DNA from: Moheibacter sediminis
Lineage (GTDB): Bacteria; Bacteroidota; Bacteroidia; Flavobacteriales; Weeksellaceae
Assembly: GCF_900176425.1 (NCBI RefSeq)
Contig: NZ_FWXS01000007.1
Location: forward strand, 1 to 64,000
Direction of reading: 5' to 3'
DNA length: 64,000 nucleotides
In this document: positions 1 to 64,000 of the stretch, piece after piece
Layout of the letters: the number at the start of each line of letters is the position of its first letter
How positions within the stretch are numbered: the stretch's first letter is position 1
Position numbers and translations under genes: made by a program
The notes under the pieces: generated by a model
What the model was told of the DNA's origin: nothing
The model's database searches: none
The model's input: the letters and a program-made list of their open reading frames with translations, nothing else

Positions 1-1
1 G

Positions 2-208
2 CTGAGAGGACTGGAAGTTTATCCCAATACGAGGCTTCAGATCTTTGACCGGTACGGAAAGATCTTCGTGGACAGGATGATCGAATCGAGCTTCACTTGG
101 GACGGGAAGTACAATAACCAGCCGCTTCCAAGTGGTAGTTATTGGTATATACTTATTCTTGAATCGGGAGAGAAGTTGAGCGGGAGTGTGAACATCAGGA
201 ATTATTAA
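2..208 (+). CDS. T9SS type B sorting domain protein, C-terminal fragment
   Basis: This is the last 68 codons of a gene that enters from the left edge. The readable part is a gliding-motility-associated (type B) C-terminal sorting domain: it has 'VYPNTRLQIFDRYGK', then 'FTWDGKYNNQPLPSGSYWY', and ends in 'LSGSVNIRNY'. In Bacteroidota such domains direct large exported proteins, often adhesins, through the type IX secretion system to the cell surface. The passenger part lies outside the window, so the function cannot be given. A terminator follows about 35 bp after the stop. Confidence 0.9.
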   Translation: MRGLEVYPNTRLQIFDRYGKIFVDRMIESSFTWDGKYNNQPLPSGSYWYILILESGEKLSGSVNIRNY

Positions 209-242
209 ATTAAAATTGTTTCATAGTTGAGATTGTTGAAAT

Positions 243-274
243 CCTCTCTGTCAAATGGGCGAGAGGGTTTTTTT
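243..274 (+). terminator. Rho-independent terminator of the T9SS protein gene
   Basis: The stem CCTCTC (243-248) pairs with GAGAGG (261-266) and is followed directly by a run of eight T residues. It lies just after the stop codon at 208. Confidence 0.8.
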
Positions 275-433
275 TATAAGAAAAAAGAGCATAAAATTTC
301 CCCAATGTGAATATTTTTTTTTCCGAAAAATATAATAATTAATTTTAAAGATTTAATCTTTATTGATAAGTTTATATTATAGATGTAATATTATAAACGA
401 ATAAAAATTACTTTTTTTTATTTCATCAAAAAA

Positions 434-1294
434 TTATCCATTAATGATTTCTCCGCCATTTGGATGCAAAACCTGTCCCGTCATGTAATTGGCATCTTCA
501 GAGGCCAAAAATACATAACAAGGCGCAACTTCATTCGGTTGTCCAGGACGTTTCATAGGCGTATCTTTTCCGAATTTGGCAACTTGTTTCGCATCGAAAC
601 TTGCAGGAATTAATGGAGTCCAAATTGGTCCCGGTGCAACCGCATTTACGCGAATTCCTTTATCCACAAGTGCTGCGGACATAGAACGTGTGAAAGAAAC
701 CAAAGCGCCTTTCGTAGTTGAATAATCAATCAAATGATCACTTCCTCTGTAAGCTGTAACAGAAGTACTGTTGATAATAGAGGCTCCTTTTTTCATGTGA
801 GGAATGGCGGCGATGGAAAGGTAAAAAGCAGAAAAAACATTGACCCCAAAGGTTTTTAATAATTGCTCTTTGGTAATGTCGGTCGGCGAATCCGTTTCAT
901 ACTGTACGGCTGCATTGTTGATGAGGATGTCAATTTTTTCAAACTTATCAATTGTTTTCTGAATTACTTTTTTACAAAATGATTCTTTCGAAACATCTCC
1001 TGCAATGAGTAGCACTTTCCTGCCCTTGTTTTTTATTTCTTCGGCAGTTTTTTTTGCATCTTCGTGTTCATCAAGATAAGCAATTACTATATCTGCACCT
1101 TCTTCAGCAAAAGCAACTGCAACTGCACGTCCGATTCCGCTGTCGCCGCCTGTGATGATGGTAACTTTTCCTTCTAGGCGACCTTCTTTTCGATCATTTA
1201 TGGGGGAAAATTCCGGCTGTGGTTTCATTCTGGATTCTTTTCCTGGTTGTTGTCTTTGAGTTTGCGACGGTATTTTTTTTGTTTTTGATTTCAT
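434..1294 (-). CDS. SDR family NAD(P)-dependent oxidoreductase
   Basis: A 286-residue classical short-chain dehydrogenase with a 40-residue polar N-terminal extension. The Rossmann glycine motif TGGDSGIG is at residues 48-55, NNAA at 126-129, and the catalytic pair YSTTK (Tyr191, Lys195) is present with a serine upstream in 'NSTS'. The extension and the 'TGGDSGIGRAVAVAFAEEGA' pattern are typical of the YghA / general-stress SDR subgroup, often annotated as glucose or ribitol dehydrogenase-like. The substrate cannot be deduced. It is transcribed alone, since both neighbours end or start with their own signals. Assignment to SDR is secure; the stress role is inferred from family only. Confidence 0.9.
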   Translation of the reverse strand: MKSKTKKIPSQTQRQQPGKESRMKPQPEFSPINDRKEGRLEGKVTIITGGDSGIGRAVAVAFAEEGADIVIAYLDEHEDAKKTAEEIKNKGRKVLLIAGDVSKESFCKKVIQKTIDKFEKIDILINNAAVQYETDSPTDITKEQLLKTFGVNVFSAFYLSIAAIPHMKKGASIINSTSVTAYRGSDHLIDYSTTKGALVSFTRSMSAALVDKGIRVNAVAPGPIWTPLIPASFDAKQVAKFGKDTPMKRPGQPNEVAPCYVFLASEDANYMTGQVLHPNGGEIING

Positions 1295-1451
1295 AATATT
1301 TGATTTTTATAATTTCATAAAACAAATCAGCAAAGGAATTCAGATGCTTTATTGTTAATGTTTCAATTTATTGTAAAGTGTTATCTGTCAATATTCAATA
1401 AGCTTGCCGCTTTGATTTATTTTAATCAATTTAAAGAATTGTATTGGGTAT

Positions 1452-1480
1452 AAAAAAAGAGACGCCATAAATGACGTCTC
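1452..1480 (-). terminator. Terminator of typA
   Basis: On the minus strand GAGACG (1480-1475) pairs with CGTCTC (1464-1459) and is followed by a T-rich tract (1458-1452). It lies 28 bp beyond the typA stop. Confidence 0.8.
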
Positions 1481-1507
1481 AGTTAATATTGATTATTTCA
1501 GAATGAA

Positions 1508-3313
1508 TTATCCTTCTAAAACTTTTTGCTGACGTTTTCTGTCTTCTTCTTTCAAGTGAATTTTTCTCAAACGGATGAAGTTTGGCGTCACCTCGATGCA
1601 TTCACCACCTTGGATGTATTCCATGCATTCTTCCAGAGACATATCGATTTTTGGAGCGATGGCATTTGAATCATCTTTGCCCGCAGCACGGATGTTGTTC
1701 AACTTTTTCGCCTCGATTACATTTACAACCAAATCGTTGTCACGAGAGTGCTCACCGATGATCATACCTGCATAAACTTCCTCACCAGGAGAGATGAAAA
1801 ATTTACCTCTGTCCTGTAATTTATCGATAGAATAAGGAGTCGAAACACCTTGGTCTTTGCTGATCAAGACTCCGGCCAAACGTCCCGGAATTTTACCTTT
1901 CAATGGTTTGTATTCGCTGAAACGGTGTGCCATCACAGCTTCACCAGCAGTAGCAGTCAACATTTGAGAACGCAATCCGATCAAACCTCTTGATGGAATG
2001 TCAAATTCCAAATGCTGAGATTCACCTTTTGCTTCCATTATCAATAAATCACCTTTGCGTTGCGTAACCAAGTCAATCGCTTTACTCGCAAAGTCTTGTG
2101 GAACGTCAATCACCAATGTTTCGTAAGGTTCACATTTTTCACCATCGATTTCTTTGATGATTACCTGAGGCTGACCTACCGTCAATTCATAACCTTCACG
2201 ACGCATCGTTTCGATCAAAACAGACAAGTGCATGATACCACGGCCGTAAACCAAATATGTATTTGAATCGTCAGTCGGCTCTACTCTCAAAGCTAAATTT
2301 CTTTCCAATTCCGCTTCTAATCTGTCAATCAAGTGACGGCTGGTAACGAATTTTCCATCTTTACCAAAAAACGGAGAGTTGTTGATACCAAACGACATAT
2401 TCATCGTTGGCTCATCAATTTTTATGTTTGCAAGACCTTCCGGATTTTCAGCATCGGCAATGGTATCGCCGATTTGGAATTTGTCCATACCTACAACAGC
2501 ACAGATGTCACCTGCAGAAACTTCGGTTACTTTTTTCTTTCCAAGTCCTTCAAATACATACAATTCTTTTACTTTTTGTTTGACAAAAGTTCCGTCCGGT
2601 TTTACCAAAGCAACCCATTGTCCTTCTTTGATAGATCCACGAGCGATTTTTCCAACGGCGATTCTTCCTAAGAAAGAAGAATAATCCAATGAAGTAATCT
2701 GCATCTGCAAAGTTCCTTCTGAAATCTGAGGTGCCGGAACGTATTCCAAAATTCCATCTAATAATGGGAAAATATTTTCTGTTTCAACGTTTTCTGTGTT
2801 GAACCAACCTTGTTTAGATGAACCGTAGAAAGTTGGGAATTCCAACTGTTCTTCTGTCGCATCTAAATTGAAAAACAAATCAAAAACCGCATCATGAACT
2901 TCGTCAGGACGACAGTTTGGTTTGTCCACTTTGTTGATTACAACCAATGGTCTCAATCCTAATTGCAATGCTTTGTGCAATACGAAACGAGTCTGAGGCA
3001 TAGGTCCTTCGAAGGCATCCACCAAAAGGATTACACCATCAGCCATTTTCAAAACGCGCTCTACTTCACCACCGAAATCGGCGTGACCAGGCGTATCGAT
3101 TACATTGATTTTGATGTCTTTGTAATTAACTGAAATGTTTTTTGAGAAAATGGTAATTCCTCTTTCACGCTCCTGATCGTTGTTGTCCATGATGAGTTCA
3201 CCTGCATCTTGGTTTTCACGAAAAACGTTGGTACTGTGTAAAATTTTGTCAACCAATGTGGTTTTTCCGTGGTCAACGTGTGCTATAATAGCGATGTTAC
3301 GTATATTTTGCAT
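1508..3313 (-). CDS. typA: Translational GTPase TypA/BipA
   Basis: A 601-residue translation-factor GTPase, full length for TypA/BipA. The G1 loop AHVDHGKTT is at residues 11-19, G3 DTPGHADF at 73-80 and G4 NKVD at 127-130. EF-G-like domains follow, and the TypA-specific C-terminal part ends in a lysine-rich tail. BipA binds the 70S ribosome and assists 50S assembly and stress adaptation. The gene is monocistronic: it has its own promoter (TTG-N19-TACTTTTG) and its own terminator. Confidence 0.98.
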   Translation of the reverse strand: MQNIRNIAIIAHVDHGKTTLVDKILHSTNVFRENQDAGELIMDNNDQERERGITIFSKNISVNYKDIKINVIDTPGHADFGGEVERVLKMADGVILLVDAFEGPMPQTRFVLHKALQLGLRPLVVINKVDKPNCRPDEVHDAVFDLFFNLDATEEQLEFPTFYGSSKQGWFNTENVETENIFPLLDGILEYVPAPQISEGTLQMQITSLDYSSFLGRIAVGKIARGSIKEGQWVALVKPDGTFVKQKVKELYVFEGLGKKKVTEVSAGDICAVVGMDKFQIGDTIADAENPEGLANIKIDEPTMNMSFGINNSPFFGKDGKFVTSRHLIDRLEAELERNLALRVEPTDDSNTYLVYGRGIMHLSVLIETMRREGYELTVGQPQVIIKEIDGEKCEPYETLVIDVPQDFASKAIDLVTQRKGDLLIMEAKGESQHLEFDIPSRGLIGLRSQMLTATAGEAVMAHRFSEYKPLKGKIPGRLAGVLISKDQGVSTPYSIDKLQDRGKFFISPGEEVYAGMIIGEHSRDNDLVVNVIEAKKLNNIRAAGKDDSNAIAPKIDMSLEECMEYIQGGECIEVTPNFIRLRKIHLKEEDRKRQQKVLEG

Positions 3314-3330
3314 ATAGGATTTTGAGGGTG

Positions 3331-3360
3331 CAAAAGTACGTATAATTGTCGAAAATACAA
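3331..3360 (-). promoter_or_regulatory. typA promoter (Bacteroidota -33/-7)
   Basis: On the minus strand, TTG at 3360-3358 is followed after exactly 19 bp by TACTTTTG at 3338-3331. This matches the Bacteroidota TTG-N19-TAnnTTTG consensus, about 20 bp upstream of the typA ATG. Confidence 0.7.
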
Positions 3361-3439
3361 GGCTTTAAATATAAAGTATATTTTTATTTAACTATTTGAT
3401 TATAAATGGGAGAATTAATTGGTTTGAATTTAAGATTAA

Positions 3440-3705
3440 TTAAGATTTATCATTCAACCATTCTAAAACTTCATCGGGGATTTTTTGGGCATCAGATTCA
3501 TCATAAAAAGTCCATAATTGGCAATTAATTCATTTGATATAATTCTTGAAAGTTGTTCAAAATCAGCATCACAATGCAAATGATTTAATATTTTATTATT
3601 TAAATCATCAAATTTACCGTTGGACGTAACATCAAATAATTCCTAAGAATTTATAATTCTTCTTAACTCAGAAAAATCACTGTTACATTGATTTCTCTCA
3701 TTCAT
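3440..3705 (-). pseudogene. Broken small gene of unknown family
   Basis: Reading on the minus strand from ATG 3705-3703 gives about 20 codons (MNERNQCNSDFSELRRIINS), then an in-frame TAG at 3645-3643. The same frame stays protein-like until a T5 run at 3509-3505. Adding one T there continues as 'YDESDAQKIPDEVLEWLNDKS' to a stop at 3442-3440. The reconstructed product is about 87 residues and acidic, with no family that I recognise. One nonsense codon plus one homopolymer deletion suggest a decayed gene. A sequencing error could explain the T run but not both lesions. Confidence 0.6.
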
Positions 3706-3724
3706 TTCAAAAGTAAAGAGGAAT

Positions 3725-4222
3725 TTACCTGTGCTGGTCAATCAAAATCAAATTTCCGTCGGGGTCATTGGTCATGAGACTTGCGGGACCTGTAGTTTTT
3801 TCATCAGCTTCGCTCATGAGTGGAAATCCTTTAATTTTCAGATGTTTTTGAATTTCTCTTATATCATCAAAATCATCTAGATTTTTTGCATTTTCGTCCC
3901 ATCCAGGATTAAAGGTCAAAATATTTCCTTCAAACATACCTTGAAAAAGACCAATGAGTGTGTTTCCGTTTTTCATGATGAGGTAATTTTGTTCCATGCT
4001 TCCCGCAAAAGTATGAAAGCCTAAGTTTTCATAAAATTCTTTGGAGATTTTCAAATCTTTAACGCTGAGACTTATTGAAAATGCGCCTAATTTCATATCG
4101 TTTATTGTTTGTTTGTTAGTAATTATCTGGGTAGTTTCGTGTTGCTTTGCAAAAATTGTATTTATGCTGATACCTGATACAAATGCCGTCAGAATTCCTG
4201 CTAAAAATATTGATTTTTTCAT
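3725..4222 (-). CDS. Exported VOC (glyoxalase-fold) family protein
   Basis: 165 residues. An N-terminal hydrophobic signal segment (about residues 4-22, cleavage after ..TIFA) is followed by one vicinal-oxygen-chelate domain from about residue 44 ('KLGAFSISLSVKDLKISKEFYENLGF') to the end ('NDPDGNLILIDQHR'). Members are usually cytoplasmic glyoxalase- or bleomycin-resistance-like enzymes, so a predicted exported form is mildly unusual. Only one betaalphabetabetabeta pair is present, so a dimer would be needed to form an active site. The start codon gives a good signal peptide; a cytoplasmic form could start at Met43. Confidence 0.85.
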   Translation of the reverse strand: MKKSIFLAGILTAFVSGISINTIFAKQHETTQIITNKQTINDMKLGAFSISLSVKDLKISKEFYENLGFHTFAGSMEQNYLIMKNGNTLIGLFQGMFEGNILTFNPGWDENAKNLDDFDDIREIQKHLKIKGFPLMSEADEKTTGPASLMTNDPDGNLILIDQHR

Positions 4223-4239
4223 TTTTTTGATTAAGTAAA

Positions 4240-4590
4240 TTAAATCCTAAGAATTTTGTCCATAGTTTTTCCTTTTGCCAATTCATCAACCAATTTGTCC
4301 AGATAACGAATTTTTTTTATTAGCGGATCGTTGATTTCTTCCACACGGTAACCGCAAATCACACCTGTTATTTTTGATACATTTGGATTTAATTGTGGAG
4401 CTTCACTAAAAAAAGTTTCAAAATCCACTTTTTTATCGATTTGCTTTTGCAGAGATTTTGAATCATAACCTGTCAACCAAAAAATGATTTCATCTAATTC
4501 AGATTTCGTCCGTCCTTTTTTCTCTGCTTTTGTTATATAATGAGGATAAACACCTGCGAAAATCATTTTGTAAACTCTTGAATTATCCAC
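4240..4590 (-). CDS. DUF2200 family protein
   Basis: 116 residues matching DUF2200 nearly end to end: '[24 protein letters not shown]', '[14 protein letters not shown]', '[13 protein letters not shown]' and the C-terminal '[14 protein letters not shown]'. The family is widespread in bacteria and has no established activity. It lies 17 bp upstream of the exported VOC gene on the same strand and is probably co-transcribed with it. Confidence 0.88.
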
Positions 4591-4733
4591 TTTTAAATAT
4601 CTTTTGTTTAAACTTTAATTAGTAAAGTTAACTTTTTTCAGTGAGGGTATTAAAAATAATATTTTGATGATAATTTCCATATGACAGTTAAATTTATAAA
4701 ATTATTTTGTCTAAATCAATCTATCACAATAAA

Positions 4734-4760
4734 GGCCTGCTATGAATAGCAGGCCTTTTG
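4734..4760 (-). terminator. Hairpin terminator after the 4789-5088 gene
   Basis: A perfect 9-bp stem GGCCTGCTA (4734-4742) / TAGCAGGCC (4747-4755) with a 4-nt loop. It lies downstream of the minus-strand gene that ends at 4789. T-rich flanks on both strands would allow bidirectional use. Confidence 0.65.
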
Positions 4761-4788
4761 TTTTATAATTATTTTAAATGAAGAAATT

Positions 4789-5088
4789 CTACTTTTCCAG
4801 ATAAATGCAAATTGTAAAGAGCGAATTTTTAATTGTTCCTGTTAAGGGGTTTTCCCCATTATTCAGATTTAAACCAATGGAATTTAATTCAGGGATTTCA
4901 GAAAAATTCTTGATTTTGATATTTTCTATGATATAATTTTCGCCGGCAAGCGTAACTCTTCCTCCAACTTCCAATTTGTCTTGTTCTATAAATTCATTGA
5001 TTACAGATACATCGGTCGTAGACAATATTTCCTCATCCGCAAAATTAAAAACAAATTTTATATAATAATCTAATTCTGAAATGTACAT
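4789..5088 (-). CDS. Hypothetical protein, 99 aa
   Basis: A small acidic protein without signal peptide or membrane segment. It starts MYISELDYYIKFVFNF, has a compact mixed alpha/beta pattern ('VGGRVTLAGENYIIENIKIKNF') and ends 'SLFTICIYLEK'. I do not recognise the family. It has its own terminator, and the upstream AraC gene is separated by about 100 bp of AT-rich DNA, so it looks like an independent gene. Confidence 0.6.
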   Translation of the reverse strand: MYISELDYYIKFVFNFADEEILSTTDVSVINEFIEQDKLEVGGRVTLAGENYIIENIKIKNFSEIPELNSIGLNLNNGENPLTGTIKNSLFTICIYLEK

Positions 5089-5185
5089 AATCTGTTTGCT
5101 GCTTGAGTTAAATTTAATCCGACTTATAAAACAACTTGCAAAAAAAAATAATTAAGTATCTAAAAAATAGAATAAAATTAGCGTC

Positions 5186-5983
5186 CTATAAATTCCTGAA
5201 TGAGGATGGGTTAAATCCTGTATAAGATTTGAATACTCTTGTGAAATGACTTTGGTCTGAAAATCCGCATTGCAATGCGATTTCAGTCAGGGATTCGGAA
5301 TCATTTTTAATCAATTTCAGACTATGAAAAACCCGAAGTCTTCTCATGTAACTTCCCATCGTACACCCAAAATATTTCGGAAAATATTTAGAAATAGTTA
5401 CCGGATGAACTCCGGTTCTCAAAGCCAAATCAACCAGATTGTGATTCACATACCATTCATCATTTAAAATCTGTTTCAGTTGATTGCACCACGAAATAGA
5501 TTGGTAATTTTTATAATTTTTCTCACTTACCAATTTAAATAAGATGCTGTGAATGGACGATTCCGTAAAACTGTCATTTAAAAGAAGTTCCGAATACATA
5601 TTCATAATGTAAAATGACGTGTCAAAATTTTTGGTAACCGCTTCTTTGATTTGATTTTCGCTGATGTTGTTGTTGATTAAAAAATCATAATCCAGCTCAA
5701 TATTCAAGTTTTTAGTGTTGGGATTTGTAGGAGTCGTTTGGTGCCATTCACCTGCATAATAAAACATCACTTCGTTAGATTTTCGAATGGTAGACTCTCC
5801 TTTTTTTGTTTCTAAATTTCCTCCCTGAACGATGAATGTCACATGCGGGTTTTCGTGGTAATGAAAGGCAGAATTGTAATTTTTATCATAGGAAGTTCTG
5901 CTCGCAATAATCCCTTTATACTCCTTCATCTGAAGTATATCGCCTGAATATTCACCTTTATGCAGCGTTAAAATCCCTTCCAT
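5186..5983 (-). CDS. AraC family transcriptional regulator
   Basis: 265 residues. The N-terminal half is a cupin-like sensor domain ('SAFHYHENPHVTFIVQGG', 'NEVMFYYAGEWHQTTP'). The C-terminal about 100 residues hold the two helix-turn-helices of AraC/XylS proteins, with the signature 'IALQCGFSDQSHFTRVFKSYTGFNPSSFR'. The effector and target genes are unknown. No neighbouring gene is an obvious target: the next gene on the same strand is an unknown 99-residue protein. Family assignment is secure. Confidence 0.93.
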   Translation of the reverse strand: MEGILTLHKGEYSGDILQMKEYKGIIASRTSYDKNYNSAFHYHENPHVTFIVQGGNLETKKGESTIRKSNEVMFYYAGEWHQTTPTNPNTKNLNIELDYDFLINNNISENQIKEAVTKNFDTSFYIMNMYSELLLNDSFTESSIHSILFKLVSEKNYKNYQSISWCNQLKQILNDEWYVNHNLVDLALRTGVHPVTISKYFPKYFGCTMGSYMRRLRVFHSLKLIKNDSESLTEIALQCGFSDQSHFTRVFKSYTGFNPSSFRNL

Positions 5984-6044
5984 TTTTATAGAATTCTAAA
6001 ATATTTTGAGTGAATTCTTATGCAAAAGTATGTAGTTTTTGAAT

Positions 6045-6758
6045 TCAAATTTGAATCAAATCACAAAACCAAAATCCATAATCATAATCGGTATTTTCCG
6101 ATGCTTCTGAGTTCGGCTTTGGATAAGTTTTCCGGACAATTTCACCAATTGTAAAATTTATTGGAAACTGAAAAATCGGACCATCGAATGTAAAAGTATG
6201 AAACTCTCCGTTTTCGCCACAAGGGTCAACGTTTTCCGGCAAATCATCTAGGAATTGCTGGTTGATGATTCTTCCGACAAAACTTTTATCGAGATAATTT
6301 TCATTTACACAAATCACAATTGTTTTAAATTTAACTGAAATAAATTCCTCAATCAAATTCTTTGTACTGATCTTCCAAAGTGGAAAAACGGCTTTTAATC
6401 CAACTTCATTCAATTTATCTTCTCGGTATTTTTTCAAATCTTCCAGAAAAATATCTCCGAAAATGGAATGCGTGATTCCTTTTTGTTTTAAATCTGTCAG
6501 TGTGGAATTCATGATAGAATTGTATTCTTCCATCGAAGGTCGTTCGGGAAGCATGACTTTGTATAAAGGAAGACCGATGCTTTCGGCTTGTTTTTCGAGT
6601 AATTCTTCTCTCAATCCATGCATTGAAACGCGTTTGAATTCTGAATTCACTGAAGTAAGTAACGAAACAATTTCAAACTGATTTGAATTCAAAATTTTAT
6701 ACAAAGCCAAAGCTGAATCTTTGCCGCTGCTCCAATTGAAAACCGCTTTTGATTTCAT
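6045..6758 (-). CDS. Dph6-related ATP pyrophosphatase
   Basis: 237 residues of the adenine-nucleotide alpha-hydrolase (PP-loop) superfamily. SGKDS is at residues 11-15, followed by 'MHGLREELLEKQAESIGLPL' and 'ITHSIFGDIFLEDLKKYRE', which are hallmarks of the diphthine-ammonia ligase-like (Dph6/MJ0570) group. Bacteria lack diphthamide, so the true substrate is unknown; an ATP-dependent amidation is inferred. The start lies only 4 bp after the DUF72 gene, and both follow an HxlR regulator, so the three form one operon. Confidence 0.88.
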   Translation of the reverse strand: MKSKAVFNWSSGKDSALALYKILNSNQFEIVSLLTSVNSEFKRVSMHGLREELLEKQAESIGLPLYKVMLPERPSMEEYNSIMNSTLTDLKQKGITHSIFGDIFLEDLKKYREDKLNEVGLKAVFPLWKISTKNLIEEFISVKFKTIVICVNENYLDKSFVGRIINQQFLDDLPENVDPCGENGEFHTFTFDGPIFQFPINFTIGEIVRKTYPKPNSEASENTDYDYGFWFCDLIQI

Positions 6759-6762
6759 TTGA

Positions 6763-7656
6763 TTAAAACAATGTAGGATTGATATCGTCTTTTTTATTTG
6801 GAATTTTCAGCGAAAGATTTAATTCTTTATTTAAATTTTCAATGAAATGAGCCGCCAGCAAAGGCGATTCAACTTCTAAATTTTGATGAACGAAAAAATA
6901 CAATTTTTGTAAACCTTCCTCTTTCCACTTTTTAATTCTTGCTACCCAATCATCCAAACGTTTCGGATCTGAAGCATGATTCGCGCCTACATACCTGATA
7001 AAAACAACAGGACTTGTCAGACGCATATGCAGCATATCTCGTCTGCCGGCAGTATCGACGATGATATTTGCCATGTTGAGTTCTTTGAGTAAATTGTGAA
7101 AATCATCGCTTACTTTTTCATCAGAAAACCATTCTTCATTTCTCACTTCTACTGCCAATGGAATTTCCGGAGGGAAAAATTCTAAAGCAGTTTTCAGTCT
7201 TTCAAAATCTTTCGGTTTGAAATTATCATGTAACTGCATGAAAGCCATTCCGAGTTTTTCTTCGAAATTGCTGACCGCATTGCAGTAATTCTGAATCGGT
7301 TCTTCCACGTTGATTAATCTTCGGTAATGCGTAATCAAATCCGTGATTTTCGGGAAGAATTTGAAATCGTCCGGCGTTTTATTTTTCCAGGTTTGCACTT
7401 GCTGCCAGTCTGGCATTTTATAAAAAGTTGCGTTCAATTCGATAGAATTAAACTGTTTGGAATAATAAGTCAATTCGTCTTTGGTTCCGCGCGGATAAAA
7501 TCCTTTCAGATCAGCGCGATTCCATTTGGCACAGCCGACATAAGCTTCAAATGAATTCTGATTTTTAAATTCATTCAAAATATTCTTTGTGTCAGGGTGA
7601 TCTTTTGGCAACGTGAAATCAACCAATTCAGGATTTTCAACTTTTCCGAATTTCAT
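6763..7656 (-). CDS. DUF72 (YecE-like) protein
   Basis: 297 residues of the DUF72/YecE TIM-barrel-like family. It shows 'YVGCAKWNRADLKGFYPRGT', 'FNSIELNATFYKMPD', 'PLAVEVRNEEWF', 'VDTAGRRDML' and 'RYVGANHASD'. Function is unestablished; the fold suggests a metal-dependent lyase or isomerase. It is the middle gene of the HxlR-DUF72-Dph6-like operon, with gaps of 15 bp upstream and 4 bp downstream. Confidence 0.9.
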   Translation of the reverse strand: MKFGKVENPELVDFTLPKDHPDTKNILNEFKNQNSFEAYVGCAKWNRADLKGFYPRGTKDELTYYSKQFNSIELNATFYKMPDWQQVQTWKNKTPDDFKFFPKITDLITHYRRLINVEEPIQNYCNAVSNFEEKLGMAFMQLHDNFKPKDFERLKTALEFFPPEIPLAVEVRNEEWFSDEKVSDDFHNLLKELNMANIIVDTAGRRDMLHMRLTSPVVFIRYVGANHASDPKRLDDWVARIKKWKEEGLQKLYFFVHQNLEVESPLLAAHFIENLNKELNLSLKIPNKKDDINPTLF

Positions 7657-7671
7657 TTTAAATTTTTAGAA

Positions 7672-8037
7672 TTAATTAGAATGATGCGATTCTATATTTT
7701 GAACTTTTTTCGAGTTCAATTTAGCAAATTCTCCCCAAATTGCAATTTGTTTAAGCAGAGGAATCAAACTTTTTCCAAATTCAGTCAGGCTGTATTCCAC
7801 CATCAGCGGAGGTTTTTCTGAATAAACTTTTCGCTGAATCAATCCGTCTTCTTCCAATTGCTTCAGTTGTAAGCTCAGCGTACGTTCTGTAATCGTTGGA
7901 ATTTGTTTTCGAAGTTCATTATAACGTTTGTTGTCTTTTGCCAAATGGATTAAAATCACCGCTTTCCATTTGCCGCCGATGAAACGCATCGTGATGCTGG
8001 TGGAGCAGGGGAACATCTTTTCGTCGATTTGAAACAT
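7672..8037 (-). CDS. HxlR family winged-helix regulator
   Basis: 121 residues with the HxlR winged-helix signature: 'MRFIGGKWKAVILIHL', 'RYNELRKQIPTITERTLSLQLKQLEEDGLI', then 'VEYSLTEFGKSLIPLL'. The conserved N-terminal cysteine (Cys10 in 'MFPCSTSIT') is the residue that senses quinones, aldehydes or diamide in studied homologues such as YodB and HypR. The gene is divergent from a nitroreductase, and their promoters overlap, matching the YodB/HypR arrangement. It probably represses both itself and the nitroreductase on electrophile stress; this is inference. Confidence 0.92.
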   Translation of the reverse strand: MFQIDEKMFPCSTSITMRFIGGKWKAVILIHLAKDNKRYNELRKQIPTITERTLSLQLKQLEEDGLIQRKVYSEKPPLMVEYSLTEFGKSLIPLLKQIAIWGEFAKLNSKKVQNIESHHSN

Positions 8038-8082
8038 ACTATCATTTATTACCGTTATTGCAAATTTAAGCTACTATCATTA
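8037..8082. promoter_or_regulatory. Candidate HxlR operator: direct repeat TACTATCATTA
   Basis: The 11-mer TACTATCATTA occurs at 8072-8082 between two opposing promoters, and a near-identical copy (TACTATCATTT) begins at 8037 over the HxlR start codon. The copies are 35 bp apart and in the same orientation. A role as operator is inferred from position. Confidence 0.45.
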
Positions 8083-8088
8083 ATTTTG
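8058..8088 (+). promoter_or_regulatory. Nitroreductase promoter
   Basis: TTG at 8058-8060, a 20-bp spacer, and TAATTTTG at 8081-8088 match the Bacteroidota consensus. The -7 box overlaps the repeat TACTATCATTA. Confidence 0.6.
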
Positions 8089-8091
8089 CAA
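8061..8091 (-). promoter_or_regulatory. HxlR operon promoter
   Basis: On the minus strand, TTG at 8091-8089, a 20-bp spacer, and TAAATTTG at 8068-8061. It almost completely overlaps the opposing nitroreductase promoter, and the two have identical spacing. Confidence 0.6.
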
Positions 8092-8121
8092 CTATAATTA
8101 ATATAGTTTAAATTTATAGAT

Positions 8122-8721
8122 ATGACTTTTTTAGAATCAATGAAACTGCGTTATACAACCAAAAAATATGATGCAGCGACAAAGATTGACAATGAAAAAA
8201 TAGAAGAACTGAAAGAGATTTTGCATTTAACTCCTTCTTCGATTAACAGCCAGCCTTGGAAATTTGTAATTGTTTCTGATGATGAATTGAAAGCAAAATT
8301 GGCGAATGCTTCGATGTTTAACAAAGAAAAAATTAACCAAAGCAGTCATTTGGTAGTTTTGAGTGCGATTAATGATGTTTCAGTTTTTGAAAAACAAATT
8401 CAGGAAAATTTACCACAAGGCGCAGTAGATTATTATAACAAACTCATCAAACCGCTAGGAGAAGAACATGCCAAAAACTGGATGGCGAGACAAGTTTATA
8501 TTTCTTTGGGTGTTTTGTTGAGTGCGGCAGCTAACATGGGAATTGATTCTACGCCGATGGAAGGAATCGAACCCGATAAGTATGCAGAGATTTTAGGATT
8601 AAATGGCTATGAGCCTTTAGTTGCTGTTGCTCTGGGAATAAGAGATGCAGAAGATTTTAACCAGCCGGAATTAAAGCCAAAATCAAGAGTTAAAAAAGAT
8701 TTGGTTCTGGAAGTGAGGTAA
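8122..8721 (+). CDS. Nitroreductase family NAD(P)H-dependent oxidoreductase
   Basis: 199 residues of the NfsB/FRase I-type nitroreductase family, FMN-dependent. It has the N-terminal phosphate-binding 'RYTTKKYD', 'LTPSSINSQPWKFVIV', the central 'VYISLGVLLSAAANMGIDSTPMEGIEP' and the C-terminal 'GYEPLVAVALGIRDAED'. Such enzymes reduce nitroaromatics and quinones by two electrons. Divergence from an HxlR regulator fits a quinone or electrophile detoxification role. A bidirectional terminator follows. Confidence 0.93.
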   Translation: MTFLESMKLRYTTKKYDAATKIDNEKIEELKEILHLTPSSINSQPWKFVIVSDDELKAKLANASMFNKEKINQSSHLVVLSAINDVSVFEKQIQENLPQGAVDYYNKLIKPLGEEHAKNWMARQVYISLGVLLSAAANMGIDSTPMEGIEPDKYAEILGLNGYEPLVAVALGIRDAEDFNQPELKPKSRVKKDLVLEVR

Positions 8722-8740
8722 TTCATTCTATCAAAATAAA

Positions 8741-8769
8741 AATCCCGCTCGTTGAACGGGATTTTTTTA
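8741..8769. terminator. Bidirectional terminator
   Basis: AATCCCG (8741-8747) pairs with CGGGATT (8757-8763), with an A run before and a T run after. It sits between the convergent nitroreductase and S9 peptidase genes and can serve both. Confidence 0.8.
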
Positions 8770-8785
8770 TTTAATCTGATTTCTG

Positions 8786-10681
8786 TTACAAAGTTTCTTT
8801 CAACCATCGGAAAAATTCGGTATGCCAAATCACAGAATTCTGCGGTTGTAAAACCCAATGGTTTTCATCTGGAAAATAAATGAAACGGCTTTTGATTCCC
8901 TGCAATTGTGCTGCCTGAAATGCTTCTTGTCCTTGCCCAATCGGAACACGGTAATCTTTTCCTCCCTGGAAAATCAAAATTGGCGTATCCCAATTTTTAA
9001 CCATGTTACTTGGGTCAAATTTCTCGTAAGTTTTTACTGCATCTTTATTGTCTTTTTCCCAATAAGCCCCGCCTGCATCCCAGTTTGGAAACCAAACTTC
9101 TTCAGTCGTTCCATACATCGATTTCAAATCAAAGACACCGTTGTGCGAGATAAAACTTTTGAATCTTTTGTTGTGAATTCCTGCAAGATAAAGTACAGAA
9201 TATCCACCGTAACTTGCACCCACAGCTCCTAATCTTTCTTTATCGACATAGCTTTCTCTAGAAATATCATCAATCGCAGAAAGATAATCATCCATTACTT
9301 GTCCGCCCCAATCTTTACTGATTTTTTCATTCCATTCAACTCCGTGACCAGGCATTCCGCGACGGTTTGGCGCAATAACGATATAGCCGTTGGCTGCTAT
9401 CAACTGTAAATTCCAACGGTAAGAATAAAACTGCGTTAACGCAGATTGCGGTCCACCTTGACAATAAAGCAAGGTTGGATATTTTTTCGCAGGGTCGAAA
9501 TCAGGCGGATAAACTACCCAAGAAACCATGTCCTTATTATCAGTCGTTTTGGTAATTCTTTTTTCGACTTTGCTTAATTTTATTTTGCTGTAAATGTCTT
9601 GGTTGACATCTGTTAACTGTTTCAATTTCCCTGATTTCAAATCCACAGAAAACAAATCAGCAGCATGATTTATATCTGTTCTGGTTACAATAAAAGCGTC
9701 TTTGGTTTGTCCAACCAATCCTGCAATATCAAATTCTCCATCGGTGATTTGTTTGATTTTTTTAGATTTAATTTCAATTTCAAATAATTGAATAGTTCCC
9801 CCGATAGGTGCATTGAAATAAATTTTTTCTCCATTATCTGCCCATTTGAAAGCATTTACAGTTCCGTCCCAGCTTTCGGTAAGATTAATTTTTTCATTGT
9901 TCTGAACCATGATCAAATCATTTTTGTCAGCTTCGTAACCATCGCGCGCCATGCTTGTAAAAGCTAAAATTCCTTTTGAAGAAAATTCAGGATGTGTATC
10001 GTAGCCCATCATTCCATCTGTGAGGTTTTTAGTTTTACCTGATTTTACATCGTATTCGTAAATGTCAGTATTGGTGCTGGTTGCATACTCTTTTCCTTTT
10101 TTCTTTTTGGCAACATATAAGATTTTGCTTCCGTCTGGACTCCATGTGAAATCTTCATCACTGCCGAATGGCATTTGCGGACTGTGAAATGGTTCATCTT
10201 TTAACAAATCAATTCCGGCAACTTCAGAACCATTATTTAAATTTAAAATCAAATGGTTGTAACTCCCATCCATCCAGGTATCCCAATGTCTGTAATGCAA
10301 ATCGTCATAAATTTTGACATCAGAATTTTGCAGTTGCGGATAATAATCGCTTCCTGAAACTTTGTCCAATTTTACTTTTTGGATATCAATTTTTCTGGTC
10401 CCGTCAGGAGAAATAGATTTATCGAAAATTAAATTGGAGAAATCCTGAATTTCTGTTGACGATCCGCCATTGATAGGTAAACTGAATTTTTTGGAAATTT
10501 TTTCTCCTTCGACCACTTTGTATTCGGTTGTAGAATAAATGACGTTTTTGCCGTCTTTTGTGATTCCGATTGGAGAAAGTCTTTTGAGTTTCCACAAAAG
10601 TTCAGGTGTCATCATATTTTGCTGTGCTTGTGTAATTGTTATGAATAAAAAAGCAGAAAGAATGAATGTGTATAATTTCAT
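8786..10681 (-). CDS. S9 family prolyl oligopeptidase-like peptidase
   Basis: 631 residues. A signal peptide (MKLYTFILSAFLFITITQAQ) is followed by a WD40/PD40-type beta-propeller with repeated 'SPDG' and 'WADNG' blades, then an alpha/beta-hydrolase domain. The catalytic triad is visible: Ser490 in GASYGGYS, Asp576 in GGKDYRV and His608 in DENHWV. It is close to the acylaminoacyl-/dipeptidyl-peptidase S9 group that Bacteroidota use in the periplasm to process oligopeptides. Substrate specificity is not readable. It is a single gene. Confidence 0.93.
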   Translation of the reverse strand: MKLYTFILSAFLFITITQAQQNMMTPELLWKLKRLSPIGITKDGKNVIYSTTEYKVVEGEKISKKFSLPINGGSSTEIQDFSNLIFDKSISPDGTRKIDIQKVKLDKVSGSDYYPQLQNSDVKIYDDLHYRHWDTWMDGSYNHLILNLNNGSEVAGIDLLKDEPFHSPQMPFGSDEDFTWSPDGSKILYVAKKKKGKEYATSTNTDIYEYDVKSGKTKNLTDGMMGYDTHPEFSSKGILAFTSMARDGYEADKNDLIMVQNNEKINLTESWDGTVNAFKWADNGEKIYFNAPIGGTIQLFEIEIKSKKIKQITDGEFDIAGLVGQTKDAFIVTRTDINHAADLFSVDLKSGKLKQLTDVNQDIYSKIKLSKVEKRITKTTDNKDMVSWVVYPPDFDPAKKYPTLLYCQGGPQSALTQFYSYRWNLQLIAANGYIVIAPNRRGMPGHGVEWNEKISKDWGGQVMDDYLSAIDDISRESYVDKERLGAVGASYGGYSVLYLAGIHNKRFKSFISHNGVFDLKSMYGTTEEVWFPNWDAGGAYWEKDNKDAVKTYEKFDPSNMVKNWDTPILIFQGGKDYRVPIGQGQEAFQAAQLQGIKSRFIYFPDENHWVLQPQNSVIWHTEFFRWLKETL

Positions 10682-10812
10682 ATTATGTAATAAAAAATGA
10701 TTCCAAATGTAATTAAAATGAATTGGTTTTAAAAGTGATATGAAATGTGAGTAATTATTTAAAGTACATGATAAATGTCAATTTTCAGATTTAAATCTAA
10801 TAAAAGCTAAAT

Positions 10813-10835
10813 TTTGGTGCATAATTTGCATCAAA
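10813..10835. promoter_or_regulatory. Imperfect palindrome, candidate operator
   Basis: TTTGGTGCA (10813-10821) and TGCATCAAA (10827-10835) are inverted with one mismatch around 5 bp. The element sits in the 208-bp divergent region between the S9 peptidase and the small membrane-protein gene. No regulator is known. Confidence 0.35.
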
Positions 10836-10889
10836 TTCACCTAAATTTTAAGATAAATTTATTACATAACTGTTAAAATCTGCTTATTT

Positions 10890-11216
10890 TTGCGTCGAGT
10901 GAAATTTCAAAGTACACATAACATCCTTATTTATTTGTTTGTCTCCTTATTCATGCTAAGTATGAGTAATGGATTGACAATTAATATGCAGTACGGAGAA
11001 AATAATATGTATAATGAAATTGAGCACAACGACTGCAATAACAATACTTTAAATGAAATTAAAGAGAATTGTAAAAGCAAAGTTTGTCAGAAAATTCCTC
11101 AATTTGAATTCAGTTTGGTAAAACCAAACATCCAAATGTATCATTATCAAAATGAAGAATTAGTGTGTCAGTTTATTCTTAATTATGACACGCCGCCTCC
11201 GGAATTTGTTGGATAA
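10890..11216 (+). CDS. Small exported or membrane-anchored protein upstream of sulP
   Basis: Up to 108 residues. An N-terminal hydrophobic segment (ILIYLFVSLFMLSMSNGL) is followed by a polar domain with three cysteines ('NDC', 'NCKSKVC') and a C-terminal 'TPPPEFVG'. The layout loosely recalls the HYC_CC_PP small cysteine proteins of Bacteroidota, without the full motif. The start is uncertain: only TTG (10890) or GTG (10899) precede the hydrophobic segment, and a -7-like TATTTTTG (10885-10892) overlaps the TTG. The gene ends 63 bp before the SulP gene on the same strand. Confidence 0.55.
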   Translation: MRRVKFQSTHNILIYLFVSLFMLSMSNGLTINMQYGENNMYNEIEHNDCNNNTLNEIKENCKSKVCQKIPQFEFSLVKPNIQMYHYQNEELVCQFILNYDTPPPEFVG

Positions 11217-11222
11217 ATCATA

Positions 11223-11240
11223 GTGTGAAATTTATCACAC
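11223..11240. promoter_or_regulatory. CRP/FNR-type palindrome upstream of sulP
   Basis: The sequence GTGTGA-AATTTA-TCACAC contains TGTGA-N6-TCACA, identical to the E. coli CRP core consensus. It lies 40 bp upstream of the SulP start codon. The stem could also form a weak hairpin, but there is no T run, so an operator is more likely. Confidence 0.5.
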
Positions 11241-11279
11241 ATTATCAACATTTTATCTAACAAATTATTATCATTTTAA

Positions 11280-12839
11280 ATGAATTTATTTAAATATTGG
11301 AAAAAAGATGTTCCAGCAAGTTTGGTTGTCTTTTTTGTAGCGCTACCATTATGTTTGGGTATCGCATTGGCGAGTGGAGCACCGTTGTTTTCAGGTGTTA
11401 TCGCAGGAATAATCGGGGGTGTAGTAGTAGGTTTGATTTCCAAATCAAATATTGGTGTAAGTGGTCCGGCAGCAGGATTGACAGCAATCGTACTTACTGC
11501 AATAACGGATTTGGGCGGGTACGAAATATTCTTGGTTTCAGTGGTGATGGCAGGTATTCTGCAAATTATTATGGGGCTTTTAAAAGCGGGAGTTATTGGT
11601 TATTATTTCCCTTCATCAGTTATCAAAGGAATGCTTTGTGCCATTGGTATTATCATTTTGCTAAAACAAATTCCATTGGTTTTAGGATTAAGCGGAGAAA
11701 TGGAATCTGACAGAATAACTTTTATTAATTTTCATGAAAAAATTTCTATCGGTGTTATAATTGTTTCGGTAGTTTCATTGTTGGTTTTATTACTTTGGGA
11801 CGAAGTTCTAGCAAAGAGAAGTAATCTCTTCAAATTAGTTCCAGGACCTCTTATTGCAGTAGCGATTGGAATAATAATTTATTTGACAATGGGACAATCA
11901 GGAGATTTAGCATTGAACCAATCTCAATTAGTAAATGTTCCAATTCCAGAGGATTTTAACTCATTTATTTCTAATTTTACTTTCCCTAACTTTTCAGCAC
12001 TTAACAATCCTGCAGTTTACTTAACAGCATTGACGATTGCTGTAGTAGCAAGTTTGGAGACTTTATTAAGTGTTGAAGCAACAGATAAATTAGATCCAAT
12101 GAAACGTCAGACTCCCACAAGTTTTGAATTAATCGCGCAAGGGATTGGTAATACATTGTCTGGATTAATTGGGGGATTACCTTTAACTCAGGTAATTGTA
12201 AGAAGTTCAGCAAATGTAATGAGCGGAGGATTGTCAAAACTTTCCACTGTTTTACACGGTTTGTTGTTATTGTTAAGTGTAATTATCATACCGAAACTTC
12301 TTAATTTGATACCTCTTGCTGTTTTGGCGAGTGTTTTACTTATAATTGGTTATAAACTAGCTAATCCAAAACGTTTCGTAGAAATGTATAAACTTGGAAA
12401 AGAACAGTTTATTCCTTTTATAGTGACAGTTGTAGCTATTGTTATTTTCGATTTATTAGTCGGAATTATTGCAGGATTGATTGTAGGTGTTATTGTATTA
12501 TTACTAAAATCCTATACAAACTCGCATTCAATGCTCATCAAAGAATTTGAAGGAAAGAAAAATCTTTACCACATGAATTTGGCAGAAGAGGTAACTTTCG
12601 TAAACCGTGGTTCAATCGTAAAAGAACTGGATGCTTTGCCACAAGGAGCATTCTTAGAACTGGATTTCAGAAAAACTAAGATTCTCGATTATGATATTTT
12701 AGAATATTTGGATGAATTCAAAGTAAAAGCAAAGAATAACAATATTCAGATTAAAATTATTTCAGAAAGAGGAATTGTAGATGACCCTCACAGTTTCAGA
12801 GAATTCTTTGGCCACAAAGTATTCAAAATGGGACATTAA
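11280..12839 (+). CDS. SulP family anion (probable bicarbonate) transporter
   Basis: 519 residues with about 11-12 membrane helices. The SulP entry sequence is present: 'DVPASLVVFFVALPLCLGIALASGAP' (read in parts), then 'GVSGPAAGLTAIV' and 'GGLPLTQVIVRSSANV'. The C-terminal part after about residue 430 resembles a short, degenerate STAS domain. SulP proteins carry sulfate, bicarbonate or other anions. The next gene is a beta carbonic anhydrase, which favours bicarbonate uptake (BicA-like); this is inference. A CRP-type palindrome precedes it. Confidence 0.92.
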   Translation: MNLFKYWKKDVPASLVVFFVALPLCLGIALASGAPLFSGVIAGIIGGVVVGLISKSNIGVSGPAAGLTAIVLTAITDLGGYEIFLVSVVMAGILQIIMGLLKAGVIGYYFPSSVIKGMLCAIGIIILLKQIPLVLGLSGEMESDRITFINFHEKISIGVIIVSVVSLLVLLLWDEVLAKRSNLFKLVPGPLIAVAIGIIIYLTMGQSGDLALNQSQLVNVPIPEDFNSFISNFTFPNFSALNNPAVYLTALTIAVVASLETLLSVEATDKLDPMKRQTPTSFELIAQGIGNTLSGLIGGLPLTQVIVRSSANVMSGGLSKLSTVLHGLLLLLSVIIIPKLLNLIPLAVLASVLLIIGYKLANPKRFVEMYKLGKEQFIPFIVTVVAIVIFDLLVGIIAGLIVGVIVLLLKSYTNSHSMLIKEFEGKKNLYHMNLAEEVTFVNRGSIVKELDALPQGAFLELDFRKTKILDYDILEYLDEFKVKAKNNNIQIKIISERGIVDDPHSFREFFGHKVFKMGH

Positions 12840-12847
12840 TTAAATTC

Positions 12848-12933
12848 TGTCATTCTGAGTATTTGAGATTAAGAAAATTTAAAAGAAAAGAAGAATCTAT
12901 AAAAATTGAGATTACTCCTTTGTAGGAATGACA
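12848..12933. repeat. Degenerate intergenic inverted repeat, copy 1
   Basis: It starts TGTCATTCTGAG (12848) and ends with CTCCTTTGTAGGAATGACA (to 12933), so the ends TGTCATTC / GAATGACA are inverted. The centre contains AAGAAGAATCTAT. Related copies lie at 19424-19488 and 44652-44725. Confidence 0.65.
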
Positions 12934-12977
12934 AAATTTCAAAAAATATTATTTAAACAAATAAAAAAGAAAACAAG

Positions 12978-13616
12978 ATGAATTTAGATTTTTATAAAAA
13001 ATTAATCGATAACAATAAAAACTGGGTGGAATCAAAAATTAGCCAAGACCCGGAATTTTTCTCAAGATTGGCAAACGGACAAAGCCCGCCGGTACTTTGG
13101 ATTGGTTGTGCTGACAGTCGCGTTCCGGCAAACGAAATCATCGGCGCACAGCCAGGCGAAGTTTTCGTGCACAGAAACATTGCCAATATGGTTGTTCATA
13201 GCGATATGAATATGTTGAGCGTTTTAGATTATGCTGTAAATGCTTTGAAAGTTTCACACGTAATTGTTTGCGGGCATTATGGTTGTGGCGGCGTGAAAGC
13301 AGCGATGGGAAATCAATCACATGGTTTGGTAGATAACTGGATCCGTCACATCAAAGATACCTACCGTTTTCATAAAAATGAATTGGATGCTGTTGAAAAT
13401 GAAGAAGATAGATTGAATAGGTTTATCGAATTAAATGTTCAGGAACAAGTGTATGATTTGGCAAAAACGACCATTGTACAAAATGCTTGGAAAACCGGAC
13501 AGGATCTTCATCTTCACGGTTGGGTTTACGGTGTAGGTTCCGGCCTTGTAAAAGATTTGAACACAAACGTGAGTTCAAATGCAGAATTGGACGCAGTTTA
13601 TCAGTTGGATATTTAA
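12978..13616 (+). CDS. can: Beta-class carbonic anhydrase
   Basis: 212 residues with all zinc-site residues of beta carbonic anhydrases: Cys44, Asp46 and Arg48 in CADSRVP, and His100 and Cys103 in GHYGCGG. The enzyme interconverts CO2 and bicarbonate in the cytoplasm. It follows the SulP transporter by 138 bp on the same strand, forming a bicarbonate supply pair that is common in Bacteroidota. The intervening repeat element makes co-transcription uncertain. A strong terminator follows. Confidence 0.96.
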   Translation: MNLDFYKKLIDNNKNWVESKISQDPEFFSRLANGQSPPVLWIGCADSRVPANEIIGAQPGEVFVHRNIANMVVHSDMNMLSVLDYAVNALKVSHVIVCGHYGCGGVKAAMGNQSHGLVDNWIRHIKDTYRFHKNELDAVENEEDRLNRFIELNVQEQVYDLAKTTIVQNAWKTGQDLHLHGWVYGVGSGLVKDLNTNVSSNAELDAVYQLDI

Positions 13617-13652
13617 TCCAACTTATTTATAAATTAAAATGTTTAATAGAAG

Positions 13653-13684
13653 AAATCCCCGAAAATTCGGGGATTTTTCTTTTT
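13653..13684. terminator. Bidirectional terminator
   Basis: A perfect 11-bp stem AAATCCCCGAA / TTCGGGGATTT (13653-13663 and 13666-13676) with T-rich flanks. It lies between the convergent carbonic anhydrase and DUF1398 genes. Confidence 0.85.
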
Positions 13685-13702
13685 CTATATTTTAAATTAA
13701 AT

Positions 13703-14092
13703 TTATCCTGGAATAGTTTCTACCAAGATTTCATTTCCGGATTTGTCATAATAAGTACAAGTCATTTTCTCCAAATCGACAATCCATTTTTCAATTCCTG
13801 ATTTAGCACAATCACTGCAAAATTTTTTGTAATCTGTATTTCCTTGCTGATGTGATTTCAAATCTGATTTGAACTGTTCAGCATCCGAATTATCAGCGAT
13901 TTTCATTTCATCATATTTTGCGGGAGATGAAGCTCTGAATTCATTTTCTCCCAAATAAACAGTATGCCCATCCGAAACAAAAGTTTCATAGCGGATAACA
14001 CCTAATTTTTTCAAATCCTGAATGTAAGCCGGGAAATCTGCTCCTGACTTCACTTTGGCGTGTGCATTTTGAATATCTTCTATGGAAAACAT
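13703..14092 (-). CDS. DUF1398 family protein
   Basis: 129 residues matching DUF1398 (E. coli YbcV-like): 'IQNAHAKVKSGADFPAYIQDLKKLGVIRYE', 'VSDGHTVYLG', 'DLKSHQQGNTDYKKFCSDCAKSGIEKW' and 'MTCTYYDKSGNEIL'. The function is unknown; it is often labelled phage envelope protein for historical reasons, which the context here does not support. It lies 30 bp downstream of the arginase-family gene and is probably co-transcribed. Confidence 0.88.
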   Translation of the reverse strand: MFSIEDIQNAHAKVKSGADFPAYIQDLKKLGVIRYETFVSDGHTVYLGENEFRASSPAKYDEMKIADNSDAEQFKSDLKSHQQGNTDYKKFCSDCAKSGIEKWIVDLEKMTCTYYDKSGNEILVETIPG

Positions 14093-14122
14093 AAATTATT
14101 TTAAGTTGATTAATATTAATTT

Positions 14123-15202
14123 TTAAAACTGAATTTTTTCTCCTGTATTTAATTTCTGAGATTTCGCAAAAACGCCACATAAATGGAAAAGCATTCTTGC
14201 ACCTACATTTCCATCCCAGTCATCGTCTTCTCCCGGCGCCACTTCCACCAAATCAAAGCCGATGATTTCTTTTCCGGATTCTGCTAATTTGGACAACAGA
14301 TAAGCCGCCTGCTCAAATGAAAATCCACCCGGAACCGGTGTTCCTGTATTCGGACAATACCAAGGATACAAACCATCGATGTCAAAACTGATGTGTACTT
14401 TTTGCGGCAATTCACTGATGATATCGTCACATTGGTCTTTCCAGTTTTTTCCTCCGAAATTTTGCGCTTTCAAATCCATATCAGTAAAGATTTTCACACG
14501 GTTTTTTTCAGATTTTACAACTTCAACTTCCTGTTCACAAAAATCACGAATTCCAACCTGAACGATTTTTGAAACCTGAGGGATTTGCAACGCATTGTAC
14601 ATAATCGAAGCGTGCGAATAAGTAAACCCTTCGTAAGCAATCCTCAAGTCCATGTGTGCATCGAGGTGCAAAATCCCGAAATTGTCATATTTCGTTGCCA
14701 AAGCTTCATAATAACCAAGTGGAGTAGAGTGGTCACCGCCCAAAAGCCCAACTTTTTTATCCTGATTGATCCAATGGAGAATTCTTTCTTTTACTTCAAT
14801 TTTGAATTGATGGCAAGCAGTGTTGACTTCATCTAAATTTTTATCGAGACTTGGATTTTCATCGATGGATTCACCATTTTCCAAAGCTTCGATGATAGGT
14901 AAAGCCAAAGCTTTGTATTTTTCGCTGCGTTCTTTCCAATTCGGAATTTCATCATCCATAAAAATTCCGTTTTTCCATAATTCCGGAAATTCCTGATGCT
15001 GCAGATCAACCTGAAAGGAAGCTTCAAAAACCGCTTCAACACCTTCCGATGCACCTGATCCATAACTTACTGTCACTTCCCAAGGAACTGGAACGATGAT
15101 AATTTCACTATTTACGGCAGAAAATGGAAGTCCAAATAAGGAAGCGTCTGAAAGTCCCGGTTGGTTCGGGTCGAAAGTATCGATGATTTCTTGTTTTGTC
15201 AT
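14123..15202 (-). CDS. Arginase/agmatinase/formiminoglutamase family ureohydrolase
   Basis: 359 residues of the ureohydrolase fold. The dimanganese ligands are all present: His158 in GGDHS, Asp181, His183 and Asp185 in DAHMD, and Asp274 and Asp276 in SFDID. The N-terminal 'VPVPWEVTVSYGSGASEG' is the pattern of the Bacteroidota branch, usually annotated only as arginase family. Whether the substrate is arginine, agmatine or formiminoglutamate cannot be decided; no arginine-decarboxylase or histidine-degradation gene is nearby. Confidence 0.9.
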   Translation of the reverse strand: MTKQEIIDTFDPNQPGLSDASLFGLPFSAVNSEIIIVPVPWEVTVSYGSGASEGVEAVFEASFQVDLQHQEFPELWKNGIFMDDEIPNWKERSEKYKALALPIIEALENGESIDENPSLDKNLDEVNTACHQFKIEVKERILHWINQDKKVGLLGGDHSTPLGYYEALATKYDNFGILHLDAHMDLRIAYEGFTYSHASIMYNALQIPQVSKIVQVGIRDFCEQEVEVVKSEKNRVKIFTDMDLKAQNFGGKNWKDQCDDIISELPQKVHISFDIDGLYPWYCPNTGTPVPGGFSFEQAAYLLSKLAESGKEIIGFDLVEVAPGEDDDWDGNVGARMLFHLCGVFAKSQKLNTGEKIQF

Positions 15203-15284
15203 GATTGTTGAATAAATTTTAATCTAAATTCAGGCTGTAAAGATAAATCTTTGTGGATTATTTTGAGAATTCAGTTGATGCAAT

Positions 15285-15314
15285 TTGTTTAATCTTAAAA
15301 TTGGAATAAATTTG
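15285..15314 (+). promoter_or_regulatory. Promoter of the GNAT gene
   Basis: TTG (15285-15287), a 19-bp spacer and TAAATTTG (15307-15314), about 26 bp ahead of the ATG. Confidence 0.6.
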
Positions 15315-15340
15315 TATAAATACCTAATAAAATACGATTG

Positions 15341-15820
15341 ATGAATTACTCCAAATTACCACCGGAAGATATGATTTTTGAAAAGGCAGTTGCTGCAGAT
15401 TGTGAAAGTTTGAGCGAATTGGCCATTCGTTCCAAGAGGCATTGGGGCTATTCGAAAGAAGCGATGGAACTTTGGAACATAAACCTGACGATGACCGAAG
15501 AATTTTTGAATACACACACAGTCATCAAAGCGACTTTGGAAGATGACATCGTAGGATTTTTTGCTTTGGAAGAAATCCAGCCGACGACTAGAATTGCGCA
15601 ATACTGGGTCGATACACCTTTTATGAGAAAGGGTTACGGCTCTGCGATGTTCAAATATTTGAAAGATTTCCTGAAATCAAATCATGTAGAAAAAGCGACC
15701 ATTGTGCTCGATCCGAACGGTTTGGCATTTTTTGAAAACAAAGGCGCAAAAGTCCTCAACAAAATCGAACACAAGGTCAAAAATAAATTTTTACTGATTG
15801 TGGAGATTCCGATTGCGTAA
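15341..15820 (+). CDS. GNAT family N-acetyltransferase
   Basis: 159 residues of the GNAT fold. 'FFALEEIQPTTRIAQYWVDTPFMRKGYGSAMF' carries the acetyl-CoA pyrophosphate-binding pattern (R-K-G-Y-G-S-A), and 'VLDPNGLAFFENKGA' is the conserved beta5-alpha4 part. The acceptor substrate is unknown. I use the ATG at 15341; an in-frame TTG lies just before it. A promoter with ideal spacing lies upstream. It is followed by a broken gene on the same strand. Confidence 0.88.
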   Translation: MNYSKLPPEDMIFEKAVAADCESLSELAIRSKRHWGYSKEAMELWNINLTMTEEFLNTHTVIKATLEDDIVGFFALEEIQPTTRIAQYWVDTPFMRKGYGSAMFKYLKDFLKSNHVEKATIVLDPNGLAFFENKGAKVLNKIEHKVKNKFLLIVEIPIA

Positions 15821-15837
15821 GAATTTTTATTTAAAAA

Positions 15838-16188
15838 GTGAAAGTTAAAAAAAATATTATTTTCGATTCTGACACTAAGAAATTGGTAGAATATTTAAAA
15901 AGTGAATATCCTTTTAAATATGAAAACAGTTCAGATCAAATGATAGTATTAGGTTATTAAGACTACTATTTTCGAAATAATACAACTCAGTTCAATGTAA
16001 TTGTTATAAAAGTAAAAGAAAAACAAATGCAATTAGATTTGATTGCAGCTGGCGGAGGAGAATCTATATTTAATATAAGTTTTTGGTCTAAAAATTCCTT
16101 TATCAATAAAATTAATAAAATAATCATCAAATATTGTTTAGAAAACAATATCCAAGTGGAGGAAGGAGATATTAGTTCTAAATTCTAA
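15838..16188 (+). pseudogene. Small gene interrupted by an in-frame TAA
   Basis: From GTG 15838 the frame reads VKVKKNIIFDSDTKKLVEYL and on to 'MIVLGY', then TAA at 15958-15960. It continues without break as 'DYYFRNNTTQFNVIVIKVKE' and '..IAAGGGESIFNISFW', ending at 16188 for about 115 residues. The pattern (a short N-terminal strand-helix, 'YYFRNNT', 'AAGGG') tentatively recalls DUF6054-type small proteins. One nonsense codon breaks it. Its last 4 bp overlap the convergent gene ending at 16185. Confidence 0.6.
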
Positions 16189-16751
16189 AAATACTTCCCT
16201 TTTCTGCGCATGTGAGGATTTTGCATGTTTTTTCCGACATTGACACGTTTCATTTGTTCCTGCATCATTTTGATTTGATCGGTAAACATTCCTTGGTTGT
16301 CCAAAGCTTTGGCTTCTTTCAGTAGAATTTCCGCTTCCTGTTTGCGCCCTTTTGCCATGACAGCTCCCGCCAAACTCAATTTTGCCATGGCGCGGTCATG
16401 TTTGAAACTTAAACCATAATCGAGTGCTTTGCGCATGTACTTTTCGGAAGCGTTTACATTGGTCTGTGCTTCGGTAATTCCCATCAAATAATTGAAATAA
16501 CCCATTTGTTTTCTAACCAATTGACCTTCAGGATTGGTAATTTTTAATAACCAAGTTTTTGCTTTTTCCAGATTTTGTTTTCTCATCTGCCAGAAAGCCA
16601 ATAAAATATATTCGTTTCTGAAAAACAAAAGAATCGGAATAATGGATAGAAATATTAGGATGAAGCCCCAAGCATATTCGCGGTCGGTAATGAGGTAAAC
16701 CGCTCCTGAAATCATTAAAACTGCGAGGACTAATTTGATGTACTTATTCAT
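16185..16751 (-). CDS. Membrane-anchored TPR-like protein
   Basis: 188 residues from the preferred start MNKYIKLVLAV; an in-frame ATG 24 bp upstream would add eight polar residues. Two N-terminal membrane segments ('LVLAVLMISGAVYL' and 'AWGFILIFLSIIPILLFF') precede helical repeats resembling tetratricopeptides ('LEKAKTWLLKI', 'SEKYMRKALDYGL', 'KQEAEILLKEAKAL'). The tail is basic (MRRKGKYF). It is a conserved flavobacterial hypothetical protein, probably a scaffold at the inner membrane. It follows greA-HIT on the same strand at about 70 bp. Confidence 0.75.
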   Translation of the reverse strand: MNKYIKLVLAVLMISGAVYLITDREYAWGFILIFLSIIPILLFFRNEYILLAFWQMRKQNLEKAKTWLLKITNPEGQLVRKQMGYFNYLMGITEAQTNVNASEKYMRKALDYGLSFKHDRAMAKLSLAGAVMAKGRKQEAEILLKEAKALDNQGMFTDQIKMMQEQMKRVNVGKNMQNPHMRRKGKYF

Positions 16752-16821
16752 TGGTATTTTTTGTTTAAAGTTCAAAGTTTAAGTTAACATTGAACTTGAA
16801 AATTTAAACATGAAACTAACT

Positions 16822-17214
16822 TTATAGAAACGATTTGATTTTCTCAGCGATTTCAATCATTTCTTCATTTTCTAATTTTAATTTTGTATTGGTGAAATTG
16901 ATGTCTTGAATGGTATTCAACGGAACCAGATGAACATGCGTGTGCGGCACTTCCAAACCGATAACAGCAATTCCTACACGGATGCAAGGAATTGCTTTCT
17001 CCACCGCTTGCGCAACGTCATAAGCGAAATCCATCAATCCGAGGTAAAGCGATTTGTCCATTTCAAAGATCTTGTCCACTTCTTGTTTAGGAATGACCAA
17101 AGTATGGCCTTTCACGAGTGGAAATACATCTAAAAATGCCATATAGTCTTCATTTTCAGCGATTTTAAATGCAGGAATTTCTCCGTTTATGATTTTGGTA
17201 AAAACGCTTGCCAC
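16822..17214 (-). CDS. HIT family protein (HinT-like nucleotide hydrolase)
   Basis: 130 residues with the histidine triad 'HTHVHLVP' near residue 94 and the HIT entry pattern 'FTKIINGEIPAFKIAENEDYMAFLDVFPLVKGHTLVIPK'-type (read in parts). HIT proteins hydrolyse nucleoside phosphoramidates or dinucleoside polyphosphates. The start is 1 bp after the greA stop, so the two genes are translated from one message. Confidence 0.94.
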   Translation of the reverse strand: MASVFTKIINGEIPAFKIAENEDYMAFLDVFPLVKGHTLVIPKQEVDKIFEMDKSLYLGLMDFAYDVAQAVEKAIPCIRVGIAVIGLEVPHTHVHLVPLNTIQDINFTNTKLKLENEEMIEIAEKIKSFL

Positions 17215-17215
17215 T

Positions 17216-17698
17216 TTATTCTTCGATTTTAAGGTCTAAGATTTCAAACTGCATTTTCGTTCCGTTTGGCAATTCGATGTCAGCGATTTCACCTAGTTTT
17301 TTGCCTAATAAACCTTTGGCAATCGGTGTGTTGACAGAAATTTTACCTTTTGATAAATCCGCTTCCGTTTCAGGAACAAGCGAATAAGTCATTTCCATTC
17401 CATTGGCTAAGTTCTTGATTTTCACTTTTGAAAGGATTGAAACTTTTGAACTATCCAATTGTGAAGGGTCAATTACACGTGCATTGGCAATCTGGTCTTG
17501 TAATTTTCCGATTTTCAATTCCAGCAAACCTTGTGCTTCTTTAGCAGCATCATATTCTGCATTTTCAGAAAGATCGCCTTTGTCGCGTGCTTCTGCAATT
17601 TGTTGAGATATTTTCGGACGCTCAAAAGATTCCAATTGGTCCAATTCGGCACGCAATTTATCCAAACCTTCTTTCGTTACATATTGTATATTTGCCAT
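17216..17698 (-). CDS. greA: Transcription elongation factor GreA
   Basis: 160 residues, close to the usual 158. The N-terminal coiled-coil carries the basic and acidic tip ('DKGDLSENAEYDAAKEAQ') that reaches into the RNA polymerase secondary channel to stimulate transcript cleavage. The C-terminal FKBP-like domain ('TPIAKGLLGKKLGEIADIELPNG') follows. It is the first gene of a greA-HIT operon. A GC-rich hairpin lies at the predicted start of the message. Confidence 0.97.
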   Translation of the reverse strand: MANIQYVTKEGLDKLRAELDQLESFERPKISQQIAEARDKGDLSENAEYDAAKEAQGLLELKIGKLQDQIANARVIDPSQLDSSKVSILSKVKIKNLANGMEMTYSLVPETEADLSKGKISVNTPIAKGLLGKKLGEIADIELPNGTKMQFEILDLKIEE

Positions 17699-17732
17699 AG
17701 TATTTTTTCGATTTAATATATAAAAGAATAAT

Positions 17733-17768
17733 CCTGCGGCGCACCGCAGGACTACTGACGCAAATATA
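17733..17768 (-). promoter_or_regulatory. greA -7 box and 5' leader hairpin
   Basis: On the minus strand TATATTTG (17768-17761) matches the -7 box. Just downstream, CCTGCGG (17750-17744) and CCGCAGG (17739-17733) form a perfect 7-bp stem with a 4-nt loop, near the expected 5' end of the greA transcript. No T run follows directly, so it is not a clear terminator. Confidence 0.45.
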
Positions 17769-17791
17769 ATAAATTTAATTTGACAAATAAA

Positions 17792-18250
17792 ATGAAATTA
17801 CCCGCTTTGAAAATATTTTGGATTTTTGTGATGGTTTTAACTATTGGAATTTCAAATAGTTGTTCCGAAGATGATGGGCAGATTAGCTGCAATCCACAAT
17901 ACAATGTCTTTGCGTCGATCAATTTAGCATTGCCGTTGTACAGTGAACTGCAAAATCCAAATGGTTGGGCATATATACAAGGAGAAGGAGCGGGGACTCG
18001 TGGGATAATTGTTGTCAATACAGGGCAAGGTTTCCGGGCTTACGACAGAAATGCTCCTCACATCTGCCCCAATACACAGTCAACAATTGAAGTCAGAGAT
18101 GCAATCAAAATGTATTGCCCGCATGACGGAGCAGAATGGATTTTATTGACCGGGCAACCTATTCAAAACAGTGAAGGATTTGCGCCGGATCGTACACCAA
18201 GGGTTTATCAGACTTCTTTTCAAGGTGGAATTTTGGAGATTTTTAATTAA
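17792..18250 (+). CDS. Rieske-like lipoprotein with atypical cluster motif
   Basis: 152 residues from ATG 17792. A lipoprotein signal ends at the lipobox 'ISNSC', followed by SEDD, an acidic stretch like the lipoprotein export signal that sends Bacteroidota lipoproteins to the cell surface. The rest resembles a Rieske [2Fe-2S] fold ('DRNAPHICPNT' ... 'YCPHDGAEW'), but the ligand spacing deviates: C-P-N replaces C-x-H, and C-P-H replaces C-x-x-H. Cluster binding is therefore doubtful. It is divergent from greA. Confidence 0.65.
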   Translation: MKLPALKIFWIFVMVLTIGISNSCSEDDGQISCNPQYNVFASINLALPLYSELQNPNGWAYIQGEGAGTRGIIVVNTGQGFRAYDRNAPHICPNTQSTIEVRDAIKMYCPHDGAEWILLTGQPIQNSEGFAPDRTPRVYQTSFQGGILEIFN

Positions 18251-18296
18251 ACTTATAAATTTTAAACCTGAAACATAAAAACTTTAAACAATTATC

Positions 18297-18614
18297 ATGT
18301 TTGGAAATATAATGGAAATGATGGGCAAATTACAAAACGTCCAAAAAGATTTTGAAGATTTAAAAAACCGTTTAGACAGTGAATCTTTTACTGAAACTTC
18401 ATCAGACGGAACGGTTTCAGTAACAATTACGAAATTAGCAACCATCAAAGATATTCAAATCGCTTCCGGTTTAATGGCAGACAAACAACAGTTAGAAGAC
18501 ACTCTGGTCGTAACTTTGAATAAAGCTTTAGATGAAATCAAACGAAATGCAATAGAAGAAGCCAAGCAGACTGCGAAAGGAAGCATGGGCGGATTTCCTG
18601 GATTACCTTTTTAG
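18297..18614 (+). CDS. YbaB/EbfC family nucleoid-associated protein
   Basis: 105 residues. The N-terminal 'MMGKLQNVQKDFEDLKNRL' helix, the central 'SDGTVSVTITKLATIKDIQI' sheet and the C-terminal 'EIKRNAIEEAKQTAKGSMGG' helix are the usual YbaB layout. These small dimers bind DNA and are often linked to recombination or DnaX. There is no dnaX-recR neighbourhood here. It follows the Rieske-like gene by 46 bp. Confidence 0.93.
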   Translation: MFGNIMEMMGKLQNVQKDFEDLKNRLDSESFTETSSDGTVSVTITKLATIKDIQIASGLMADKQQLEDTLVVTLNKALDEIKRNAIEEAKQTAKGSMGGFPGLPF

Positions 18615-18691
18615 TTCAGATTAAACTCTTTCGAAGAATTAGTTTTGAAATATTTAACTCTGTTTAATCTATAGATTTTGTAGAGTATTTT

Positions 18692-18699
18692 TATATTTG
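18692..18699 (+). promoter_or_regulatory. -7 box of the peroxiredoxin gene
   Basis: TATATTTG matches TAnnTTTG, 26 bp upstream of the ATG at 18726. No TTG sits at the standard -33 distance. Confidence 0.4.
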
Positions 18700-18725
18700 T
18701 TTCATTAAATTAAATTAAAACAAAT

Positions 18726-19367
18726 ATGTCAACACTAAGATTAGGTGATATAGCTCCCAATTTCCAGGCTGAAACGACGGAAGGAATTATTGATTTGTAT
18801 GAATTTTTAGGCGATGGATGGGGAATCCTTTTCTCGCATCCTGCTGATTACACGCCTGTTTGCACAACTGAACTGGGGACAGTTGCGAAATACAAAGATG
18901 AATTTGAAAAGAGAAATGTGAAAGTGCTGGCACTCAGCGTTGACGGACTTGAATCGCACAAAGGCTGGGTAAAAGACATCAACGAAACCCAGTCAACAGA
19001 AGTGAATTTCCCTATCATCGCAGATGAAGAAAAGAAAATCTCTGAATTATACGATATGCTTCATCCGAATGCTTCGCTGACCGCGACTGTTCGTTCGGTG
19101 TATATAATCGGACCGGACAAAATGATTAAATTGATCATCACATATCCGGCTTCGACCGGAAGGAATTTTGATGAATTAATCCGTGTGATTGATTCATTGC
19201 AATTGACAGCTTACTATAAAGTTGCGACTCCGGCTAATTGGAAATATGGCGAGGAAGTGGTTATCACGCCTGCGGTTTCAAATGAAGAAGCTGACCAGCT
19301 TTTCCCGAAAGGTTATAAAGAAATTAAATCATATTTGAGGTTGACGCCTCAGCCAAACCTCAATTAA
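18726..19367 (+). CDS. 1-Cys peroxiredoxin (Prx6 type)
   Basis: 213 residues with the peroxidatic cysteine Cys46 in 'HPADYTPVCTTELG'. It is the only cysteine in the protein, so it is a true 1-Cys enzyme needing an external reductant. The long C-terminal domain ('TPANWKYGEEVVITPAVSNEEA') and the end 'YLRLTPQPN' are characteristic of the Prx6 clade. It reduces hydroperoxides in the cytoplasm. It is transcribed alone, with a -7 box upstream and a strong terminator downstream. Confidence 0.95.
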   Translation: MSTLRLGDIAPNFQAETTEGIIDLYEFLGDGWGILFSHPADYTPVCTTELGTVAKYKDEFEKRNVKVLALSVDGLESHKGWVKDINETQSTEVNFPIIADEEKKISELYDMLHPNASLTATVRSVYIIGPDKMIKLIITYPASTGRNFDELIRVIDSLQLTAYYKVATPANWKYGEEVVITPAVSNEEADQLFPKGYKEIKSYLRLTPQPNLN

Positions 19368-19381
19368 TCCGTGTTTTACAG

Positions 19382-19418
19382 AAATCCCTTTTTGCTATAA
19401 ACAAAAAGGGATTTTTTT
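19382..19418 (+). terminator. Terminator of the peroxiredoxin gene
   Basis: A perfect 13-bp stem AAATCCCTTTTTG / CAAAAAGGGATTT (19382-19394 and 19402-19414) followed by T residues. Confidence 0.85.
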
Positions 19419-19423
19419 GATTT

Positions 19424-19488
19424 CTCCTTTGTCGGAATGACATAGTGTTTTGTCATTCTGAATGAAGTAAAACGAAATGAAGAATCTA
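19424..19488. repeat. Degenerate intergenic repeat, copy 2 (halves rearranged)
   Basis: CTCCTTTGTCGGAATGACA (19424-19442) lies before TGTCATTCTGAATGAAG (from 19451), and AATGAAGAATCT follows. The same two modules occur at 12848-12933, but in the opposite order. Confidence 0.6.
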
Positions 19489-19490
19489 AT

Positions 19491-20552
19491 TTAATATTTA
19501 AAATCTTGGTTCAAATACATTTTCAATTCTTCATAAGGGACGAATTGTGAAAAATATCCGTACGCATAAGGTGTTAGTTCATACAAACCATAATGAAATG
19601 TGATTCCATTTTTAGACAAAGTAAAATTTTTGGAATACGTAATTTCATCAGAAATGAAAATGCTGTTTTCTGAATCCTGCAAAGGAATTCCGCCTTGAAT
19701 ATTATGTTCTTTCCGTAAAGCTTTGTCCACAACCATATTGATTTGAATCACATATTTTTCATTTAAAACATCGCTGATTTCCATCCATTTTTGCGTTTTC
19801 TTGTTATAAGTAAAATAAATTTCATGTGACATTCCATGTGCGCCGCCGGTATATTGATAAAGCGAATATCTCATTACCAAATAATTCTTGGAATTGACAA
19901 CTGGCGAAAATCCTTCATGAAATGCATAATTCATCATAAAAGAATGACTGTCGTCATCGCTATCTTTCTGATATTCTTTGATTTCGTTGGTGTAATCTTC
20001 CTCAAAAGATGCAAGACTGTTTTTTGTGTAACTGTGAAAATCAGTATAAGTAGAGTCAATTTTCCAAACCAATTCTCGCTGTATTTTCAGATCTTTGGGC
20101 AAATACCAATCGTATTCGTAAGTACCTGCATTGCTTCCCACCGGAACCACTTTAGAGTTTTGAAAATGAACGATTTCGGTATGATATTTTGCTGAAACCT
20201 TCTTCAATTCAAAAGGTATACTTTTATTTCCTTTTGTCCAAATCCCTTTGTAAATGCCATTTGTAAATTTTCCTTTGAAAAATTCCTGAGCGTTTTCATC
20301 TTCCCAATTGGTCAAATTTAATTCACCTTTTATGGAGTCAGCTTGATACAAATCAATTGGGATTTCCTGCGAATGATAATAATAATTCCCATTGTAAAAT
20401 TTTTCTTCTTGCTCCGGCCATTTCCCGATGGTCAATTCCATACTGACCGGAAATTCGCCGATTTTTCCTTCCAGAATTAAATAATCATCTTTTTGAGCAA
20501 ATGAATGGATAGAAAGAATTAAACAGAAAAATGAAAAATAAAGGAATTTCAT
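19491..20552 (-). CDS. Exported DUF3298/DUF4163-type protein
   Basis: 353 residues with a signal peptide (MKFLYFSFFCLILSIHSFAQ). The C-terminal half has the DUF3298 pattern 'YQYTGGAHGMSHEIYFTYNKKTQKWMEI' (read in parts), and the preceding 'MMNYAFHEGFSPVVNSKNYLVMRYSL' fits DUF4163/PdaC-like. These domains occur in RsiV-like and lysozyme-inhibitor proteins. A periplasmic or outer-surface role is expected, but no partner is visible. It is transcribed alone or with the following T9SS gene, 45 bp away on the same strand. Confidence 0.8.
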   Translation of the reverse strand: MKFLYFSFFCLILSIHSFAQKDDYLILEGKIGEFPVSMELTIGKWPEQEEKFYNGNYYYHSQEIPIDLYQADSIKGELNLTNWEDENAQEFFKGKFTNGIYKGIWTKGNKSIPFELKKVSAKYHTEIVHFQNSKVVPVGSNAGTYEYDWYLPKDLKIQRELVWKIDSTYTDFHSYTKNSLASFEEDYTNEIKEYQKDSDDDSHSFMMNYAFHEGFSPVVNSKNYLVMRYSLYQYTGGAHGMSHEIYFTYNKKTQKWMEISDVLNEKYVIQINMVVDKALRKEHNIQGGIPLQDSENSIFISDEITYSKNFTLSKNGITFHYGLYELTPYAYGYFSQFVPYEELKMYLNQDFKY

Positions 20553-20597
20553 AGAAGTAATTTTTTGAAACTTATAATCAATTTGTGTTCCTAATGA

Positions 20598-21842
20598 CTA
20601 TTTCGCAATGGTTATTTTTTTGCTGATAAATCCTTTATCAGTATCGAGGACAATTACATAATTTCCGCTTGGATAAAAAGACAAATTCAGTTTTGACTGA
20701 TTCTCAAATTCATTAACCAATTTTCCGCTCAAATCATAAAGTGAAATTTTATTCACCTTTAAGCTATTATCCTTTAATGAAATGTTCAAATCATTTTTAA
20801 CCGGATTTGGATAAATATTGATTTTTGAATTTAATTCATGAGAATCAATTGACATACTACAACTCTCAAGAATTTCTTCAACTGAATTGCAGCCTTGCTC
20901 ATTATTTATTAAAGTAGTAAATCCTCCTTGTGAAATAAATGAGCAGATGTTGGGTAAAGAACATGATGAAAGATTGGAATTGTTAAGCAAATTAATACTT
21001 GTAATACTTTCGCTGTTTATATTTTGAAGCCCAGTAAGTGAATTCAAATTTGAATTCGTTATATAAATCAGACCGTTTATACAATTAAGATTGCTAAGTC
21101 CCGATATATCATTGAGTTCAAAAATATTAATGCTAAGCCCGAAATTAATTGATGTGAGATTGGGTAACCAATCTAAACTGTGGCTTCTCATATTCAAACT
21201 TAGGGAAGAGCTAATTTCCAAAAGATTATATAAAGGAGAGATGTTTAGAAATATATCTGTGTTATTTGATATATTCAACCTTTGCATTTTACTTACATTT
21301 TGAAAAGCGTCTATGAATTCGATATTATTGCTTTCAATTCTTACAGTGCTATTATCCAAATTATCAAATCCCATAAGTTGATTTAAATTAATATTACCAA
21401 TAATTTCAACGAGATTACAATTTACTAAGTTTTTAAAATCATCAATTTTAATTAGGTTTTCATTATCAATATGCAATTTTCCGGCAATATGCATGAGTTT
21501 TGGAAAGTTGTTTTCAATCATTGTAACTCCCGTAGAATCTAATCGAAAATCGTCATTTATACGTTCCAAATTGCTCAAGCCTGTAATATCAGTTAAATTC
21601 GAACAATTATATATTTCTAGCAACCCATTTATAGAGGTTAAATTTTGAAATCCATTTAAATTTGTAACTGATGGTGCATTTAAAATTCTAATGGAAGCAT
21701 TTATTTCTTGACAATTTGGATAATCAATTATAAATTGGTCAATTTGAGACTGAGAATTAATTGTTAAAGTACCAGTTGGACATTGAGCTTTAAGAATAAA
21801 TAAACTGAAGACTATTAGAAAAAGAGATACAATAATTTTCAT
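20598..21842 (-). CDS. Secreted T9SS type A protein with leucine-rich receptor-L-like repeats
   Basis: 414 residues. A signal peptide (IIVSLFLIVFSLFILKAQ) is followed by about 300 residues of irregular leucine-rich repeats ('GFQNLTSINGLLEIYNCSNL', 'GLSNLERINDDFRL', 'GLSNLNCINGLIYI'), like eukaryotic receptor L domains. The C-terminal T9SS type A sorting domain begins near 'IYPNPVKNDLNISL' and ends 'GNYVIVLDTDKGFISKKITI'. It is a secreted or surface-bound recognition protein whose ligand is unknown. Confidence 0.88.
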   Translation of the reverse strand: MKIIVSLFLIVFSLFILKAQCPTGTLTINSQSQIDQFIIDYPNCQEINASIRILNAPSVTNLNGFQNLTSINGLLEIYNCSNLTDITGLSNLERINDDFRLDSTGVTMIENNFPKLMHIAGKLHIDNENLIKIDDFKNLVNCNLVEIIGNINLNQLMGFDNLDNSTVRIESNNIEFIDAFQNVSKMQRLNISNNTDIFLNISPLYNLLEISSSLSLNMRSHSLDWLPNLTSINFGLSINIFELNDISGLSNLNCINGLIYITNSNLNSLTGLQNINSESITSINLLNNSNLSSCSLPNICSFISQGGFTTLINNEQGCNSVEEILESCSMSIDSHELNSKINIYPNPVKNDLNISLKDNSLKVNKISLYDLSGKLVNEFENQSKLNLSFYPSGNYVIVLDTDKGFISKKITIAK

Positions 21843-21871
21843 AAAATAGTTTTTTGTAAAACTATGAAAAT

Positions 21872-23662
21872 TTAATTTTTGAAAAATTCAATAATTTTCT
21901 CTGCCCTCGAACTTCCAACGATTTCCGCTAATTCTTCTTTGGAGGCGGATTTGATTCTTTTTACAGATTTGAATTTGTTCAATAAATCCTGAATCGTTTT
22001 GTCGCCGATTCCGGGAATTCCTTCCAATTCAGAATTGAATGAATTTTTGCTTCTTCTCGCGCGGTGTTTTGTAATTCCGAATCGGTGCGACTCATTTCGG
22101 ATATGCTGCAAAACTTTCAAAGTTTCAGAACTTTTGTCCAAATAAAGTGGAATCGAATCTCCGGGAAAAAAGATTTCTTCCAACCGTTTTGCGATGCCGA
22201 TAATCGTAATTTTTCCGCGCAATCCCAATTTGTCAATGCTTTTCAACGCCGAACTCAACTGACCTTTTCCACCATCGATCAAAATCAATTGCGGCAATTC
22301 TCCCTCTTCCTCCAAAACCCTTTTGTAGCGACGGTAAATCACTTCCTCCATCGTCGCAAAATCATCAGGACCTTCCACCGTTTTTACATTGAAAATGCGG
22401 TAATCTTTCTTGCTAGGTTTGCCATCTTTGAAAACCACACAAGCCGAAACGGGATTAGTTCCCTGAATGTTTGAATTGTCAAAACCTTCAATGTGACGCG
22501 GCTCAGCAGGCATGCGCAAATCTTTTTGCATCTGCGCCATGATGCGTTTGGTGTGGCGGTCGGGATCGAGGATTTTCATTTGTTTCATCTGCTCCAGGCG
22601 GAAATATTTTGCATTTCGTTCGGACAAATCCAAAAGCCGTTTTTTATCGCCAATCTGCGGAACGGAAATTTTTACATTCGGAATTTCAAAATCTAAATTA
22701 AATGGCAGATAAATTTCACGCGAATGATTTCCAAATCGATTCAAGATTTCGACGATTGCAGATTCCAGTAACTCTTCATTGGATTCATCCAATTTTTTCT
22801 TTAATTCCAATGTATGAGACTGAATTATAGCACCATTGTTAACCCGAAGAAAATTCACATAAGCTGCACTTTCGTCAGAAATAATCGTGAAAACATCTAC
22901 GTTTTTGATTGTCGGATTGACAACAGTAGATTTTACCTGATAATTTTTAACCAAATCAATTTTTTCCTTGATGCTTTGGGCTGTTTCAAAGTCTAATTTT
23001 TCTGCAAATTCATTCATCAATCGCGTCATAAAACGAATCGCGTCATTGTAATTTCCTTTGATGATATTGCGAATGGATTCTATGTTGGCATCATAATTTT
23101 CCTCAGCTTGATAACCTTCACACGGACCCAAACAATTGCCAATGTGGTATTCCAAACAAACTTTGTATTTCCCAGATTCTATATTTTTCGGACTTAAATC
23201 ATAATTGCAAGTCCGCAAAGGATAAATCTCACGAATCAATCCCAATAAAGCCTGCAAAATCGTTACAGAAGCGTAGGGACCGAAATATTCCGAACCGTCC
23301 TTAATCACTTTTCGCGTTTTGAAAATTCGTGGAAAAGGTTCATTTTTGATGCAAATCCAGGGATAAGTTTTGTCATCCTTGAGCAAAATGTTGTATTTCG
23401 GAAGGTATTTTTTGATTAAATTATTTTCCAGCAAAAGCGCATCAAACTCAGTTTCAACGATGATGGTTTGGATGTCAGCAATCTTACTGACCATCACTCT
23501 CGTTTTTCCGGAATCATGGATTTTATTGAAATAGGAAGAAACCCGCTTTTTCAGATTTTTTGCTTTTCCGACATATAAAATCTTCCCGTTTTTATCATAG
23601 TACTGATAAACACCGGGATTGTCGGGCAAAGTCTGAAGAATGAGTTTTAAATTTTCTTGCAT
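21872..23662 (-). CDS. uvrC: UvrABC system protein C
   Basis: 596 residues, full length. The GIY-YIG nuclease domain ('PGVYQYYDKNGKILYVGKAK', from residue 16) makes the 3' incision. A UVR motif follows near residue 210 ('LDFETAQSIKEKIDLV'), then the RNase H-like domain for the 5' incision ('GFDNSNIQGTNPVSACVVF'). The C-terminal helix-hairpin-helix pair is 'GIPGIGDKTIQDLLNKF'. It is preceded at 38 bp by a RecB/AddA-like helicase on the same strand, giving a small DNA-repair group. Confidence 0.98.
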   Translation of the reverse strand: MQENLKLILQTLPDNPGVYQYYDKNGKILYVGKAKNLKKRVSSYFNKIHDSGKTRVMVSKIADIQTIIVETEFDALLLENNLIKKYLPKYNILLKDDKTYPWICIKNEPFPRIFKTRKVIKDGSEYFGPYASVTILQALLGLIREIYPLRTCNYDLSPKNIESGKYKVCLEYHIGNCLGPCEGYQAEENYDANIESIRNIIKGNYNDAIRFMTRLMNEFAEKLDFETAQSIKEKIDLVKNYQVKSTVVNPTIKNVDVFTIISDESAAYVNFLRVNNGAIIQSHTLELKKKLDESNEELLESAIVEILNRFGNHSREIYLPFNLDFEIPNVKISVPQIGDKKRLLDLSERNAKYFRLEQMKQMKILDPDRHTKRIMAQMQKDLRMPAEPRHIEGFDNSNIQGTNPVSACVVFKDGKPSKKDYRIFNVKTVEGPDDFATMEEVIYRRYKRVLEEEGELPQLILIDGGKGQLSSALKSIDKLGLRGKITIIGIAKRLEEIFFPGDSIPLYLDKSSETLKVLQHIRNESHRFGITKHRARRSKNSFNSELEGIPGIGDKTIQDLLNKFKSVKRIKSASKEELAEIVGSSRAEKIIEFFKN

Positions 23663-23700
23663 TATATAACCGCAAAGTTCGGAATTTTTTGTTGGTTAGT

Positions 23701-26700
23701 TCAAATCTCTTTCACCTCAATTTCCTCACCAATGTAAACCAACAATTTTTCCTTGACTTCAAACCCGTTTTTTGTTAGGTTTTCTGCGTAAGAATTTATT
23801 TGATTCACGTGCTCTTCCTGCATATTTCCCGTTTTGTAATCAATGATTGTTGCGATATTTTCTTGGTATGAAATTCTGTCCGGACGATAAACTTCCCCCA
23901 ATTCATTGATGAAATCACGCTCGTTGATGGATTTATATTCTTCTGAAAAATAAAGTTTTAAACGGTCATGATTAACAATTTCCAAAATCAATTTTCTGAT
24001 TGCTTCCGATTCATTTTTCTGAATCAATCCTAAATTGATGATGTTTTGCAAAGTAGAATCGATGTTTTTTTCGGTATAAATAAATTTCATGAAATCATGA
24101 ATCAATTCTCCGTAAACGATTGATTTTCTTTTTCTCCAGCGTTTCGAAGATTCTTTGCTGATGGTGATTTTTTCATTCCAATTTTCTGAAATAAAAGGAA
24201 TTTTTTCTGTTTCATTTTTAGAATGTTTCAACACTGAAAAACGTTTCTTTTCTCCTTCCAAAACAATTTCATTTTCAGTCGTTTCTACATAATTATTGAA
24301 ATAAAGCGAAACACCCTTGTTGTTGGAATTTGGTTTTAATTTTTGAGTTGTGATGTAAAGCTGTTCTACCGCACGCGTCGTAGCCACGTACAACATATTC
24401 AGATTGTCCAATTCAAATTCATTTCTTTCATTTTGAATGATTTGCGCGATTTCGGGCGAAACATTTTCCAAATTTCCAAAAGCATCCACAATGAATTCTT
24501 CAAACGGTAAATCTTCATCCTGCAGCGGAACCCAGAATTTCGGCGCCATCATTCTTTCGCCCCAATCTGCAAACGGTAAAATCACAACGGGAAACTCCAA
24601 ACCTTTGGATTTGTGGATGGTCATCAGGTTCACGGCATTGATTCCTTCCGGCATAGAAACGCTGAGTTTTCCCTTTTTTTCTTCCCAATGTTCCAAAAAT
24701 CGCTGCAAATTGTATTCATTTTTTATCGAATACTCCAACACGAAATCCAAAAAATACTGAATGTAAGCATTGCCATTTTTTCCTAAATTAAAACTTTTTA
24801 TTGCTTTTTCTGTGAAATCATAAAGTGAGAGCGAAGGTTGAAAAATGAAATTTATATCTAATTCGTATTGAGTTAAATAATCTTTTAAATGAATTAAATT
24901 TTCTTTTAGAACTGACTGAATCTCTGAAGTAATATCTTCATTTTGAATAATATTTAATTCATTTAATTTTGTCAGAAATTTAGCTTTTGAAACCAAATCT
25001 TCTTCATTTGAGATTGCTTTGAAAAACAATTCAATCAATTGAATCTCAGAAGAATTTGAAACCAATAAAGATTCAGCAGAAATGACCGGAATGTTTTCTT
25101 GAGAAAGGAATTCCGCAATCAATTTCCCATGTGCATTCGTGCGGTGCAAAATCGTAATTTCTCCAAATTCAAAACCTTGTTCCAAAACGGAATTTACATT
25201 TATCAAAATCTGATTTAATGTATGTTCTTCATAAACTTCAGTTCCATCATTTTTCTCAATAAAATTGAGCTGAACGTAACCGCCTTTTTTATGATTTGAT
25301 TCCTGATTATTTCCTTGCAGATAAAGATTTTGGTAATTTTCCGTCGGTAAATTTGGAGAAATAGACTGGTAAAATTGATTGTTGAAATGAATGATGTTTT
25401 CATAGCTCCGCCAGTTTTTCGGAAGATTTTCAACTGTAATATCCAATACATCTTTTTCGTTGATGAGTTTCACCATTTGCTCGGGATTTCCACCACGGAA
25501 ACGGTAAATCGATTGTTTCGCATCGCCAACCAACATCACAGTGTCAGAGCCGGCACGTGCATTTTCAATCAACGGATTCAAATTTTTCCATTGAAGCGTC
25601 GAAGTATCCTGAAATTCATCGATGAAATAATGATGAAAACGGTTTCCGATTCGCTCGTAGATGAATCCCGAAGGCTGTTTCTGTAGATTGGAACTGATTA
25701 GTTTATTGAATTCAGAAATCAACAAAACGTTATTGTCTTCTTTGATTGATTCAACCGATTTTTCAACTTCGTTGATGATGCTGAGCGCAGCAACGGTTTT
25801 TTGAATTCCTTCCCATAAAGGCAAATTTTGTAAAATTTTATATGCTTCAAAAAATTGCGATTTGATCTCAGGAAAAATTACTTCAATTGAATTCGAAGTA
25901 ATTGCAGAAGCTTTTCCAGAAGCAAATTTATCAGGATTTGAATTTTCTATATTTTTTAAATGCGTTGCGGTAGGGAATGAAAAATCATCATTGAGAAATT
26001 TTGTAAAAAATCCTGGAATTCCACTTTTTCCACCTGAAAATTCATCTAAAGCAATTCCATTTTTTTGAATTAAATCTAAAACTTCATTTGCAATTTGCTT
26101 CAAGTCGTTTTTCCTGGAAGAAACTTTCTGGTAAACGATTTTTCTGAATTTATTAAATTCCTCCAAATCATATTTTTGTAAAGCTCCTAATTTTTCCAAA
26201 TGCGTATCTGAATAAAGTCCTTTTGCATTGGAAATCAATTCTCTGGTGATGTCCCACGAACGGTTTTCTTCCAAATTATCAACGGCAATTTCAATCAAAA
26301 CAGATGTTAATAATTCATCTTCTCCGATTTTTGAAAACAATTGATTGACAGATTCTTCCAACAAATTTTCCAAATCCATTTCCACATTGAAATTCACAGA
26401 TAATCCCATGTCTTGTGCAAATGATTTCATCAATCTTAAATTGAATTTATCAATCGTACTGACCGAAAATCGTGAATAATTATGCAAAATTTTTGAAAGA
26501 ATTTCTCTCGAACGCAAATGAATTTTTTCAGGTTCTATGTTTAATTCTTGGCTCAAATTATGCAACTCTGAAATTTCAGTGTAATTTTCATTGGAAAATT
26601 CAACCAATTTTTCCAGAATTCTTTGCTTCATTTCATTCGCAGCTTTGTTGGTAAAAGTGATGGCAAGAATGGATTCAAATTTGAACGGATTGGAATCTGT

Positions 26701-26793
26701 GAGTAAAATCGAAAGATATTCTCGGACGAGCGTATAGGTTTTTCCCGCGCCGGCAGAGGCATTGTAGATTTTGAATTCGTTGGATTTTAGCAA
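23701..26793 (-). CDS. UvrD/AddA-like helicase-nuclease
   Basis: 1030 residues. The N-terminal Walker A is NASAGAGKT (residues 11-19). Superfamily 1 helicase motifs follow ('ILAITFTNKAANEMKQRI', 'FIDEFQDTSTLQW', 'MLVGDAKQSIYRFRGGNPE', 'VNLMTIHKSKGLEFPVVILP', 'LNMLYVATTRAVEQLYI'). The C-terminal PD-(D/E)XK nuclease core is 'DRISYQENIATIIDYKTG'. It corresponds to the AddA (RecB-like) subunit that resects double-strand breaks. The AddB partner is not adjacent. The stop lies 38 bp before uvrC. Confidence 0.93.
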   Translation of the reverse strand: MLKSNEFKIYNASAGAGKTYTLVREYLSILLTDSNPFKFESILAITFTNKAANEMKQRILEKLVEFSNENYTEISELHNLSQELNIEPEKIHLRSREILSKILHNYSRFSVSTIDKFNLRLMKSFAQDMGLSVNFNVEMDLENLLEESVNQLFSKIGEDELLTSVLIEIAVDNLEENRSWDITRELISNAKGLYSDTHLEKLGALQKYDLEEFNKFRKIVYQKVSSRKNDLKQIANEVLDLIQKNGIALDEFSGGKSGIPGFFTKFLNDDFSFPTATHLKNIENSNPDKFASGKASAITSNSIEVIFPEIKSQFFEAYKILQNLPLWEGIQKTVAALSIINEVEKSVESIKEDNNVLLISEFNKLISSNLQKQPSGFIYERIGNRFHHYFIDEFQDTSTLQWKNLNPLIENARAGSDTVMLVGDAKQSIYRFRGGNPEQMVKLINEKDVLDITVENLPKNWRSYENIIHFNNQFYQSISPNLPTENYQNLYLQGNNQESNHKKGGYVQLNFIEKNDGTEVYEEHTLNQILINVNSVLEQGFEFGEITILHRTNAHGKLIAEFLSQENIPVISAESLLVSNSSEIQLIELFFKAISNEEDLVSKAKFLTKLNELNIIQNEDITSEIQSVLKENLIHLKDYLTQYELDINFIFQPSLSLYDFTEKAIKSFNLGKNGNAYIQYFLDFVLEYSIKNEYNLQRFLEHWEEKKGKLSVSMPEGINAVNLMTIHKSKGLEFPVVILPFADWGERMMAPKFWVPLQDEDLPFEEFIVDAFGNLENVSPEIAQIIQNERNEFELDNLNMLYVATTRAVEQLYITTQKLKPNSNNKGVSLYFNNYVETTENEIVLEGEKKRFSVLKHSKNETEKIPFISENWNEKITISKESSKRWRKRKSIVYGELIHDFMKFIYTEKNIDSTLQNIINLGLIQKNESEAIRKLILEIVNHDRLKLYFSEEYKSINERDFINELGEVYRPDRISYQENIATIIDYKTGNMQEEHVNQINSYAENLTKNGFEVKEKLLVYIGEEIEVKEI

Positions 26794-26819
26794 AATTTCA
26801 TTTTTTGCTAATTTACGTT

Positions 26820-28751
26820 TTAATTAGAATTGTTTGGATTTTGTGGAACATTTTCCAGCACCCAAGTCAAACATTCTTTGAAAGTTTTGAATGAAAAATC
26901 TTCTTCCACTAAATTCGGAATAATTTCAATTTTCCGAAGCAAATACTCAGGCTGTTTCTGAACACCGACAAATAGAATTTCCATTTCCTTACTTTTTAAA
27001 TCAATCAAAATGTCTTCCAAGGCATACAATCCGCTTTGATCGATGTAGGGAACTCTATCCATTCTGACGATTACGTACTTTGATTTTTTAGGAATTTGTG
27101 CTGTCAAAAGTTGTAAATCATTGGTTGAACCAAAGAAAATAGGACCTTCTAAATGTTTTATGAATACAGTTTTCCTCAATTCAAGCGGAAAATGTTTTTC
27201 GTCGCCCCAAGGCAATTCAGAAAATTCTCCCAAACCAATTAAACCGGAGCGTTTTGAGGAAATTTCTCCCATTTGTTTCATAAAAATCAAGGCAGCAATG
27301 ACCAATCCAACACCAACCGCAATGACCAAATCAAAAAATACTGTCAACAACATCACAACGAACATCACGATTACGTCGCCTAAAGGCATTTTTCCAATGG
27401 CTTTCAAACCTTTGTAATCCATAATTCCGATGCCGACCGTCACCAAAACCCCAGCTAAAACTGCTGAAGGAATCATGGAAGCAATCGGTGCAAAAGCAAT
27501 CAAAATCGAAAGCAATAGGAGTGAAGCGATAATTCCTGAAATCCTTGTTTTACCGCCGGAATTCATGTTAACCAAAGTTCTGATGGTCGCCGATGCACCC
27601 GGAATTCCACCAAAAAGTGCGGACATGCTATTTCCTAATCCTTGTGAAACCAATTCCTGGCTGCTGTTGTGGCGTGTTTTGGTCATGTTATCGACAATCA
27701 CAGAAGTGAGCAAAGAGTCGATGCAACCTAGCAATGCCAACGAAACAGCCGCCATCACAAAAGGGCTAATGTCGCTGAAATGGAATTGCGTAAATATCTC
27801 GTAATGGAAAGTCGGGAATCCAACTGGAATTTTGTCAATAGTATATAAATCAATTTTTAAGGCAATCGCAATTCCGGAAACCAAAACCAAAGCAATCAAA
27901 GTGGAAGGAATCGAAGAAGTAATTTTCTTCATTCGGTTTACATATGGAGATTTACTCGGAATGATTTTAATTAACCTTTGAAATCCATAAATGACAACAA
28001 TCGTAGAAATCACAAATATGAATTCCATAACGTTGAAATTTTTGATGCCTCGGTGTAAATTCTTGATGATTCCTACAGGAGATTTCGTCTGGCTTTTGCT
28101 TAAATTTTTAGCTTCTTCTATGATTTCTTTTTCGGTGATGCTTTTTGCAATCTGAACTTTGGTTTCAACCTCGCCCAAATCTTTTAACGTAATTGCTTCC
28201 CCGTTATTTCCATCCTGAAAAATTTTTCCGATGATATTGGCTTCGGCTAAATGCCGGTTTTTCTCAATTAATTCTAAATCATTTCCTGCGTTGTAGCCTA
28301 ATAAAGGGAAAATTTGTCCCATGATTATTATGAGTCCTATCCCAGTCATAAAACCAGAAATTACGGGATATGGGATGAATTTTATGTATTTCCCAATGCC
28401 GATAAATCCTAAAATAATCTGCAGAATTCCTGCTAAGAAAAATACCATTAAAATGGATGGAAGAGCAGCGTTCAAATCGCCGTCATTTGCCTGAATGATT
28501 CTTGCGATGATGATCATGCTGACTGCAGTCATCGGAGCGGTCGGACCACTGATTTGAGGTTGTGTAGAACAAAGCAGTGAAGCGAAAAATCCGATCGCAA
28601 TTGCGCCATAAAGCCCCGCAGCCGCACCCAATCCGGATTGTTCACCAAATGCCATAGCTAAGGGTAAAGCAACAATTCCGGCAGTCAATCCACCGAAAAT
28701 GTCTCCTCTGAGATTTTTGAAAGAGAGGTAATTATTCAAAAATTGCTTCAT
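26820..28751 (-). CDS. SulP family transporter with STAS domain
   Basis: 643 residues from the preferred start MKQFLNNYLSF; an in-frame ATG 27 bp upstream is also possible. It has about 11 membrane helices with 'GLTAGIVALPLAMAFG', 'ISGPTAPMTAVSMII' and 'GGIPGASATIRTLVNMNSGG', then a STAS domain from about residue 530 ('VRMDRVPYIDQSGLYALEDI'). A polar insertion of about 80 residues, rich in Lys and Glu, interrupts the membrane domain after 'GQIFPLLGYNAG'. The substrate is unknown (sulfate, bicarbonate or other anion). It ends 26 bp before the AddA-like gene. Confidence 0.9.
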   Translation of the reverse strand: MKQFLNNYLSFKNLRGDIFGGLTAGIVALPLAMAFGEQSGLGAAAGLYGAIAIGFFASLLCSTQPQISGPTAPMTAVSMIIIARIIQANDGDLNAALPSILMVFFLAGILQIILGFIGIGKYIKFIPYPVISGFMTGIGLIIIMGQIFPLLGYNAGNDLELIEKNRHLAEANIIGKIFQDGNNGEAITLKDLGEVETKVQIAKSITEKEIIEEAKNLSKSQTKSPVGIIKNLHRGIKNFNVMEFIFVISTIVVIYGFQRLIKIIPSKSPYVNRMKKITSSIPSTLIALVLVSGIAIALKIDLYTIDKIPVGFPTFHYEIFTQFHFSDISPFVMAAVSLALLGCIDSLLTSVIVDNMTKTRHNSSQELVSQGLGNSMSALFGGIPGASATIRTLVNMNSGGKTRISGIIASLLLLSILIAFAPIASMIPSAVLAGVLVTVGIGIMDYKGLKAIGKMPLGDVIVMFVVMLLTVFFDLVIAVGVGLVIAALIFMKQMGEISSKRSGLIGLGEFSELPWGDEKHFPLELRKTVFIKHLEGPIFFGSTNDLQLLTAQIPKKSKYVIVRMDRVPYIDQSGLYALEDILIDLKSKEMEILFVGVQKQPEYLLRKIEIIPNLVEEDFSFKTFKECLTWVLENVPQNPNNSN

Positions 28752-28823
28752 GAAACCTTTAAATTTTCTATTTCGCAATAATATAGAAAAATAATTGAAT
28801 TATGGCAATAAAATAATCATATT

Positions 28824-30077
28824 TTAATGATTTTCGGAAATTATCCCTTTTAAATGATCTAAAATGACAATTGTAGAATTTGGTTTTTGCTGAATGTATT
28901 GATTTGAAATTTTACCACGTCTTTCTCTTTCAGATTCGTTTTCGATTAGATTTTTCATTCTCTCATCAAACTCAAATTGATTTTCAAATTTGACTGCTGC
29001 TTCGTTTTCAATTAATTCTACTGCTTCAAAATACCGGCCGTAATTTGGTCCGAAAATAATAGGAACGCCGAATACTGCAGGTTCTAAGGTATTGTGAACA
29101 CCTGTTTTGGTAAATCCACCCCCCACATAAGAAATGTCGGCGTATGAATAAATTTTGGTCAAAATCCCGATGGTATCCACAATTAAAACTCTGGAATTAA
29201 TTAACTCATCATCATTCAATTGTGTGTAAATTGTAGTTGGTAATTTTAATTTTTCCTTTAGCTGAGTGATTTTTTTCAGGTCGATGTTGTGCGGAGCGAA
29301 AATGATTTTCCAATCTTCTGGAAGTTTTGAATTAATGAAATCGGTCAAAATTTCATCGTCGTCGGGCCAAGTGCTTCCGGCAACAATTAATTTGGAATTT
29401 CCTTTGAATTTTTCGACAAACATCAATTCATTTTTTGAATTCAAAATTTCTTTCACGCGGTCAAATCTTGTGTCGCCTGAAACTGTGACATGATGGTAAT
29501 GGATAGATTCTAAAAGGTTTTTTGAATCTTCATCCTGCACAAAAAAGTGAGCAATTTTGCTGATGATTTTTCTGAACCAGCTTGCCCAAGCTTTGAAAAA
29601 AAGATTTTTTTCTTTGATCACAGCAGAAATTACTATGATTGGAATTTTCTTTTTCTGAAGCCTTTTGAGCAAATTGTACCAATATTCATATTTGACCAAA
29701 ATCAAAATTTCAGGATGCAGAATCTTAACCAAAGATTTTGCATTTTTCTTAGAGTCCAACGGAAGGTAAAAAATATAATCTGCGCCTTTGTAATTTTTAC
29801 GGACTTCATACCCAGAAGGAGAAAAGAAACTTACTGCAATTTTATGATTGGGGAATTCAGTTTTAGCTTTTTCTATCACAGGTCTTCCTTGCTCAAATTC
29901 ACCCAAAGACGAACAATGCACCCAAATGATTTTATCCCCAGGTTTGATTTGTGATTTCATCTTTTCTTTCCAATTTTTCCTTCCGTCAATCCACAATTTA
30001 GCCTTGGGGTTGAAGGAAGAAGCGATGGAAACGGCAAGTCCATACAGCCAAATGAATAAGTTGTAAATGAGATTCAT
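28824..30077 (-). CDS. waaA: 3-deoxy-D-manno-octulosonic acid (Kdo) transferase
   Basis: 417 residues of the KdtA/WaaA GT-B glycosyltransferase. An N-terminal membrane anchor ('LIYNLFIWLYGLAVSIASSF') is followed by 'WVHCSSLGEFEQGRPVIE' with the catalytic Glu, 'LILVKYEYWYNLLKRL', and the C-terminal 'VGGGFTKTGVHNTLEPAVFGVPIIFGPNY'-type nucleotide-sugar site (read in parts). It transfers Kdo from CMP-Kdo to lipid A at the inner membrane. It is divergent from the degT-galE operon. Confidence 0.96.
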   Translation of the reverse strand: MNLIYNLFIWLYGLAVSIASSFNPKAKLWIDGRKNWKEKMKSQIKPGDKIIWVHCSSLGEFEQGRPVIEKAKTEFPNHKIAVSFFSPSGYEVRKNYKGADYIFYLPLDSKKNAKSLVKILHPEILILVKYEYWYNLLKRLQKKKIPIIVISAVIKEKNLFFKAWASWFRKIISKIAHFFVQDEDSKNLLESIHYHHVTVSGDTRFDRVKEILNSKNELMFVEKFKGNSKLIVAGSTWPDDDEILTDFINSKLPEDWKIIFAPHNIDLKKITQLKEKLKLPTTIYTQLNDDELINSRVLIVDTIGILTKIYSYADISYVGGGFTKTGVHNTLEPAVFGVPIIFGPNYGRYFEAVELIENEAAVKFENQFEFDERMKNLIENESERERRGKISNQYIQQKPNSTIVILDHLKGIISENH

Positions 30078-30174
30078 AATCGTGGGCGAAGATACAAATT
30101 CCGACGTGTAAATTATTGGGTTAAAATTTTAATTTAAAATTAAGTTCATTAGTGACTTAACATGATTTATTAGG

Positions 30175-30225
30175 GTAGGTTTGATAGACATAAAAACGAA
30201 AAAAATATGTAGGTTTGCTATCAAA
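30175..30225 (+). promoter_or_regulatory. Promoter and inverted repeat ahead of degT-galE
   Basis: The -7 box TAGGTTTG is at 30210-30217, with an identical copy at 30176-30183. TTTGATAG (30180-30187) is inverted as CTATCAAA (30218-30225), which would lie at the transcription start. Operator function is inferred. Confidence 0.45.
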
Positions 30226-30236
30226 ATTTTTAAACA

Positions 30237-31364
30237 ATGCGCAAACTTCAAATGGTTGATTTAGGTGCTCAGTACCAAAAAATCAAAAAAGATATAGACG
30301 ATTCCATTCAGGCTGTAATAGATTCTACAGCATTTATCAACGGACCTGAAGTCAAAAATTTACAAAACGAATTAGAATCCTATTTAAATGTAAAACACGT
30401 AATTCCTTGTGGGAACGGAACCGATGCACTTCAAATTGCTTTGATGGCATTAGATTTGAAGCCAGGAGACGAAGTGATTACGGCTGATTTTACATTTGCT
30501 GCGACGGTGGAAGTAATTCACCTTTTGGGATTGAAATCGGTTTTGGTCGATGTGGATTATGATACATTTTTGATGGATTCAGAAAGATTGAAATCGGCGA
30601 TTACACCAAATACAAAAGCGATTATTCCAGTGCATTTATTTGGTCAATGTGCTAATATGGATGAAATCAATCAAATCGCAAAAGAGCATAATTTGTATGT
30701 GGTGGAAGATACTGCACAAGCAATTGGAGCTGATTTCAACGGAGAAAAAGCCGGAACAATCGGTACGATCGGAACCACTTCATTTTTCCCTTCTAAAAAT
30801 CTGGGGTGTTATGGTGACGGTGGAGCGATTTTCACTAATGATGATAAATTAGCGCACAAAATGCGTGGAATTGTAAATCACGGAATGTACCAGCGTTATT
30901 ACCACGACGAAATTGGTGTAAACTCAAGATTGGACAGCGTTCAGGCATCTATTTTAAGAGTTAAGCTTCCTTTGTTAAATTCTTACAATAATGCGAGAAG
31001 ACAAGCTGCGGATTTTTACGATGCGGCATTTGCCAATCATCCAAGTATCCTCATACCGACAAGAAACGCAAAATCAACACATGTTTTTCACCAATATACG
31101 TTGAGAATTACCAACGGAAAAAGAGATGAATTGCGAACTTTCTTAGAAGGAAAAGGAATTCCGGCGATGATTTATTATCCAGTTCCATTACGAAAACAAA
31201 AAGCTTACGATACGGGAAACTACAATGATGCTGAATTTCCAAATACAGACAGATTAATTAATGAAGTAATTTCTTTGCCTATGCATACTGAATTGGACAA
31301 AGAACAACTGGAATTCATCAAACAATCTGTGTTGGAGTTTTTTAGTTCATATTCTCCAGAATAA
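30237..31364 (+). CDS. DegT/DnrJ/EryC1/StrS family sugar aminotransferase
   Basis: 375 residues of PLP-dependent fold type I. It shows 'FINGPEVKNLQNELESYL', 'PCGNGTDALQIALMAL', 'EDTAQAIGADFNGEKAGTIG', and the PLP lysine in 'SFFPSKNLGCYGDGGAIF'. These enzymes aminate keto-sugars on nucleotide carriers for LPS, capsule or glycoprotein glycans. Here it is followed by galE at 28 bp, so the pair likely supplies a nucleotide amino-sugar; the specific sugar is not readable. Confidence 0.93.
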   Translation: MRKLQMVDLGAQYQKIKKDIDDSIQAVIDSTAFINGPEVKNLQNELESYLNVKHVIPCGNGTDALQIALMALDLKPGDEVITADFTFAATVEVIHLLGLKSVLVDVDYDTFLMDSERLKSAITPNTKAIIPVHLFGQCANMDEINQIAKEHNLYVVEDTAQAIGADFNGEKAGTIGTIGTTSFFPSKNLGCYGDGGAIFTNDDKLAHKMRGIVNHGMYQRYYHDEIGVNSRLDSVQASILRVKLPLLNSYNNARRQAADFYDAAFANHPSILIPTRNAKSTHVFHQYTLRITNGKRDELRTFLEGKGIPAMIYYPVPLRKQKAYDTGNYNDAEFPNTDRLINEVISLPMHTELDKEQLEFIKQSVLEFFSSYSPE

Positions 31365-31392
31365 ATCAATTCTTAAACTTAAAATTAAACCT

Positions 31393-32400
31393 TTGAAAAA
31401 AATATTAGTAACAGGAGGATTAGGATACATTGGTTCACACACTGCTGTAGCCTTGCAGGAGGCCGGATATGAAGTTGTGATTATTGATGATTTATCTAAC
31501 TCAGAATTATTTGTTTTAGACAGAATTACAGAAATTACAGGAACCAAACCTGAATTTCATCAAATCGATTTGAAGGATTCAGAAAAAGTAAAAGCATTTT
31601 TTGACGGAAATCAAATTGATGGGGTAATTCATTTTGCTGCACACAAAGCAGTCGGCGAAAGCGTACAAAAACCTTTAATGTATTTCAAAAACAATCTGCT
31701 TTCCCTGCTCAATGTTTTGGAACAAATGCAAGAGAGAAGTTTAGATAATTTCATATTCAGTTCTTCTTGTACGGTGTATGGTCAGGCAGATGAAATGCCG
31801 ATCAATGAAAAAGCTCCTATAAAAAAAGCAGAATCTCCTTATGCAAAAACCAAACAAATGGGAGATGAGATTTTGGAAGATTTTGTATCAGCATATTCTA
31901 AAAATGCAATATCACTCAGGTATTTCAATCCGGTAGGAGCGCATCCAAGTGCTTTGATTGGTGAATTGCCGAAAGGCGTTCCTAATAATTTAGTGCCATT
32001 TGTGACCCAGACTGCAGCCGGAGTCCGTGACTACTTGTCAATATTTGGAAACGATTATCCGACGCGTGACGGAACAGCCATTCGTGATTACATCTACGTT
32101 TGCGATTTAGCAGATGCGCATGTAAAAGCCTTGACAAGGCTGATTGAAAAGAAAAACAAATCCGGTCTGGAAATTTTCAATTTAGGAACAGGAATCGGTT
32201 CTACTGTTTTGGAAGTGGTAAAATCATTTGAAGAAGTAAATAATTTAAAGTTAAATTATAAACTGGTTGACAGAAGGGCGGGAGACATCGTTGAAGCTTA
32301 TTCTGACAATGAATTGGCAGAAAAAGAATTAGGCTGGAAGCCGGAAACTTCGCTGGAAGAATCTATGCGAACGGCTTGGGAATGGCAAAAAGGATTATAG
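31393..32400 (+). CDS. galE: UDP-glucose 4-epimerase
   Basis: 335 residues of the extended SDR fold. GGLGYIGSH at residues 8-16 binds NAD, 'SSSCTVYG' and the YAKTK catalytic pair follow, and 'RYFNPVGAHPSALIGE' is GalE-type. It interconverts UDP-glucose and UDP-galactose, or the N-acetyl forms. The start is TTG (31393): the glycine motif follows too closely for any later ATG, so this is a genuine rare start codon. It is in an operon with the upstream aminotransferase. Confidence 0.96.
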   Translation: MKKILVTGGLGYIGSHTAVALQEAGYEVVIIDDLSNSELFVLDRITEITGTKPEFHQIDLKDSEKVKAFFDGNQIDGVIHFAAHKAVGESVQKPLMYFKNNLLSLLNVLEQMQERSLDNFIFSSSCTVYGQADEMPINEKAPIKKAESPYAKTKQMGDEILEDFVSAYSKNAISLRYFNPVGAHPSALIGELPKGVPNNLVPFVTQTAAGVRDYLSIFGNDYPTRDGTAIRDYIYVCDLADAHVKALTRLIEKKNKSGLEIFNLGTGIGSTVLEVVKSFEEVNNLKLNYKLVDRRAGDIVEAYSDNELAEKELGWKPETSLEESMRTAWEWQKGL

Positions 32401-32419
32401 GTTGATATAATCTATATTT

Positions 32420-32791
32420 TCAATCTGAAACTCTTGTAGTTTTCACAACAAAACCAAAATAAATAACGTGTCCTATCATAACACTTGCAAGCATTAAACG
32501 AAGCCACCAATAAGGTGGTGCAAAATAAAACGAAATACTCAGCATTGCAAAAACAGAAAGCAATAATACCAATTTTTCTCTGAGCGTCATTGCTTTCTTT
32601 TTCTTGTAATTCAACACATATTTTTTATAAACTTTCGTTTCGATGAACCAATTATGAAAACGTTCCGAACCTCTCGAAAAACAAAAAACCGTCAGCAATA
32701 GAAACGGTGTTGTAGGCAATATCGGAAGAAATATTCCAGCAATTCCTATCCCTAATGAGATGAACCCGAGTATTACAAGAAAAATTTTCAT
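32420..32791 (-). CDS. YbaN/DUF454 family inner membrane protein
   Basis: 123 residues. DUF454 signature: 'GIAGIFLPILPTTPFLLLTVFCFSRGSERF' (read in parts) then 'TKVYKKYVLNYKKKKAM', with three to four membrane helices. The function is unknown; in some bacteria it sits near heme or respiratory genes, but there is no such context here. It is convergent with galE. Confidence 0.9.
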   Translation of the reverse strand: MKIFLVILGFISLGIGIAGIFLPILPTTPFLLLTVFCFSRGSERFHNWFIETKVYKKYVLNYKKKKAMTLREKLVLLLSVFAMLSISFYFAPPYWWLRLMLASVMIGHVIYFGFVVKTTRVSD

Positions 32792-32810
32792 ATCATTTGT
32801 TTGAATGCAT

Positions 32811-32844
32811 AAAAAAACCTCCGACTATAAATTTCAGAGGTTTT
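32811..32844 (-). terminator. Terminator of the 32866-33678 gene
   Basis: On the minus strand AAAACCTC (32844-32837) pairs with GAGGTTTT (32821-32814), and a T run continues to 32811. Confidence 0.75.
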
Positions 32845-32865
32845 ATTTTTTAATTCTATTTAAGT

Positions 32866-33678
32866 TTATTTTTTAACTAATTTTTGAGTGATCACTGCAC
32901 CGTCAGCCAGAACAGCTTTTATTAAATAAATTCCTGTCTGAAGATGAGATAAATTTATATCGCTTACATTATTTTTTTGAACTAGTTGTTTTCCTGTTAA
33001 ATCATACACCGACAACTGTTTTACCAGTTGAGAAGATTTGATAATAGCAACATCTTTTACAGGATTTGGATAAATGCTGAATGTATTATTTGATAGCTCT
33101 TGCACCGAAAGAGTTTCTTGAGTCAATTTGAAATAATTTACACCTGCACCCCAAGACCAATTTCCTTCATCATCAAATACGAAATGAACCTGGAAATCAT
33201 CATTTTCAAAAGCATAATCCCATACTGAAAGATTAAAAACTGTAGGTTGTACCATCGAAGTTGCACTTAAAATTTCAACCCATTCTTCTCCATCAAATAC
33301 TTCCACATAAAATCTACCTCCATTGTCCATAGGGTAAAAATTACAAGCGTACTCAAATTCTAAAATGGTATCAATATCCATGGAAGCTGCTTCACTAATA
33401 GGTGGAGATAAAAGAGTCGCAATTGACTGACCACCTCCTGATCCATTAGAATCGTCATCAAATATTGCAGCAAGTGAATCAAAAGAATCTACTTGGTTGG
33501 TTGGTACTACACCACCTGGTGTGGTGTCACTGTCAAATATCCAAGTTCCCAATCCTTCGACTTCAGTTGTCCAATCAATTGGTTCAACACCCTCATTAAA
33601 ATTTTGTTCGTAAACAATAACTTGGGCATTTCCAATTGAAATTGAAAATAATAAAAAAGAAAATAAAAGTCTTCTCAT
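32866..33678 (-). CDS. Secreted T9SS type A sorting domain protein
   Basis: 270 residues from the preferred start MRRLLFSFLLFSISIGNAQ, which gives a clean signal peptide; an upstream in-frame ATG would overlap purD. The middle part ('YEQNFNEGVEPIDWTTEVEGLGTWIFDSDTTPGG', read in parts, and 'EFEYACNFYPMDNGGRFYVEVFDGEEWVEIL') looks like a jelly-roll, choice-of-anchor or MAM-like beta domain. The C-terminal 75 residues are a type A sorting domain ('FSIYPNPVKDVAIIKSS', 'LQTGIYLIKAVLADG'). The ligand is unknown. Confidence 0.88.
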   Translation of the reverse strand: MRRLLFSFLLFSISIGNAQVIVYEQNFNEGVEPIDWTTEVEGLGTWIFDSDTTPGGVVPTNQVDSFDSLAAIFDDDSNGSGGGQSIATLLSPPISEAASMDIDTILEFEYACNFYPMDNGGRFYVEVFDGEEWVEILSATSMVQPTVFNLSVWDYAFENDDFQVHFVFDDEGNWSWGAGVNYFKLTQETLSVQELSNNTFSIYPNPVKDVAIIKSSQLVKQLSVYDLTGKQLVQKNNVSDINLSHLQTGIYLIKAVLADGAVITQKLVKK

Positions 33679-33731
33679 AACATAAGTTTTTATAACTAAT
33701 CGACTAAATTTATAGAGTTTTGTTAAATTAT

Positions 33732-35021
33732 TCAAATTAACCCGATATCTTTTCTGTAATATTCGTAATCAAAATGAATTTTTTTGATGTTTTCGTAAGC
33801 GACTTTTCGGGCCTCCTCCATTGTATTTCCTAAACCAACGACGTTGATAACACGTCCACCGGAAGTAAGGATTCTCTCATCTGATTCTTTGGCTCCCGCT
33901 ATGAAATAAGGACAATCAACCTTTTCCAATCCGCGGATTTCATATCCTTTTTCATAATTACCCGGATAGCCGCCTGAAACCATTACCACACAACAAGCTT
34001 GTTGGTTAGAGAAATTTAATTCAAATGATTCTCCTTTGTTTGATTTAGAAATAATTTCGTACAAATCATTTTCGAGCAAAGGCAAAGTCGTTTGCGTTTC
34101 CGGATCGCCCATGCGCAAATTGTATTCGAGCAAATAAACACCCTTTGGTGTGATCATCAATCCAAAGAAAATGATACCTGAAAAAAGCAGATCATCAGCA
34201 ATCAGACCTTTTAATGTAGTTTCTAAAATGTCAGTTTGAAATGCTTGAAAATGTTCATTTTTAAATAAAGGATTTGGTGCGATCACACCCATTCCTCCGG
34301 TATTTAATCCGGTTTCACCTTCACCGATTTTCTTATGGTCTTTTGCCGAAACAAAAGGAACGATTTCTTTTCCGTTAAAAACAGAAAGAATCGACGCTTC
34401 GAAACCTTCCAAAAATTCTTCAATTACTACTTCTGCGCCGGCATCACCAAAGGATTTATCTTCCATAATATCTAAAACTGCAGCTTTTGCTTCTTCAAAA
34501 TCCTGACAGATGATCACTCCTTTTCCGGCAGCCAATCCGCTTGCTTTTACAACAATCGGAAATTCTTGAGTTTCCAAATATTCAATAGCGAGCATGGGTC
34601 CTTGAAAGTTTTTGTAGGCAGCAGTTTTTACGCCGTGTTTCGCCATGAAATCTTTTGCAAATGCTTTACTGGCTTCCAATTGTGCTGCTTTTTTATCGGG
34701 TCCAAAAATTTCCAATCCGGCTTCTTGGAACAAATCTACTACACCTTCGGCCAATTCCACTTCAGGTCCGACGAAAGTCAAATCGATGTTTTCATTTTTT
34801 GAAAAATCACGGATTTCTTCTAGTGATTTTAAAGTTACATTGGTTCCGATTTGTGCGGTTCCCGCGTTGCCGGGTGTGAAGAAAAGTTCTAGTGTTTCAT
34901 CTTTCTTTTTGAAATCTTCTGAAAATTTCCAACCGATGGCGTGCTCTCTTCCTCCACTTCCTATAATTAAAATTCGTTTCAAGTTTAAAGTTTTATGTTC
35001 AAAGTTATTTTGATTGTCCAT
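33732..35021 (-). CDS. purD: Phosphoribosylamine-glycine ligase
   Basis: 429 residues of the ATP-grasp enzyme of purine synthesis step 2. It shows GSGGREHAIGWKF, 'VGPEVELAEGVVDLF', 'KASGLAAGKGVIIC' and 'GVIAPNPLF ... FGLMITPKGVYLLEYNLRMGDPETQ' (parts). The first 13 codons look like non-coding leader ('CTTTGAAC..AAACTTTAAAC'), and a TTG at 34982 just before KRILIIGSGG may be the true start, parallel to galE. It is third in the purH-lipoprotein-purD run. Confidence 0.96.
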   Translation of the reverse strand: MDNQNNFEHKTLNLKRILIIGSGGREHAIGWKFSEDFKKKDETLELFFTPGNAGTAQIGTNVTLKSLEEIRDFSKNENIDLTFVGPEVELAEGVVDLFQEAGLEIFGPDKKAAQLEASKAFAKDFMAKHGVKTAAYKNFQGPMLAIEYLETQEFPIVVKASGLAAGKGVIICQDFEEAKAAVLDIMEDKSFGDAGAEVVIEEFLEGFEASILSVFNGKEIVPFVSAKDHKKIGEGETGLNTGGMGVIAPNPLFKNEHFQAFQTDILETTLKGLIADDLLFSGIIFFGLMITPKGVYLLEYNLRMGDPETQTTLPLLENDLYEIISKSNKGESFELNFSNQQACCVVMVSGGYPGNYEKGYEIRGLEKVDCPYFIAGAKESDERILTSGGRVINVVGLGNTMEEARKVAYENIKKIHFDYEYYRKDIGLI

Positions 35022-35027
35022 GATTTA

Positions 35028-35885
35028 TTATTCTAAAAATATTGTGTAATTTTTCTTTCCAACATCATTTGTTTTTGGCAAGTGTGGAATTTCAAATTGC
35101 GATTCATTCATTGAGCCTGAGAATTCATTGGAATAAATAAATTTATCTTTTTGTTTAAATTTAAGCCTGAATTTGGTTTTGAAATCCCCTCCGTACTTTC
35201 GGGCAGATGTTACAAAATAAGATTTGGGTTCTAAAAAATAAAATAATCCCCCACAGATTTTAGAGTTAATTCTGTACTCTATGTGACACCATTCGCCATG
35301 TCTATTCATTGCTTGCATGAGGATTGGAAATTCTGTGTACGTGTTCGCGATGTGCCATAAATTTGAATTATTGATAATGTAAACTGCATAAGAATCACCT
35401 TTTAGCTGTCCAGTATACATTCTTTCATTGTTAATTATTTGAGTAGTATCAACCCAAATTTTTAACATTGGAAAATTAAAATTCTCAAAATCTGAAAATC
35501 TAATTTTACCTTTTACAAAATCAGAATTAATTCTATTCCAAATTTTATAATCATCCATTAATTCTTTTGAAGGAAATTTAAACCACTCCTCACCTCTACC
35601 AAAAAATAGAATGTTATAATAAGGTAATTGCATAGAATCTACAATCGTAGAATTTCCTAAAGATTTAAAATTAGATTTGAAATTTGGAAAAAAACTTTCA
35701 TCGTAAACAGCCGTAATATTGTTCAATTCTTTTAGGGAATCCAATATAATTTTTCCTGCTGATTTTTCTTGAATAGTTTTAGGTATAATTATTTCCTCAT
35801 TCGAATCATTACAATGGAAACAGAATAAGCAAACAAAATTTAAACAAAGAATTGACCTGATATTTTCAAATTTCCACATCCTCAA
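35028..35885 (-). CDS. Hypothetical lipoprotein inserted between purH and purD
   Basis: 285 residues. A hydrophobic leader (ILCLNFVCLFCFHC) ends in a probable lipobox cysteine followed by NDSNEE, an acidic export-type signal. The body is a mixed alpha/beta protein with several aromatic clusters ('YNILFFGRGEEWFKFPSKEL', 'HGEWCHIEYRINSKICGGLFYFLEP') and no family I recognise. It lies 9 bp after purH and 6 bp before purD, so it should be co-transcribed with them, although a link to purines is not evident. Confidence 0.7.
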   Translation of the reverse strand: MRMWKFENIRSILCLNFVCLFCFHCNDSNEEIIIPKTIQEKSAGKIILDSLKELNNITAVYDESFFPNFKSNFKSLGNSTIVDSMQLPYYNILFFGRGEEWFKFPSKELMDDYKIWNRINSDFVKGKIRFSDFENFNFPMLKIWVDTTQIINNERMYTGQLKGDSYAVYIINNSNLWHIANTYTEFPILMQAMNRHGEWCHIEYRINSKICGGLFYFLEPKSYFVTSARKYGGDFKTKFRLKFKQKDKFIYSNEFSGSMNESQFEIPHLPKTNDVGKKNYTIFLE

Positions 35886-35894
35886 ATTTTAAAA

Positions 35895-37406
35895 TCAATG
35901 TAAAAAATGTCTCATTCCTGTAAATACCATCGGGATGCCGCGCTCGTTGCAGGCATCAATACTTTCCTGATCTTTTACAGAACCGCCCGGCTGAATCAAA
36001 GCGGTGATGCCGTTTTCTGCTGCGAATTCAACTGAGTCACGGAACGGAAAAAATGCGTCTGAAGCCAAAACCAGTTCTTCGGTCTGAACTTTTTTGGCAC
36101 GTTCGATGGCTTGCTGTGCTGCCCAGATACGGTTGGTTTGTCCGCCGCCGATTCCGAAGGCTTGTCCGTTTGTAGCCACAACGATTGCATTGGATTTTAC
36201 CCATTTCACGATTTTCTGTGCAAATACCAAATCCACCATTTGCTTTTCGGTGGGTTGCTTTTCGGTTACGACTTTCAAATCGGTTGAGAATTGATTGTCT
36301 ACGCTTTGCACCAACAATCCGCCGTCAACTTTGGCGTAACTCACTTTGTCTGAAACAGGATTTTTAACTTTTATGATTCTTAAGTTCTTTTTAGATTTGA
36401 ATACTTCCAAAGCTTCTTCTGTAAATGCCGGTGCGATGATGATTTCCAAAAATATTTTGTTCAATTCTTCAGCTGTCGACTGATTTACTTCTGCATTGAA
36501 AGCGATAATTCCTCCGAAGATGGAAACCGGGTCACATTCATATGCTTTTTGATAAGCTTCATCTACCGAATCTCCAATTGCAACGCCGCATGGCGTAGAA
36601 TGTTTCACGGCGCAACAGGTAATTTCCTCAAATTCAGAAACGACTTTGTAAGCCAAATCCATGTCGCGGATATTATTGAATGAAAGTTCTTTACCTTGTA
36701 GATATTCGAAATCTTTCATCGCACCGTTTTTGGTTTTATCGACGTAATAAGCCGCTTGCTGATGCGGATTTTCACCATAACGCAAATCCATTACTTTTTC
36801 ATAAGAAGATTCCAAAAATTGTGGGAAATCTTCGTTCAAAAGATAAGTGGAGATCGCCGCATCATAAGCGGAAGTCAAATTAAAAACCTTTCCTGCCAAT
36901 AGTTTTCGGGTTTCTAAATTCGTTGTCCCAGCTGTCTCAATTTCCTCTTGAACTTTTGCATAATCATTGGAATCCGTCACTACCGTCACATCGTAGAAAT
37001 TTTTTGCAGATGAACGCAGCATAGAAGGTCCGCCGATGTCGATGAATTCAATCATTTCAGGTTCGGAAAGTCCGGTGTTCATTTTTCCGAAGAAAGGATA
37101 CAAGTTCACCACCACAATGTCAATCGGGTTGATGTTGTATTCCTTCAAAGTATTCATATGGTTTTCGTCGGAGCGACGAGCCATGATACCACCATGAATA
37201 GCGGGATGAAGTGATTTTACACGTCCGTCAAGGATTTCAGGAAATCCGGTTACATCTTTCACTTCGGTCACTTCGATCCCGTTGTCCTGAAGGTGTTTGA
37301 AAGTTCCTCCTGTGGAAAGGATTTTGTAACCTTTTTGGGAAAGGAATTGCGCGAATTCAATTAAGTTTGATTTGTCAGAAACGCTGATTAATGCTTGCTT
37401 TTGCAT
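35895..37406 (-). CDS. purH: Bifunctional AICAR formyltransferase / IMP cyclohydrolase
   Basis: 503 residues. The N-terminal MGS-like cyclohydrolase domain has '[20 protein letters not shown]' and '[19 protein letters not shown]'. The C-terminal formyltransferase has '[13 protein letters not shown]' and the catalytic Lys-His in '[10 protein letters not shown]'. It catalyses the last two steps to IMP. It is first of the purH-lipoprotein-purD run, with a LacI/PurR-like palindrome 24 bp upstream and the purN terminator just beyond. Confidence 0.98.
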
Positions 37407-37429
37407 TTTTGAATTTAATTTTATGTGTG

Positions 37430-37441
37430 TTAAACGTTTAA
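37430..37441. promoter_or_regulatory. Palindrome TTAAACGTTTAA, candidate LacI/PurR-type operator
   Basis: A perfect 12-bp palindrome with an AAACGTTT core, as in PurR/LacI-family operators, 24 bp upstream of the purH ATG. Perfect 12-mers are not rare by chance in AT-rich DNA, so the support is core plus position. Confidence 0.4.
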
Positions 37442-37454
37442 TTTATTGAAAATA

Positions 37455-37482
37455 AAAAACCTCAGTCGAGGGGTCGCTGAGG
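37455..37482 (-). terminator. Terminator of purN
   Basis: On the minus strand CCTCAG (37482-37477) pairs with CTGAGG (37465-37460), extended by CGA/TCG with one bulge, then a T run. It separates purN from purH. Confidence 0.8.
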
Positions 37483-37490
37483 CTTTTAGT

Positions 37491-38051
37491 TTATTTTGCT
37501 AATTTTTTTATGGCTTCAATTAAAATTTCTTTCTCTACCTGACTGATTCTCCAAGCGAGCCAATCTACATTTTCTCCAGGTTTGATGGGAAACGCTTGTT
37601 GCAATATGATTTCTCCTTCGTCAATGCCTGCGGTTACGTAATGTACGGTGGCGCCGCTTTCTTTTTCATTATTGGCTAAAACGGCTTCATGGACTTTTTT
37701 TCCATACATGCCTTTTCCGCCATATTTGGGAAGCAAGGCAGGATGTACATTAATCATTTTATTTTCCCATTTTTCTACGAATTCTTTTGAAAGAATTGAA
37801 AGGAATCCCGCCAAAACGATTAAATCAATTTCTTCTCCTTCTAGGTTGTGTTGTGCATCTTCTGAAAATGCTTTCCTATCTTCCAATAAATAAGTAGGAA
37901 TATCCACGTCTAGGGCACGTTCAACAGCTAGACAATTACGGTCTGCTATGACCATTGAAATTTCAACATTAGGGAGACTGCCGTCTTGAATGGCATCAAT
38001 GATGTTTTGTAAATTGGTTCCTCCGCCTGAGACGAAAACAGCAATCTTCAT
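37491..38051 (-). CDS. purN: Phosphoribosylglycinamide formyltransferase
   Basis: 186 residues of GAR transformylase, step 3 of purine synthesis. It shows 'FVSGGGTNLQNIIDAI', the catalytic Asn/His in 'INVHPALLPKYGGKGMYG' and the Asp in 'ATVHYVTAGIDEGEII'. A 10-formyl-THF-dependent enzyme of usual length. It has its own terminator, so it is transcribed separately from purH-purD despite adjacency. A palindrome lies in its leader. Confidence 0.97.
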   Translation of the reverse strand: MKIAVFVSGGGTNLQNIIDAIQDGSLPNVEISMVIADRNCLAVERALDVDIPTYLLEDRKAFSEDAQHNLEGEEIDLIVLAGFLSILSKEFVEKWENKMINVHPALLPKYGGKGMYGKKVHEAVLANNEKESGATVHYVTAGIDEGEIILQQAFPIKPGENVDWLAWRISQVEKEILIEAIKKLAK

Positions 38052-38073
38052 TTTTTAGAATGTATTAAAGTAT

Positions 38074-38115
38074 AAAGTACTGTATATAGTACTTTTTTGA
38101 TGAGGTACAAAGATA
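38074..38115 (-). promoter_or_regulatory. purN -7 box and leader palindrome
   Basis: On the minus strand TATCTTTG (38115-38108) matches the -7 box. AAAGTACT / AGTACTTT (38074-38081 and 38088-38095) form a perfect 8-bp inverted repeat just after the expected transcription start. It could be an operator, a leader hairpin, or the terminator of the brkB-like gene. Confidence 0.45.
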
Positions 38116-38201
38116 ATGTTTTGGCGGAAAGATTAAACATTCTCAATATAACTAATTACATTCTGTTGATAGAGGTAAAGTTAAACTAGGAGATGATTGA
38201 A

Positions 38202-39218
38202 TTATTCAAGGGTATCTTCGCATTTGCTTTCATCTTTTTCGAGGATGACTTCTCCTTCTTTTATTTCAGTGTCTTCTCCTGATTTTACTGCGATTTCAGT
38301 ATGGGATATGAGTACTGCATAAGCAGATGGCTGGATGCCGTTTCCGAATACTTTTGCATGTTCTTTGGTAAATTCTGCTCCGAAATATAAAATGGCAGCA
38401 GAGTAATAAATCCATAACAGTAAAATAATTACTGAACCTGCTGCGCCGTAAGCACTTGCTGTAGCATTGTTTTGTAAATAGAATGAAATTCCGTAGCGCC
38501 CGAGCATAAATAGCAGAGATGTGAAAATAGCTCCGCCTATGATGTCTTTGTTACGGACTTTGGCATCAGGAAGGACTTTGAATATGAATCCGAAGAGGAT
38601 TGTGATGACCAGAAATGTGATTCCGATGTTGATCCAATTTAACATATTGAGTGAAATTCCGGGAATGATCTGATTGATGTAATTGGTAAATAACATGATG
38701 AATGAATTGACCAATAAGGAAACAATTAATAAAAATCCTAATCCCAAAACCATCGAAAATGAAAGCAACCTGTCGATAATTAGCTTTAACCACCCCTTTT
38801 TCGGTTTGGGTTTGATGCCCCAAATGGCATTGATAGAGTCCTGAATGTCCACAAAAATAGTGGTAGATGTAAAAACAAGTGTCGCGATACCGATGATGAT
38901 GCCGAGGTTGGAATCTGTTTGCACCATCATTTTTTCCATGGAAGACTGCATGAATGAAGCAACATTGGAACCGAAAATTCCGTTCAATTCTTCGAAAACT
39001 TCAGCCTGTGCTGTGCTTCCTTCTTCGAGTTGTTTGCCGTAGAAAAAACCGATGCACCAAATAACAATTAACAACAATGGTCCGATGGAAAATATAGTAT
39101 AATAGGCGAGCGATGCGCTGAATTTCATGCAGCGGTCGTCGCCATAACTTTTGGCTGCTCTGAACGTAATCTGCCAGATGCTTTTCCAATAATCGAGTGT
39201 AAATTTGTTTTTAATCAT
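38202..39218 (-). CDS. YihY/BrkB family membrane protein
   Basis: 338 residues with six membrane helices and the BrkB pattern: 'DRCMKFSASLAYYTIFSIGPLLLIVIW' (in parts), 'FTSTTIFVDIQDSINAIWGIKPKPKKGW', 'LPDAKVRNKDIIGGAIFTSLLFMLGRYGISFYL' (in parts) and 'YGAAGSVIILLLWIYYSA'. The C-terminus is a charged cytoplasmic tail. It was formerly mislabelled ribonuclease BN; transport or envelope integrity is assumed. It overlaps the upstream MFS gene by 8 bp, so the two are translationally coupled. Confidence 0.93.
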   Translation of the reverse strand: MIKNKFTLDYWKSIWQITFRAAKSYGDDRCMKFSASLAYYTIFSIGPLLLIVIWCIGFFYGKQLEEGSTAQAEVFEELNGIFGSNVASFMQSSMEKMMVQTDSNLGIIIGIATLVFTSTTIFVDIQDSINAIWGIKPKPKKGWLKLIIDRLLSFSMVLGLGFLLIVSLLVNSFIMLFTNYINQIIPGISLNMLNWINIGITFLVITILFGFIFKVLPDAKVRNKDIIGGAIFTSLLFMLGRYGISFYLQNNATASAYGAAGSVIILLLWIYYSAAILYFGAEFTKEHAKVFGNGIQPSAYAVLISHTEIAVKSGEDTEIKEGEVILEKDESKCEDTLE

Positions 39219-40503
39219 GAACTTTGGTTTTATTCATTTTCAGAAAACACATGATGATGAAGCTGATTGCAAAAGAAACTCCCATTGCCAATGCGGAAAC
39301 TTTCATGCCATTTGTCATTTCAATAATGATTCCAAAAATAAATAAGCCTAGACACAAGGCTATTTTTTCAAATATATCGTAGAAGCTGAAATAGGTCGTG
39401 TGGTCTTCTGTAGGCGGTAGTAATTTGGCATAAGTGGAACGCGAAAGCGCCTGCAAACCGCCCATCACCAAACCGACTAAAGCTGCCATGATATAGAATT
39501 GCATCTCAGCTGAATCGCTGTTTTTGTTGATGAAAAATGCCAATAAACAAACAAATACCCAAACGAATATTCCGATCAGTAATGTGTTTCTGTTTCCAAT
39601 TTTTCCTGATAAAAATGAGAATAACCAAGCGCCCAAAATAGCTTCAATCTGGATTAATAAAATAGTCATAATTAATTTATCAGTGGTTAATCCAATTTCT
39701 TTTTCACCAAAGATGGCTGCGATTAAAAAAATAGTCTGCATACCTAAACTGTAAAAGAAAAAAGAACCTAAAAAAAATCTAAGCGCATTATGTTTTTTTA
39801 TTTCTCCCCAAACTTTAAATAATTCTCTAAAGCTGGTTTGGATGATATTTCTCGGGATTTTTTTGTTGTAAATATTGGTAGGCAGACGATTAAATGTAAT
39901 CTGAGCAAAACCCATCCACCATAATCCCACTAAGACGAAACTAAGACGTGTGTAAAATCCAGCATTATTTTTACCAATAAACATAATCATCACAAGGCAT
40001 AAAATCAATAAAATTACTGAGCCGACATAACCAACCATAAATCCTTGTGCCGATGTTTTGTCAATGCGGTCTTCAGTAACAATTTCAGGTAAATAAGCAT
40101 TGTAAAAAACCATGCTTCCCCAATATCCGATTCCCGCTAAAACATTCAGCAATAATCCATACCAGATATTTTCAGATGTGAAAAAAAATAATCCAATGCA
40201 GCTCAGAGAGCCTAAATAACAAAAGAATTTCAAGAATATTTTCTTGTTTCCAATAGTGTCAGCAATAGAAGATAAAATGGGAGAAAGTAAAATAACAATG
40301 AAAAAACACAGTGCAAGCGAAAATGTAAATGCGGAAGCTGGGTCTATTCCTAAAAATGTTATAGCATCCGGAGATTCAGATTTTGTTACAGAGCTATAAT
40401 AAATAGGGAAGACTGCAGATGCAATGACGAGTGAATGCACTGAATTTGCCCAGTCATAAAATTTCCAGGCAGTGACAACTTTGGGATTGTTTTTTTGGAA
40501 CAT
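39211..40503 (-). CDS. MFS transporter, UMF1/Atg22-like
   Basis: 430 residues with about 12 membrane helices. 'AWKFYDWANSVHSLVIASAVFPIYY' is the UMF1 (Atg22-like) entry signature, and 'YLPEIVTEDRIDKTSAQGFMVGYVGSVILL' and 'GLVMGGLQALSRSTYAKLLPPTEDHTTYFSFYDIFEK' (parts) are typical loops. Vacuolar Atg22 in yeast exports amino acids; the bacterial substrate is unknown. It overlaps the BrkB gene by 8 bp. Confidence 0.92.
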   Translation of the reverse strand: MFQKNNPKVVTAWKFYDWANSVHSLVIASAVFPIYYSSVTKSESPDAITFLGIDPASAFTFSLALCFFIVILLSPILSSIADTIGNKKIFLKFFCYLGSLSCIGLFFFTSENIWYGLLLNVLAGIGYWGSMVFYNAYLPEIVTEDRIDKTSAQGFMVGYVGSVILLILCLVMIMFIGKNNAGFYTRLSFVLVGLWWMGFAQITFNRLPTNIYNKKIPRNIIQTSFRELFKVWGEIKKHNALRFFLGSFFFYSLGMQTIFLIAAIFGEKEIGLTTDKLIMTILLIQIEAILGAWLFSFLSGKIGNRNTLLIGIFVWVFVCLLAFFINKNSDSAEMQFYIMAALVGLVMGGLQALSRSTYAKLLPPTEDHTTYFSFYDIFEKIALCLGLFIFGIIIEMTNGMKVSALAMGVSFAISFIIMCFLKMNKTKVHD

Positions 40504-40587
40504 AAGATTCTTTCGATTATCAAAAATAATGTAAACGAAGATATGAATCTGTAATTTAATATTAAGGATTCAATTCGGTATAAATGT

Positions 40588-41085
40588 TTAATTCTTTTGA
40601 ATTTTGTAAATCACCCATTTGTAGTTTTCTTTTTCGATTTCGTGGCTGAAACTGAGTCCAATCTTTTCCAAAACTTTGTGAGAAGCAGAATTTTCTTTCA
40701 TGGCTCTGCCGACGATTTCATTTAAATCTAATATTTTAAATCCAAAATCCAGACAGGCTTTTGCGCTTTCGGTCGCATAACCTTTGTTCCAATGTTCTTC
40801 AAAAAAACGAAATCCGATGTCGGTTTCATTTCCGTTAAAATTCAAGCCGCACCAGCCCAAAAAATGGTTTGTTTTTTTATCGATGACCGACCATCTGCCA
40901 TAGCCGTTTTGTTCGTAATTTTTATAATTACTAAGGAAATTTTTTGCTTCCTCAATATTTTTAAATGCTTCATCGCCTGTAAATTGAATTACTTTTGGGT
41001 TTGAATTTAATTTGAAAAAATATTCAGCATCGTCGATGTGGAATTCACGTAAAATCAATCGGGGAGTTTGGAGGATGTTTTTCAT
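40588..41085 (-). CDS. GNAT family N-acetyltransferase (RimJ-like)
   Basis: 165 residues of the RimJ/RimL-like GNAT subgroup. 'TPRLILREFHIDDAEYFFKL' at the N-terminus, 'FLGWCGLNFNGNETDIGFRFFEEHWNKGYATE' (in parts) with the acetyl-CoA loop, and 'GRAMKENSASHKVLEKIGLSF' are diagnostic. It acetylates a protein N-terminus or small amine; the specific acceptor is unknown. It follows the lipoprotein gene at 41088 by 2 bp. Confidence 0.92.
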   Translation of the reverse strand: MKNILQTPRLILREFHIDDAEYFFKLNSNPKVIQFTGDEAFKNIEEAKNFLSNYKNYEQNGYGRWSVIDKKTNHFLGWCGLNFNGNETDIGFRFFEEHWNKGYATESAKACLDFGFKILDLNEIVGRAMKENSASHKVLEKIGLSFSHEIEKENYKWVIYKIQKN

Positions 41086-41087
41086 AT

Positions 41088-41810
41088 TTAATAATATAAA
41101 AATCTGTTATATTTCAATACAATCGAATCATTTCTTTTCCAACGAATCCAGCCCGATATTGAATCATTTAATTTGACTTTCATCCAATCATTTTGAATCG
41201 TATCGATTTGATAATTTATAAATTCTAACTTGGTGTTGATTTTATTTCCATCGGGTTGGTTGTGGAATATTAAATTATCTGAATTAGGGATAAATGAAGA
41301 CCTAAAAGTAGTCATCCAATCTTCGAACAGGTACCAATTTTTAATTTCATCAGGAACAAAATTCGGATCAAAATTAATTTCTTTTAAATAATTTGAGATA
41401 CTTAAATCTTGGTATTTTTCTAGGTTTAAATATACAAATTCAGATTCTTTTTCATTTATAATGACTTGCCAAAAGTTTTTATCTTTTTCTAAAACTCTGA
41501 AAATGATTTGTGGTTTAAATTCTATTAATCCTTTTTGTTCGTTTATTTTAGCTTCTTTCTCCGTATCTCCTTGATAAATTTTGTAAGGTTGTAACTGTTG
41601 TTTTAGAATTGAGGTTTTGATTTTATTATTTTTAAATACAATAGAATCAAAGGGAATTTTGCTGGTTTTGTCTGAATACAAATAAATCGGAGAGTTTATA
41701 TCCAAATAAATTAATCCAATTCCCGTTTTTTCTTCAGAAATACCTATTTCGAATGTTCGATTACATGAAACAAGAAGAATAGAAATTAATAAAAGGGTTC
41801 TGATTTTCAT
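41088..41810 (-). CDS. Hypothetical lipoprotein with SH3-like C-terminus
   Basis: 240 residues. The signal 'MKIRTLLLISILLVSC' ends in a lipobox Cys16. The following NRTFE lacks a run of acidic residues, so a periplasmic-facing location is likely. The C-terminal 'QNDWMKVKLNDSISGWIRWKRN' resembles the last strands of a bacterial SH3b domain, and 'FHNQPDGNKINTKLEF' its start. No catalytic motif is seen. It is probably in one transcript with the GNAT gene 2 bp downstream. Confidence 0.7.
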   Translation of the reverse strand: MKIRTLLLISILLVSCNRTFEIGISEEKTGIGLIYLDINSPIYLYSDKTSKIPFDSIVFKNNKIKTSILKQQLQPYKIYQGDTEKEAKINEQKGLIEFKPQIIFRVLEKDKNFWQVIINEKESEFVYLNLEKYQDLSISNYLKEINFDPNFVPDEIKNWYLFEDWMTTFRSSFIPNSDNLIFHNQPDGNKINTKLEFINYQIDTIQNDWMKVKLNDSISGWIRWKRNDSIVLKYNRFLYY

Positions 41811-42184
41811 GTATCAAATTTAGCCAAAATAGATATTACTTACTTTGAATATTTATTAATAATCAATACTTTAAACATCACTTTCGCATAGAGAGCTTGA
41901 GTCTGGATAATTTTTTCGCTTTCTAATTAGTTTTGGTTAGGGATTTTTATTAGGATTAAATTTGATAGAATTTATAATATAAAAGAAATTATTTCAAAAT
42001 TTCCCAAAAATGATTCTGAATTTTAAACTGGAATTTCTAAAAAATAAAAATCAGATGTTTCCATGACGATATTAATGAATTAAATTATTGTTTGATTTTG
42101 CAATCGATTAAATCAGAATCATATGTTTGAAATATTTGACATTCACAGTTTTCTCATTACTTTTGCAACCGAAAACAAACAAAA
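41811..42184. other. 374-bp AT-rich intergenic region
   Basis: A divergent region between the lipoprotein gene (minus) and the acyl-CoA dehydrogenase (plus). I see no open frame above 20 codons and no stable hairpin. The only recognisable signal is the promoter at 42136-42165. Confidence 0.6.
42136..42165 (+). promoter_or_regulatory. Promoter of the acyl-CoA dehydrogenase gene
   Basis: TTG (42136-42138), a 19-bp spacer and TACTTTTG (42158-42165), 20 bp before the ATG. It is a full match to the Bacteroidota consensus. Confidence 0.7.
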
Positions 42185-43345
42185 ATGGCAACAGATTATT
42201 TTAAAATAGAAGAATTACTTACTGAAGAAAATATACTCGTTCAGCAAAGTGTCCGAGAATTTGTCAATCAGGAAATCAAACCTGTAATTGACGAAGCGGC
42301 TCACAACCATACAGATTTACCGGGATTGATGCCGAAATTGGGCGCAATCGGAGCTTTAGGTCCATATATTCCAGAAGAATATGGCGGTGCAGGATTGGAT
42401 CAAATTTCTTATGGATTGATCATGCAAGAATTAGAAGCGGGCGACAGTGCGGTTCGCTCAGCGGCTTCAGTTCAGTCTTCATTGGTGATGTACCCGATTT
42501 ATTCATTTGGTTCAGAAGAACAAAAAAGAAAATATTTACCAAAATTAGCTTCAGGCGAAATGATTGGTTGTTTCGGATTGACGGAACCAAACCATGGTTC
42601 AAATCCATCTGGAATGGAAACCAAAATAGTAGACAAAGGTTCTCATTATGTTCTGAATGGTGCAAAAATGTGGATAACAAATTCACCCGTAGCTGACATT
42701 GCAGTTGTTTGGGCAAGAGATGAAGAAGGAAAAATCAGAGGAATGGTTGTGGAACGTGGAATGAAAGGTTTTTCAACTCCTGAAACGCATAACAAATGGT
42801 CGCTTCGCGCATCGAAAACCGGAGAATTGGTTTTTGAAAATGTTGAAGTTCCAAAAGAAAATATATTTCCACACGTAAACAGTTTGAGAGGGCCTCTTTC
42901 TTGTTTGAATTCGGCTCGTTATGGAATTTCTTGGGGTGTAATCGGCGCAGCAATTGACTGTTATGAAGTAGCTTTGAAATATTCATTAGAAAGAAATCAA
43001 TTTGGGAAACCCATTGCTTCATTTCAGTTGCAACAAAAGAAATTGGCTGAATTTGTAACCGAAATCACCAAAGCACAATTACTGGCTTGGAGATTGGGAA
43101 CTTTGAAAAACCAAGACAAAGCAACGCCTGCACAGATTTCAATGGCAAAAAGAAATAACGTGAGAATGGCAATTGACATCGCACGCGAATCTCGTCAAAT
43201 CCTTGGTGGAATGGGGATTGTAGGCGATTATCCGATGATGCGCCACGCTGCAAATTTAGAATCAGTTATCACTTACGAAGGAACACACGACATTCACTTG
43301 TTGATTACCGGAAACGACATCACAGGAATTAATGCGTTTGAATAA
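42185..43345 (+). CDS. gcdH: Acyl-CoA dehydrogenase, probable glutaryl-CoA dehydrogenase
   Basis: 386 residues of the FAD-dependent acyl-CoA dehydrogenase fold. 'SVQSSLVMYPIYSFGSEEQK', 'CFGLTEPNHGSNPSGMET' and the C-terminal 'ITYEGTHDIHLLITGNDITGI' are close to glutaryl-CoA dehydrogenase, with the catalytic Glu in YEGT. It would oxidise and decarboxylate glutaryl-CoA to crotonyl-CoA in lysine or tryptophan breakdown. The substrate is inferred from these motifs. The next gene encodes a lipoyl E2, 80 bp downstream, with a tandem repeat in between. Confidence 0.9.
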   Translation: MATDYFKIEELLTEENILVQQSVREFVNQEIKPVIDEAAHNHTDLPGLMPKLGAIGALGPYIPEEYGGAGLDQISYGLIMQELEAGDSAVRSAASVQSSLVMYPIYSFGSEEQKRKYLPKLASGEMIGCFGLTEPNHGSNPSGMETKIVDKGSHYVLNGAKMWITNSPVADIAVVWARDEEGKIRGMVVERGMKGFSTPETHNKWSLRASKTGELVFENVEVPKENIFPHVNSLRGPLSCLNSARYGISWGVIGAAIDCYEVALKYSLERNQFGKPIASFQLQQKKLAEFVTEITKAQLLAWRLGTLKNQDKATPAQISMAKRNNVRMAIDIARESRQILGGMGIVGDYPMMRHAANLESVITYEGTHDIHLLITGNDITGINAFE

Positions 43346-43354
43346 ATAAAAATT

Positions 43355-43418
43355 AGTATCAAGTATCGAGTAGCAGGGCATAACATTCTTACTACTTGAT
43401 ACTTACTACTTGATACTT
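43355..43418. repeat. Tandem 14-bp repeat with inverted partner
   Basis: ACTACTTGATACTT occurs twice back to back (43391-43404 and 43405-43418). The upstream stretch 43355-43373 (AGTATCAAGTATCGAGTAG) is a near-inverted copy. The cluster could fold into a long hairpin just ahead of the E2 start. Confidence 0.65.
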
Positions 43419-43425
43419 CATCAAA

Positions 43426-44649
43426 ATGAAAGAAATCCAAATCCTCCTTCCCAAAATGGGCGAAAGCGTAATGGAAGCTACCATTACCGATTGGCTGAAA
43501 AATCCAGGCGATAAAGTTGCAAAAGATGAATTGTTCGTAACCATTGGAACAGATAAAGTTGACAGTGATTTACCTTCTGAATATGAGGGAATTTTGAAAG
43601 AAATCCTTGTAAAGATTGGGGAAGAAGCCAAAGTCGGAAGTCCGATTGCTATTTTTGAAGTGGATGAAAATACTGTTGTTCACGCTGAAATGGTGGAGTC
43701 AACTGAAAAAGTTTCAACAAATTCAGATGTGAAAACCGAATTGATTTCAACAAAATCAATCGACGGAAAATCTTTTCTTTCGCCCGTTGTGAGGAAAATT
43801 GCCGCGGAAAGCAAATTGGAAATCGAGGATTTGAAACAAATTCAGCCGACTGGCGAAAACGGTAGAATCCGTAAAGTGGACATTTTGAATTATTTGAATA
43901 AAGATTCAAAACCTGTTCAGCAAAAGGTTTCAACGAAATTAAATCTCAACATAAAACCGGAAGACAAAGTAGAAACTTTGCCAAGAATCCGTCAAATTGC
44001 AGCGGAACATCTACAGACTTCGTATCAAATTATTCCGCACGTTACGACTTTTTCAGAAGTAAATGTGACGAATCTGGTAAATCACCGCGAAAAAATCAAA
44101 GACGAATTTCAGAAAGAAAACGGACTAAAAGTCACTTACACGCATTTCATCATGAAAGCGGTGATTGAAACTTTGGTTGAATTTCCGAAGTTCAATGCGT
44201 GGATGAACGAAGATGAATTAATCCTCAAAAATGACATCAATTTAGGATTTGCAACGGCTTTGCCAGACGGAAATTTAATCGTTCCGAATGTAAAAAAAGT
44301 CAACGATTTGGATTTGAAGGCAATCATCGAAAACGTAAATTTAATCGGTAATAACGCAAAATCCAATAAACTCAAATCAACGGACATTCAAGACACAACG
44401 TTTACGGTGAGTAACACCGGGATTTTTGGAAGTTTGATGGGAACACCGATTATCAGCCGACCTCAAGTTGCGGTTTTGGCTTTGGGCGAAATCCGTTCAG
44501 GCGCAGGAGTTGTGGTAGTTGATGGCAAGGAAGAATTGGCGGTTTGTAAGATAATGATGCTTTCGCTTTCATATGACCATAGAGTGATTGACGGCGCTTT
44601 GGCTTCGCAGTTTTTGAGTGCGTTGAAAAAACGATTGGAAAATATTTAA
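43426..44649 (+). CDS. 2-oxo acid dehydrogenase E2 (dihydrolipoamide acyltransferase)
   Basis: 407 residues. One N-terminal lipoyl domain has the lipoylated Lys44 in GTDKVDSDLP. A peripheral subunit-binding domain follows ('LSPVVRKIAAESKLEIEDL', 'ENGRIRKVDIL'), then the catalytic core ending in 'SYDHRVIDGALASQFL' with the active-site His. 'PKMGESVMEAT' is typical of the branched-chain or unclassified Bacteroidota E2. The E1 and E3 genes are not in the neighbourhood, so the complex (branched-chain versus other) cannot be fixed. Confidence 0.95.
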   Translation: MKEIQILLPKMGESVMEATITDWLKNPGDKVAKDELFVTIGTDKVDSDLPSEYEGILKEILVKIGEEAKVGSPIAIFEVDENTVVHAEMVESTEKVSTNSDVKTELISTKSIDGKSFLSPVVRKIAAESKLEIEDLKQIQPTGENGRIRKVDILNYLNKDSKPVQQKVSTKLNLNIKPEDKVETLPRIRQIAAEHLQTSYQIIPHVTTFSEVNVTNLVNHREKIKDEFQKENGLKVTYTHFIMKAVIETLVEFPKFNAWMNEDELILKNDINLGFATALPDGNLIVPNVKKVNDLDLKAIIENVNLIGNNAKSNKLKSTDIQDTTFTVSNTGIFGSLMGTPIISRPQVAVLALGEIRSGAGVVVVDGKEELAVCKIMMLSLSYDHRVIDGALASQFLSALKKRLENI

Positions 44650-44651
44650 GT

Positions 44652-44725
44652 TGTCATTCTGATTGCAGCGTAGTGGAATGAAGAATCTATCTGAAACTTC
44701 GAATATCAAATCTCCTTTGTCGGAA
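44652..44725. repeat. Degenerate intergenic repeat, copy 3
   Basis: It starts TGTCATTCTGATTGC (44652), contains GGAATGAAGAATCTATCTG, and ends CTCCTTTGTCGGAA (to 44725), where the closing TGACA has been lost. It is the same family as 12848-12933 and 19424-19488. Confidence 0.6.
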
Positions 44726-44777
44726 ATTGAGGATTCGACGAGATAATGAGAATATTTAATTCAACAATATATTTATT

Positions 44778-45011
44778 ATGAAACTCACCAATAACGATAT
44801 TATGAAAAAGCTTCGCGTCGCTCTGAAATTGAGGGATGACGAAATTGTTGAAATATGTGCTTTGGTTGATTTCAAAGTTACCAAAAGCGAGCTCGGAGCG
44901 ATTTTCAGAAACGAAGACCACGCCAATTACAAAGAATGCGGCGATCAATTTCTTCGTAATTTTTTAAACGGATTGGTCATCCACCTACGAGGTCCGATGC
45001 CAAAAAAATAA
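44778..45011 (+). CDS. DUF1456 family protein, single-unit form
   Basis: 77 residues matching the second half of E. coli YehS/DUF1456: 'MKKLRVALKLRDDEIVEI', 'FKVTKSELGAIFRNEDHANYKECGDQFLRNFLNGL' (in parts). Typical members have two such units of about 70 residues; this one has only one. The function is unknown. A start and a clean stop suggest a real short gene rather than a truncation. It is preceded by the repeat at 44652. Confidence 0.82.
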   Translation: MKLTNNDIMKKLRVALKLRDDEIVEICALVDFKVTKSELGAIFRNEDHANYKECGDQFLRNFLNGLVIHLRGPMPKK

Positions 45012-45182
45012 TAAAAAAATTGAAATTTTGATGCTGAATTTTCAATATTAAGAAATGAAGATATTGCTTCTTATTAATTTTCTTGACCTCTCATTTTTTT
45101 AAGCTAAATAATTGATAGTTATTTAATTGTAAGCTCAATTGTTTCGAGTTTAAGGTAAATAAGAGGTTTACTTTGATTGGCT

Positions 45183-45190
45183 TACCTTTG
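45183..45190 (+). promoter_or_regulatory. -7 box of the helicase gene
   Basis: TACCTTTG matches TAnnTTTG, 63 bp upstream of the helicase ATG. No TTG sits at the canonical spacing. Confidence 0.4.
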
Positions 45191-45253
45191 CAAAAAATCA
45201 AACATTAGAAACTCAGCAATAATTTTCTGAAATCTAAATTCTAAAATCAATTT

Positions 45254-46603
45254 ATGGATTCATTTCAAGATTTTAATTTGTCAAAGCAATTGCAAAATGC
45301 CATTGACGATTTAAATTTTTCAAAACCAACTCCGATTCAAGCTCAATCTTATTCCGTAATTCTTTCTGGGAAAGACATGGTCGGGATTGCGCAAACCGGT
45401 ACTGGTAAAACATTTGCTTATATGTTGCCTATTTTGAATGAGCTTAGTTTTTCGAAACAGGTTTCGCCACGGGTTTTGGTTTTGGTTCCAACGCGTGAAT
45501 TAGTTGTACAGGTCGTGTCAGAAATCGAAAAATTAACTAAGTATAATTCCATCAGAGTTTTAGGCGTTTATGGCGGTGTGAATATGAACACGCAGAAAAT
45601 AGAAGTAGAAAAAGGAATGGACGTTTTAGTGGCTACTCCTGGACGATTGTATGATTTGGCTTTGTGCAAAGCTTTGTCATTGAAAACCGTTAAAAAATTA
45701 GTAATTGATGAGGTCGATGTAATGTTGGATTTGGGTTTTAGATTCCAGTTGACCAATATTTTTGAACTGTTACCGCAACGCCGTCAAAACATTATGTTTT
45801 CTGCGACGATGACAGAAGAAATTGATACATTAATCAATGATTTTTTTGCAAATCCAGCCAAAATTTCTGTTGCTGTCAGCGGAACGCCGCTCGAAAATAT
45901 AAAACAAGAAGTTTATCCGGTTCAAAATTTTTATACCAAAGTAAATTTACTGAGTCATTTATTAAAAGACAGAAAGACCTTTCATAAAGTTTTGGTTTTT
46001 GTTTCCAATAAAAAACGTGCAGATTTATTGTTTGAGGCTTTGAATGAAGAATTTGGTGAAGAAATCGCAGTGATTCATTCCAATAAAACACAGAATTACA
46101 GGATTCGTTCAATTCGTCAGTTTGACGAAGGTCAGAACCGAATTTTGGTTTCAACAGATGTGATGGCGCGAGGTTTGGATTTGATTAATATCTCACACGT
46201 TATCAATTTTGACACACCTGCATTTCCTGAAAACTACATGCATCGCATCGGTAGAAGTGGTCGTGCCGGAAATGACGGGAATTCGATTTTGTTTTATACC
46301 GAAACGGAAATGTTTCATAAACAGTCAATTGAGGAGTTGATGGATTATCAAATTCCCGAAAAAGATTTTCCGGAAGAAGTTGAAATTTCAACGCAATTGA
46401 CTTGGGAAGAACAACCGAAAGATGTGGAAATGATGAAGCCTCTTCCTAAGAAAGTAGAAGGCGGAGCAAGTTTTCACGAAAAAAAGGAAAAGAATAAAAA
46501 GGTAAATTTAGGTGGATCTTACCACCGTGAAATTGCTAAGAAATACAAAAAAGCCAAAACGCGCGGCGATAAAAATTTCAACAAGCGAAATAAAAAGAAG
46601 TAA
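45254..46603 (+). CDS. DEAD-box family RNA helicase
   Basis: 449 residues. The Q motif 'FSKPTPIQAQ' is followed by Walker A AQTGTGKT (residues 46-53), 'PTRELVVQV', 'ATPGRLYDL', DEVD in place of DEAD, SAT, and motif VI 'HRIGRSGRAG'. The C-terminal tail (about 70 residues) is rich in Lys and Arg, as in RhlE/CsdA-type helicases that remodel ribosomal RNA. Such proteins work in cold-related RNA unwinding or ribosome assembly. It is followed by a small DUF2132 gene at 20 bp. Confidence 0.95.
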   Translation: MDSFQDFNLSKQLQNAIDDLNFSKPTPIQAQSYSVILSGKDMVGIAQTGTGKTFAYMLPILNELSFSKQVSPRVLVLVPTRELVVQVVSEIEKLTKYNSIRVLGVYGGVNMNTQKIEVEKGMDVLVATPGRLYDLALCKALSLKTVKKLVIDEVDVMLDLGFRFQLTNIFELLPQRRQNIMFSATMTEEIDTLINDFFANPAKISVAVSGTPLENIKQEVYPVQNFYTKVNLLSHLLKDRKTFHKVLVFVSNKKRADLLFEALNEEFGEEIAVIHSNKTQNYRIRSIRQFDEGQNRILVSTDVMARGLDLINISHVINFDTPAFPENYMHRIGRSGRAGNDGNSILFYTETEMFHKQSIEELMDYQIPEKDFPEEVEISTQLTWEEQPKDVEMMKPLPKKVEGGASFHEKKEKNKKVNLGGSYHREIAKKYKKAKTRGDKNFNKRNKKK

Positions 46604-46623
46604 ATTTTTTCAAATAAATTTTC

Positions 46624-46854
46624 ATGAATTCACAACCTAACAATCCTTTGCACGGCGTAAAATTAGAAGAAATTCTAATTTATCTGGAAGAAAATTTGGG
46701 ATGGAAAACTTTGGGTGAGAAAATTAAAATTCGTTGCTTTACCACCGATCCTTCTGTAAAATCAAGTTTGTCATTTCTTCGAAAAACGCCTTGGGCACGT
46801 GAGAAAGTAGAAGAACTGTACTTAAAAACAAAATTAAAAGAAGCAAAGAATTAA
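46624..46854 (+). CDS. VF530/DUF2132 family small protein
   Basis: 76 residues matching DUF2132 (VF530-like): '[22 protein letters not shown]', '[32 protein letters not shown]' (parts). The family is a small alpha-helical fold of proposed nucleic-acid binding; the role is unproved. It lies 20 bp after the RNA helicase, likely in the same transcript. Confidence 0.88.
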
Positions 46855-46977
46855 TCAGGATTGAATTAAATTTCTATTTAAATTCAATTCTAAAAATTAA
46901 AATTTACGGAATCACAATAAATCATAAAGTTTGCTAGGATTTAATCCTGCATACCCAAAATTTCTAATACAAAATTG

Positions 46978-46985
46978 TACTTTTG
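46978..46985 (+). promoter_or_regulatory. -7 box ahead of the DUF4290-murA operon
   Basis: TACTTTTG matches TAnnTTTG, 19 bp before the DUF4290 ATG. A TTG at standard spacing is not evident. Confidence 0.45.
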
Positions 46986-47004
46986 CTAACATTCAAAATC
47001 AAAA

Positions 47005-47637
47005 ATGGACTATAATACTACGAGAACCAATCTTATCATCCCCGAATATGGTCGTCACATCCAAAAAATGGTAGATTACTGTATGTCGCTGGCAGATGAA
47101 AAAGAAAGAAATGAATTCGCGGAAATCATCATCGATGTAATGGGAGAATTGAACCCGCATCTGCGTGATATTCCTGATTTTCAACATAAACTATGGGATC
47201 AATTATTCATCATGTCGAAATTTAAATTAGACGTGAAATCCCCGTATCCCATTCTCACAGAAGAAGAAGTTTACAGTAAACCCAATAGAGTTGCTTACCC
47301 AAAAGACGAATACAAATACAAATATTATGGCAAAAATATCCGCCGTATGATTGATGTTGCTTTGAGTTGGGAAGGTGACAAACAAGAAGGATTGGTGATG
47401 GTGATTGCCAACCACATGAAAAAATGTTATTTGATCTGGAACAAAGATACCGTGGACGACAAAACGATTTTTAATCATTTGCATGAATTGTCCAATGGGA
47501 AAATAGATTTGCGCGAAAGCAATGAAGTTCTTTTGTCTCCGGAAAGGTTGCAGCAAAACAATAATGCGGCAAAAAGAAAGAACAACCCTACCAATAATAA
47601 AAACAATAATAACCGTTACAAACAAAAACATAAATAG
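47005..47637 (+). CDS. DUF4290 domain protein
   Basis: 210 residues, the typical size of DUF4290, a family confined to Bacteroidota: 'IPEYGRHIQKMVDYCMSLAD', 'IIDVMGELNPHLRDIPDFQHKLWDQLFIMSKF' (parts) and 'PYPILTEEEV'. The C-terminus is an Asn/Lys-rich low-complexity tail. The function is unknown. It lies 4 bp before murA and is regularly paired with it, suggesting a link to cell-wall synthesis. Confidence 0.93.
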   Translation: MDYNTTRTNLIIPEYGRHIQKMVDYCMSLADEKERNEFAEIIIDVMGELNPHLRDIPDFQHKLWDQLFIMSKFKLDVKSPYPILTEEEVYSKPNRVAYPKDEYKYKYYGKNIRRMIDVALSWEGDKQEGLVMVIANHMKKCYLIWNKDTVDDKTIFNHLHELSNGKIDLRESNEVLLSPERLQQNNNAAKRKNNPTNNKNNNNRYKQKHK

Positions 47638-47641
47638 TTAA

Positions 47642-48955
47642 ATGTCTGTTTTTCAAATCCGAGGAGGAAACCAGTTAAGTGGTGAAATCATTCCGCAAGG
47701 TGCAAAAAATGAAGTATTGCAAATTCTTTGCGCAGTATTGCTTACTACTGAACCCGTTCGCATCAAAAATATTCCCGACATCCGTGATGTCAATCGTTTG
47801 ATTGAAATTTTAGAAGATTTGGGCGTGAAAGTCCAGAAAAATGAAGGAAAAGGAGATTTTACTTTTCAGGCTGATTCGATTCAGATGGATTATTTGCAAA
47901 GCAAGGAATTCAAAAAAGACGGAGCAGCTTTGCGAGGTTCAATTATGTTGATGGGACCACTTTTGGCGATGTATGGAAAAGCTTATATGCCAAAACCGGG
48001 CGGTGATAAAATCGGAAGAAGACGTTTAGATACACATTTTCAAGGTTTTATCAATTTAGGTGCGAAATACAGATTTGAAGAAGGAGAAGATTTCTATGGA
48101 GTAGAAGTGGGTGAAAAAGGTCTGAACGGAGCTTATATGTTGCTCGAAGAAGCTTCAGTGACCGGAACTGCCAACATCGTGATGGCAGCTGTTTTGGCAA
48201 AAGGAAAAACAACGATTTACAATGCAGCCTGCGAACCTTATCTGCAGCAGCTTTGTAAAATGCTCGTGAGAATGGGTGCTAATATACAAGGGATTGGTTC
48301 CAATTTATTAATTATCGAAGGAGTGGAATCTTTGACCGGAACCGAACACACCGTTTTACCGGACATGATTGAAATCGGTTCTTGGATTGGATTGGCGGCC
48401 ATGACCAAATCTGAATTGACGATTAAAGATGTTTCCTGGGAAAACTTAGGGATTATTCCTGATATTTTCCGTCGATTGGGAATTGCCGTAGAGCAGTCCG
48501 GAGACAATATGATTGTTCCTGCACAAGAACATTACAAGATTCAGAAATTTATGGACGGCTCGATTCTTACCGTTTCAGATGCACCTTGGCCTGGATTTAC
48601 ACCCGATTTGCTGAGCATCGTTTTGGTGATTGCGACACAAGCCAAAGGAAGCGTTCTGATTCACCAGAAAATGTTCGAAAGTCGCTTGTTTTTTGTAGAT
48701 AAATTGATTGACATGGGTGCGCAAATAATTCTTTGTGACCCGCACCGAGCAACTGTTATTGGATTAAATCATGAAACACCACTGCGTGGAACGACCATGA
48801 GCTCACCTGACATCCGCGCAGGAATTTCATTGTTGATTGCCGCTTTGTCAGCAAAAGGCAAAAGTGTCATCCACAATATCGAACAAATTGACAGAGGTTA
48901 CGAATATATCGATACCAGATTGCGTGCAATCGGAGCCGATATCATTCGGGAATAA
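47642..48955 (+). CDS. murA: UDP-N-acetylglucosamine 1-carboxyvinyltransferase
   Basis: 437 residues of the EPSP-synthase fold, first committed step of peptidoglycan synthesis. Lys22-Asn23 in 'QGAKNEVLQ' and 'LRGSIMLMGPLLA' are conserved. At the position of the catalytic Cys115 of E. coli MurA, the loop reads 'PGGDKIGRRRLD', so Asp122 replaces Cys. Such a change keeps activity but prevents alkylation by fosfomycin in Mycobacterium and Chlamydia enzymes. 'PDLLSIVLV' carries the catalytic Asp. It is in an operon with DUF4290, RDD, DedA and aroE. Confidence 0.97.
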   Translation: MSVFQIRGGNQLSGEIIPQGAKNEVLQILCAVLLTTEPVRIKNIPDIRDVNRLIEILEDLGVKVQKNEGKGDFTFQADSIQMDYLQSKEFKKDGAALRGSIMLMGPLLAMYGKAYMPKPGGDKIGRRRLDTHFQGFINLGAKYRFEEGEDFYGVEVGEKGLNGAYMLLEEASVTGTANIVMAAVLAKGKTTIYNAACEPYLQQLCKMLVRMGANIQGIGSNLLIIEGVESLTGTEHTVLPDMIEIGSWIGLAAMTKSELTIKDVSWENLGIIPDIFRRLGIAVEQSGDNMIVPAQEHYKIQKFMDGSILTVSDAPWPGFTPDLLSIVLVIATQAKGSVLIHQKMFESRLFFVDKLIDMGAQIILCDPHRATVIGLNHETPLRGTTMSSPDIRAGISLLIAALSAKGKSVIHNIEQIDRGYEYIDTRLRAIGADIIRE

Positions 48956-48978
48956 TTTTTGTTAACTAAATTCGCATA

Positions 48979-49419
48979 ATGACTGAAATTAATACCAAAA
49001 CAAATATTACTGACAGGATTTTTGCGGGTCTGATTGATTATACTATTATATTCGGTATTGGCTTTTTCTTGATTTATTCTATGGGAGCTCCTAATAATGA
49101 GGGAGGATATTCATTGAAGGGATTGCCTGCTTTAATTCCAGTTCTTTTTTGGTTAATTTTTACTGTAGGCATTGAATCTTTTTTTGGTGTTACAATCGGT
49201 AATTCAATTATGAATTTAAAACCAATTCCAATGAATGAAGAAGAAAGAAAATTGACCTTTGGGGAATCACTAAAAAGACATTTGGCAGACCCGATTGATA
49301 TGTTTTTCTTTGGATTAATTGGAATACTTACTATAAAGAATTCAGACAAAAATCAAAGAGTTGGCGATATTTGGGCAAAAACTATTGTCATTCATGTTAA
49401 TTCTAAAAAGGTTAAATAA
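48979..49419 (+). CDS. RDD family membrane protein
   Basis: 146 residues with an RDD-domain start ('TDRIFAGLIDYTIIFGIGFFLIYSM', in parts), two to three membrane helices and the closing 'KNQRVGDIWAKTIVIH'. Many RDD proteins are small ion or solute transporters of uncertain specificity. It lies 23 bp after murA, and its stop directly abuts the dedA-type start (0 bp). Confidence 0.85.
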   Translation: MTEINTKTNITDRIFAGLIDYTIIFGIGFFLIYSMGAPNNEGGYSLKGLPALIPVLFWLIFTVGIESFFGVTIGNSIMNLKPIPMNEEERKLTFGESLKRHLADPIDMFFFGLIGILTIKNSDKNQRVGDIWAKTIVIHVNSKKVK

Positions 49420-50097
49420 ATGCAGGAAATTTTTGACTTTATTGCAAATTTTGTAAGTCGTCCCGACAAAGTTTTGATGGATTTCATCAATAATTATGGA
49501 AATTGGATTTATGTATTTTTATTCCTCATCATTTTTGCGGAAACAGGCTTAATTATTATGTCTTTCATCATGCCGTTTTTACCGGGAGATGCACTCATTT
49601 TTGCGGTGGGAATGATAGCTGCAAACGATGAGCAGGTTCATTTGCATATAGAGTACGTCGTGCCGCTTTTGATGTTGGCTGCGATTTTGGGTGACAATGT
49701 AAATTATTTTGTGGGAAAACGCTTTGGTAACTGGCTTTTGGCAAATCCGGGCAAATTTTATATCCAACCCAAACACATCGAAAAAGCAACGGATTTTTTC
49801 AATGAGCACGGCAAAAAAGCCATCATCATTGCGCGATTCATGCCGGTTGTGAGGACAATTATTCCATTTATTTGCGGAACTACAAAATTAGATTACAAAA
49901 CTTTCATCACATATAGTTTTATAGGTGCCGTACTTTGGGTAGGTGTGATTTCGATGCTGGGATATTTTTTAGGTGGATTTGATTTTGTTCAGCACAATTT
50001 GGAATATTTCATCTTCGGAATTATCATCGCAGCTAATATGCCGTTGTTAATAAGAATTATCAAAGCTCAATTTACGAAAAGTAAAACTGCACCATGA
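49420..50097 (+). CDS. DedA family membrane protein
   Basis: 225 residues. The DedA (VTT) pattern 'PFLPGDALIFAVGM', then 'GDNVNYFVGKRFGNWLL' and 'GKKAIIIARFMPVVRTIIPFICG' with the conserved R-F-x-P-x-x-R, and about five membrane segments. DedA proteins move undecaprenyl phosphate across the membrane in several bacteria, which would suit a location beside murA; this is inferred from the family. It overlaps aroE by 4 bp. Confidence 0.95.
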   Translation: MQEIFDFIANFVSRPDKVLMDFINNYGNWIYVFLFLIIFAETGLIIMSFIMPFLPGDALIFAVGMIAANDEQVHLHIEYVVPLLMLAAILGDNVNYFVGKRFGNWLLANPGKFYIQPKHIEKATDFFNEHGKKAIIIARFMPVVRTIIPFICGTTKLDYKTFITYSFIGAVLWVGVISMLGYFLGGFDFVQHNLEYFIFGIIIAANMPLLIRIIKAQFTKSKTAP

Positions 50098-50819
50098 ATC
50101 AATTCGGATTAATCGGAAAAAATATTGCCTATTCCTTTTCTGCGAAATTTTTTACGGAGAAATTCAAAACGGAAAATATAGAAAATCATTTTTATGGTAT
50201 TTTTGATTTGAATGAAATTTCAGAAGTGAAAAATACATTTCAAATCGAACATTTAAAAGGCTGTAACGTTACGATTCCTTACAAAGAACAAATCATTCCT
50301 TTTTTGGATGAATTGGATGCTGACGCTGAAAAAATAGGTGCAGTCAACTGCATTAAAATCCAGAACGGAATCAAAAAAGGCTACAATACAGATGCTGTCG
50401 GATTTGAAAAATCAATTCAGCCTTTGTTGAATTCAAATCACCAAAATGCTTTGATTTTAGGCGATGGAGGAGCGGCAAAAGCGGTGAAATTTGTTTTGGA
50501 AAAATTAAATATTCCATTCAAAACCGTCACCAGAAGCGGAAATTTCACTTATTCAGATTTAAATTCTGAAATTATTCAAAACCATCAGGTTATTGTCAAC
50601 TGTACGCCCGTTGGTACTTTTCCAAATATTGATAACGCACCTGAAATTCCTTACGAATTTTTGACTTCTCAACATTTGCTTTATGATTTGATTTACAATC
50701 CTGAAAAGACAAAATTTCTGGAATGGGGAGAGAAAAATGGAACAAAAATCAAGAACGGATATGAAATGTTGGTCTTACAAGCAGAAAAATCTTGGGAAAT
50801 TTGGAATCAACCTTTGTAA
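50094..50819 (+). CDS. aroE: Shikimate dehydrogenase
   Basis: 241 residues, slightly shorter than E. coli AroE. It has 'IGKNIAYSFSAKFF' (shikimate binding), 'HLKGCNVTIPYKEQIIPFLDEL', 'AVNCI ... GYNTDAVGFEKSI', the NADP site 'LILGDGGAAKAVKFVL' and 'NCTPVGTFPN'. It reduces 3-dehydroshikimate in aromatic amino acid synthesis. It overlaps the DedA gene by 4 bp. The promoter of the next gene lies inside its last codons. Confidence 0.95.
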   Translation: MNQFGLIGKNIAYSFSAKFFTEKFKTENIENHFYGIFDLNEISEVKNTFQIEHLKGCNVTIPYKEQIIPFLDELDADAEKIGAVNCIKIQNGIKKGYNTDAVGFEKSIQPLLNSNHQNALILGDGGAAKAVKFVLEKLNIPFKTVTRSGNFTYSDLNSEIIQNHQVIVNCTPVGTFPNIDNAPEIPYEFLTSQHLLYDLIYNPEKTKFLEWGEKNGTKIKNGYEMLVLQAEKSWEIWNQPL

Positions 50820-50843
50820 ATCGCTTTTGATTTCATAGTTTTG
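50814..50843 (+). promoter_or_regulatory. Promoter of the DUF349 gene
   Basis: TTG (50814-50816) within the end of aroE, a 19-bp spacer and TAGTTTTG (50836-50843). It also shows that the in-frame TTG at 50841 is not the start codon. Confidence 0.65.
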
Positions 50844-50867
50844 TTTCAGACAAAAGATAAACGCGTT

Positions 50868-52919
50868 ATGACAACTGAATTGGATAACCTGCACAACGAG
50901 GCAGACGGAGAAAATGACAACAACTTAAATCCTCAGCCTGAAAATGTATCGGAATCTTCTGAAAAAGAAGAAAATAAACAAGTAGAAGAAGTTCAGGAAG
51001 AAACAATTTCTGAAGAAATTAAACCCGAATCAGAGTCTGAAATCCTGACGGAAATGCCATCTGAAGAAACTTCTTCAGAGGAATTTACTGCTGAAGAACT
51101 TGTTGAAGAATCGGAGGAAGAAGCGATCGAAGAAGAAATTCCTTTCAAAAATTATGAAAGTCTTCCTGTCGGAGTTTTGGTTGGTGAGGCAAAAGAATTG
51201 CTTAAAAACCACCAGGCACGCAAGCTCAGCAAACATTTCAATCAAATCAGAGAAGCTGTTAAAAAGCAGCTGGAAGAAGACGAAGCTGCTAAAAAACAAG
51301 CTTTTGTGGAAGAAGGAGGTGAGGCACTTGATTTTCATTATGACAATCCGGCAAGGAGAGAATTCAATGCAGTTTACAACGATTACAGAAAACAAATCGA
51401 TGCTTATTACAAAGAGCAGGAGCAGAGCCAGCAGCAAAATCTGACGGAACGTTTGCAAATCATCGATGAGTTGAAATCGCTTTATCAGGATCAAAATGAA
51501 AATAATTCAAATATTTTCAATCAATTTAGAAAGTTAAAAACAAGATGGCACAATGCGGGGTCGATTCCCAAAGCACAAGCCGGAAATGTTTTCAAAACAT
51601 ATTTTCACCATTTAGATAATTTTTATGAATATTTAAATCTGAACAAGGAATTGCGTGAATTGGATTTCGTACACAATTTAGAAGTGCGTTATTCGATCAT
51701 TAAACGTGCAGAAGAATTGGTTCAGGAAGAAAATGTTCAGAAAGCTTTGAACGAATTGCAGTATTTGCACCGTTTGTGGAAAGAGGAAGCCGTTCCGGTA
51801 GCTGAAGAATTGCGCGAACCAACTTGGCAGAAATTCAAAGAATTAACCAATAAGATTCATGACCGTAAAACGGAATTAGGTGAGAAAGTAAAAAAAGAAC
51901 AAGATGAAAATCTTGCCAAAAAACAAGAAATTCTTGCTCAATTCCAACAATTGACTGAAAATGCCGAGAAAAAATCTCACGGCGAATGGCAGTCAAGCAT
52001 CAAAAAATTAAATACGCTTCGTGAAAATTTCCTGGCAATCGGTAGAGTTCCGAAAGAACATAATCACCAGACCTGGGAAGCATTTAAAAATGCAACGCGT
52101 GATTTCAACCATGTGAAAAATGAATTTTACAAGAGCTTAAAATCAGATCAGCAACAGAATTTAGAGAAAAAACAGGAATTGCTGAAAATCGCAAAAGAGC
52201 ATGCCGATAGTAAAGATTGGAACAATTCGGTACAAGTAATCAAAAAAATTCAGGCAGATTGGAAAAAAATCGGACATGTTCCGCGTAAATACTCTGATTC
52301 TATCTGGAAAGAATTCAAAGATGCATGTAATCTGTTTTTTGAGAAATACAAAGACAGAAACAACCAGTCCAATCAGGAATTTGAAGATAATTTTGTAAAA
52401 AAAGAAGCATTTTTAAAAGAAGTTTCAGAATTCAAACCGTCGGGTAATCCTCAACAGGATTTGAATGCTGTAAACGAATTCAATGTGAAATGGAACAGCA
52501 TGGGGAAAGTTCCTGCGGCTAAAATGTCGATCAATTCAGATTTCAACAAGGCTGTGGGTGATTTGGTAAAATCATTTGGACTTTCGCAAAATGAAATTCA
52601 GGATTTTAAAATGGCTTCTTTGGTTGACCAGATTAAATCCGGAAATGATGGAAGATTGCTTGATGATGAAATCCGCAAAGCGAGAAAAACCATTGAAGAA
52701 TTGGAAAAAGAAATCAACCAATTGGAAACAAATGTAGGTTTCTTCGCCAATGCTGACCAGAACAGTCCTTTACTGAAAGACGTTTACAGACAGATAGAAG
52801 AGAAACGTTCACGATTGACCGATACTGAAATTCGTTTGAGAAAATTGCACAGAATTGATTTTGAAGAGGAAGTAAACGAGCCTGAATCAGAACAAAATTC
52901 TGAAGAAACGGAAGGATAA
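50868..52919 (+). CDS. DUF349 repeat protein
   Basis: 683 residues from ATG 50868. An acidic, low-complexity N-terminus (about 100 residues rich in Glu and Ser) is followed by five DUF349 units, each with the pattern 'L..QW..IG.VP....' such as 'LKTRWHNAGSIPKAQAG', 'LREPTWQKFKELTNKIHDRK', 'LAIGRVPKEHNHQTWEAFK' and 'ADWKKIGHVPRKYSDSIWKEF'. The C-terminal 60 residues form a coiled coil. The function is unknown; a helical scaffold is likely. An independent promoter precedes it. Confidence 0.93.
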   Translation: MTTELDNLHNEADGENDNNLNPQPENVSESSEKEENKQVEEVQEETISEEIKPESESEILTEMPSEETSSEEFTAEELVEESEEEAIEEEIPFKNYESLPVGVLVGEAKELLKNHQARKLSKHFNQIREAVKKQLEEDEAAKKQAFVEEGGEALDFHYDNPARREFNAVYNDYRKQIDAYYKEQEQSQQQNLTERLQIIDELKSLYQDQNENNSNIFNQFRKLKTRWHNAGSIPKAQAGNVFKTYFHHLDNFYEYLNLNKELRELDFVHNLEVRYSIIKRAEELVQEENVQKALNELQYLHRLWKEEAVPVAEELREPTWQKFKELTNKIHDRKTELGEKVKKEQDENLAKKQEILAQFQQLTENAEKKSHGEWQSSIKKLNTLRENFLAIGRVPKEHNHQTWEAFKNATRDFNHVKNEFYKSLKSDQQQNLEKKQELLKIAKEHADSKDWNNSVQVIKKIQADWKKIGHVPRKYSDSIWKEFKDACNLFFEKYKDRNNQSNQEFEDNFVKKEAFLKEVSEFKPSGNPQQDLNAVNEFNVKWNSMGKVPAAKMSINSDFNKAVGDLVKSFGLSQNEIQDFKMASLVDQIKSGNDGRLLDDEIRKARKTIEELEKEINQLETNVGFFANADQNSPLLKDVYRQIEEKRSRLTDTEIRLRKLHRIDFEEEVNEPESEQNSEETEG

Positions 52920-52943
52920 AATTCAATTTTAAACAAATAAATT

Positions 52944-52979
52944 ACACCTGACTGGTTTCCTACTTGTCAGGTGTTTTCT
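52944..52979 (+). terminator. Terminator of the DUF349 gene
   Basis: A perfect 9-bp stem ACACCTGAC / GTCAGGTGT (52944-52952 and 52966-52974) followed by a short T-rich tail. ribD starts just after, at 52989. Confidence 0.75.
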
Positions 52980-52988
52980 TAAAATACA

Positions 52989-54017
52989 ATGATGAATTTC
53001 GATGAACAAATGATGCAACGCTGCATCCAATTGGCACAAAATGGATTTGGGGATACGTATCCAAATCCTATGGTCGGCTGTGTAATTGTTCATAATGGAA
53101 AAATCATAGTAGAAGGCTGGCACGAAAAAGCCGGAAAACCCCACGCAGAAGTAAATGCCATTCATCAAATTCATGATAAAGAAATTCTGAAACAATCTAC
53201 TTTGTACGTTTCTTTAGAACCTTGTGCGCATCATGGCAAAACACCGCCTTGTGCAGATTTGATTATTCAGCATCAGATTCCGAAAGTGGTAATCGGAACT
53301 ATAGATTCGTTTGCGAAAGTAAATGGGTTGGGAATTCAGAAATTAAAAGATGCGGGGATTGAAGTGATTTCGGGAGCGTTGGAAATAGAATGCCGAGATT
53401 TGAACAAACGTTTTTTTACATTTCATCAAGAAAAAAGACCGTATGTCATTTTGAAATGGGCGCAAACGGCTGATGGTTTCATGGCAATAGAAAATGGAGA
53501 GCAAAAATGGATCACCAATGAGTATTCCAAACAACTCGTTCACAAATGGAGAACGGAAGAGCAATCCATTTTGGTTGGAACTAAAACCGCTGAAACCGAC
53601 AATCCGCAATTGAATGCGAGATTATGGAACGGAAATCAACCGATTCGTTTGGTTTTAGACAAAGAATTAAAATTAAATCAGAATTTGAATTTATTTGATA
53701 GAAATCAAAAAACCATCATTTTTTCTGAAAAAGAAAAAGCAAATCAGGAAAACTTAGAATTTATTCAAACTTCATTTGATAAAAATTTACCGGATTCAAT
53801 TCTCCAGAAATTACATGAAATAGGAATCCAATCGGTCATCATCGAAGGCGGAAAGAAAACTTTAGAATCATTTATCCAAAAAGATTTATGGGATGAAGCG
53901 AGAATTTTTACTTCTTCAGAATCTTGGGATTCAGGAATTAAATCGCCTGAAATTCATGGTAAAATGATTCATTCAAAAAAAATAATTTCAGACAAATTAG
54001 AAATTTTTACACGATGA
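52989..54017 (+). CDS. ribD: Bifunctional riboflavin deaminase-reductase
   Basis: 342 residues. The N-terminal deaminase has the zinc site His52-Ala-Glu54 (PHAEVNAI) with Cys79 and Cys88 ('PCAHHGKTPPCADL'). The C-terminal reductase has 'ILKWAQTADGFMA', 'WITNEYSK' and 'VIIEGGKKTLESFI'. It makes two steps from the GTP cyclohydrolase II product in riboflavin synthesis. No FMN riboswitch is visible in the 69-bp leader. It overlaps yigZ by 4 bp, so the two are coupled. Confidence 0.95.
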   Translation: MMNFDEQMMQRCIQLAQNGFGDTYPNPMVGCVIVHNGKIIVEGWHEKAGKPHAEVNAIHQIHDKEILKQSTLYVSLEPCAHHGKTPPCADLIIQHQIPKVVIGTIDSFAKVNGLGIQKLKDAGIEVISGALEIECRDLNKRFFTFHQEKRPYVILKWAQTADGFMAIENGEQKWITNEYSKQLVHKWRTEEQSILVGTKTAETDNPQLNARLWNGNQPIRLVLDKELKLNQNLNLFDRNQKTIIFSEKEKANQENLEFIQTSFDKNLPDSILQKLHEIGIQSVIIEGGKKTLESFIQKDLWDEARIFTSSESWDSGIKSPEIHGKMIHSKKIISDKLEIFTR

Positions 54018-54616
54018 GTTTTTCTTACCAAACCATAGCCAATCCGGTTGAAGAAATTACTTTCAAAGAAAAAGGAAGTAAATTCATCGGTTATGCTTTT
54101 CCGGTACATGATGAGGGCGAAATCAAAGAAAGGTTAATTCAATTGTGGCAGAAATATCCCGAAGCGACACATATTTGTTATGCTTTTCGATTGGGAATCG
54201 ACGGCGAAAGATACAGAGCCAATGATGACGGAGAACCTTCAGGTAGCGCGGGTTTGCCTATCTATAATCAAATTGTTTCTAAAGAAATTACCAATGTTTT
54301 GGTTGCTTCCATACGCTTTTATGGCGGAACGAAATTAGGTGTTTCGGGATTGGTAAAAGCATACAAACTTTCGGCGCAAATGGCTTTGGACGAAGCTGAA
54401 ATTGTAGAAAAACATTTGACCGAAAAAGTGAAATTTGAATTTTCTTATGAAGACCAGGGAAGTGTCATGCGCAACATTGATAAGTCCAATGCTGAAGTAA
54501 TTTCTACAGAATTCACAGACAAATGTGTAGTAATTGTCAGAGTGCGAAAAGACAATTTAGATAATTTTTTGGCATTGTTTGAACCGCTTTATCAGGTTAA
54601 AATTTCTATTTATTAA
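54014..54616 (+). CDS. YigZ/IMPACT family protein
   Basis: 200 residues of the UPF0029/IMPACT family. 'ITFKEKGSKFIGYAFPVHDE', 'ATHICYAFRLG ... RYRANDDGEPSGSAGLPIYNQI' (in parts) and 'VASIRFYGGTKLGVSGLVKAYK' are diagnostic, plus a C-terminal ferredoxin-like domain. IMPACT-type proteins bind Gcn1 in eukaryotes; the bacterial role is unclear. It is co-transcribed with ribD. The last 4 bp overlap the convergent response regulator. Confidence 0.94.
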   Translation: MSFSYQTIANPVEEITFKEKGSKFIGYAFPVHDEGEIKERLIQLWQKYPEATHICYAFRLGIDGERYRANDDGEPSGSAGLPIYNQIVSKEITNVLVASIRFYGGTKLGVSGLVKAYKLSAQMALDEAEIVEKHLTEKVKFEFSYEDQGSVMRNIDKSNAEVISTEFTDKCVVIVRVRKDNLDNFLALFEPLYQVKISIY

Positions 54617-55245
54617 ACAATCCTCTGCTTAATAGCTTTCGAAACCGCTTCATTCATCGAATGCACCTGCAGTTTTTCATAAACGGTGCGGATGTACTGC
54701 CTAACGGTATTGATGGAAATGCCCAATTCTTCACCAATCATTTTGTAGCTGTTGCCGTTGACTAAAGATTGTAGGATTTCTTTTTCTCTTTTGGTCAAAT
54801 TATAATCTTGTGTAGGAATGTTTTGAATTAGTGAAAAAGCCTGAATTACTTTCCGCGCAATTGGCGAACTCATTGGCGAGCCCCCGTCCAGAACATCGTG
54901 AATGGATTCTACGATTTTTTCAGGTGTTGATTTTTTGAGCAGATAACCTTTTGCGCCCAGACAGATACTTTCAAAAACATATTTATCATCTTCAAAAACC
55001 GTGAGCATGATGACCGGAATTTCTGAGTTTGTTTTTGCAAGAATCTTCAATCCGTCCAAACCGTTTTTTACAGGCATATCGATGTCCATCAAAATCACAT
55101 CAGGCATGTAATGTTGCATGATTTTTTCGATCAGCTCGCAGTTTTCCCAACCGCCGATACATTTCATATCGGTATTGGAATTCAGAAATTCCATCAACTG
55201 TTCCCGCAAAACAGGGTTATCTTCAAATACAGCAACTTTTATCAT
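54613..55245 (-). CDS. NarL/LuxR-type response regulator
   Basis: 210 residues from ATG 55245, which gives MIKVAVFEDN; an earlier in-frame ATG adds seven residues. The receiver domain has the phospho-acceptor Asp54 in 'ILMDIDMPVKNG' and the conserved Lys in 'GYLLKKSTPEKI'. The C-terminal LuxR helix-turn-helix is 'LTKREKEILQSLVNGNSYKMIGEELGISINTVRQYI' (parts). It pairs with the sensor kinase just upstream. A -7 box and a motif shared with two downstream units precede it, suggesting that it regulates itself and the surface-protein block. Confidence 0.96.
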   Translation of the reverse strand: MIKVAVFEDNPVLREQLMEFLNSNTDMKCIGGWENCELIEKIMQHYMPDVILMDIDMPVKNGLDGLKILAKTNSEIPVIMLTVFEDDKYVFESICLGAKGYLLKKSTPEKIVESIHDVLDGGSPMSSPIARKVIQAFSLIQNIPTQDYNLTKREKEILQSLVNGNSYKMIGEELGISINTVRQYIRTVYEKLQVHSMNEAVSKAIKQRIV

Positions 55246-55263
55246 AAGGTCTCGATTTATATC

Positions 55264-55310
55264 CAAATTTATACGAATTAAATTTCCCCTGTCCTCACAT
55301 CATTATGCGT
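55264..55310 (-). promoter_or_regulatory. Response regulator promoter with shared motif (inverted)
   Basis: On the minus strand TAAATTTG (55271-55264) is a perfect -7 box. CGCATAATGATGTG (55308-55295) is the inverse of the motif at 57581 and 60057. Motif centre to box is 30.5 bp, against 31.5 bp at the other two sites. The motif overlaps the last codons of the kinase gene. Confidence 0.55.
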
Positions 55311-57501
55311 ATGGAAATGAAACATAAATCTGAGTTCCACTTTTATTCGAACTGATTTCAAACTTTCCTTTTTGGTTCTCAGTTCTCATCTTCATATTTT
55401 TCAAACCATTGCCCAATTTTACTGTACTCAAATCAAACCCAACGCCGTTGTCTTTGATTTTCATGTGGATTTCATGTGGATTTTTCATGATTGAAATTTT
55501 AGCAAAATCGGCTTGTGAATATTTAGACAAATTGTTCAGCGCTTCTTTAAATATCAAATAAAAATCCCTTCTTTTTTCAGGAGAAAACTTCACTTCATTC
55601 AAAGAATCGTCTATTTCAAATTGGTAATCGATTTTATTATTTTCCAAGATATTTACAGTAAATTCTTTCATGCGAACGATGATTTGTCTGAAATTATCAT
55701 TATCCGGATTCATACTCCAAACTATGTCACTGATGTTTTCCATCACATTTTGGGTGTTTTCTTTAATTTTTTCAATTTGAACTTTGGTTTTAGATTCTTC
55801 TAGATTTAAATCTTTTATGGCTGAATGTGAAATCAAATTGATTGCTGTAAGCGTACTTCCGACTTCATCATGCAACTCTGATGAAATACGGTTTCGTTCT
55901 TTGATGATGAGATTTTTCTGTTCGATTTTTTTCTTGAGTAAAATTCTATTAACTAAAAATGCGATGGAAATCAATACAATTAAAAAAGAAGCAATTCCCA
56001 GATTTCTGGTCAGATTTTGATTTTGAATTTTTCGTTCCTTAAGTTCGTTTTCTTGGTATGCAATTTTCTTTTGTTGTTCAAGAGAATGGATTTGAGCCTG
56101 ATTCATTTTGAGAAATTCATTCTGCTGTGAAATTTTTAAATCATTGATTTCCTTTGTTTTAACTAGTATTTCAATTTCCCTTTGCTTTTGCTCCGCTTCG
56201 ATTAAATTTCCTCTGATCAAAGCATTTTTCTTTTCTATTTCGAGATTTTTGATTTTTGAATCGATTGCCAAACGTTCTATTTCAGCTTCTTTTTTCTCAG
56301 TTTCGTATTTCACTTCCAGCTCATGAAAGTTCTTTTTGGAAGTTTCATTGAGAATGGAATCCTTGTAGGCATGAAAATTTTCTAAATATCCATAAGCAGT
56401 TGCAGGATCATTTTTTACATTTTTATAATAGAAATTCAGCGAGCCGTACCAATCCCTGACTGCGCCATTGTCTTTAGCTTCCAAAGCTTTCTGGTAGCTT
56501 TCTTCATAGTAGCGGTTCATCTTTTCTTCATCACCCGTATAACCTGCAAACATTCCGGCTACTCTTGTATAACGGTATAGTTGGTGGCGGTTGATTTCCT
56601 TTCCGTATTCTATGGCTTCTTCCATATATTTCAGTGCATTGGGGCGGTCTTTTTGAGCATGGTATGCCATCGCCAGATCAACCAGGCTGATAAATTTCGT
56701 TTCCGGTTTTTTGGAATTTTGAGCAAATCGGTTGGATTCTTTGTAATAATAAATAGCAGAATCCATCTGATTTATTTTATTATAAATGCGTGCTAGGTTG
56801 GAAAGCTGTACACACAGGTTTTCATAATCTTTTGCTCTTTTTCTGGATTGAATTGCCTTGTGTGAATACTGTATCGACTGTGCGATTTCACCCATATAAA
56901 AATAAACGTTCGAAATATTTACATAAACCAACCCTGCAGATTCTGGTTCGTTTTCCTTTTCATACATCTGAACTGATTTCTGATAATAGTCAAGTGCCGA
57001 AGCATATTCATTATTTTTTTCTTTGACAGATCCGAGCGTATAGTAAATTTCAGCCGTTATGCTGGATTTTATTGGTGGTTTTCCTGCTATTCTCAATGCT
57101 TCGTTCAGATATTCGGTCGATTTAGACAGTCCGCCTTCCTTGTTTTTAAAGTATAAACTTTTGGTCCAGAGCAAACCCATTTTGATTTCTTTTTCATGAT
57201 TAGGATTGGAGATTTTAAGATTTTCAATGACAGCCCATTCTTTTGCAACATTTTTGTCGTATCCCAATTCTATATCATAAAAAACCTTTTTGATCAGCCC
57301 CATTCCATACCCGAAGTTGTTTTTTTCTTTTTGCGAATTTGAAATCAATTCATCCAGAGTTGTATAAGCTTTTTGAGATTCCGAAGCATCATAATAGGTT
57401 TTGGCCTCGTCTAATTTTTTACCGATATAGTCGGTATTGACGATCTGTGAGAACATCGAAACCGATAGAAAAAGTAGTATCAAACTCCATTTGAAACGCA
57501 T
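55303..57501 (-). CDS. TPR-containing sensor histidine kinase
   Basis: 732 residues. A signal peptide is followed by about 350 residues of periplasmic tetratricopeptide repeats (units such as 'AEIYYTLGSVKEKNNEYASALDYYQKSVQMYEK', in parts). A long coiled coil follows, then one membrane helix ('LGIASFLIVLISIAFLV') and a cytoplasmic HisKA_3/HATPase pair. The phospho-accepting His544 is in 'ELHDEVGSTL', the N box is 'EALNNLSKYS' and the G box is 'DNGVGF'. It phosphorylates the NarL-type regulator encoded next on the same strand. The sensed signal is unknown; the TPRs suggest protein or peptide binding. Confidence 0.95.
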   Translation of the reverse strand: MRFKWSLILLFLSVSMFSQIVNTDYIGKKLDEAKTYYDASESQKAYTTLDELISNSQKEKNNFGYGMGLIKKVFYDIELGYDKNVAKEWAVIENLKISNPNHEKEIKMGLLWTKSLYFKNKEGGLSKSTEYLNEALRIAGKPPIKSSITAEIYYTLGSVKEKNNEYASALDYYQKSVQMYEKENEPESAGLVYVNISNVYFYMGEIAQSIQYSHKAIQSRKRAKDYENLCVQLSNLARIYNKINQMDSAIYYYKESNRFAQNSKKPETKFISLVDLAMAYHAQKDRPNALKYMEEAIEYGKEINRHQLYRYTRVAGMFAGYTGDEEKMNRYYEESYQKALEAKDNGAVRDWYGSLNFYYKNVKNDPATAYGYLENFHAYKDSILNETSKKNFHELEVKYETEKKEAEIERLAIDSKIKNLEIEKKNALIRGNLIEAEQKQREIEILVKTKEINDLKISQQNEFLKMNQAQIHSLEQQKKIAYQENELKERKIQNQNLTRNLGIASFLIVLISIAFLVNRILLKKKIEQKNLIIKERNRISSELHDEVGSTLTAINLISHSAIKDLNLEESKTKVQIEKIKENTQNVMENISDIVWSMNPDNDNFRQIIVRMKEFTVNILENNKIDYQFEIDDSLNEVKFSPEKRRDFYLIFKEALNNLSKYSQADFAKISIMKNPHEIHMKIKDNGVGFDLSTVKLGNGLKNMKMRTENQKGKFEISSNKSGTQIYVSFPYA

Positions 57502-57522
57502 AAGGCAAAGTCAGAAGCTTTT

Positions 57523-57554
57523 CAAATTTAATGAAAATTTGAATTAGACCGCAA
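57523..57554 (-). promoter_or_regulatory. Sensor kinase promoter
   Basis: On the minus strand, TTG (57554-57552), a 21-bp spacer and TAAATTTG (57530-57523), 22 bp before the ATG. The shared motif at 57581 lies upstream of it. Confidence 0.6.
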
Positions 57555-57580
57555 ACTTAAATCATACATGTTTAAAGCTC

Positions 57581-57628
57581 TACACATCATTATGCGATGT
57601 TATTTGTTTCCTGATTAAATGAATTTTG
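57581..57628 (+). promoter_or_regulatory. Shared regulatory motif and -7-like box, site 1
   Basis: TACACATCATTATGCGAT (57581-57598) followed 40 bp from its start by GAATTTTG (57621-57628). The motif core contains ACATC...GATGT inverted. A -33 TTG at normal distance is missing, as expected for an activator-dependent promoter. It drives the 57647 gene. Confidence 0.6.
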
Positions 57629-57646
57629 GACTAAAATCATATCAAG

Positions 57647-58729
57647 ATGAAAACACTATTATTTTTTACAATGATGTTGGTCGCTTTAGGGTTAAGCGCA
57701 CAAGAGAAGTTTTTTAAACATATTGCGACTGCGCCTACCATCGCTTGGGCAAATGTTTCGATTTTAGATCATCCTTTACTAAACGGAAGTCCCGACGCCA
57801 AAGTTTTTATTTCTCATTATAGAGATGGCGAATCCAACAACCATCGTTCGGGCGTTTTTTATTTTGATGGCAGATGGTACATTTACCAGGAAGATTGGGA
57901 ACCGATCAAAGTCAATTCAGCTTACATGGTTTACATTGCCGATGCTGATGATGCATTCAGACATGATGTCGCTCTTCCCATGATTTCTTCTATGTTAGAC
58001 CATTCTATCATCAATGGTTCTTCAGATAAAAACCCTGTTTATACACATGTCAATGTCGCCAACAATGACTTATGTGATTTCAATTTAGGATTTGCTTATG
58101 ACGCCGGATTTGGAACCTGGAACCTGACCAATTTATCCTTGGAAAATATCCCTTCTCCATCTTCTTATTTCATAACAGCCGAAGGGGCAGACCCTGCAAT
58201 TATTGGCTACCGACACGTTACAGATTCAGAAAATTTGATAGATGGCGGATGTACTGTAATTGATCATCCACAATTAAACCTTAACGAAAATGCAGGTATC
58301 GTTTTCTCTCATCATTATGGCTCTGTTGACAATCCTACCGGAAATGTGATGGTCGATAAGACTTTCGCTATCCAATATAACTGGGCGCGGGGAGATTGGA
58401 GGATTTGTACAGAGGATTTTACCACCATACCCGAAGGAGCGCGATTCAATTTACTATTTCAGGCAGATGCTATTATGAACACCAATGAAACTCAAATTGA
58501 AAATTCTTCGACAGCTTATCCAAATCCAATCATTGACAAAGTCAATTTCAGTTCAAAATCAATTATCCAGAAAATCTCCGTCCATGATTTTTCAGGTAAA
58601 ATCATTTCAGAATCAAATCCCGATTCAGATAAAATTACAATGGATTTATCCAAATTAAGAGCAGGTATTTATGTAGCCAAAATCCAAACAAAAGAAGGTG
58701 TTCAAACTATTAAATTGATTAAAAAATAA
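57647..58729 (+). CDS. Secreted T9SS type A protein with DHPLLNG repeats (DUF7452-like)
   Basis: 360 residues. Signal peptide MKTLLFFTMMLVALGLSAQ. Three or four repeats of about 75 residues follow, each with an aromatic/His strand, 'xxDHPLLNGxPDAKVFxxH', then a 'W.IY..D...I' strand: 'VSILDHPLLNGSPDAKVF', 'MLDHSIINGSSDKNPVY', 'VIDHPQLNLNENAGIVF'. They resemble DUF7452 modules. A type A sorting domain starts at 'AYPNPIIDKVNFSSKSI'. It is exported and cell-surface or secreted; the ligand is unknown. It is the first of a tandem pair, 23 bp before its paralogue. Confidence 0.85.
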   Translation: MKTLLFFTMMLVALGLSAQEKFFKHIATAPTIAWANVSILDHPLLNGSPDAKVFISHYRDGESNNHRSGVFYFDGRWYIYQEDWEPIKVNSAYMVYIADADDAFRHDVALPMISSMLDHSIINGSSDKNPVYTHVNVANNDLCDFNLGFAYDAGFGTWNLTNLSLENIPSPSSYFITAEGADPAIIGYRHVTDSENLIDGGCTVIDHPQLNLNENAGIVFSHHYGSVDNPTGNVMVDKTFAIQYNWARGDWRICTEDFTTIPEGARFNLLFQADAIMNTNETQIENSSTAYPNPIIDKVNFSSKSIIQKISVHDFSGKIISESNPDSDKITMDLSKLRAGIYVAKIQTKEGVQTIKLIKK

Positions 58730-58752
58730 ATTCTTAAGCTAAAATTACAATT

Positions 58753-59838
58753 ATGAAAGCAATTTTTACTGTCATTCTGATTTTATCGTTGCAAATCATA
58801 TTTGCTCAGGATAAAATGTTTACAATCACATCCACAGGCGAAAATATTTCAGGACACAGACTGTTGATTGATCATCCCCTTACAAATGATATCCCCGCGG
58901 CTGTAGTCATTGCAAACTACAACACAAATCCAAATGGCATTGCAGCAGGAGAGGAAAATCCGGTTCCCAATAAACCTATTTTCGCATCCTATACAGGACT
59001 TCATAATAAATGGTACATTGCTTTGAAAGACCTGACTCCTATGCTGGAAAACCTGAGTTTCAATGTGTATATCGCAGATACTGACAAAGGATTTAAACAT
59101 ATTGCCGACACAGAAAACTCAGATCCAAACTACACCTATCTCGATCATCCTCAGCTCAACGGAAACCCCGATAACATTACGCTCATGACCTCCGAATCAG
59201 TCGAAAACGCACACCAGGGAATTTGGTATTTCGAAAACCGTTGGTCGATTTACAATGAAAACGGCTCATTGTTCCATATTCCTTCTTATTCCAACATCGT
59301 TGTAGGCGGAGATGATGTCCAAACTTTCAGGCATACAGTCACGGCAGAAAATATCCATCCCATGTGGGCAGATGTGGCAGTTTTAGACCATCCATTATTA
59401 AACGGAAACCCCGACGCAAAATTCGTCTTTACGCACAATTGGGGACAGACAGGCGGAACCCAAATTATTTTAGACAAAGCCCTCATGGCAGAGTATTTCG
59501 ACGAAAGGTGGAATATCAGTACCACAAATCTCACAGATATGACCATCGGAGCCATGTTCGACATTTATGTGTATGATCAAACCATGTCAGTCAATGATTT
59601 AAATAACCAAAATGAAATTAAAGCTTATCCCAATCCTGTAATTGATAAAGTAAATTTCAATTCAAAATCAATAATAGAAAAAATTTCTATTTATAATTTA
59701 TCGGGGAAATTAATCTCAGAATTAAATGCAAATGCAGACAAAGCCGAAATTAACTTATCCAAATTAAATGCAGGAATTTACATCGCTAAAATTCAAACCA
59801 AACAAGGAACTAAGCTGCTCAAACTCATAAAAAAATAG
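58753..59838 (+). CDS. Second DHPLLNG-repeat T9SS type A protein, tandem paralogue
   Basis: 361 residues, the same design as the preceding gene: signal peptide (MKAIFTVILILSLQIIFAQ), then repeats containing 'LLIDHPLTNDIPAAVVI', 'YLDHPQLNGNPDNITLM' and 'VAVLDHPLLNGNPDAKFVFTHN'. The sorting domain is nearly identical to its neighbour ('AYPNPVIDKVNFNSKSIIEKISIYNLSGKLISE', parts), so the pair arose by duplication with conserved C-termini and diverged repeats. A terminator follows, so the pair forms one transcript. Confidence 0.85.
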   Translation: MKAIFTVILILSLQIIFAQDKMFTITSTGENISGHRLLIDHPLTNDIPAAVVIANYNTNPNGIAAGEENPVPNKPIFASYTGLHNKWYIALKDLTPMLENLSFNVYIADTDKGFKHIADTENSDPNYTYLDHPQLNGNPDNITLMTSESVENAHQGIWYFENRWSIYNENGSLFHIPSYSNIVVGGDDVQTFRHTVTAENIHPMWADVAVLDHPLLNGNPDAKFVFTHNWGQTGGTQIILDKALMAEYFDERWNISTTNLTDMTIGAMFDIYVYDQTMSVNDLNNQNEIKAYPNPVIDKVNFNSKSIIEKISIYNLSGKLISELNANADKAEINLSKLNAGIYIAKIQTKQGTKLLKLIKK

Positions 59839-59913
59839 GCTTATTTTTAATTGTGTCAAGAATCTGTTTTTTGAAATAAAGTCTATGTGTTAATTGAAAC
59901 AGATTCATCCCCT

Positions 59914-59943
59914 CGGGTAAACAATAGGTTTACCCGATTTTTA
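59914..59943 (+). terminator. Terminator after the tandem T9SS genes
   Basis: A perfect 9-bp stem CGGGTAAAC / GTTTACCCG (59914-59922 and 59928-59936) with a 5-nt loop, followed by a T-rich tract. Confidence 0.8.
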
Positions 59944-60056
59944 TTAGATCAGACTGATATTAATTATCCATACAAAGCGTTGAATCCTCAGTCAAGAGCC
60001 GTTGACCATCGGGCAAAAATGTAAAACCGAGTTCAATTATATTGCACCCCACGCAT

Positions 60057-60104
60057 TACACATCATCATGCGATTTCTTTCCCTCTTTGAATTCCTCAAT
60101 TTTG
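60057..60104 (+). promoter_or_regulatory. Shared regulatory motif and -7-like box, site 2
   Basis: TACACATCATCATGCGAT (60057-60074), one mismatch from site 1, followed 40 bp from its start by CAATTTTG (60097-60104). The arrangement and missing -33 are the same as at 57581. It drives the 60128-60640-61644 operon. Confidence 0.6.
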
Positions 60105-60127
60105 AGTAAACAATTAAAAATAAAATC

Positions 60128-60628
60128 ATGAAGAAATTAATCCATTTACTTACCGCATTCATACTATTGGCAATGATTGCCTGTAGCAGCGACGACGAAT
60201 CCTCCAGTTCCATAACCGGAGAAAGCATACTCAAAATGAATATCGACGGCACGCATTGGGAAGCCGACAGTCATATCGTGATCGGCCAGTCGGAAACAGA
60301 GGGAATGTACAATTTTACGTTTACAGGGAGAAATTCCAGTTTCAACGGTGCAGTCTCCTCCATTTCAGCCATCTTTTCCGTAAGCGAAGACATCACGTCA
60401 GGAACTTACGAACTCTCAGGAAGCGGAGCAGGTGTGACCATCACCGGAATAAACGGAGGAACCTACATGGGCGGCTGGATTACCAGCACCACATTTACCA
60501 TTCAAATTACCGAAGTTTCAGGCAGCGGAGCCAACAAAAAATTCAAAGGAGCTTTTGCAGGAACTTTAAAGGGCGCTTCTTCAGACGATACCATCATAGT
60601 TACCAACGGCGAATTCTCAACTTTCTAA
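60128..60628 (+). CDS. Hypothetical surface lipoprotein
   Basis: 166 residues. A lipoprotein signal (MKKLIHLLTAFILLAMIAC) with Cys19, then SSDDESSSS, an acidic export signal of the Bacteroidota type, so a surface location is likely. The body ('ILKMNIDGTHWEADSHIVIG', 'YNFTFTGRNSSFNGAVSSISAIFSV', 'GTYELSG') is a beta-rich fold of unknown family. It is the first gene after motif site 2 and lies 11 bp before the leucine-rich T9SS gene. Confidence 0.8.
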   Translation: MKKLIHLLTAFILLAMIACSSDDESSSSITGESILKMNIDGTHWEADSHIVIGQSETEGMYNFTFTGRNSSFNGAVSSISAIFSVSEDITSGTYELSGSGAGVTITGINGGTYMGGWITSTTFTIQITEVSGSGANKKFKGAFAGTLKGASSDDTIIVTNGEFSTF

Positions 60629-60639
60629 ATTCAATCATT

Positions 60640-61632
60640 ATGAAAACATTTATCTTTCCTTTTATAATGATTTTGGGATTTATTTTCGTTAAATCCCAAA
60701 TCGTTGAAATCCCCGACGCAAACCTCAAAAATGCATTGCTCACTTACGATCCGGCCATTGATACGAACACAGACGGAGAAATCCAAGTATCGGAGGCCGA
60801 AGCCGTTTGGTATCTTTATATTCCGGAAGCAAACATATCAGATCCTACCGGAATGGAAGCTTTTATAAATCTCAGATCACTTGATTTGACACAAAACAAT
60901 CTCACAAATATTAACTTAACATCTTTAACGCAATTAACCGGATTAGGATTAGGCAATAATCAAATCACTTCCATAGATGTTTCCCAAAATGTATTATTAA
61001 TCAGTTTAGTTTTGAATTCGAATAATTTAACTGACTTAGATGTTACTCAGAATCCAAACTTAGAATTACTTTATCCCTCCAGTAATCCTGGTTTATCGGA
61101 ATTGGATTTGTCTCAAAATCCAAATCTTAAAAATGTGACCATTTTAAACAATAATTTTACTGAACTGGATTTTTCAAACAATCCTTTGTTGACACACGTT
61201 AGTTTGTCCGATATGGACAATCTTACACTCATCAACCTCCAAAACGGAACCAATGCAACACTCACCAACGTTTGGATTTCCGGATTTTTGCCGGCGTTGC
61301 AATGCGTTCAGGTCGATGTCGATGTTGTTGACAATATTCCGGAATCCTGGGTTTATAATGAAGAAATCAACTTCAGTGCAGATTGTGCTTTAGGTACAAA
61401 TAATTTGTCTGAATTGGAATTAAAAATTTATCCAAATCCCGTTCAGGATGTTTTAAATATTTCTTCTCCAAAGAAATTTGAAGAGGTTCAAATTCATGAT
61501 GCAAACGGAAAATTAGTTTCCAATTCAAATCAAAATAAAATTTCACTGAAACATTTACCAGCCGGAATTTATTGGATTCAAATTCAAATAGAAGGAAAAG
61601 TTTACCATGAAAAAATTATTAAAAACAATTAA
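60640..61632 (+). CDS. Secreted T9SS type A leucine-rich repeat protein
   Basis: 330 residues from ATG 60640 (the longer frame upstream is only a read-through of another gene). Signal peptide MKTFIFPFIMILGFIFVKSQ. The mature part starts 'VEIPDANLKNALLTYDPAID', as in many Bacteroidota LRR proteins. Leucine-rich turns follow ('LRSLDLTQNNLTNINLTSL', 'LTGLGLGNNQITSIDVSQN', 'LSELDLSQNPNLKNVTIL'). The sorting domain is 'IYPNPVQDVLNISS ... HLPAGIYWIQIQIEGK'. It is a probable surface adhesin or binding protein in the operon driven by motif site 2. Confidence 0.9.
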   Translation: MKTFIFPFIMILGFIFVKSQIVEIPDANLKNALLTYDPAIDTNTDGEIQVSEAEAVWYLYIPEANISDPTGMEAFINLRSLDLTQNNLTNINLTSLTQLTGLGLGNNQITSIDVSQNVLLISLVLNSNNLTDLDVTQNPNLELLYPSSNPGLSELDLSQNPNLKNVTILNNNFTELDFSNNPLLTHVSLSDMDNLTLINLQNGTNATLTNVWISGFLPALQCVQVDVDVVDNIPESWVYNEEINFSADCALGTNNLSELELKIYPNPVQDVLNISSPKKFEEVQIHDANGKLVSNSNQNKISLKHLPAGIYWIQIQIEGKVYHEKIIKNN

Positions 61633-61643
61633 AAACATAAAAG

Positions 61644-62975
61644 ATGAAACTTTTATTTCCATTAATGATAATGCTGTTTGGAATCCAGATTTCAAACGCA
61701 CAAAAAATCCTTGAAAAATTAGGGGACAAAGCCATCGATGCAGCAGAAAAAACTGTTGAAAGGCGTGTCGAAAAAGAATCTTCCGAAAAAACCGATAAAG
61801 TTTTAGATGGAGTTTTCGAAGGGAAAAAGGACAAAAAATCTAAAAAAGACAAGAAAAACAAAAATAACAAGGAAAATTCTTCTGAAGAAAATAATAACTC
61901 CAATTCATCTTCTTCAAAATCAGTCAATAGAAGTTCAGATTTCGAGCCCGGAAATCAGGTTTTAGTAATGGAGGATTTTGTGCAAGATGCCATCAATGAT
62001 TTTCCTGCGAATTGGAATACAGACGCTTCCGGAAAAGTTGTGACGATTTCTGATTTAGATGGAAAATGGTTGGAATTGACCACAAATGGTGCATTCATCA
62101 TGCAGTCTGTGAGGTCTTTACCTGAAAATTTCACATTTGAATTTGACCTTTATGTTGCGCCTTCCTTTTCATATTACGACCAGCCTTTATGGTTGGGAAT
62201 GGTGAATTTGAATTCACAGAAAGAATTTCCGATCTGGAAAAGATTTTGGGAAAAACGAGGAAAAGAAAAACGAAACGGAGTGCTTTTGCAGATGCATCCG
62301 CAACAAGAAGGCGGTCAGAAACTCGGATTCAGTGAATATGAAATCTGGGAACACGGAAACAAACCTTTTTCCAATGTTTTGAAAGGAATTAAAAATTTCA
62401 ACTTAAACAATAATAATTTGGTCAAAGTTCAAATTTGGCGACAAGGAAAAAGACTGCGCGTTTATTTCGGTGATGAAAAAATCTGGGATCTGCCTCAGGC
62501 TTTTGATGGAAATTCTAAAATCAATTCTTTGATTTTCAGTAGGGGAGAAGCGAAAGAAGGAAATTATTTTTACTTATCCAACATTCGATTGGCGACCAGC
62601 GGAGAAGATGTGCGCTCCCAAATTTTAAAAGACGGAAAATATTCGACCAACGCGATTTTGTTCAATTCAGGTTCTTCCAAATTAAAGTCAGAATCTGATT
62701 CATCCATCAAAAAAATTGCAGATATTTTGAAAGAAAATCCCGATTTGAGGCTTAAAATCATCGGGCATACAGATGCGGATGGTGATCAAAATGCCAATTT
62801 GAGATTATCAAAAGAAAGAGCCGAATCGGTCAAAAATGAATTGATAAATATATATGGCATCAATTCTTCTAAATTACAAACTGATGGAAAAGGCGAGAGC
62901 GAACCGGTCGCAGAAAATTCAACTTCTGAAGGCAAAGCGCAGAACAGAAGAGTAGAATTTATCAGAATAAATTAG
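61644..62975 (+). CDS. OmpA family outer-membrane-associated protein
   Basis: 443 residues. Signal peptide MKLLFPLMIMLFGIQISNAQ, then a Lys/Ser-rich linker (about 35-95). A jelly-roll-like beta domain follows ('FTFEFDLYVAPSFSYYDQPLWLGMVN', in parts). The C-terminal OmpA peptidoglycan-binding domain is 'PDLRLKIIGHTDADGDQNANLRLSKERAESV' (parts). It anchors to peptidoglycan in the periplasm. There is no beta-barrel, unlike classical OmpA. It starts 11 bp after the LRR gene and ends the operon; a terminator follows. Confidence 0.9.
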   Translation: MKLLFPLMIMLFGIQISNAQKILEKLGDKAIDAAEKTVERRVEKESSEKTDKVLDGVFEGKKDKKSKKDKKNKNNKENSSEENNNSNSSSSKSVNRSSDFEPGNQVLVMEDFVQDAINDFPANWNTDASGKVVTISDLDGKWLELTTNGAFIMQSVRSLPENFTFEFDLYVAPSFSYYDQPLWLGMVNLNSQKEFPIWKRFWEKRGKEKRNGVLLQMHPQQEGGQKLGFSEYEIWEHGNKPFSNVLKGIKNFNLNNNNLVKVQIWRQGKRLRVYFGDEKIWDLPQAFDGNSKINSLIFSRGEAKEGNYFYLSNIRLATSGEDVRSQILKDGKYSTNAILFNSGSSKLKSESDSSIKKIADILKENPDLRLKIIGHTDADGDQNANLRLSKERAESVKNELINIYGINSSKLQTDGKGESEPVAENSTSEGKAQNRRVEFIRIN

Positions 62976-62996
62976 AATCCTCCAAATCTATAATTG

Positions 62997-63029
62997 AGAG
63001 CTGTTTCGTTTCTGAAGCAGCTCTTTCTC
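62997..63029 (+). terminator. Terminator of the OmpA operon
   Basis: AGAGCTG (62997-63003) pairs with CAGCTCT (63018-63024), extended inward with a mismatch, followed by a T-rich stretch. Confidence 0.65.
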
Positions 63030-63131
63030 GTAGAAGTCAATCCCAGAGGCTTTTTTGGAAAGGTTTTTGATTTTTGTTAGAATATTATTAACTAAATATC
63101 ATTAAATAACTGATTGTAAATTAATTAAATT

Positions 63132-64000
63132 ATGAGAAAATTAATTCTTCCATTTTTAGTGCTAAGTTTTTTAGTAACATTTTCGTGTAAATCTGAAAAT
63201 TCATCTGATGCATCAGAAAACGTAAGTCAGGACGATGCAAACGAAATCATTGGCTACAATAATGCTCTTATCAAATTAAATGACGCGCAGCATAAGTACC
63301 TTGAAATTATCAATAATAATCTTGGTAAGATCGAAACTGGATTGCAAAATCCAAATGACCGATTTGCTTTTTCGGGATTATTTCCACCGACTTATTTTAA
63401 ACCTGTGTCAACTTTTAACGAGCCAAAGGCTGAAGAACCGGGAAATGCTTTTTCAAAAGAAGATCGTCAATTTTTCAAATCCAATATAAAGACTTTGAAT
63501 GAAACTTTTCAAAACGTTCAAACTAAATACGAAGAATTAAAAAATTATCTGAAAGCAGAAGATTTCAAAGACGATAATGGTGCAAAAGGGAAACAGTTGA
63601 TAGGAGAAATCGATGCTTTTATCGCAAATTACAACAAGACAAACGAAGCCATCACAGCAAAACTGTCAACAGTTGCAGATGGTGCTGAAAGAAAAATCCT
63701 CAAAGACCATCCTTTGAAAGACTACATTTTTGCTTTCAAAGATGATTCAAAAGCCATCAATGAATTTGTAAATATCGCTTACGAATCACCTGAAAATTAT
63801 AAATCCATCGAAACCAAATTACAAGCATCTTACGATAAAATTGAAAAATTAAATAAACAACATACAGCGATGACAGCTCCTGACGGGAAAGAATTTCCAG
63901 GTCGCGATGGTTCTTTCAAAAGATTCAATGATGAAATCAATGACTTTTTGGTAGATGCCCGAAAAATTATGAGAGAAGCTTCAACCAGTGGAGAATTGAC
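63132..64000 (+). CDS. DUF3829/YiiG family lipoprotein, partial
   Basis: 289 complete codons are readable, and the gene runs off the right edge. The signal 'MRKLILPFLVLSFLVTFSC' gives lipobox Cys19, followed by KSENSS. The mature chain is almost entirely helical and charged ('DAQHKYLEIINNNLGKIETGL', 'FFKSNIKTLNETFQNVQTKYEELKNYLKAEDFKDDNGAKG', parts), as in DUF3829 (E. coli YiiG). The function is unknown; it is probably periplasmic or outer-membrane anchored. Confidence 0.85.
   Translation, partial: MRKLILPFLVLSFLVTFSCKSENSSDASENVSQDDANEIIGYNNALIKLNDAQHKYLEIINNNLGKIETGLQNPNDRFAFSGLFPPTYFKPVSTFNEPKAEEPGNAFSKEDRQFFKSNIKTLNETFQNVQTKYEELKNYLKAEDFKDDNGAKGKQLIGEIDAFIANYNKTNEAITAKLSTVADGAERKILKDHPLKDYIFAFKDDSKAINEFVNIAYESPENYKSIETKLQASYDKIEKLNKQHTAMTAPDGKEFPGRDGSFKRFNDEINDFLVDARKIMREASTSGEL

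Follow-up and report, generated by a model that had tools for sequence, protein, structure and literature searches.

Two-component systems of the NarL/LuxR type with TPR kinases combine a kinase carrying HisKA_3 and HATPase domains with a regulator carrying REC and GerE domains. DUF7452 (PF24249) is a Pfam family without an assigned function, and our search of the open-access literature returned neither a paper naming DUF7452, PF24249 or its repeat nor anything on a system like the one described here. The C-terminal domain of PCSK9 comprises three modules in one chain, resistin is a homotrimer, and the modules of both are disulfide-rich; the two have been described as homologous (title of entry 2qtw; excerpted text of PMC4474570). 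Type A cargo of the type IX secretion system (T9SS) of Bacteroidota carries a signal peptide and a C-terminal sorting domain, and is anchored to anionic LPS according to the excerpted text of PMC9143113.

The window, i.e., the 64,000 nucleotides of Moheibacter sediminis DNA analyzed here, contains a tandem pair of DUF7452 proteins that resemble T9SS type A cargo in both their signal peptide and their sorting domain; searches of Pfam and NCBIfam, however, assign their N-terminal part to no characterised family of adhesins or enzymes. The adjacent kinase and regulator have the NarL/LuxR-type domain composition, but their candidate target motif is private to the locus and different in a congener. 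PknB-like Ser/Thr kinases of Rubrobacter and Chloroflexota likewise join DUF7452 to signalling, though in one fused chain, in other phyla and with another kinase class. We lean slightly towards reading the locus as a self-contained regulated surface cassette with compact three-part ligand-binding heads. In such a cassette, the TPR sensor kinase (55303–57501) and the NarL-type regulator (54613–55266) would act via an operator that is private to the locus and lies in three spacers. Three transcription units would thereby come under their control: that of the regulator, that of the two DUF7452 genes, and one of lipoprotein, LRR and OmpA genes. The DUF7452 proteins would exit by T9SS, be either fixed to the surface or released, and each expose one compact head of three ~83-aa units around a pseudo-threefold axis, equivalent to a trimer fused in one chain. 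This head would be the ligand-binding part, serving adhesion or recognition, and would diverge quickly and be exchangeable at the locus, with the sorting tail and the regulators staying in place.

The DUF7452 protein pair and its divergence

The two genes (57647–58729 and 58753–59838, both on the + strand) are intact, co-directional open reading frames separated by 23 bp, encoding proteins of 360 aa (protein 1) and 361 aa (protein 2). As originally predicted, each combines an N-terminal signal peptide (read by eye), three repeats and a T9SS type A sorting domain; residues 2–13 form a helix in the model of protein 2. The repeats lie at 57713–57943, 57977–58186 and 58208–58465 in protein 1 (unit HMM E-values of 4e-22, 6e-9 and 3e-20, the second unit being the weakest), and at 58819–59079, 59092–59310 and 59326–59577 in protein 2 (5e-22, 1e-18 and 2e-22), where the HMM behind these values may itself include the window units. 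The sorting domains follow at 58517–58720 (PF18962 and TIGR04183) and 59626–59829 (PF18962), the latter aligning over 71–78 residues with solved T9SS sorting domains (VIA Z of 9.4–11.1). TIGR04183 scored 50.1 bits in protein 1 and 57.5 bits in protein 2 (cut-off 23). PF24249 matched the two proteins in three stretches each (E-values of 6e-41 and 1.7e-53; 139.9 and 180.3 bits against a curated cut-off of 28.2), so the suspected identity of the repeats with DUF7452 was borne out by profile search. The repeat had been called little-described, and the proposal built on it was to be given up if it belonged to a well-characterised enzyme domain. At E 0.1, neither Pfam nor NCBIfam gave an enzyme family for the arrays; NCBIfam matches named after enzymes fell on the sorting tail and far under the cut-off, and the sole additional Pfam match within an array was the beta-sandwich LtfC (13.8 bits, cut-off 27).

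The sorting domains of the pair were 68% identical (48/71), which falls short of the almost residue-for-residue match originally claimed. Identity of the repeat regions was 31% over 248 columns and 27% in a wider alignment. Divergence amounted to dS 1.7 and dN 0.20 for the sorting domains, so a duplication, if there was one, was not recent, and to dN 0.78 for the repeat regions. Among 136 pairs formed by 17 such proteins, the window pair had the largest excess of sorting over repeat identity (0.68 vs. 0.27); in the other 135 pairs the difference averaged −0.03, with a maximum of 0.24. Furthermore, the window arrays had the longest end branches of 16 arrays (2.62 and 2.17; median 0.63). Excess and branch lengths support a fast change of the exposed part, as originally proposed. 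Sisterhood of the two genes was favored by the full-length tree (87/88); the arrays by themselves neither establish nor reject it (AU p = 0.41). A joint clade of the window arrays and that of the congener G003 was rejected (p = 2e-6, for a clade named after the first tree had been seen and with long window branches), which suggests that the exposed part can perhaps be exchanged.

Unit counts, predicted fold and occurrence of DUF7452

The actual DUF7452 unit measures ~83 aa, and the boundary of the Pfam model is offset from it: within arrays, the first ~30 model positions fall within the preceding repeat, and in standalone copies only positions ~31–118 match. A set of 64 proteins was found to carry three (34 proteins), six (13), two (12) or one unit (5), never four or five, i.e., three or six units in 47 of the 64. 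Eight further Chloroflexota open reading frames had 3, 3, 3, 3, 6, 6, 1 and 1 units; they derive from a set of 14, from which six with the unit spacing of proteins already counted (by eye) were left out. Three is no strict rule, given the 12 proteins with two units and three kinases with one. Outside kinases, the single copies observed sit at the ends of fibre-like stalks, and the one in L149 follows a membrane segment and a coiled-coil-like stretch (both by eye). In Flavobacteriales triplets, units at the same position were more similar to each other (identities of 0.45, 0.34 and 0.42) than units across positions (0.27–0.36), a signature absent from 21 other three-unit and 12 six-unit proteins. 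A "2 + 1" heterotrimer was considered for Rubrobacter but found no support, as three draft genomes with a one-unit kinase (G450–G452) contained no other DUF7452 match.

Since fold searches with the whole protein returned the sorting domain or multidomain matches of low TM-score, the array of protein 2 (residues 21–280, 260 aa) was predicted and searched separately from the sorting domain. AlphaFold predicted the array as one rigid all-beta body (pLDDT 95.0, pTM 0.92; 91.9 and 0.77 for the whole protein). A search of the array against the PDB gave no match at E 0.001, which is no proof of a new fold. Most whole-length matches were to the C-terminal domain of PCSK9, with residues 456–682 of which the array aligns, but these were weak (VIA Z of 2.8–4.2, 155–188 residues, rmsd of 4.6–5.5, 3–10% identity; best Foldseek E of 0.019). 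Three unrelated chains, 8zwq (Z 3.4), 7byf_C (2.9) and 8qdo_B (2.8), also matched most of the array, and the top-ranked match, 9k09_U (Z 4.9), is confined to the first unit. Like the PCSK9 domain and the resistin trimer, the predicted array is all-beta; it differs in lacking the disulfide-rich character, with no cysteine in protein 2 and three in protein 1. The resemblance is a weak one of arrangement, for which we claim no kinship, and the excerpted text of PMC3820617 offers no structural support for the comparison. DUF7452 triplets would be single-chain pseudo-trimers, with a threefold packing suggested by the unit counts and the model.

DUF7452 occurs in about nine phyla (assigned from record titles). 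Its partners include fibre-like stalks, proteins that resemble beta-helices, an M19 dipeptidase-like and a sortase-like protein, and Ser/Thr kinases. In the latter it forms the C-terminal part (Rubrobacter and Chloroflexota; L032, L034, L036, L052, L062 and L081), a fusion confirmed by Pfam on L032 and L081. Such different partners would suit a generic accessory or structural module, such as a spacer, fibre cap or stabiliser that itself binds no ligand, which would make the window proteins an ordinary T9SS coat; the 8 of 18 Bacteroidota loci without a regulator within three genes point the same way. However, the arrays diverge more than the sorting tail does, the locus has a two-component pair dedicated to it together with a motif private to it, and DUF7452 is also fused to kinases; this is more than a coat would need, and we regard this explanation as unlikely. 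The cassette with ligand-binding heads is the reading that we slightly prefer for the window. Its extension to the family is tentative, and we would put it forward as a possibility only: DUF7452 may be a widespread trimer-forming recognition domain, occurring as stalk homotrimers or as single-chain pseudo-trimers in threes, and in this genus may be run as private cassettes, in which a TPR kinase/regulator pair, acting through a genome-unique operator, controls itself along with a secreted head that can be exchanged and a partner unit of OmpA and LRR genes, with head and operator changing between species and the layout staying. DUF7452 would gain a testable architecture of one trimer per chain, along with a revised extent of its unit and a regulated context in which the DNA sites are precisely located. 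In phage records, P0002 matched through its sorting tail only (2 records), and a peptide-pattern search of IMG/VR confirmed no relative. There was one weak PHROG match (0.0038).

Kinase linkage and a locus-private motif

The response regulator (54613–55266, − strand; REC, PF00072, 2e-22; GerE, PF00196, 1.7e-16) has a syntenic copy in G003. Its listed start is TTG, with an ATG 7 codons further in. The adjoining kinase (55303–57501, − strand) carries TPR, HisKA_3 and HATPase_c domains by Pfam and is divergent from the DUF7452 genes; the same pair is present in G003. On the + strand, the DUF7452 pair is followed by a small predicted lipoprotein (60128–60628; 166 aa; recognised as such by eye and without a Pfam match at E 0.001), an LRR-type T9SS protein (60640–61632; 330 aa; PF18962, 1e-14; PF12799, 1.3e-5, under its cut-off) with a relative at the G003 locus, and an OmpA-family protein (61644–62975; 443 aa; PF00691, 2.3e-23) with a 47% identical relative in G003 and 45% identity over 352 aa in L074. 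Gene order is kept in G003 (regulator, TPR kinase, DUF7452, LRR-T9SS, OmpA), and the sole whole-length match of the TPR kinase in five congeners adjoins DUF7452 there (2.8e-110, 34%).

At eight of the 18 Bacteroidota loci, the immediate neighbour encodes a sensor kinase, a response regulator or an AraC-type protein. Regulators occupied 8 of 37 adjacent gene positions, compared to 2 of 130 genes at a distance of more than three genes. The regulator models did not detect the HisKA_2 kinases at L076 and L039 (found by Pfam), so the background may be low too. A coincidental neighbourhood has to be considered, as both T9SS cargo and sensor kinases are frequent in the genome (114 matches to the sorting domain and 32 to HATPase, at E 0.001). 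However, only 7 of 146 other T9SS cargo genes lay within 3.3 kb of a HATPase match, compared to 3 of 4 DUF7452 genes (p = 2.2e-4, Fisher), in two genomes chosen because they show the kinase link; the counts were 4/146 and 2/4 at 2.5 kb, and 8/146 and 4/4 at 4.5 kb. With the gene order kept in G003 and a motif that occurs nowhere outside the locus in either genome, we consider coincidence very improbable. The linkage to the kinase in relatives, on which the original prediction depended, was recovered in the order of G003, at the 8 of 18 loci and in the motifs of two genomes. That the locus is a surface recognition system would be a reasonable conjecture, tempered by the loci that lack a nearby regulator and by the other kinds of protein in which the domain serves.

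The motif occurs in three spacers. Copy 1, ACATCATTATGCGAT (57584–57598), lies in the divergent spacer between kinase and DUF7452 genes, 48 bp before the ATG at 57647; copy 2, ACATCATCATGCGAT (60060–60074), lies 53 bp before the ATG at 60128; and copy 3, with the core ACATCATTATGCG (55297–55311; two mismatches to the 15-base form), lies at the stop codon of the kinase gene and upstream of the regulator gene. The core ACATCATNATGCG has three copies in the 3.23 Mb genome, all at the DUF7452 locus, and CTACATAANTRTGTA has three copies in the G003 sequence, all at its DUF7452 locus and in equivalent spacers. Motif length is 13–15 bp, and the sequence differs between the two genomes. Shuffles of the three spacers reached as much in 0 and 2 of 1000 cases for the ACATCATNATGCG and CTACATAANTRTGTA loci, respectively. 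When up to two mismatches were allowed across the window, three copies stood against 0.9 expected and 8 of 100 shuffles reached three, which makes the three window copies less striking. No comparable shared motif was found at eight other regulator-linked loci: in L074, L050 and L158 the sole candidate was a pair of T-rich 14-mers in L050 that differ by one mismatch, and the best pairs in L064, L076, L039, L053 and L067 had at least two mismatches in 14. As three-copy motifs unique to the genome lie at equivalent spacers in two genomes, the two-component pair is likely to control itself as well as the surface genes. The motif is a candidate operator that the regulator would bind, judging by its position and uniqueness. 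Equivalent places with different sequences in two species would make this a clean case of co-change between operator and regulator.

The signal could also run the other way, with the DUF7452 proteins as a secreted ligand-sensing part read by the kinase, beyond mere output. Their divergent adjacency to one kinase fits this, as does DUF7452 as the C-terminal part of Ser/Thr kinases. On the other hand, the sensor part of the window kinase consists of TPR repeats, the genome is rich in related TPR kinases (16 matching stretches), and reading of the surface is not required; the motif, moreover, puts the DUF7452 genes downstream. We rate this arrangement as rather improbable, and keep the DUF7452 pair as the probable target of the regulator. 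Promoter scans added little: sigma-70 matches were at the chance level (20 vs. 19.6 expected), and a promoter pattern of the Bacteroidota type, present at 57523–57555 on the − strand, had 9 matches in the window compared to 6.6 expected. Downstream of the protein 2 gene, a terminator-like hairpin of 10 pairs followed by a T tract is found at 59913–59937 (+ strand); the region has three terminator-like sites, against a chance expectation of 3.6, and the stem of this one is the longest.

The tandem genes and their divergence

Both DUF7452 genes are intact and lie head to tail on the forward strand, separated by 23 bp (protein 1, 57647–58729; protein 2, 58753–59838). The product of each has a signal peptide (judged by eye), matches DUF7452 three times (PF24249; E 6e-41 in protein 1 and 1.7e-53 in protein 2), and carries a type A sorting domain of the type IX secretion system (T9SS); all six PF24249 matches found in the 3.23 Mb genome fall in these two genes. 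In DUF7452 arrays, consecutive PF24249 matches overlap, with the first about 30 model positions sitting in the preceding repeat; in lone domains, the match is confined to model positions about 31–118 of 118. A unit model of 83 positions, built in this analysis and possibly including window units, gave exactly three units in each protein, the weakest being unit 2 of protein 1 (E 6e-9), and PF24249 alone likewise gives three stretches per protein.

The sorting domains of the pair are 68% identical and the repeats 31%. In a wider alignment (repeats 27%), this difference (0.41) exceeds that of the 135 other protein pairs compared (mean −0.03, maximum 0.24), in which the array is on average conserved slightly better than the sorting domain, making the window pair exceptional. 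It may reflect either fast change of the array, as in the original prediction, or homogenisation of the tails between tandem copies, and these are not mutually exclusive. The sorting-domain dS is 1.7 (array dS was not computable). The long branches of the window arrays in the array tree (2.62 and 2.17, median 0.63) favour fast array change over tail homogenisation.

Distribution, unit counts, and predicted structure

PF24249 is sparse. It was present in 3 of 59 genomes and in 7 of 395 genomes of the window's phylum (window genome counted in both), as well as in 13 of the 301 genomes sharing a phylum with G448, a Chloroflexi record that is itself counted. A scan of a named genome collection, biased toward its two peptide patterns, yielded 62 loci, with titles covering Chloroflexota, Rubrobacter and other Actinobacteria, Planctomycetota, Myxococcota, Acidobacteria, Thermoanaerobaculales, Ignavibacteriales, KSB1, Lysobacterales and another gammaproteobacterium, and Bacteroidota. 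Judged by DUF7452 and T9SS, the organism's relatives belong to Bacteroidota, mainly to Flavobacteriales.

Applied to these loci and the two window proteins (n = 64), the unit model gave three units in 34, six in 13, two in 12, and one in 5 proteins; none of the 64 had four, five, or seven. Leaving out six proteins that are masked or truncated at contig ends gave 33, 12, 9, and 4 of 58; this set retains L045, L046, and L056, in which the one open end of the frame does not touch the array. Counting in threes is thus not a strict rule, given the two-unit proteins (of the 12, eight belong to Rubrobacteraceae or actinobacteria related to them, two, L077 and L079, are dipeptidase-like, by Pfam in the case of L077 only, and two, L071 and L085, are cut) and the one-unit proteins, three of the five being Rubrobacter Ser/Thr kinases (L032, L034, and L036). 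Twelve other matching genomes of G448's phylum contributed 14 ORFs, with three units in seven, six in four, one in two, and two in a single ORF cut at a contig end; eight of the 14 look new compared with the 62-locus scan (units 3, 3, 3, 3, 6, 6, 1, 1). Further ORFs from genomes with DUF7452 again carry six units (two in G474, one in G471), three (G465 and G467, the latter with a fourth, overlapping PF24249 match below the cut-off), or two (G455 and G459, Rubrobacteraceae); G460 and G468 contain broken copies.

The non-kinase single units seen terminate fibre-like proteins (L017–L021, L082, L150, and the fragment L070), most with GVYG-type repeats, or, in L149, come after a membrane segment and then a coiled-coil-like stretch rich in Gln, Glu, and Met (architectures by eye); Pfam searches of L018, L020, L149, and L150 named nothing except DUF7452. 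Stalks of such kind are often trimeric, and single units placed on them are what a three-part head would need.

Protein 2 was modelled by AlphaFold2 (58 sequences) with a pLDDT of 91.9 and a pTM of 0.77. Its array alone (residues 21–280) reached a pLDDT of 95.0 and a pTM of 0.92, so the three units are predicted to stand in a fixed mutual relation; the model has 18 strands, six per unit. The C-terminal domain of PCSK9 is a pseudo-threefold body of three modules. Foldseek with the array model found no match in the PDB at E 0.001; the matches covering the array (TM by query 0.28–0.37, best E 0.019) were PCSK9. VIA-align also returned PCSK9 (Z 2.8–4.2, 155–188 residues, rmsd 4.6–5.5; model 1–257 against PCSK9 456–682), three other chains over most of the array length (Z 2.8–3.4), and, as top row, 9k09_U (Z 4.9) over the first unit only, all within the Z range that the tool labels common. 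First-unit matches include the phage tail/baseplate proteins 9k09_U, 7rfv, and 9vzk_Y ("in C3"). The PCSK9 C-terminal domain is described as a resistin homologue (title of 2qtw; PMC4474570). Taken together, unit counts, single-unit stalks, and the predicted structure lend fair, not conclusive, support to the DUF7452 triplet being a single-chain pseudo-trimer.

Several other domain partners were seen. In PknB-like Ser/Thr kinases, DUF7452 makes up the C-terminal part, which is presumably extracellular (L032 and L081 by Pfam, others by eye), with one unit in Rubrobacter (L032, L034, L036) and three in Chloroflexota (L052, L062, L081). It precedes a dipeptidase-like amidohydrolase domain in L077 (Peptidase_M19 by Pfam) and L016, L079, and L148 (by eye), and a sortase-like domain in L038 (PF04203 by Pfam) and L051, L058, and L060 (by eye), from Rubrobacter and actinobacterial MAGs.

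Kinase linkage and locus-private motifs

In the window, a response regulator (54613–55266) and a TPR sensor kinase (55303–57501) are followed, divergently, by the two DUF7452 genes, a predicted lipoprotein (60128–60628), an LRR-T9SS protein (60640–61632), and an OmpA protein (61644–62975). Among five congeners (two of them <82% complete), DUF7452 was found only in G003, where contig C335 carries regulator, TPR kinase, and, divergently, one DUF7452 gene, LRR-T9SS, and OmpA (kinase 34% identical, E 2.8e-110; OmpA 47%). For the kinase, the other four yielded at best 2.6e-36, against the kinase half of a frame of 623 aa whose TPR matches are weak, and five other DUF7452 genomes gave no match at 1e-30. 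In L074, too, DUF7452 is followed by an OmpA protein like that of the window (45%).

A kinase, regulator, or AraC-type gene directly adjoins DUF7452 at 8 of 18 Bacteroidota loci (the window, L107, L050, L053, L067, L074, L158, and L039); among the 18, L075/L078 are near-identical, and L068/L157, L074/L158, and L107/L108 each come from one genome. At L064 and L076 such a gene lies within three genes without adjoining; L108, L061, L068, L157, L073, L075, L078, and L084 have none within three genes, some contigs being short. Regulators occupy 8 of 37 adjacent positions versus 2 of 130 genes lying beyond the third neighbour (Fisher p 1e-4), a contrast that shared ancestry inflates, and the TPR kinases span three HisKA classes. 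In the window genome and G467, both picked for showing the link, a HATPase match lies within 3.3 kb of 3 of 4 DUF7452 genes versus 7 of 146 other T9SS cargo genes, counted from 150 of 170 sorting-domain matches listed (p 2.2e-4 by loci; 2/4 versus 4/146 at 2.5 kb, 4/4 versus 8/146 at 4.5 kb). The window genome (3.2 Mb) has a large cargo set, with 114 sorting-domain matches at E 0.001, and G467 (2.4 Mb) has 56.

The whole window genome (99.5% complete) contains exactly three copies of the motif ACATCATNATGCG (backward control 0): by the kinase stop, ahead of the regulator (55297–55311), in the kinase/DUF7452 spacer 48 bp ahead of the first DUF7452 start (57584–57598), and 53 bp ahead of the lipoprotein start (60060–60074). 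The 14-base form CATCATNATGCGAT has two copies, at the 57584 and 60060 places. G003 (81% complete) carries a different, palindrome-like motif, CTACATAANTRTGTA, also exactly three times (backward control 0), at 6396 ahead of the regulator, at 4116 in the spacer between kinase and DUF7452, and at 2803 ahead of the LRR gene, and the two sets of sites stand at equivalent places. Dinucleotide shuffles of the three spacers produced an equally good match in 0 of 1000 cases for the window and 2 of 1000 for G003; since both patterns were written after the copies had been seen, genome-wide uniqueness is the stronger evidence. A less favourable result came with up to two mismatches allowed, when the 15-base form matched three times in the window (0.9 expected; 8 of 100 shuffles reach three). 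At the G003 locus the window motif did not go beyond chance (two three-mismatch matches, 1.1 expected), and no comparable shared motif was found at eight other regulator-linked loci. A hairpin of 10 pairs with a T tract at 59913, 3′ of the second DUF7452 gene, fits two transcription units with one motif copy each. We infer that the adjacent regulator binds this candidate operator.

Possible array exchange and other settings

Despite the synteny of the two loci, the array of G003 clusters with the one from Aequorivita todarodis L064 (99/96), and a tree uniting it with the two window arrays was rejected (p-AU 2e-6); this clade was named on synteny, but after the first tree had been seen, and the branches of the window arrays are long. 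The exposed array may be exchangeable at the locus. A second DUF7452 gene of G003 (L108) lies in another place, without a kinase. The two-component pair would control itself plus the exported head and envelope partners, the exported part being a predicted three-part head, fast-changing and perhaps exchangeable. The locus reads best as a cassette for adhesion or recognition, with putative export, binding, and phosphotransfer.

A second recurring setting, without a kinase, was seen in Flavobacteriaceae (L073, L075, L078, and L157), where the genes nearby, named by eye, are a small one of lipoprotein type and others of 2-oxoacid dehydrogenase type. On the Bacteroidota contig of L050, the second DUF7452 gene (4765–5881) is in two reading frames, owing to a frameshift, pseudogene formation, or a sequencing error.
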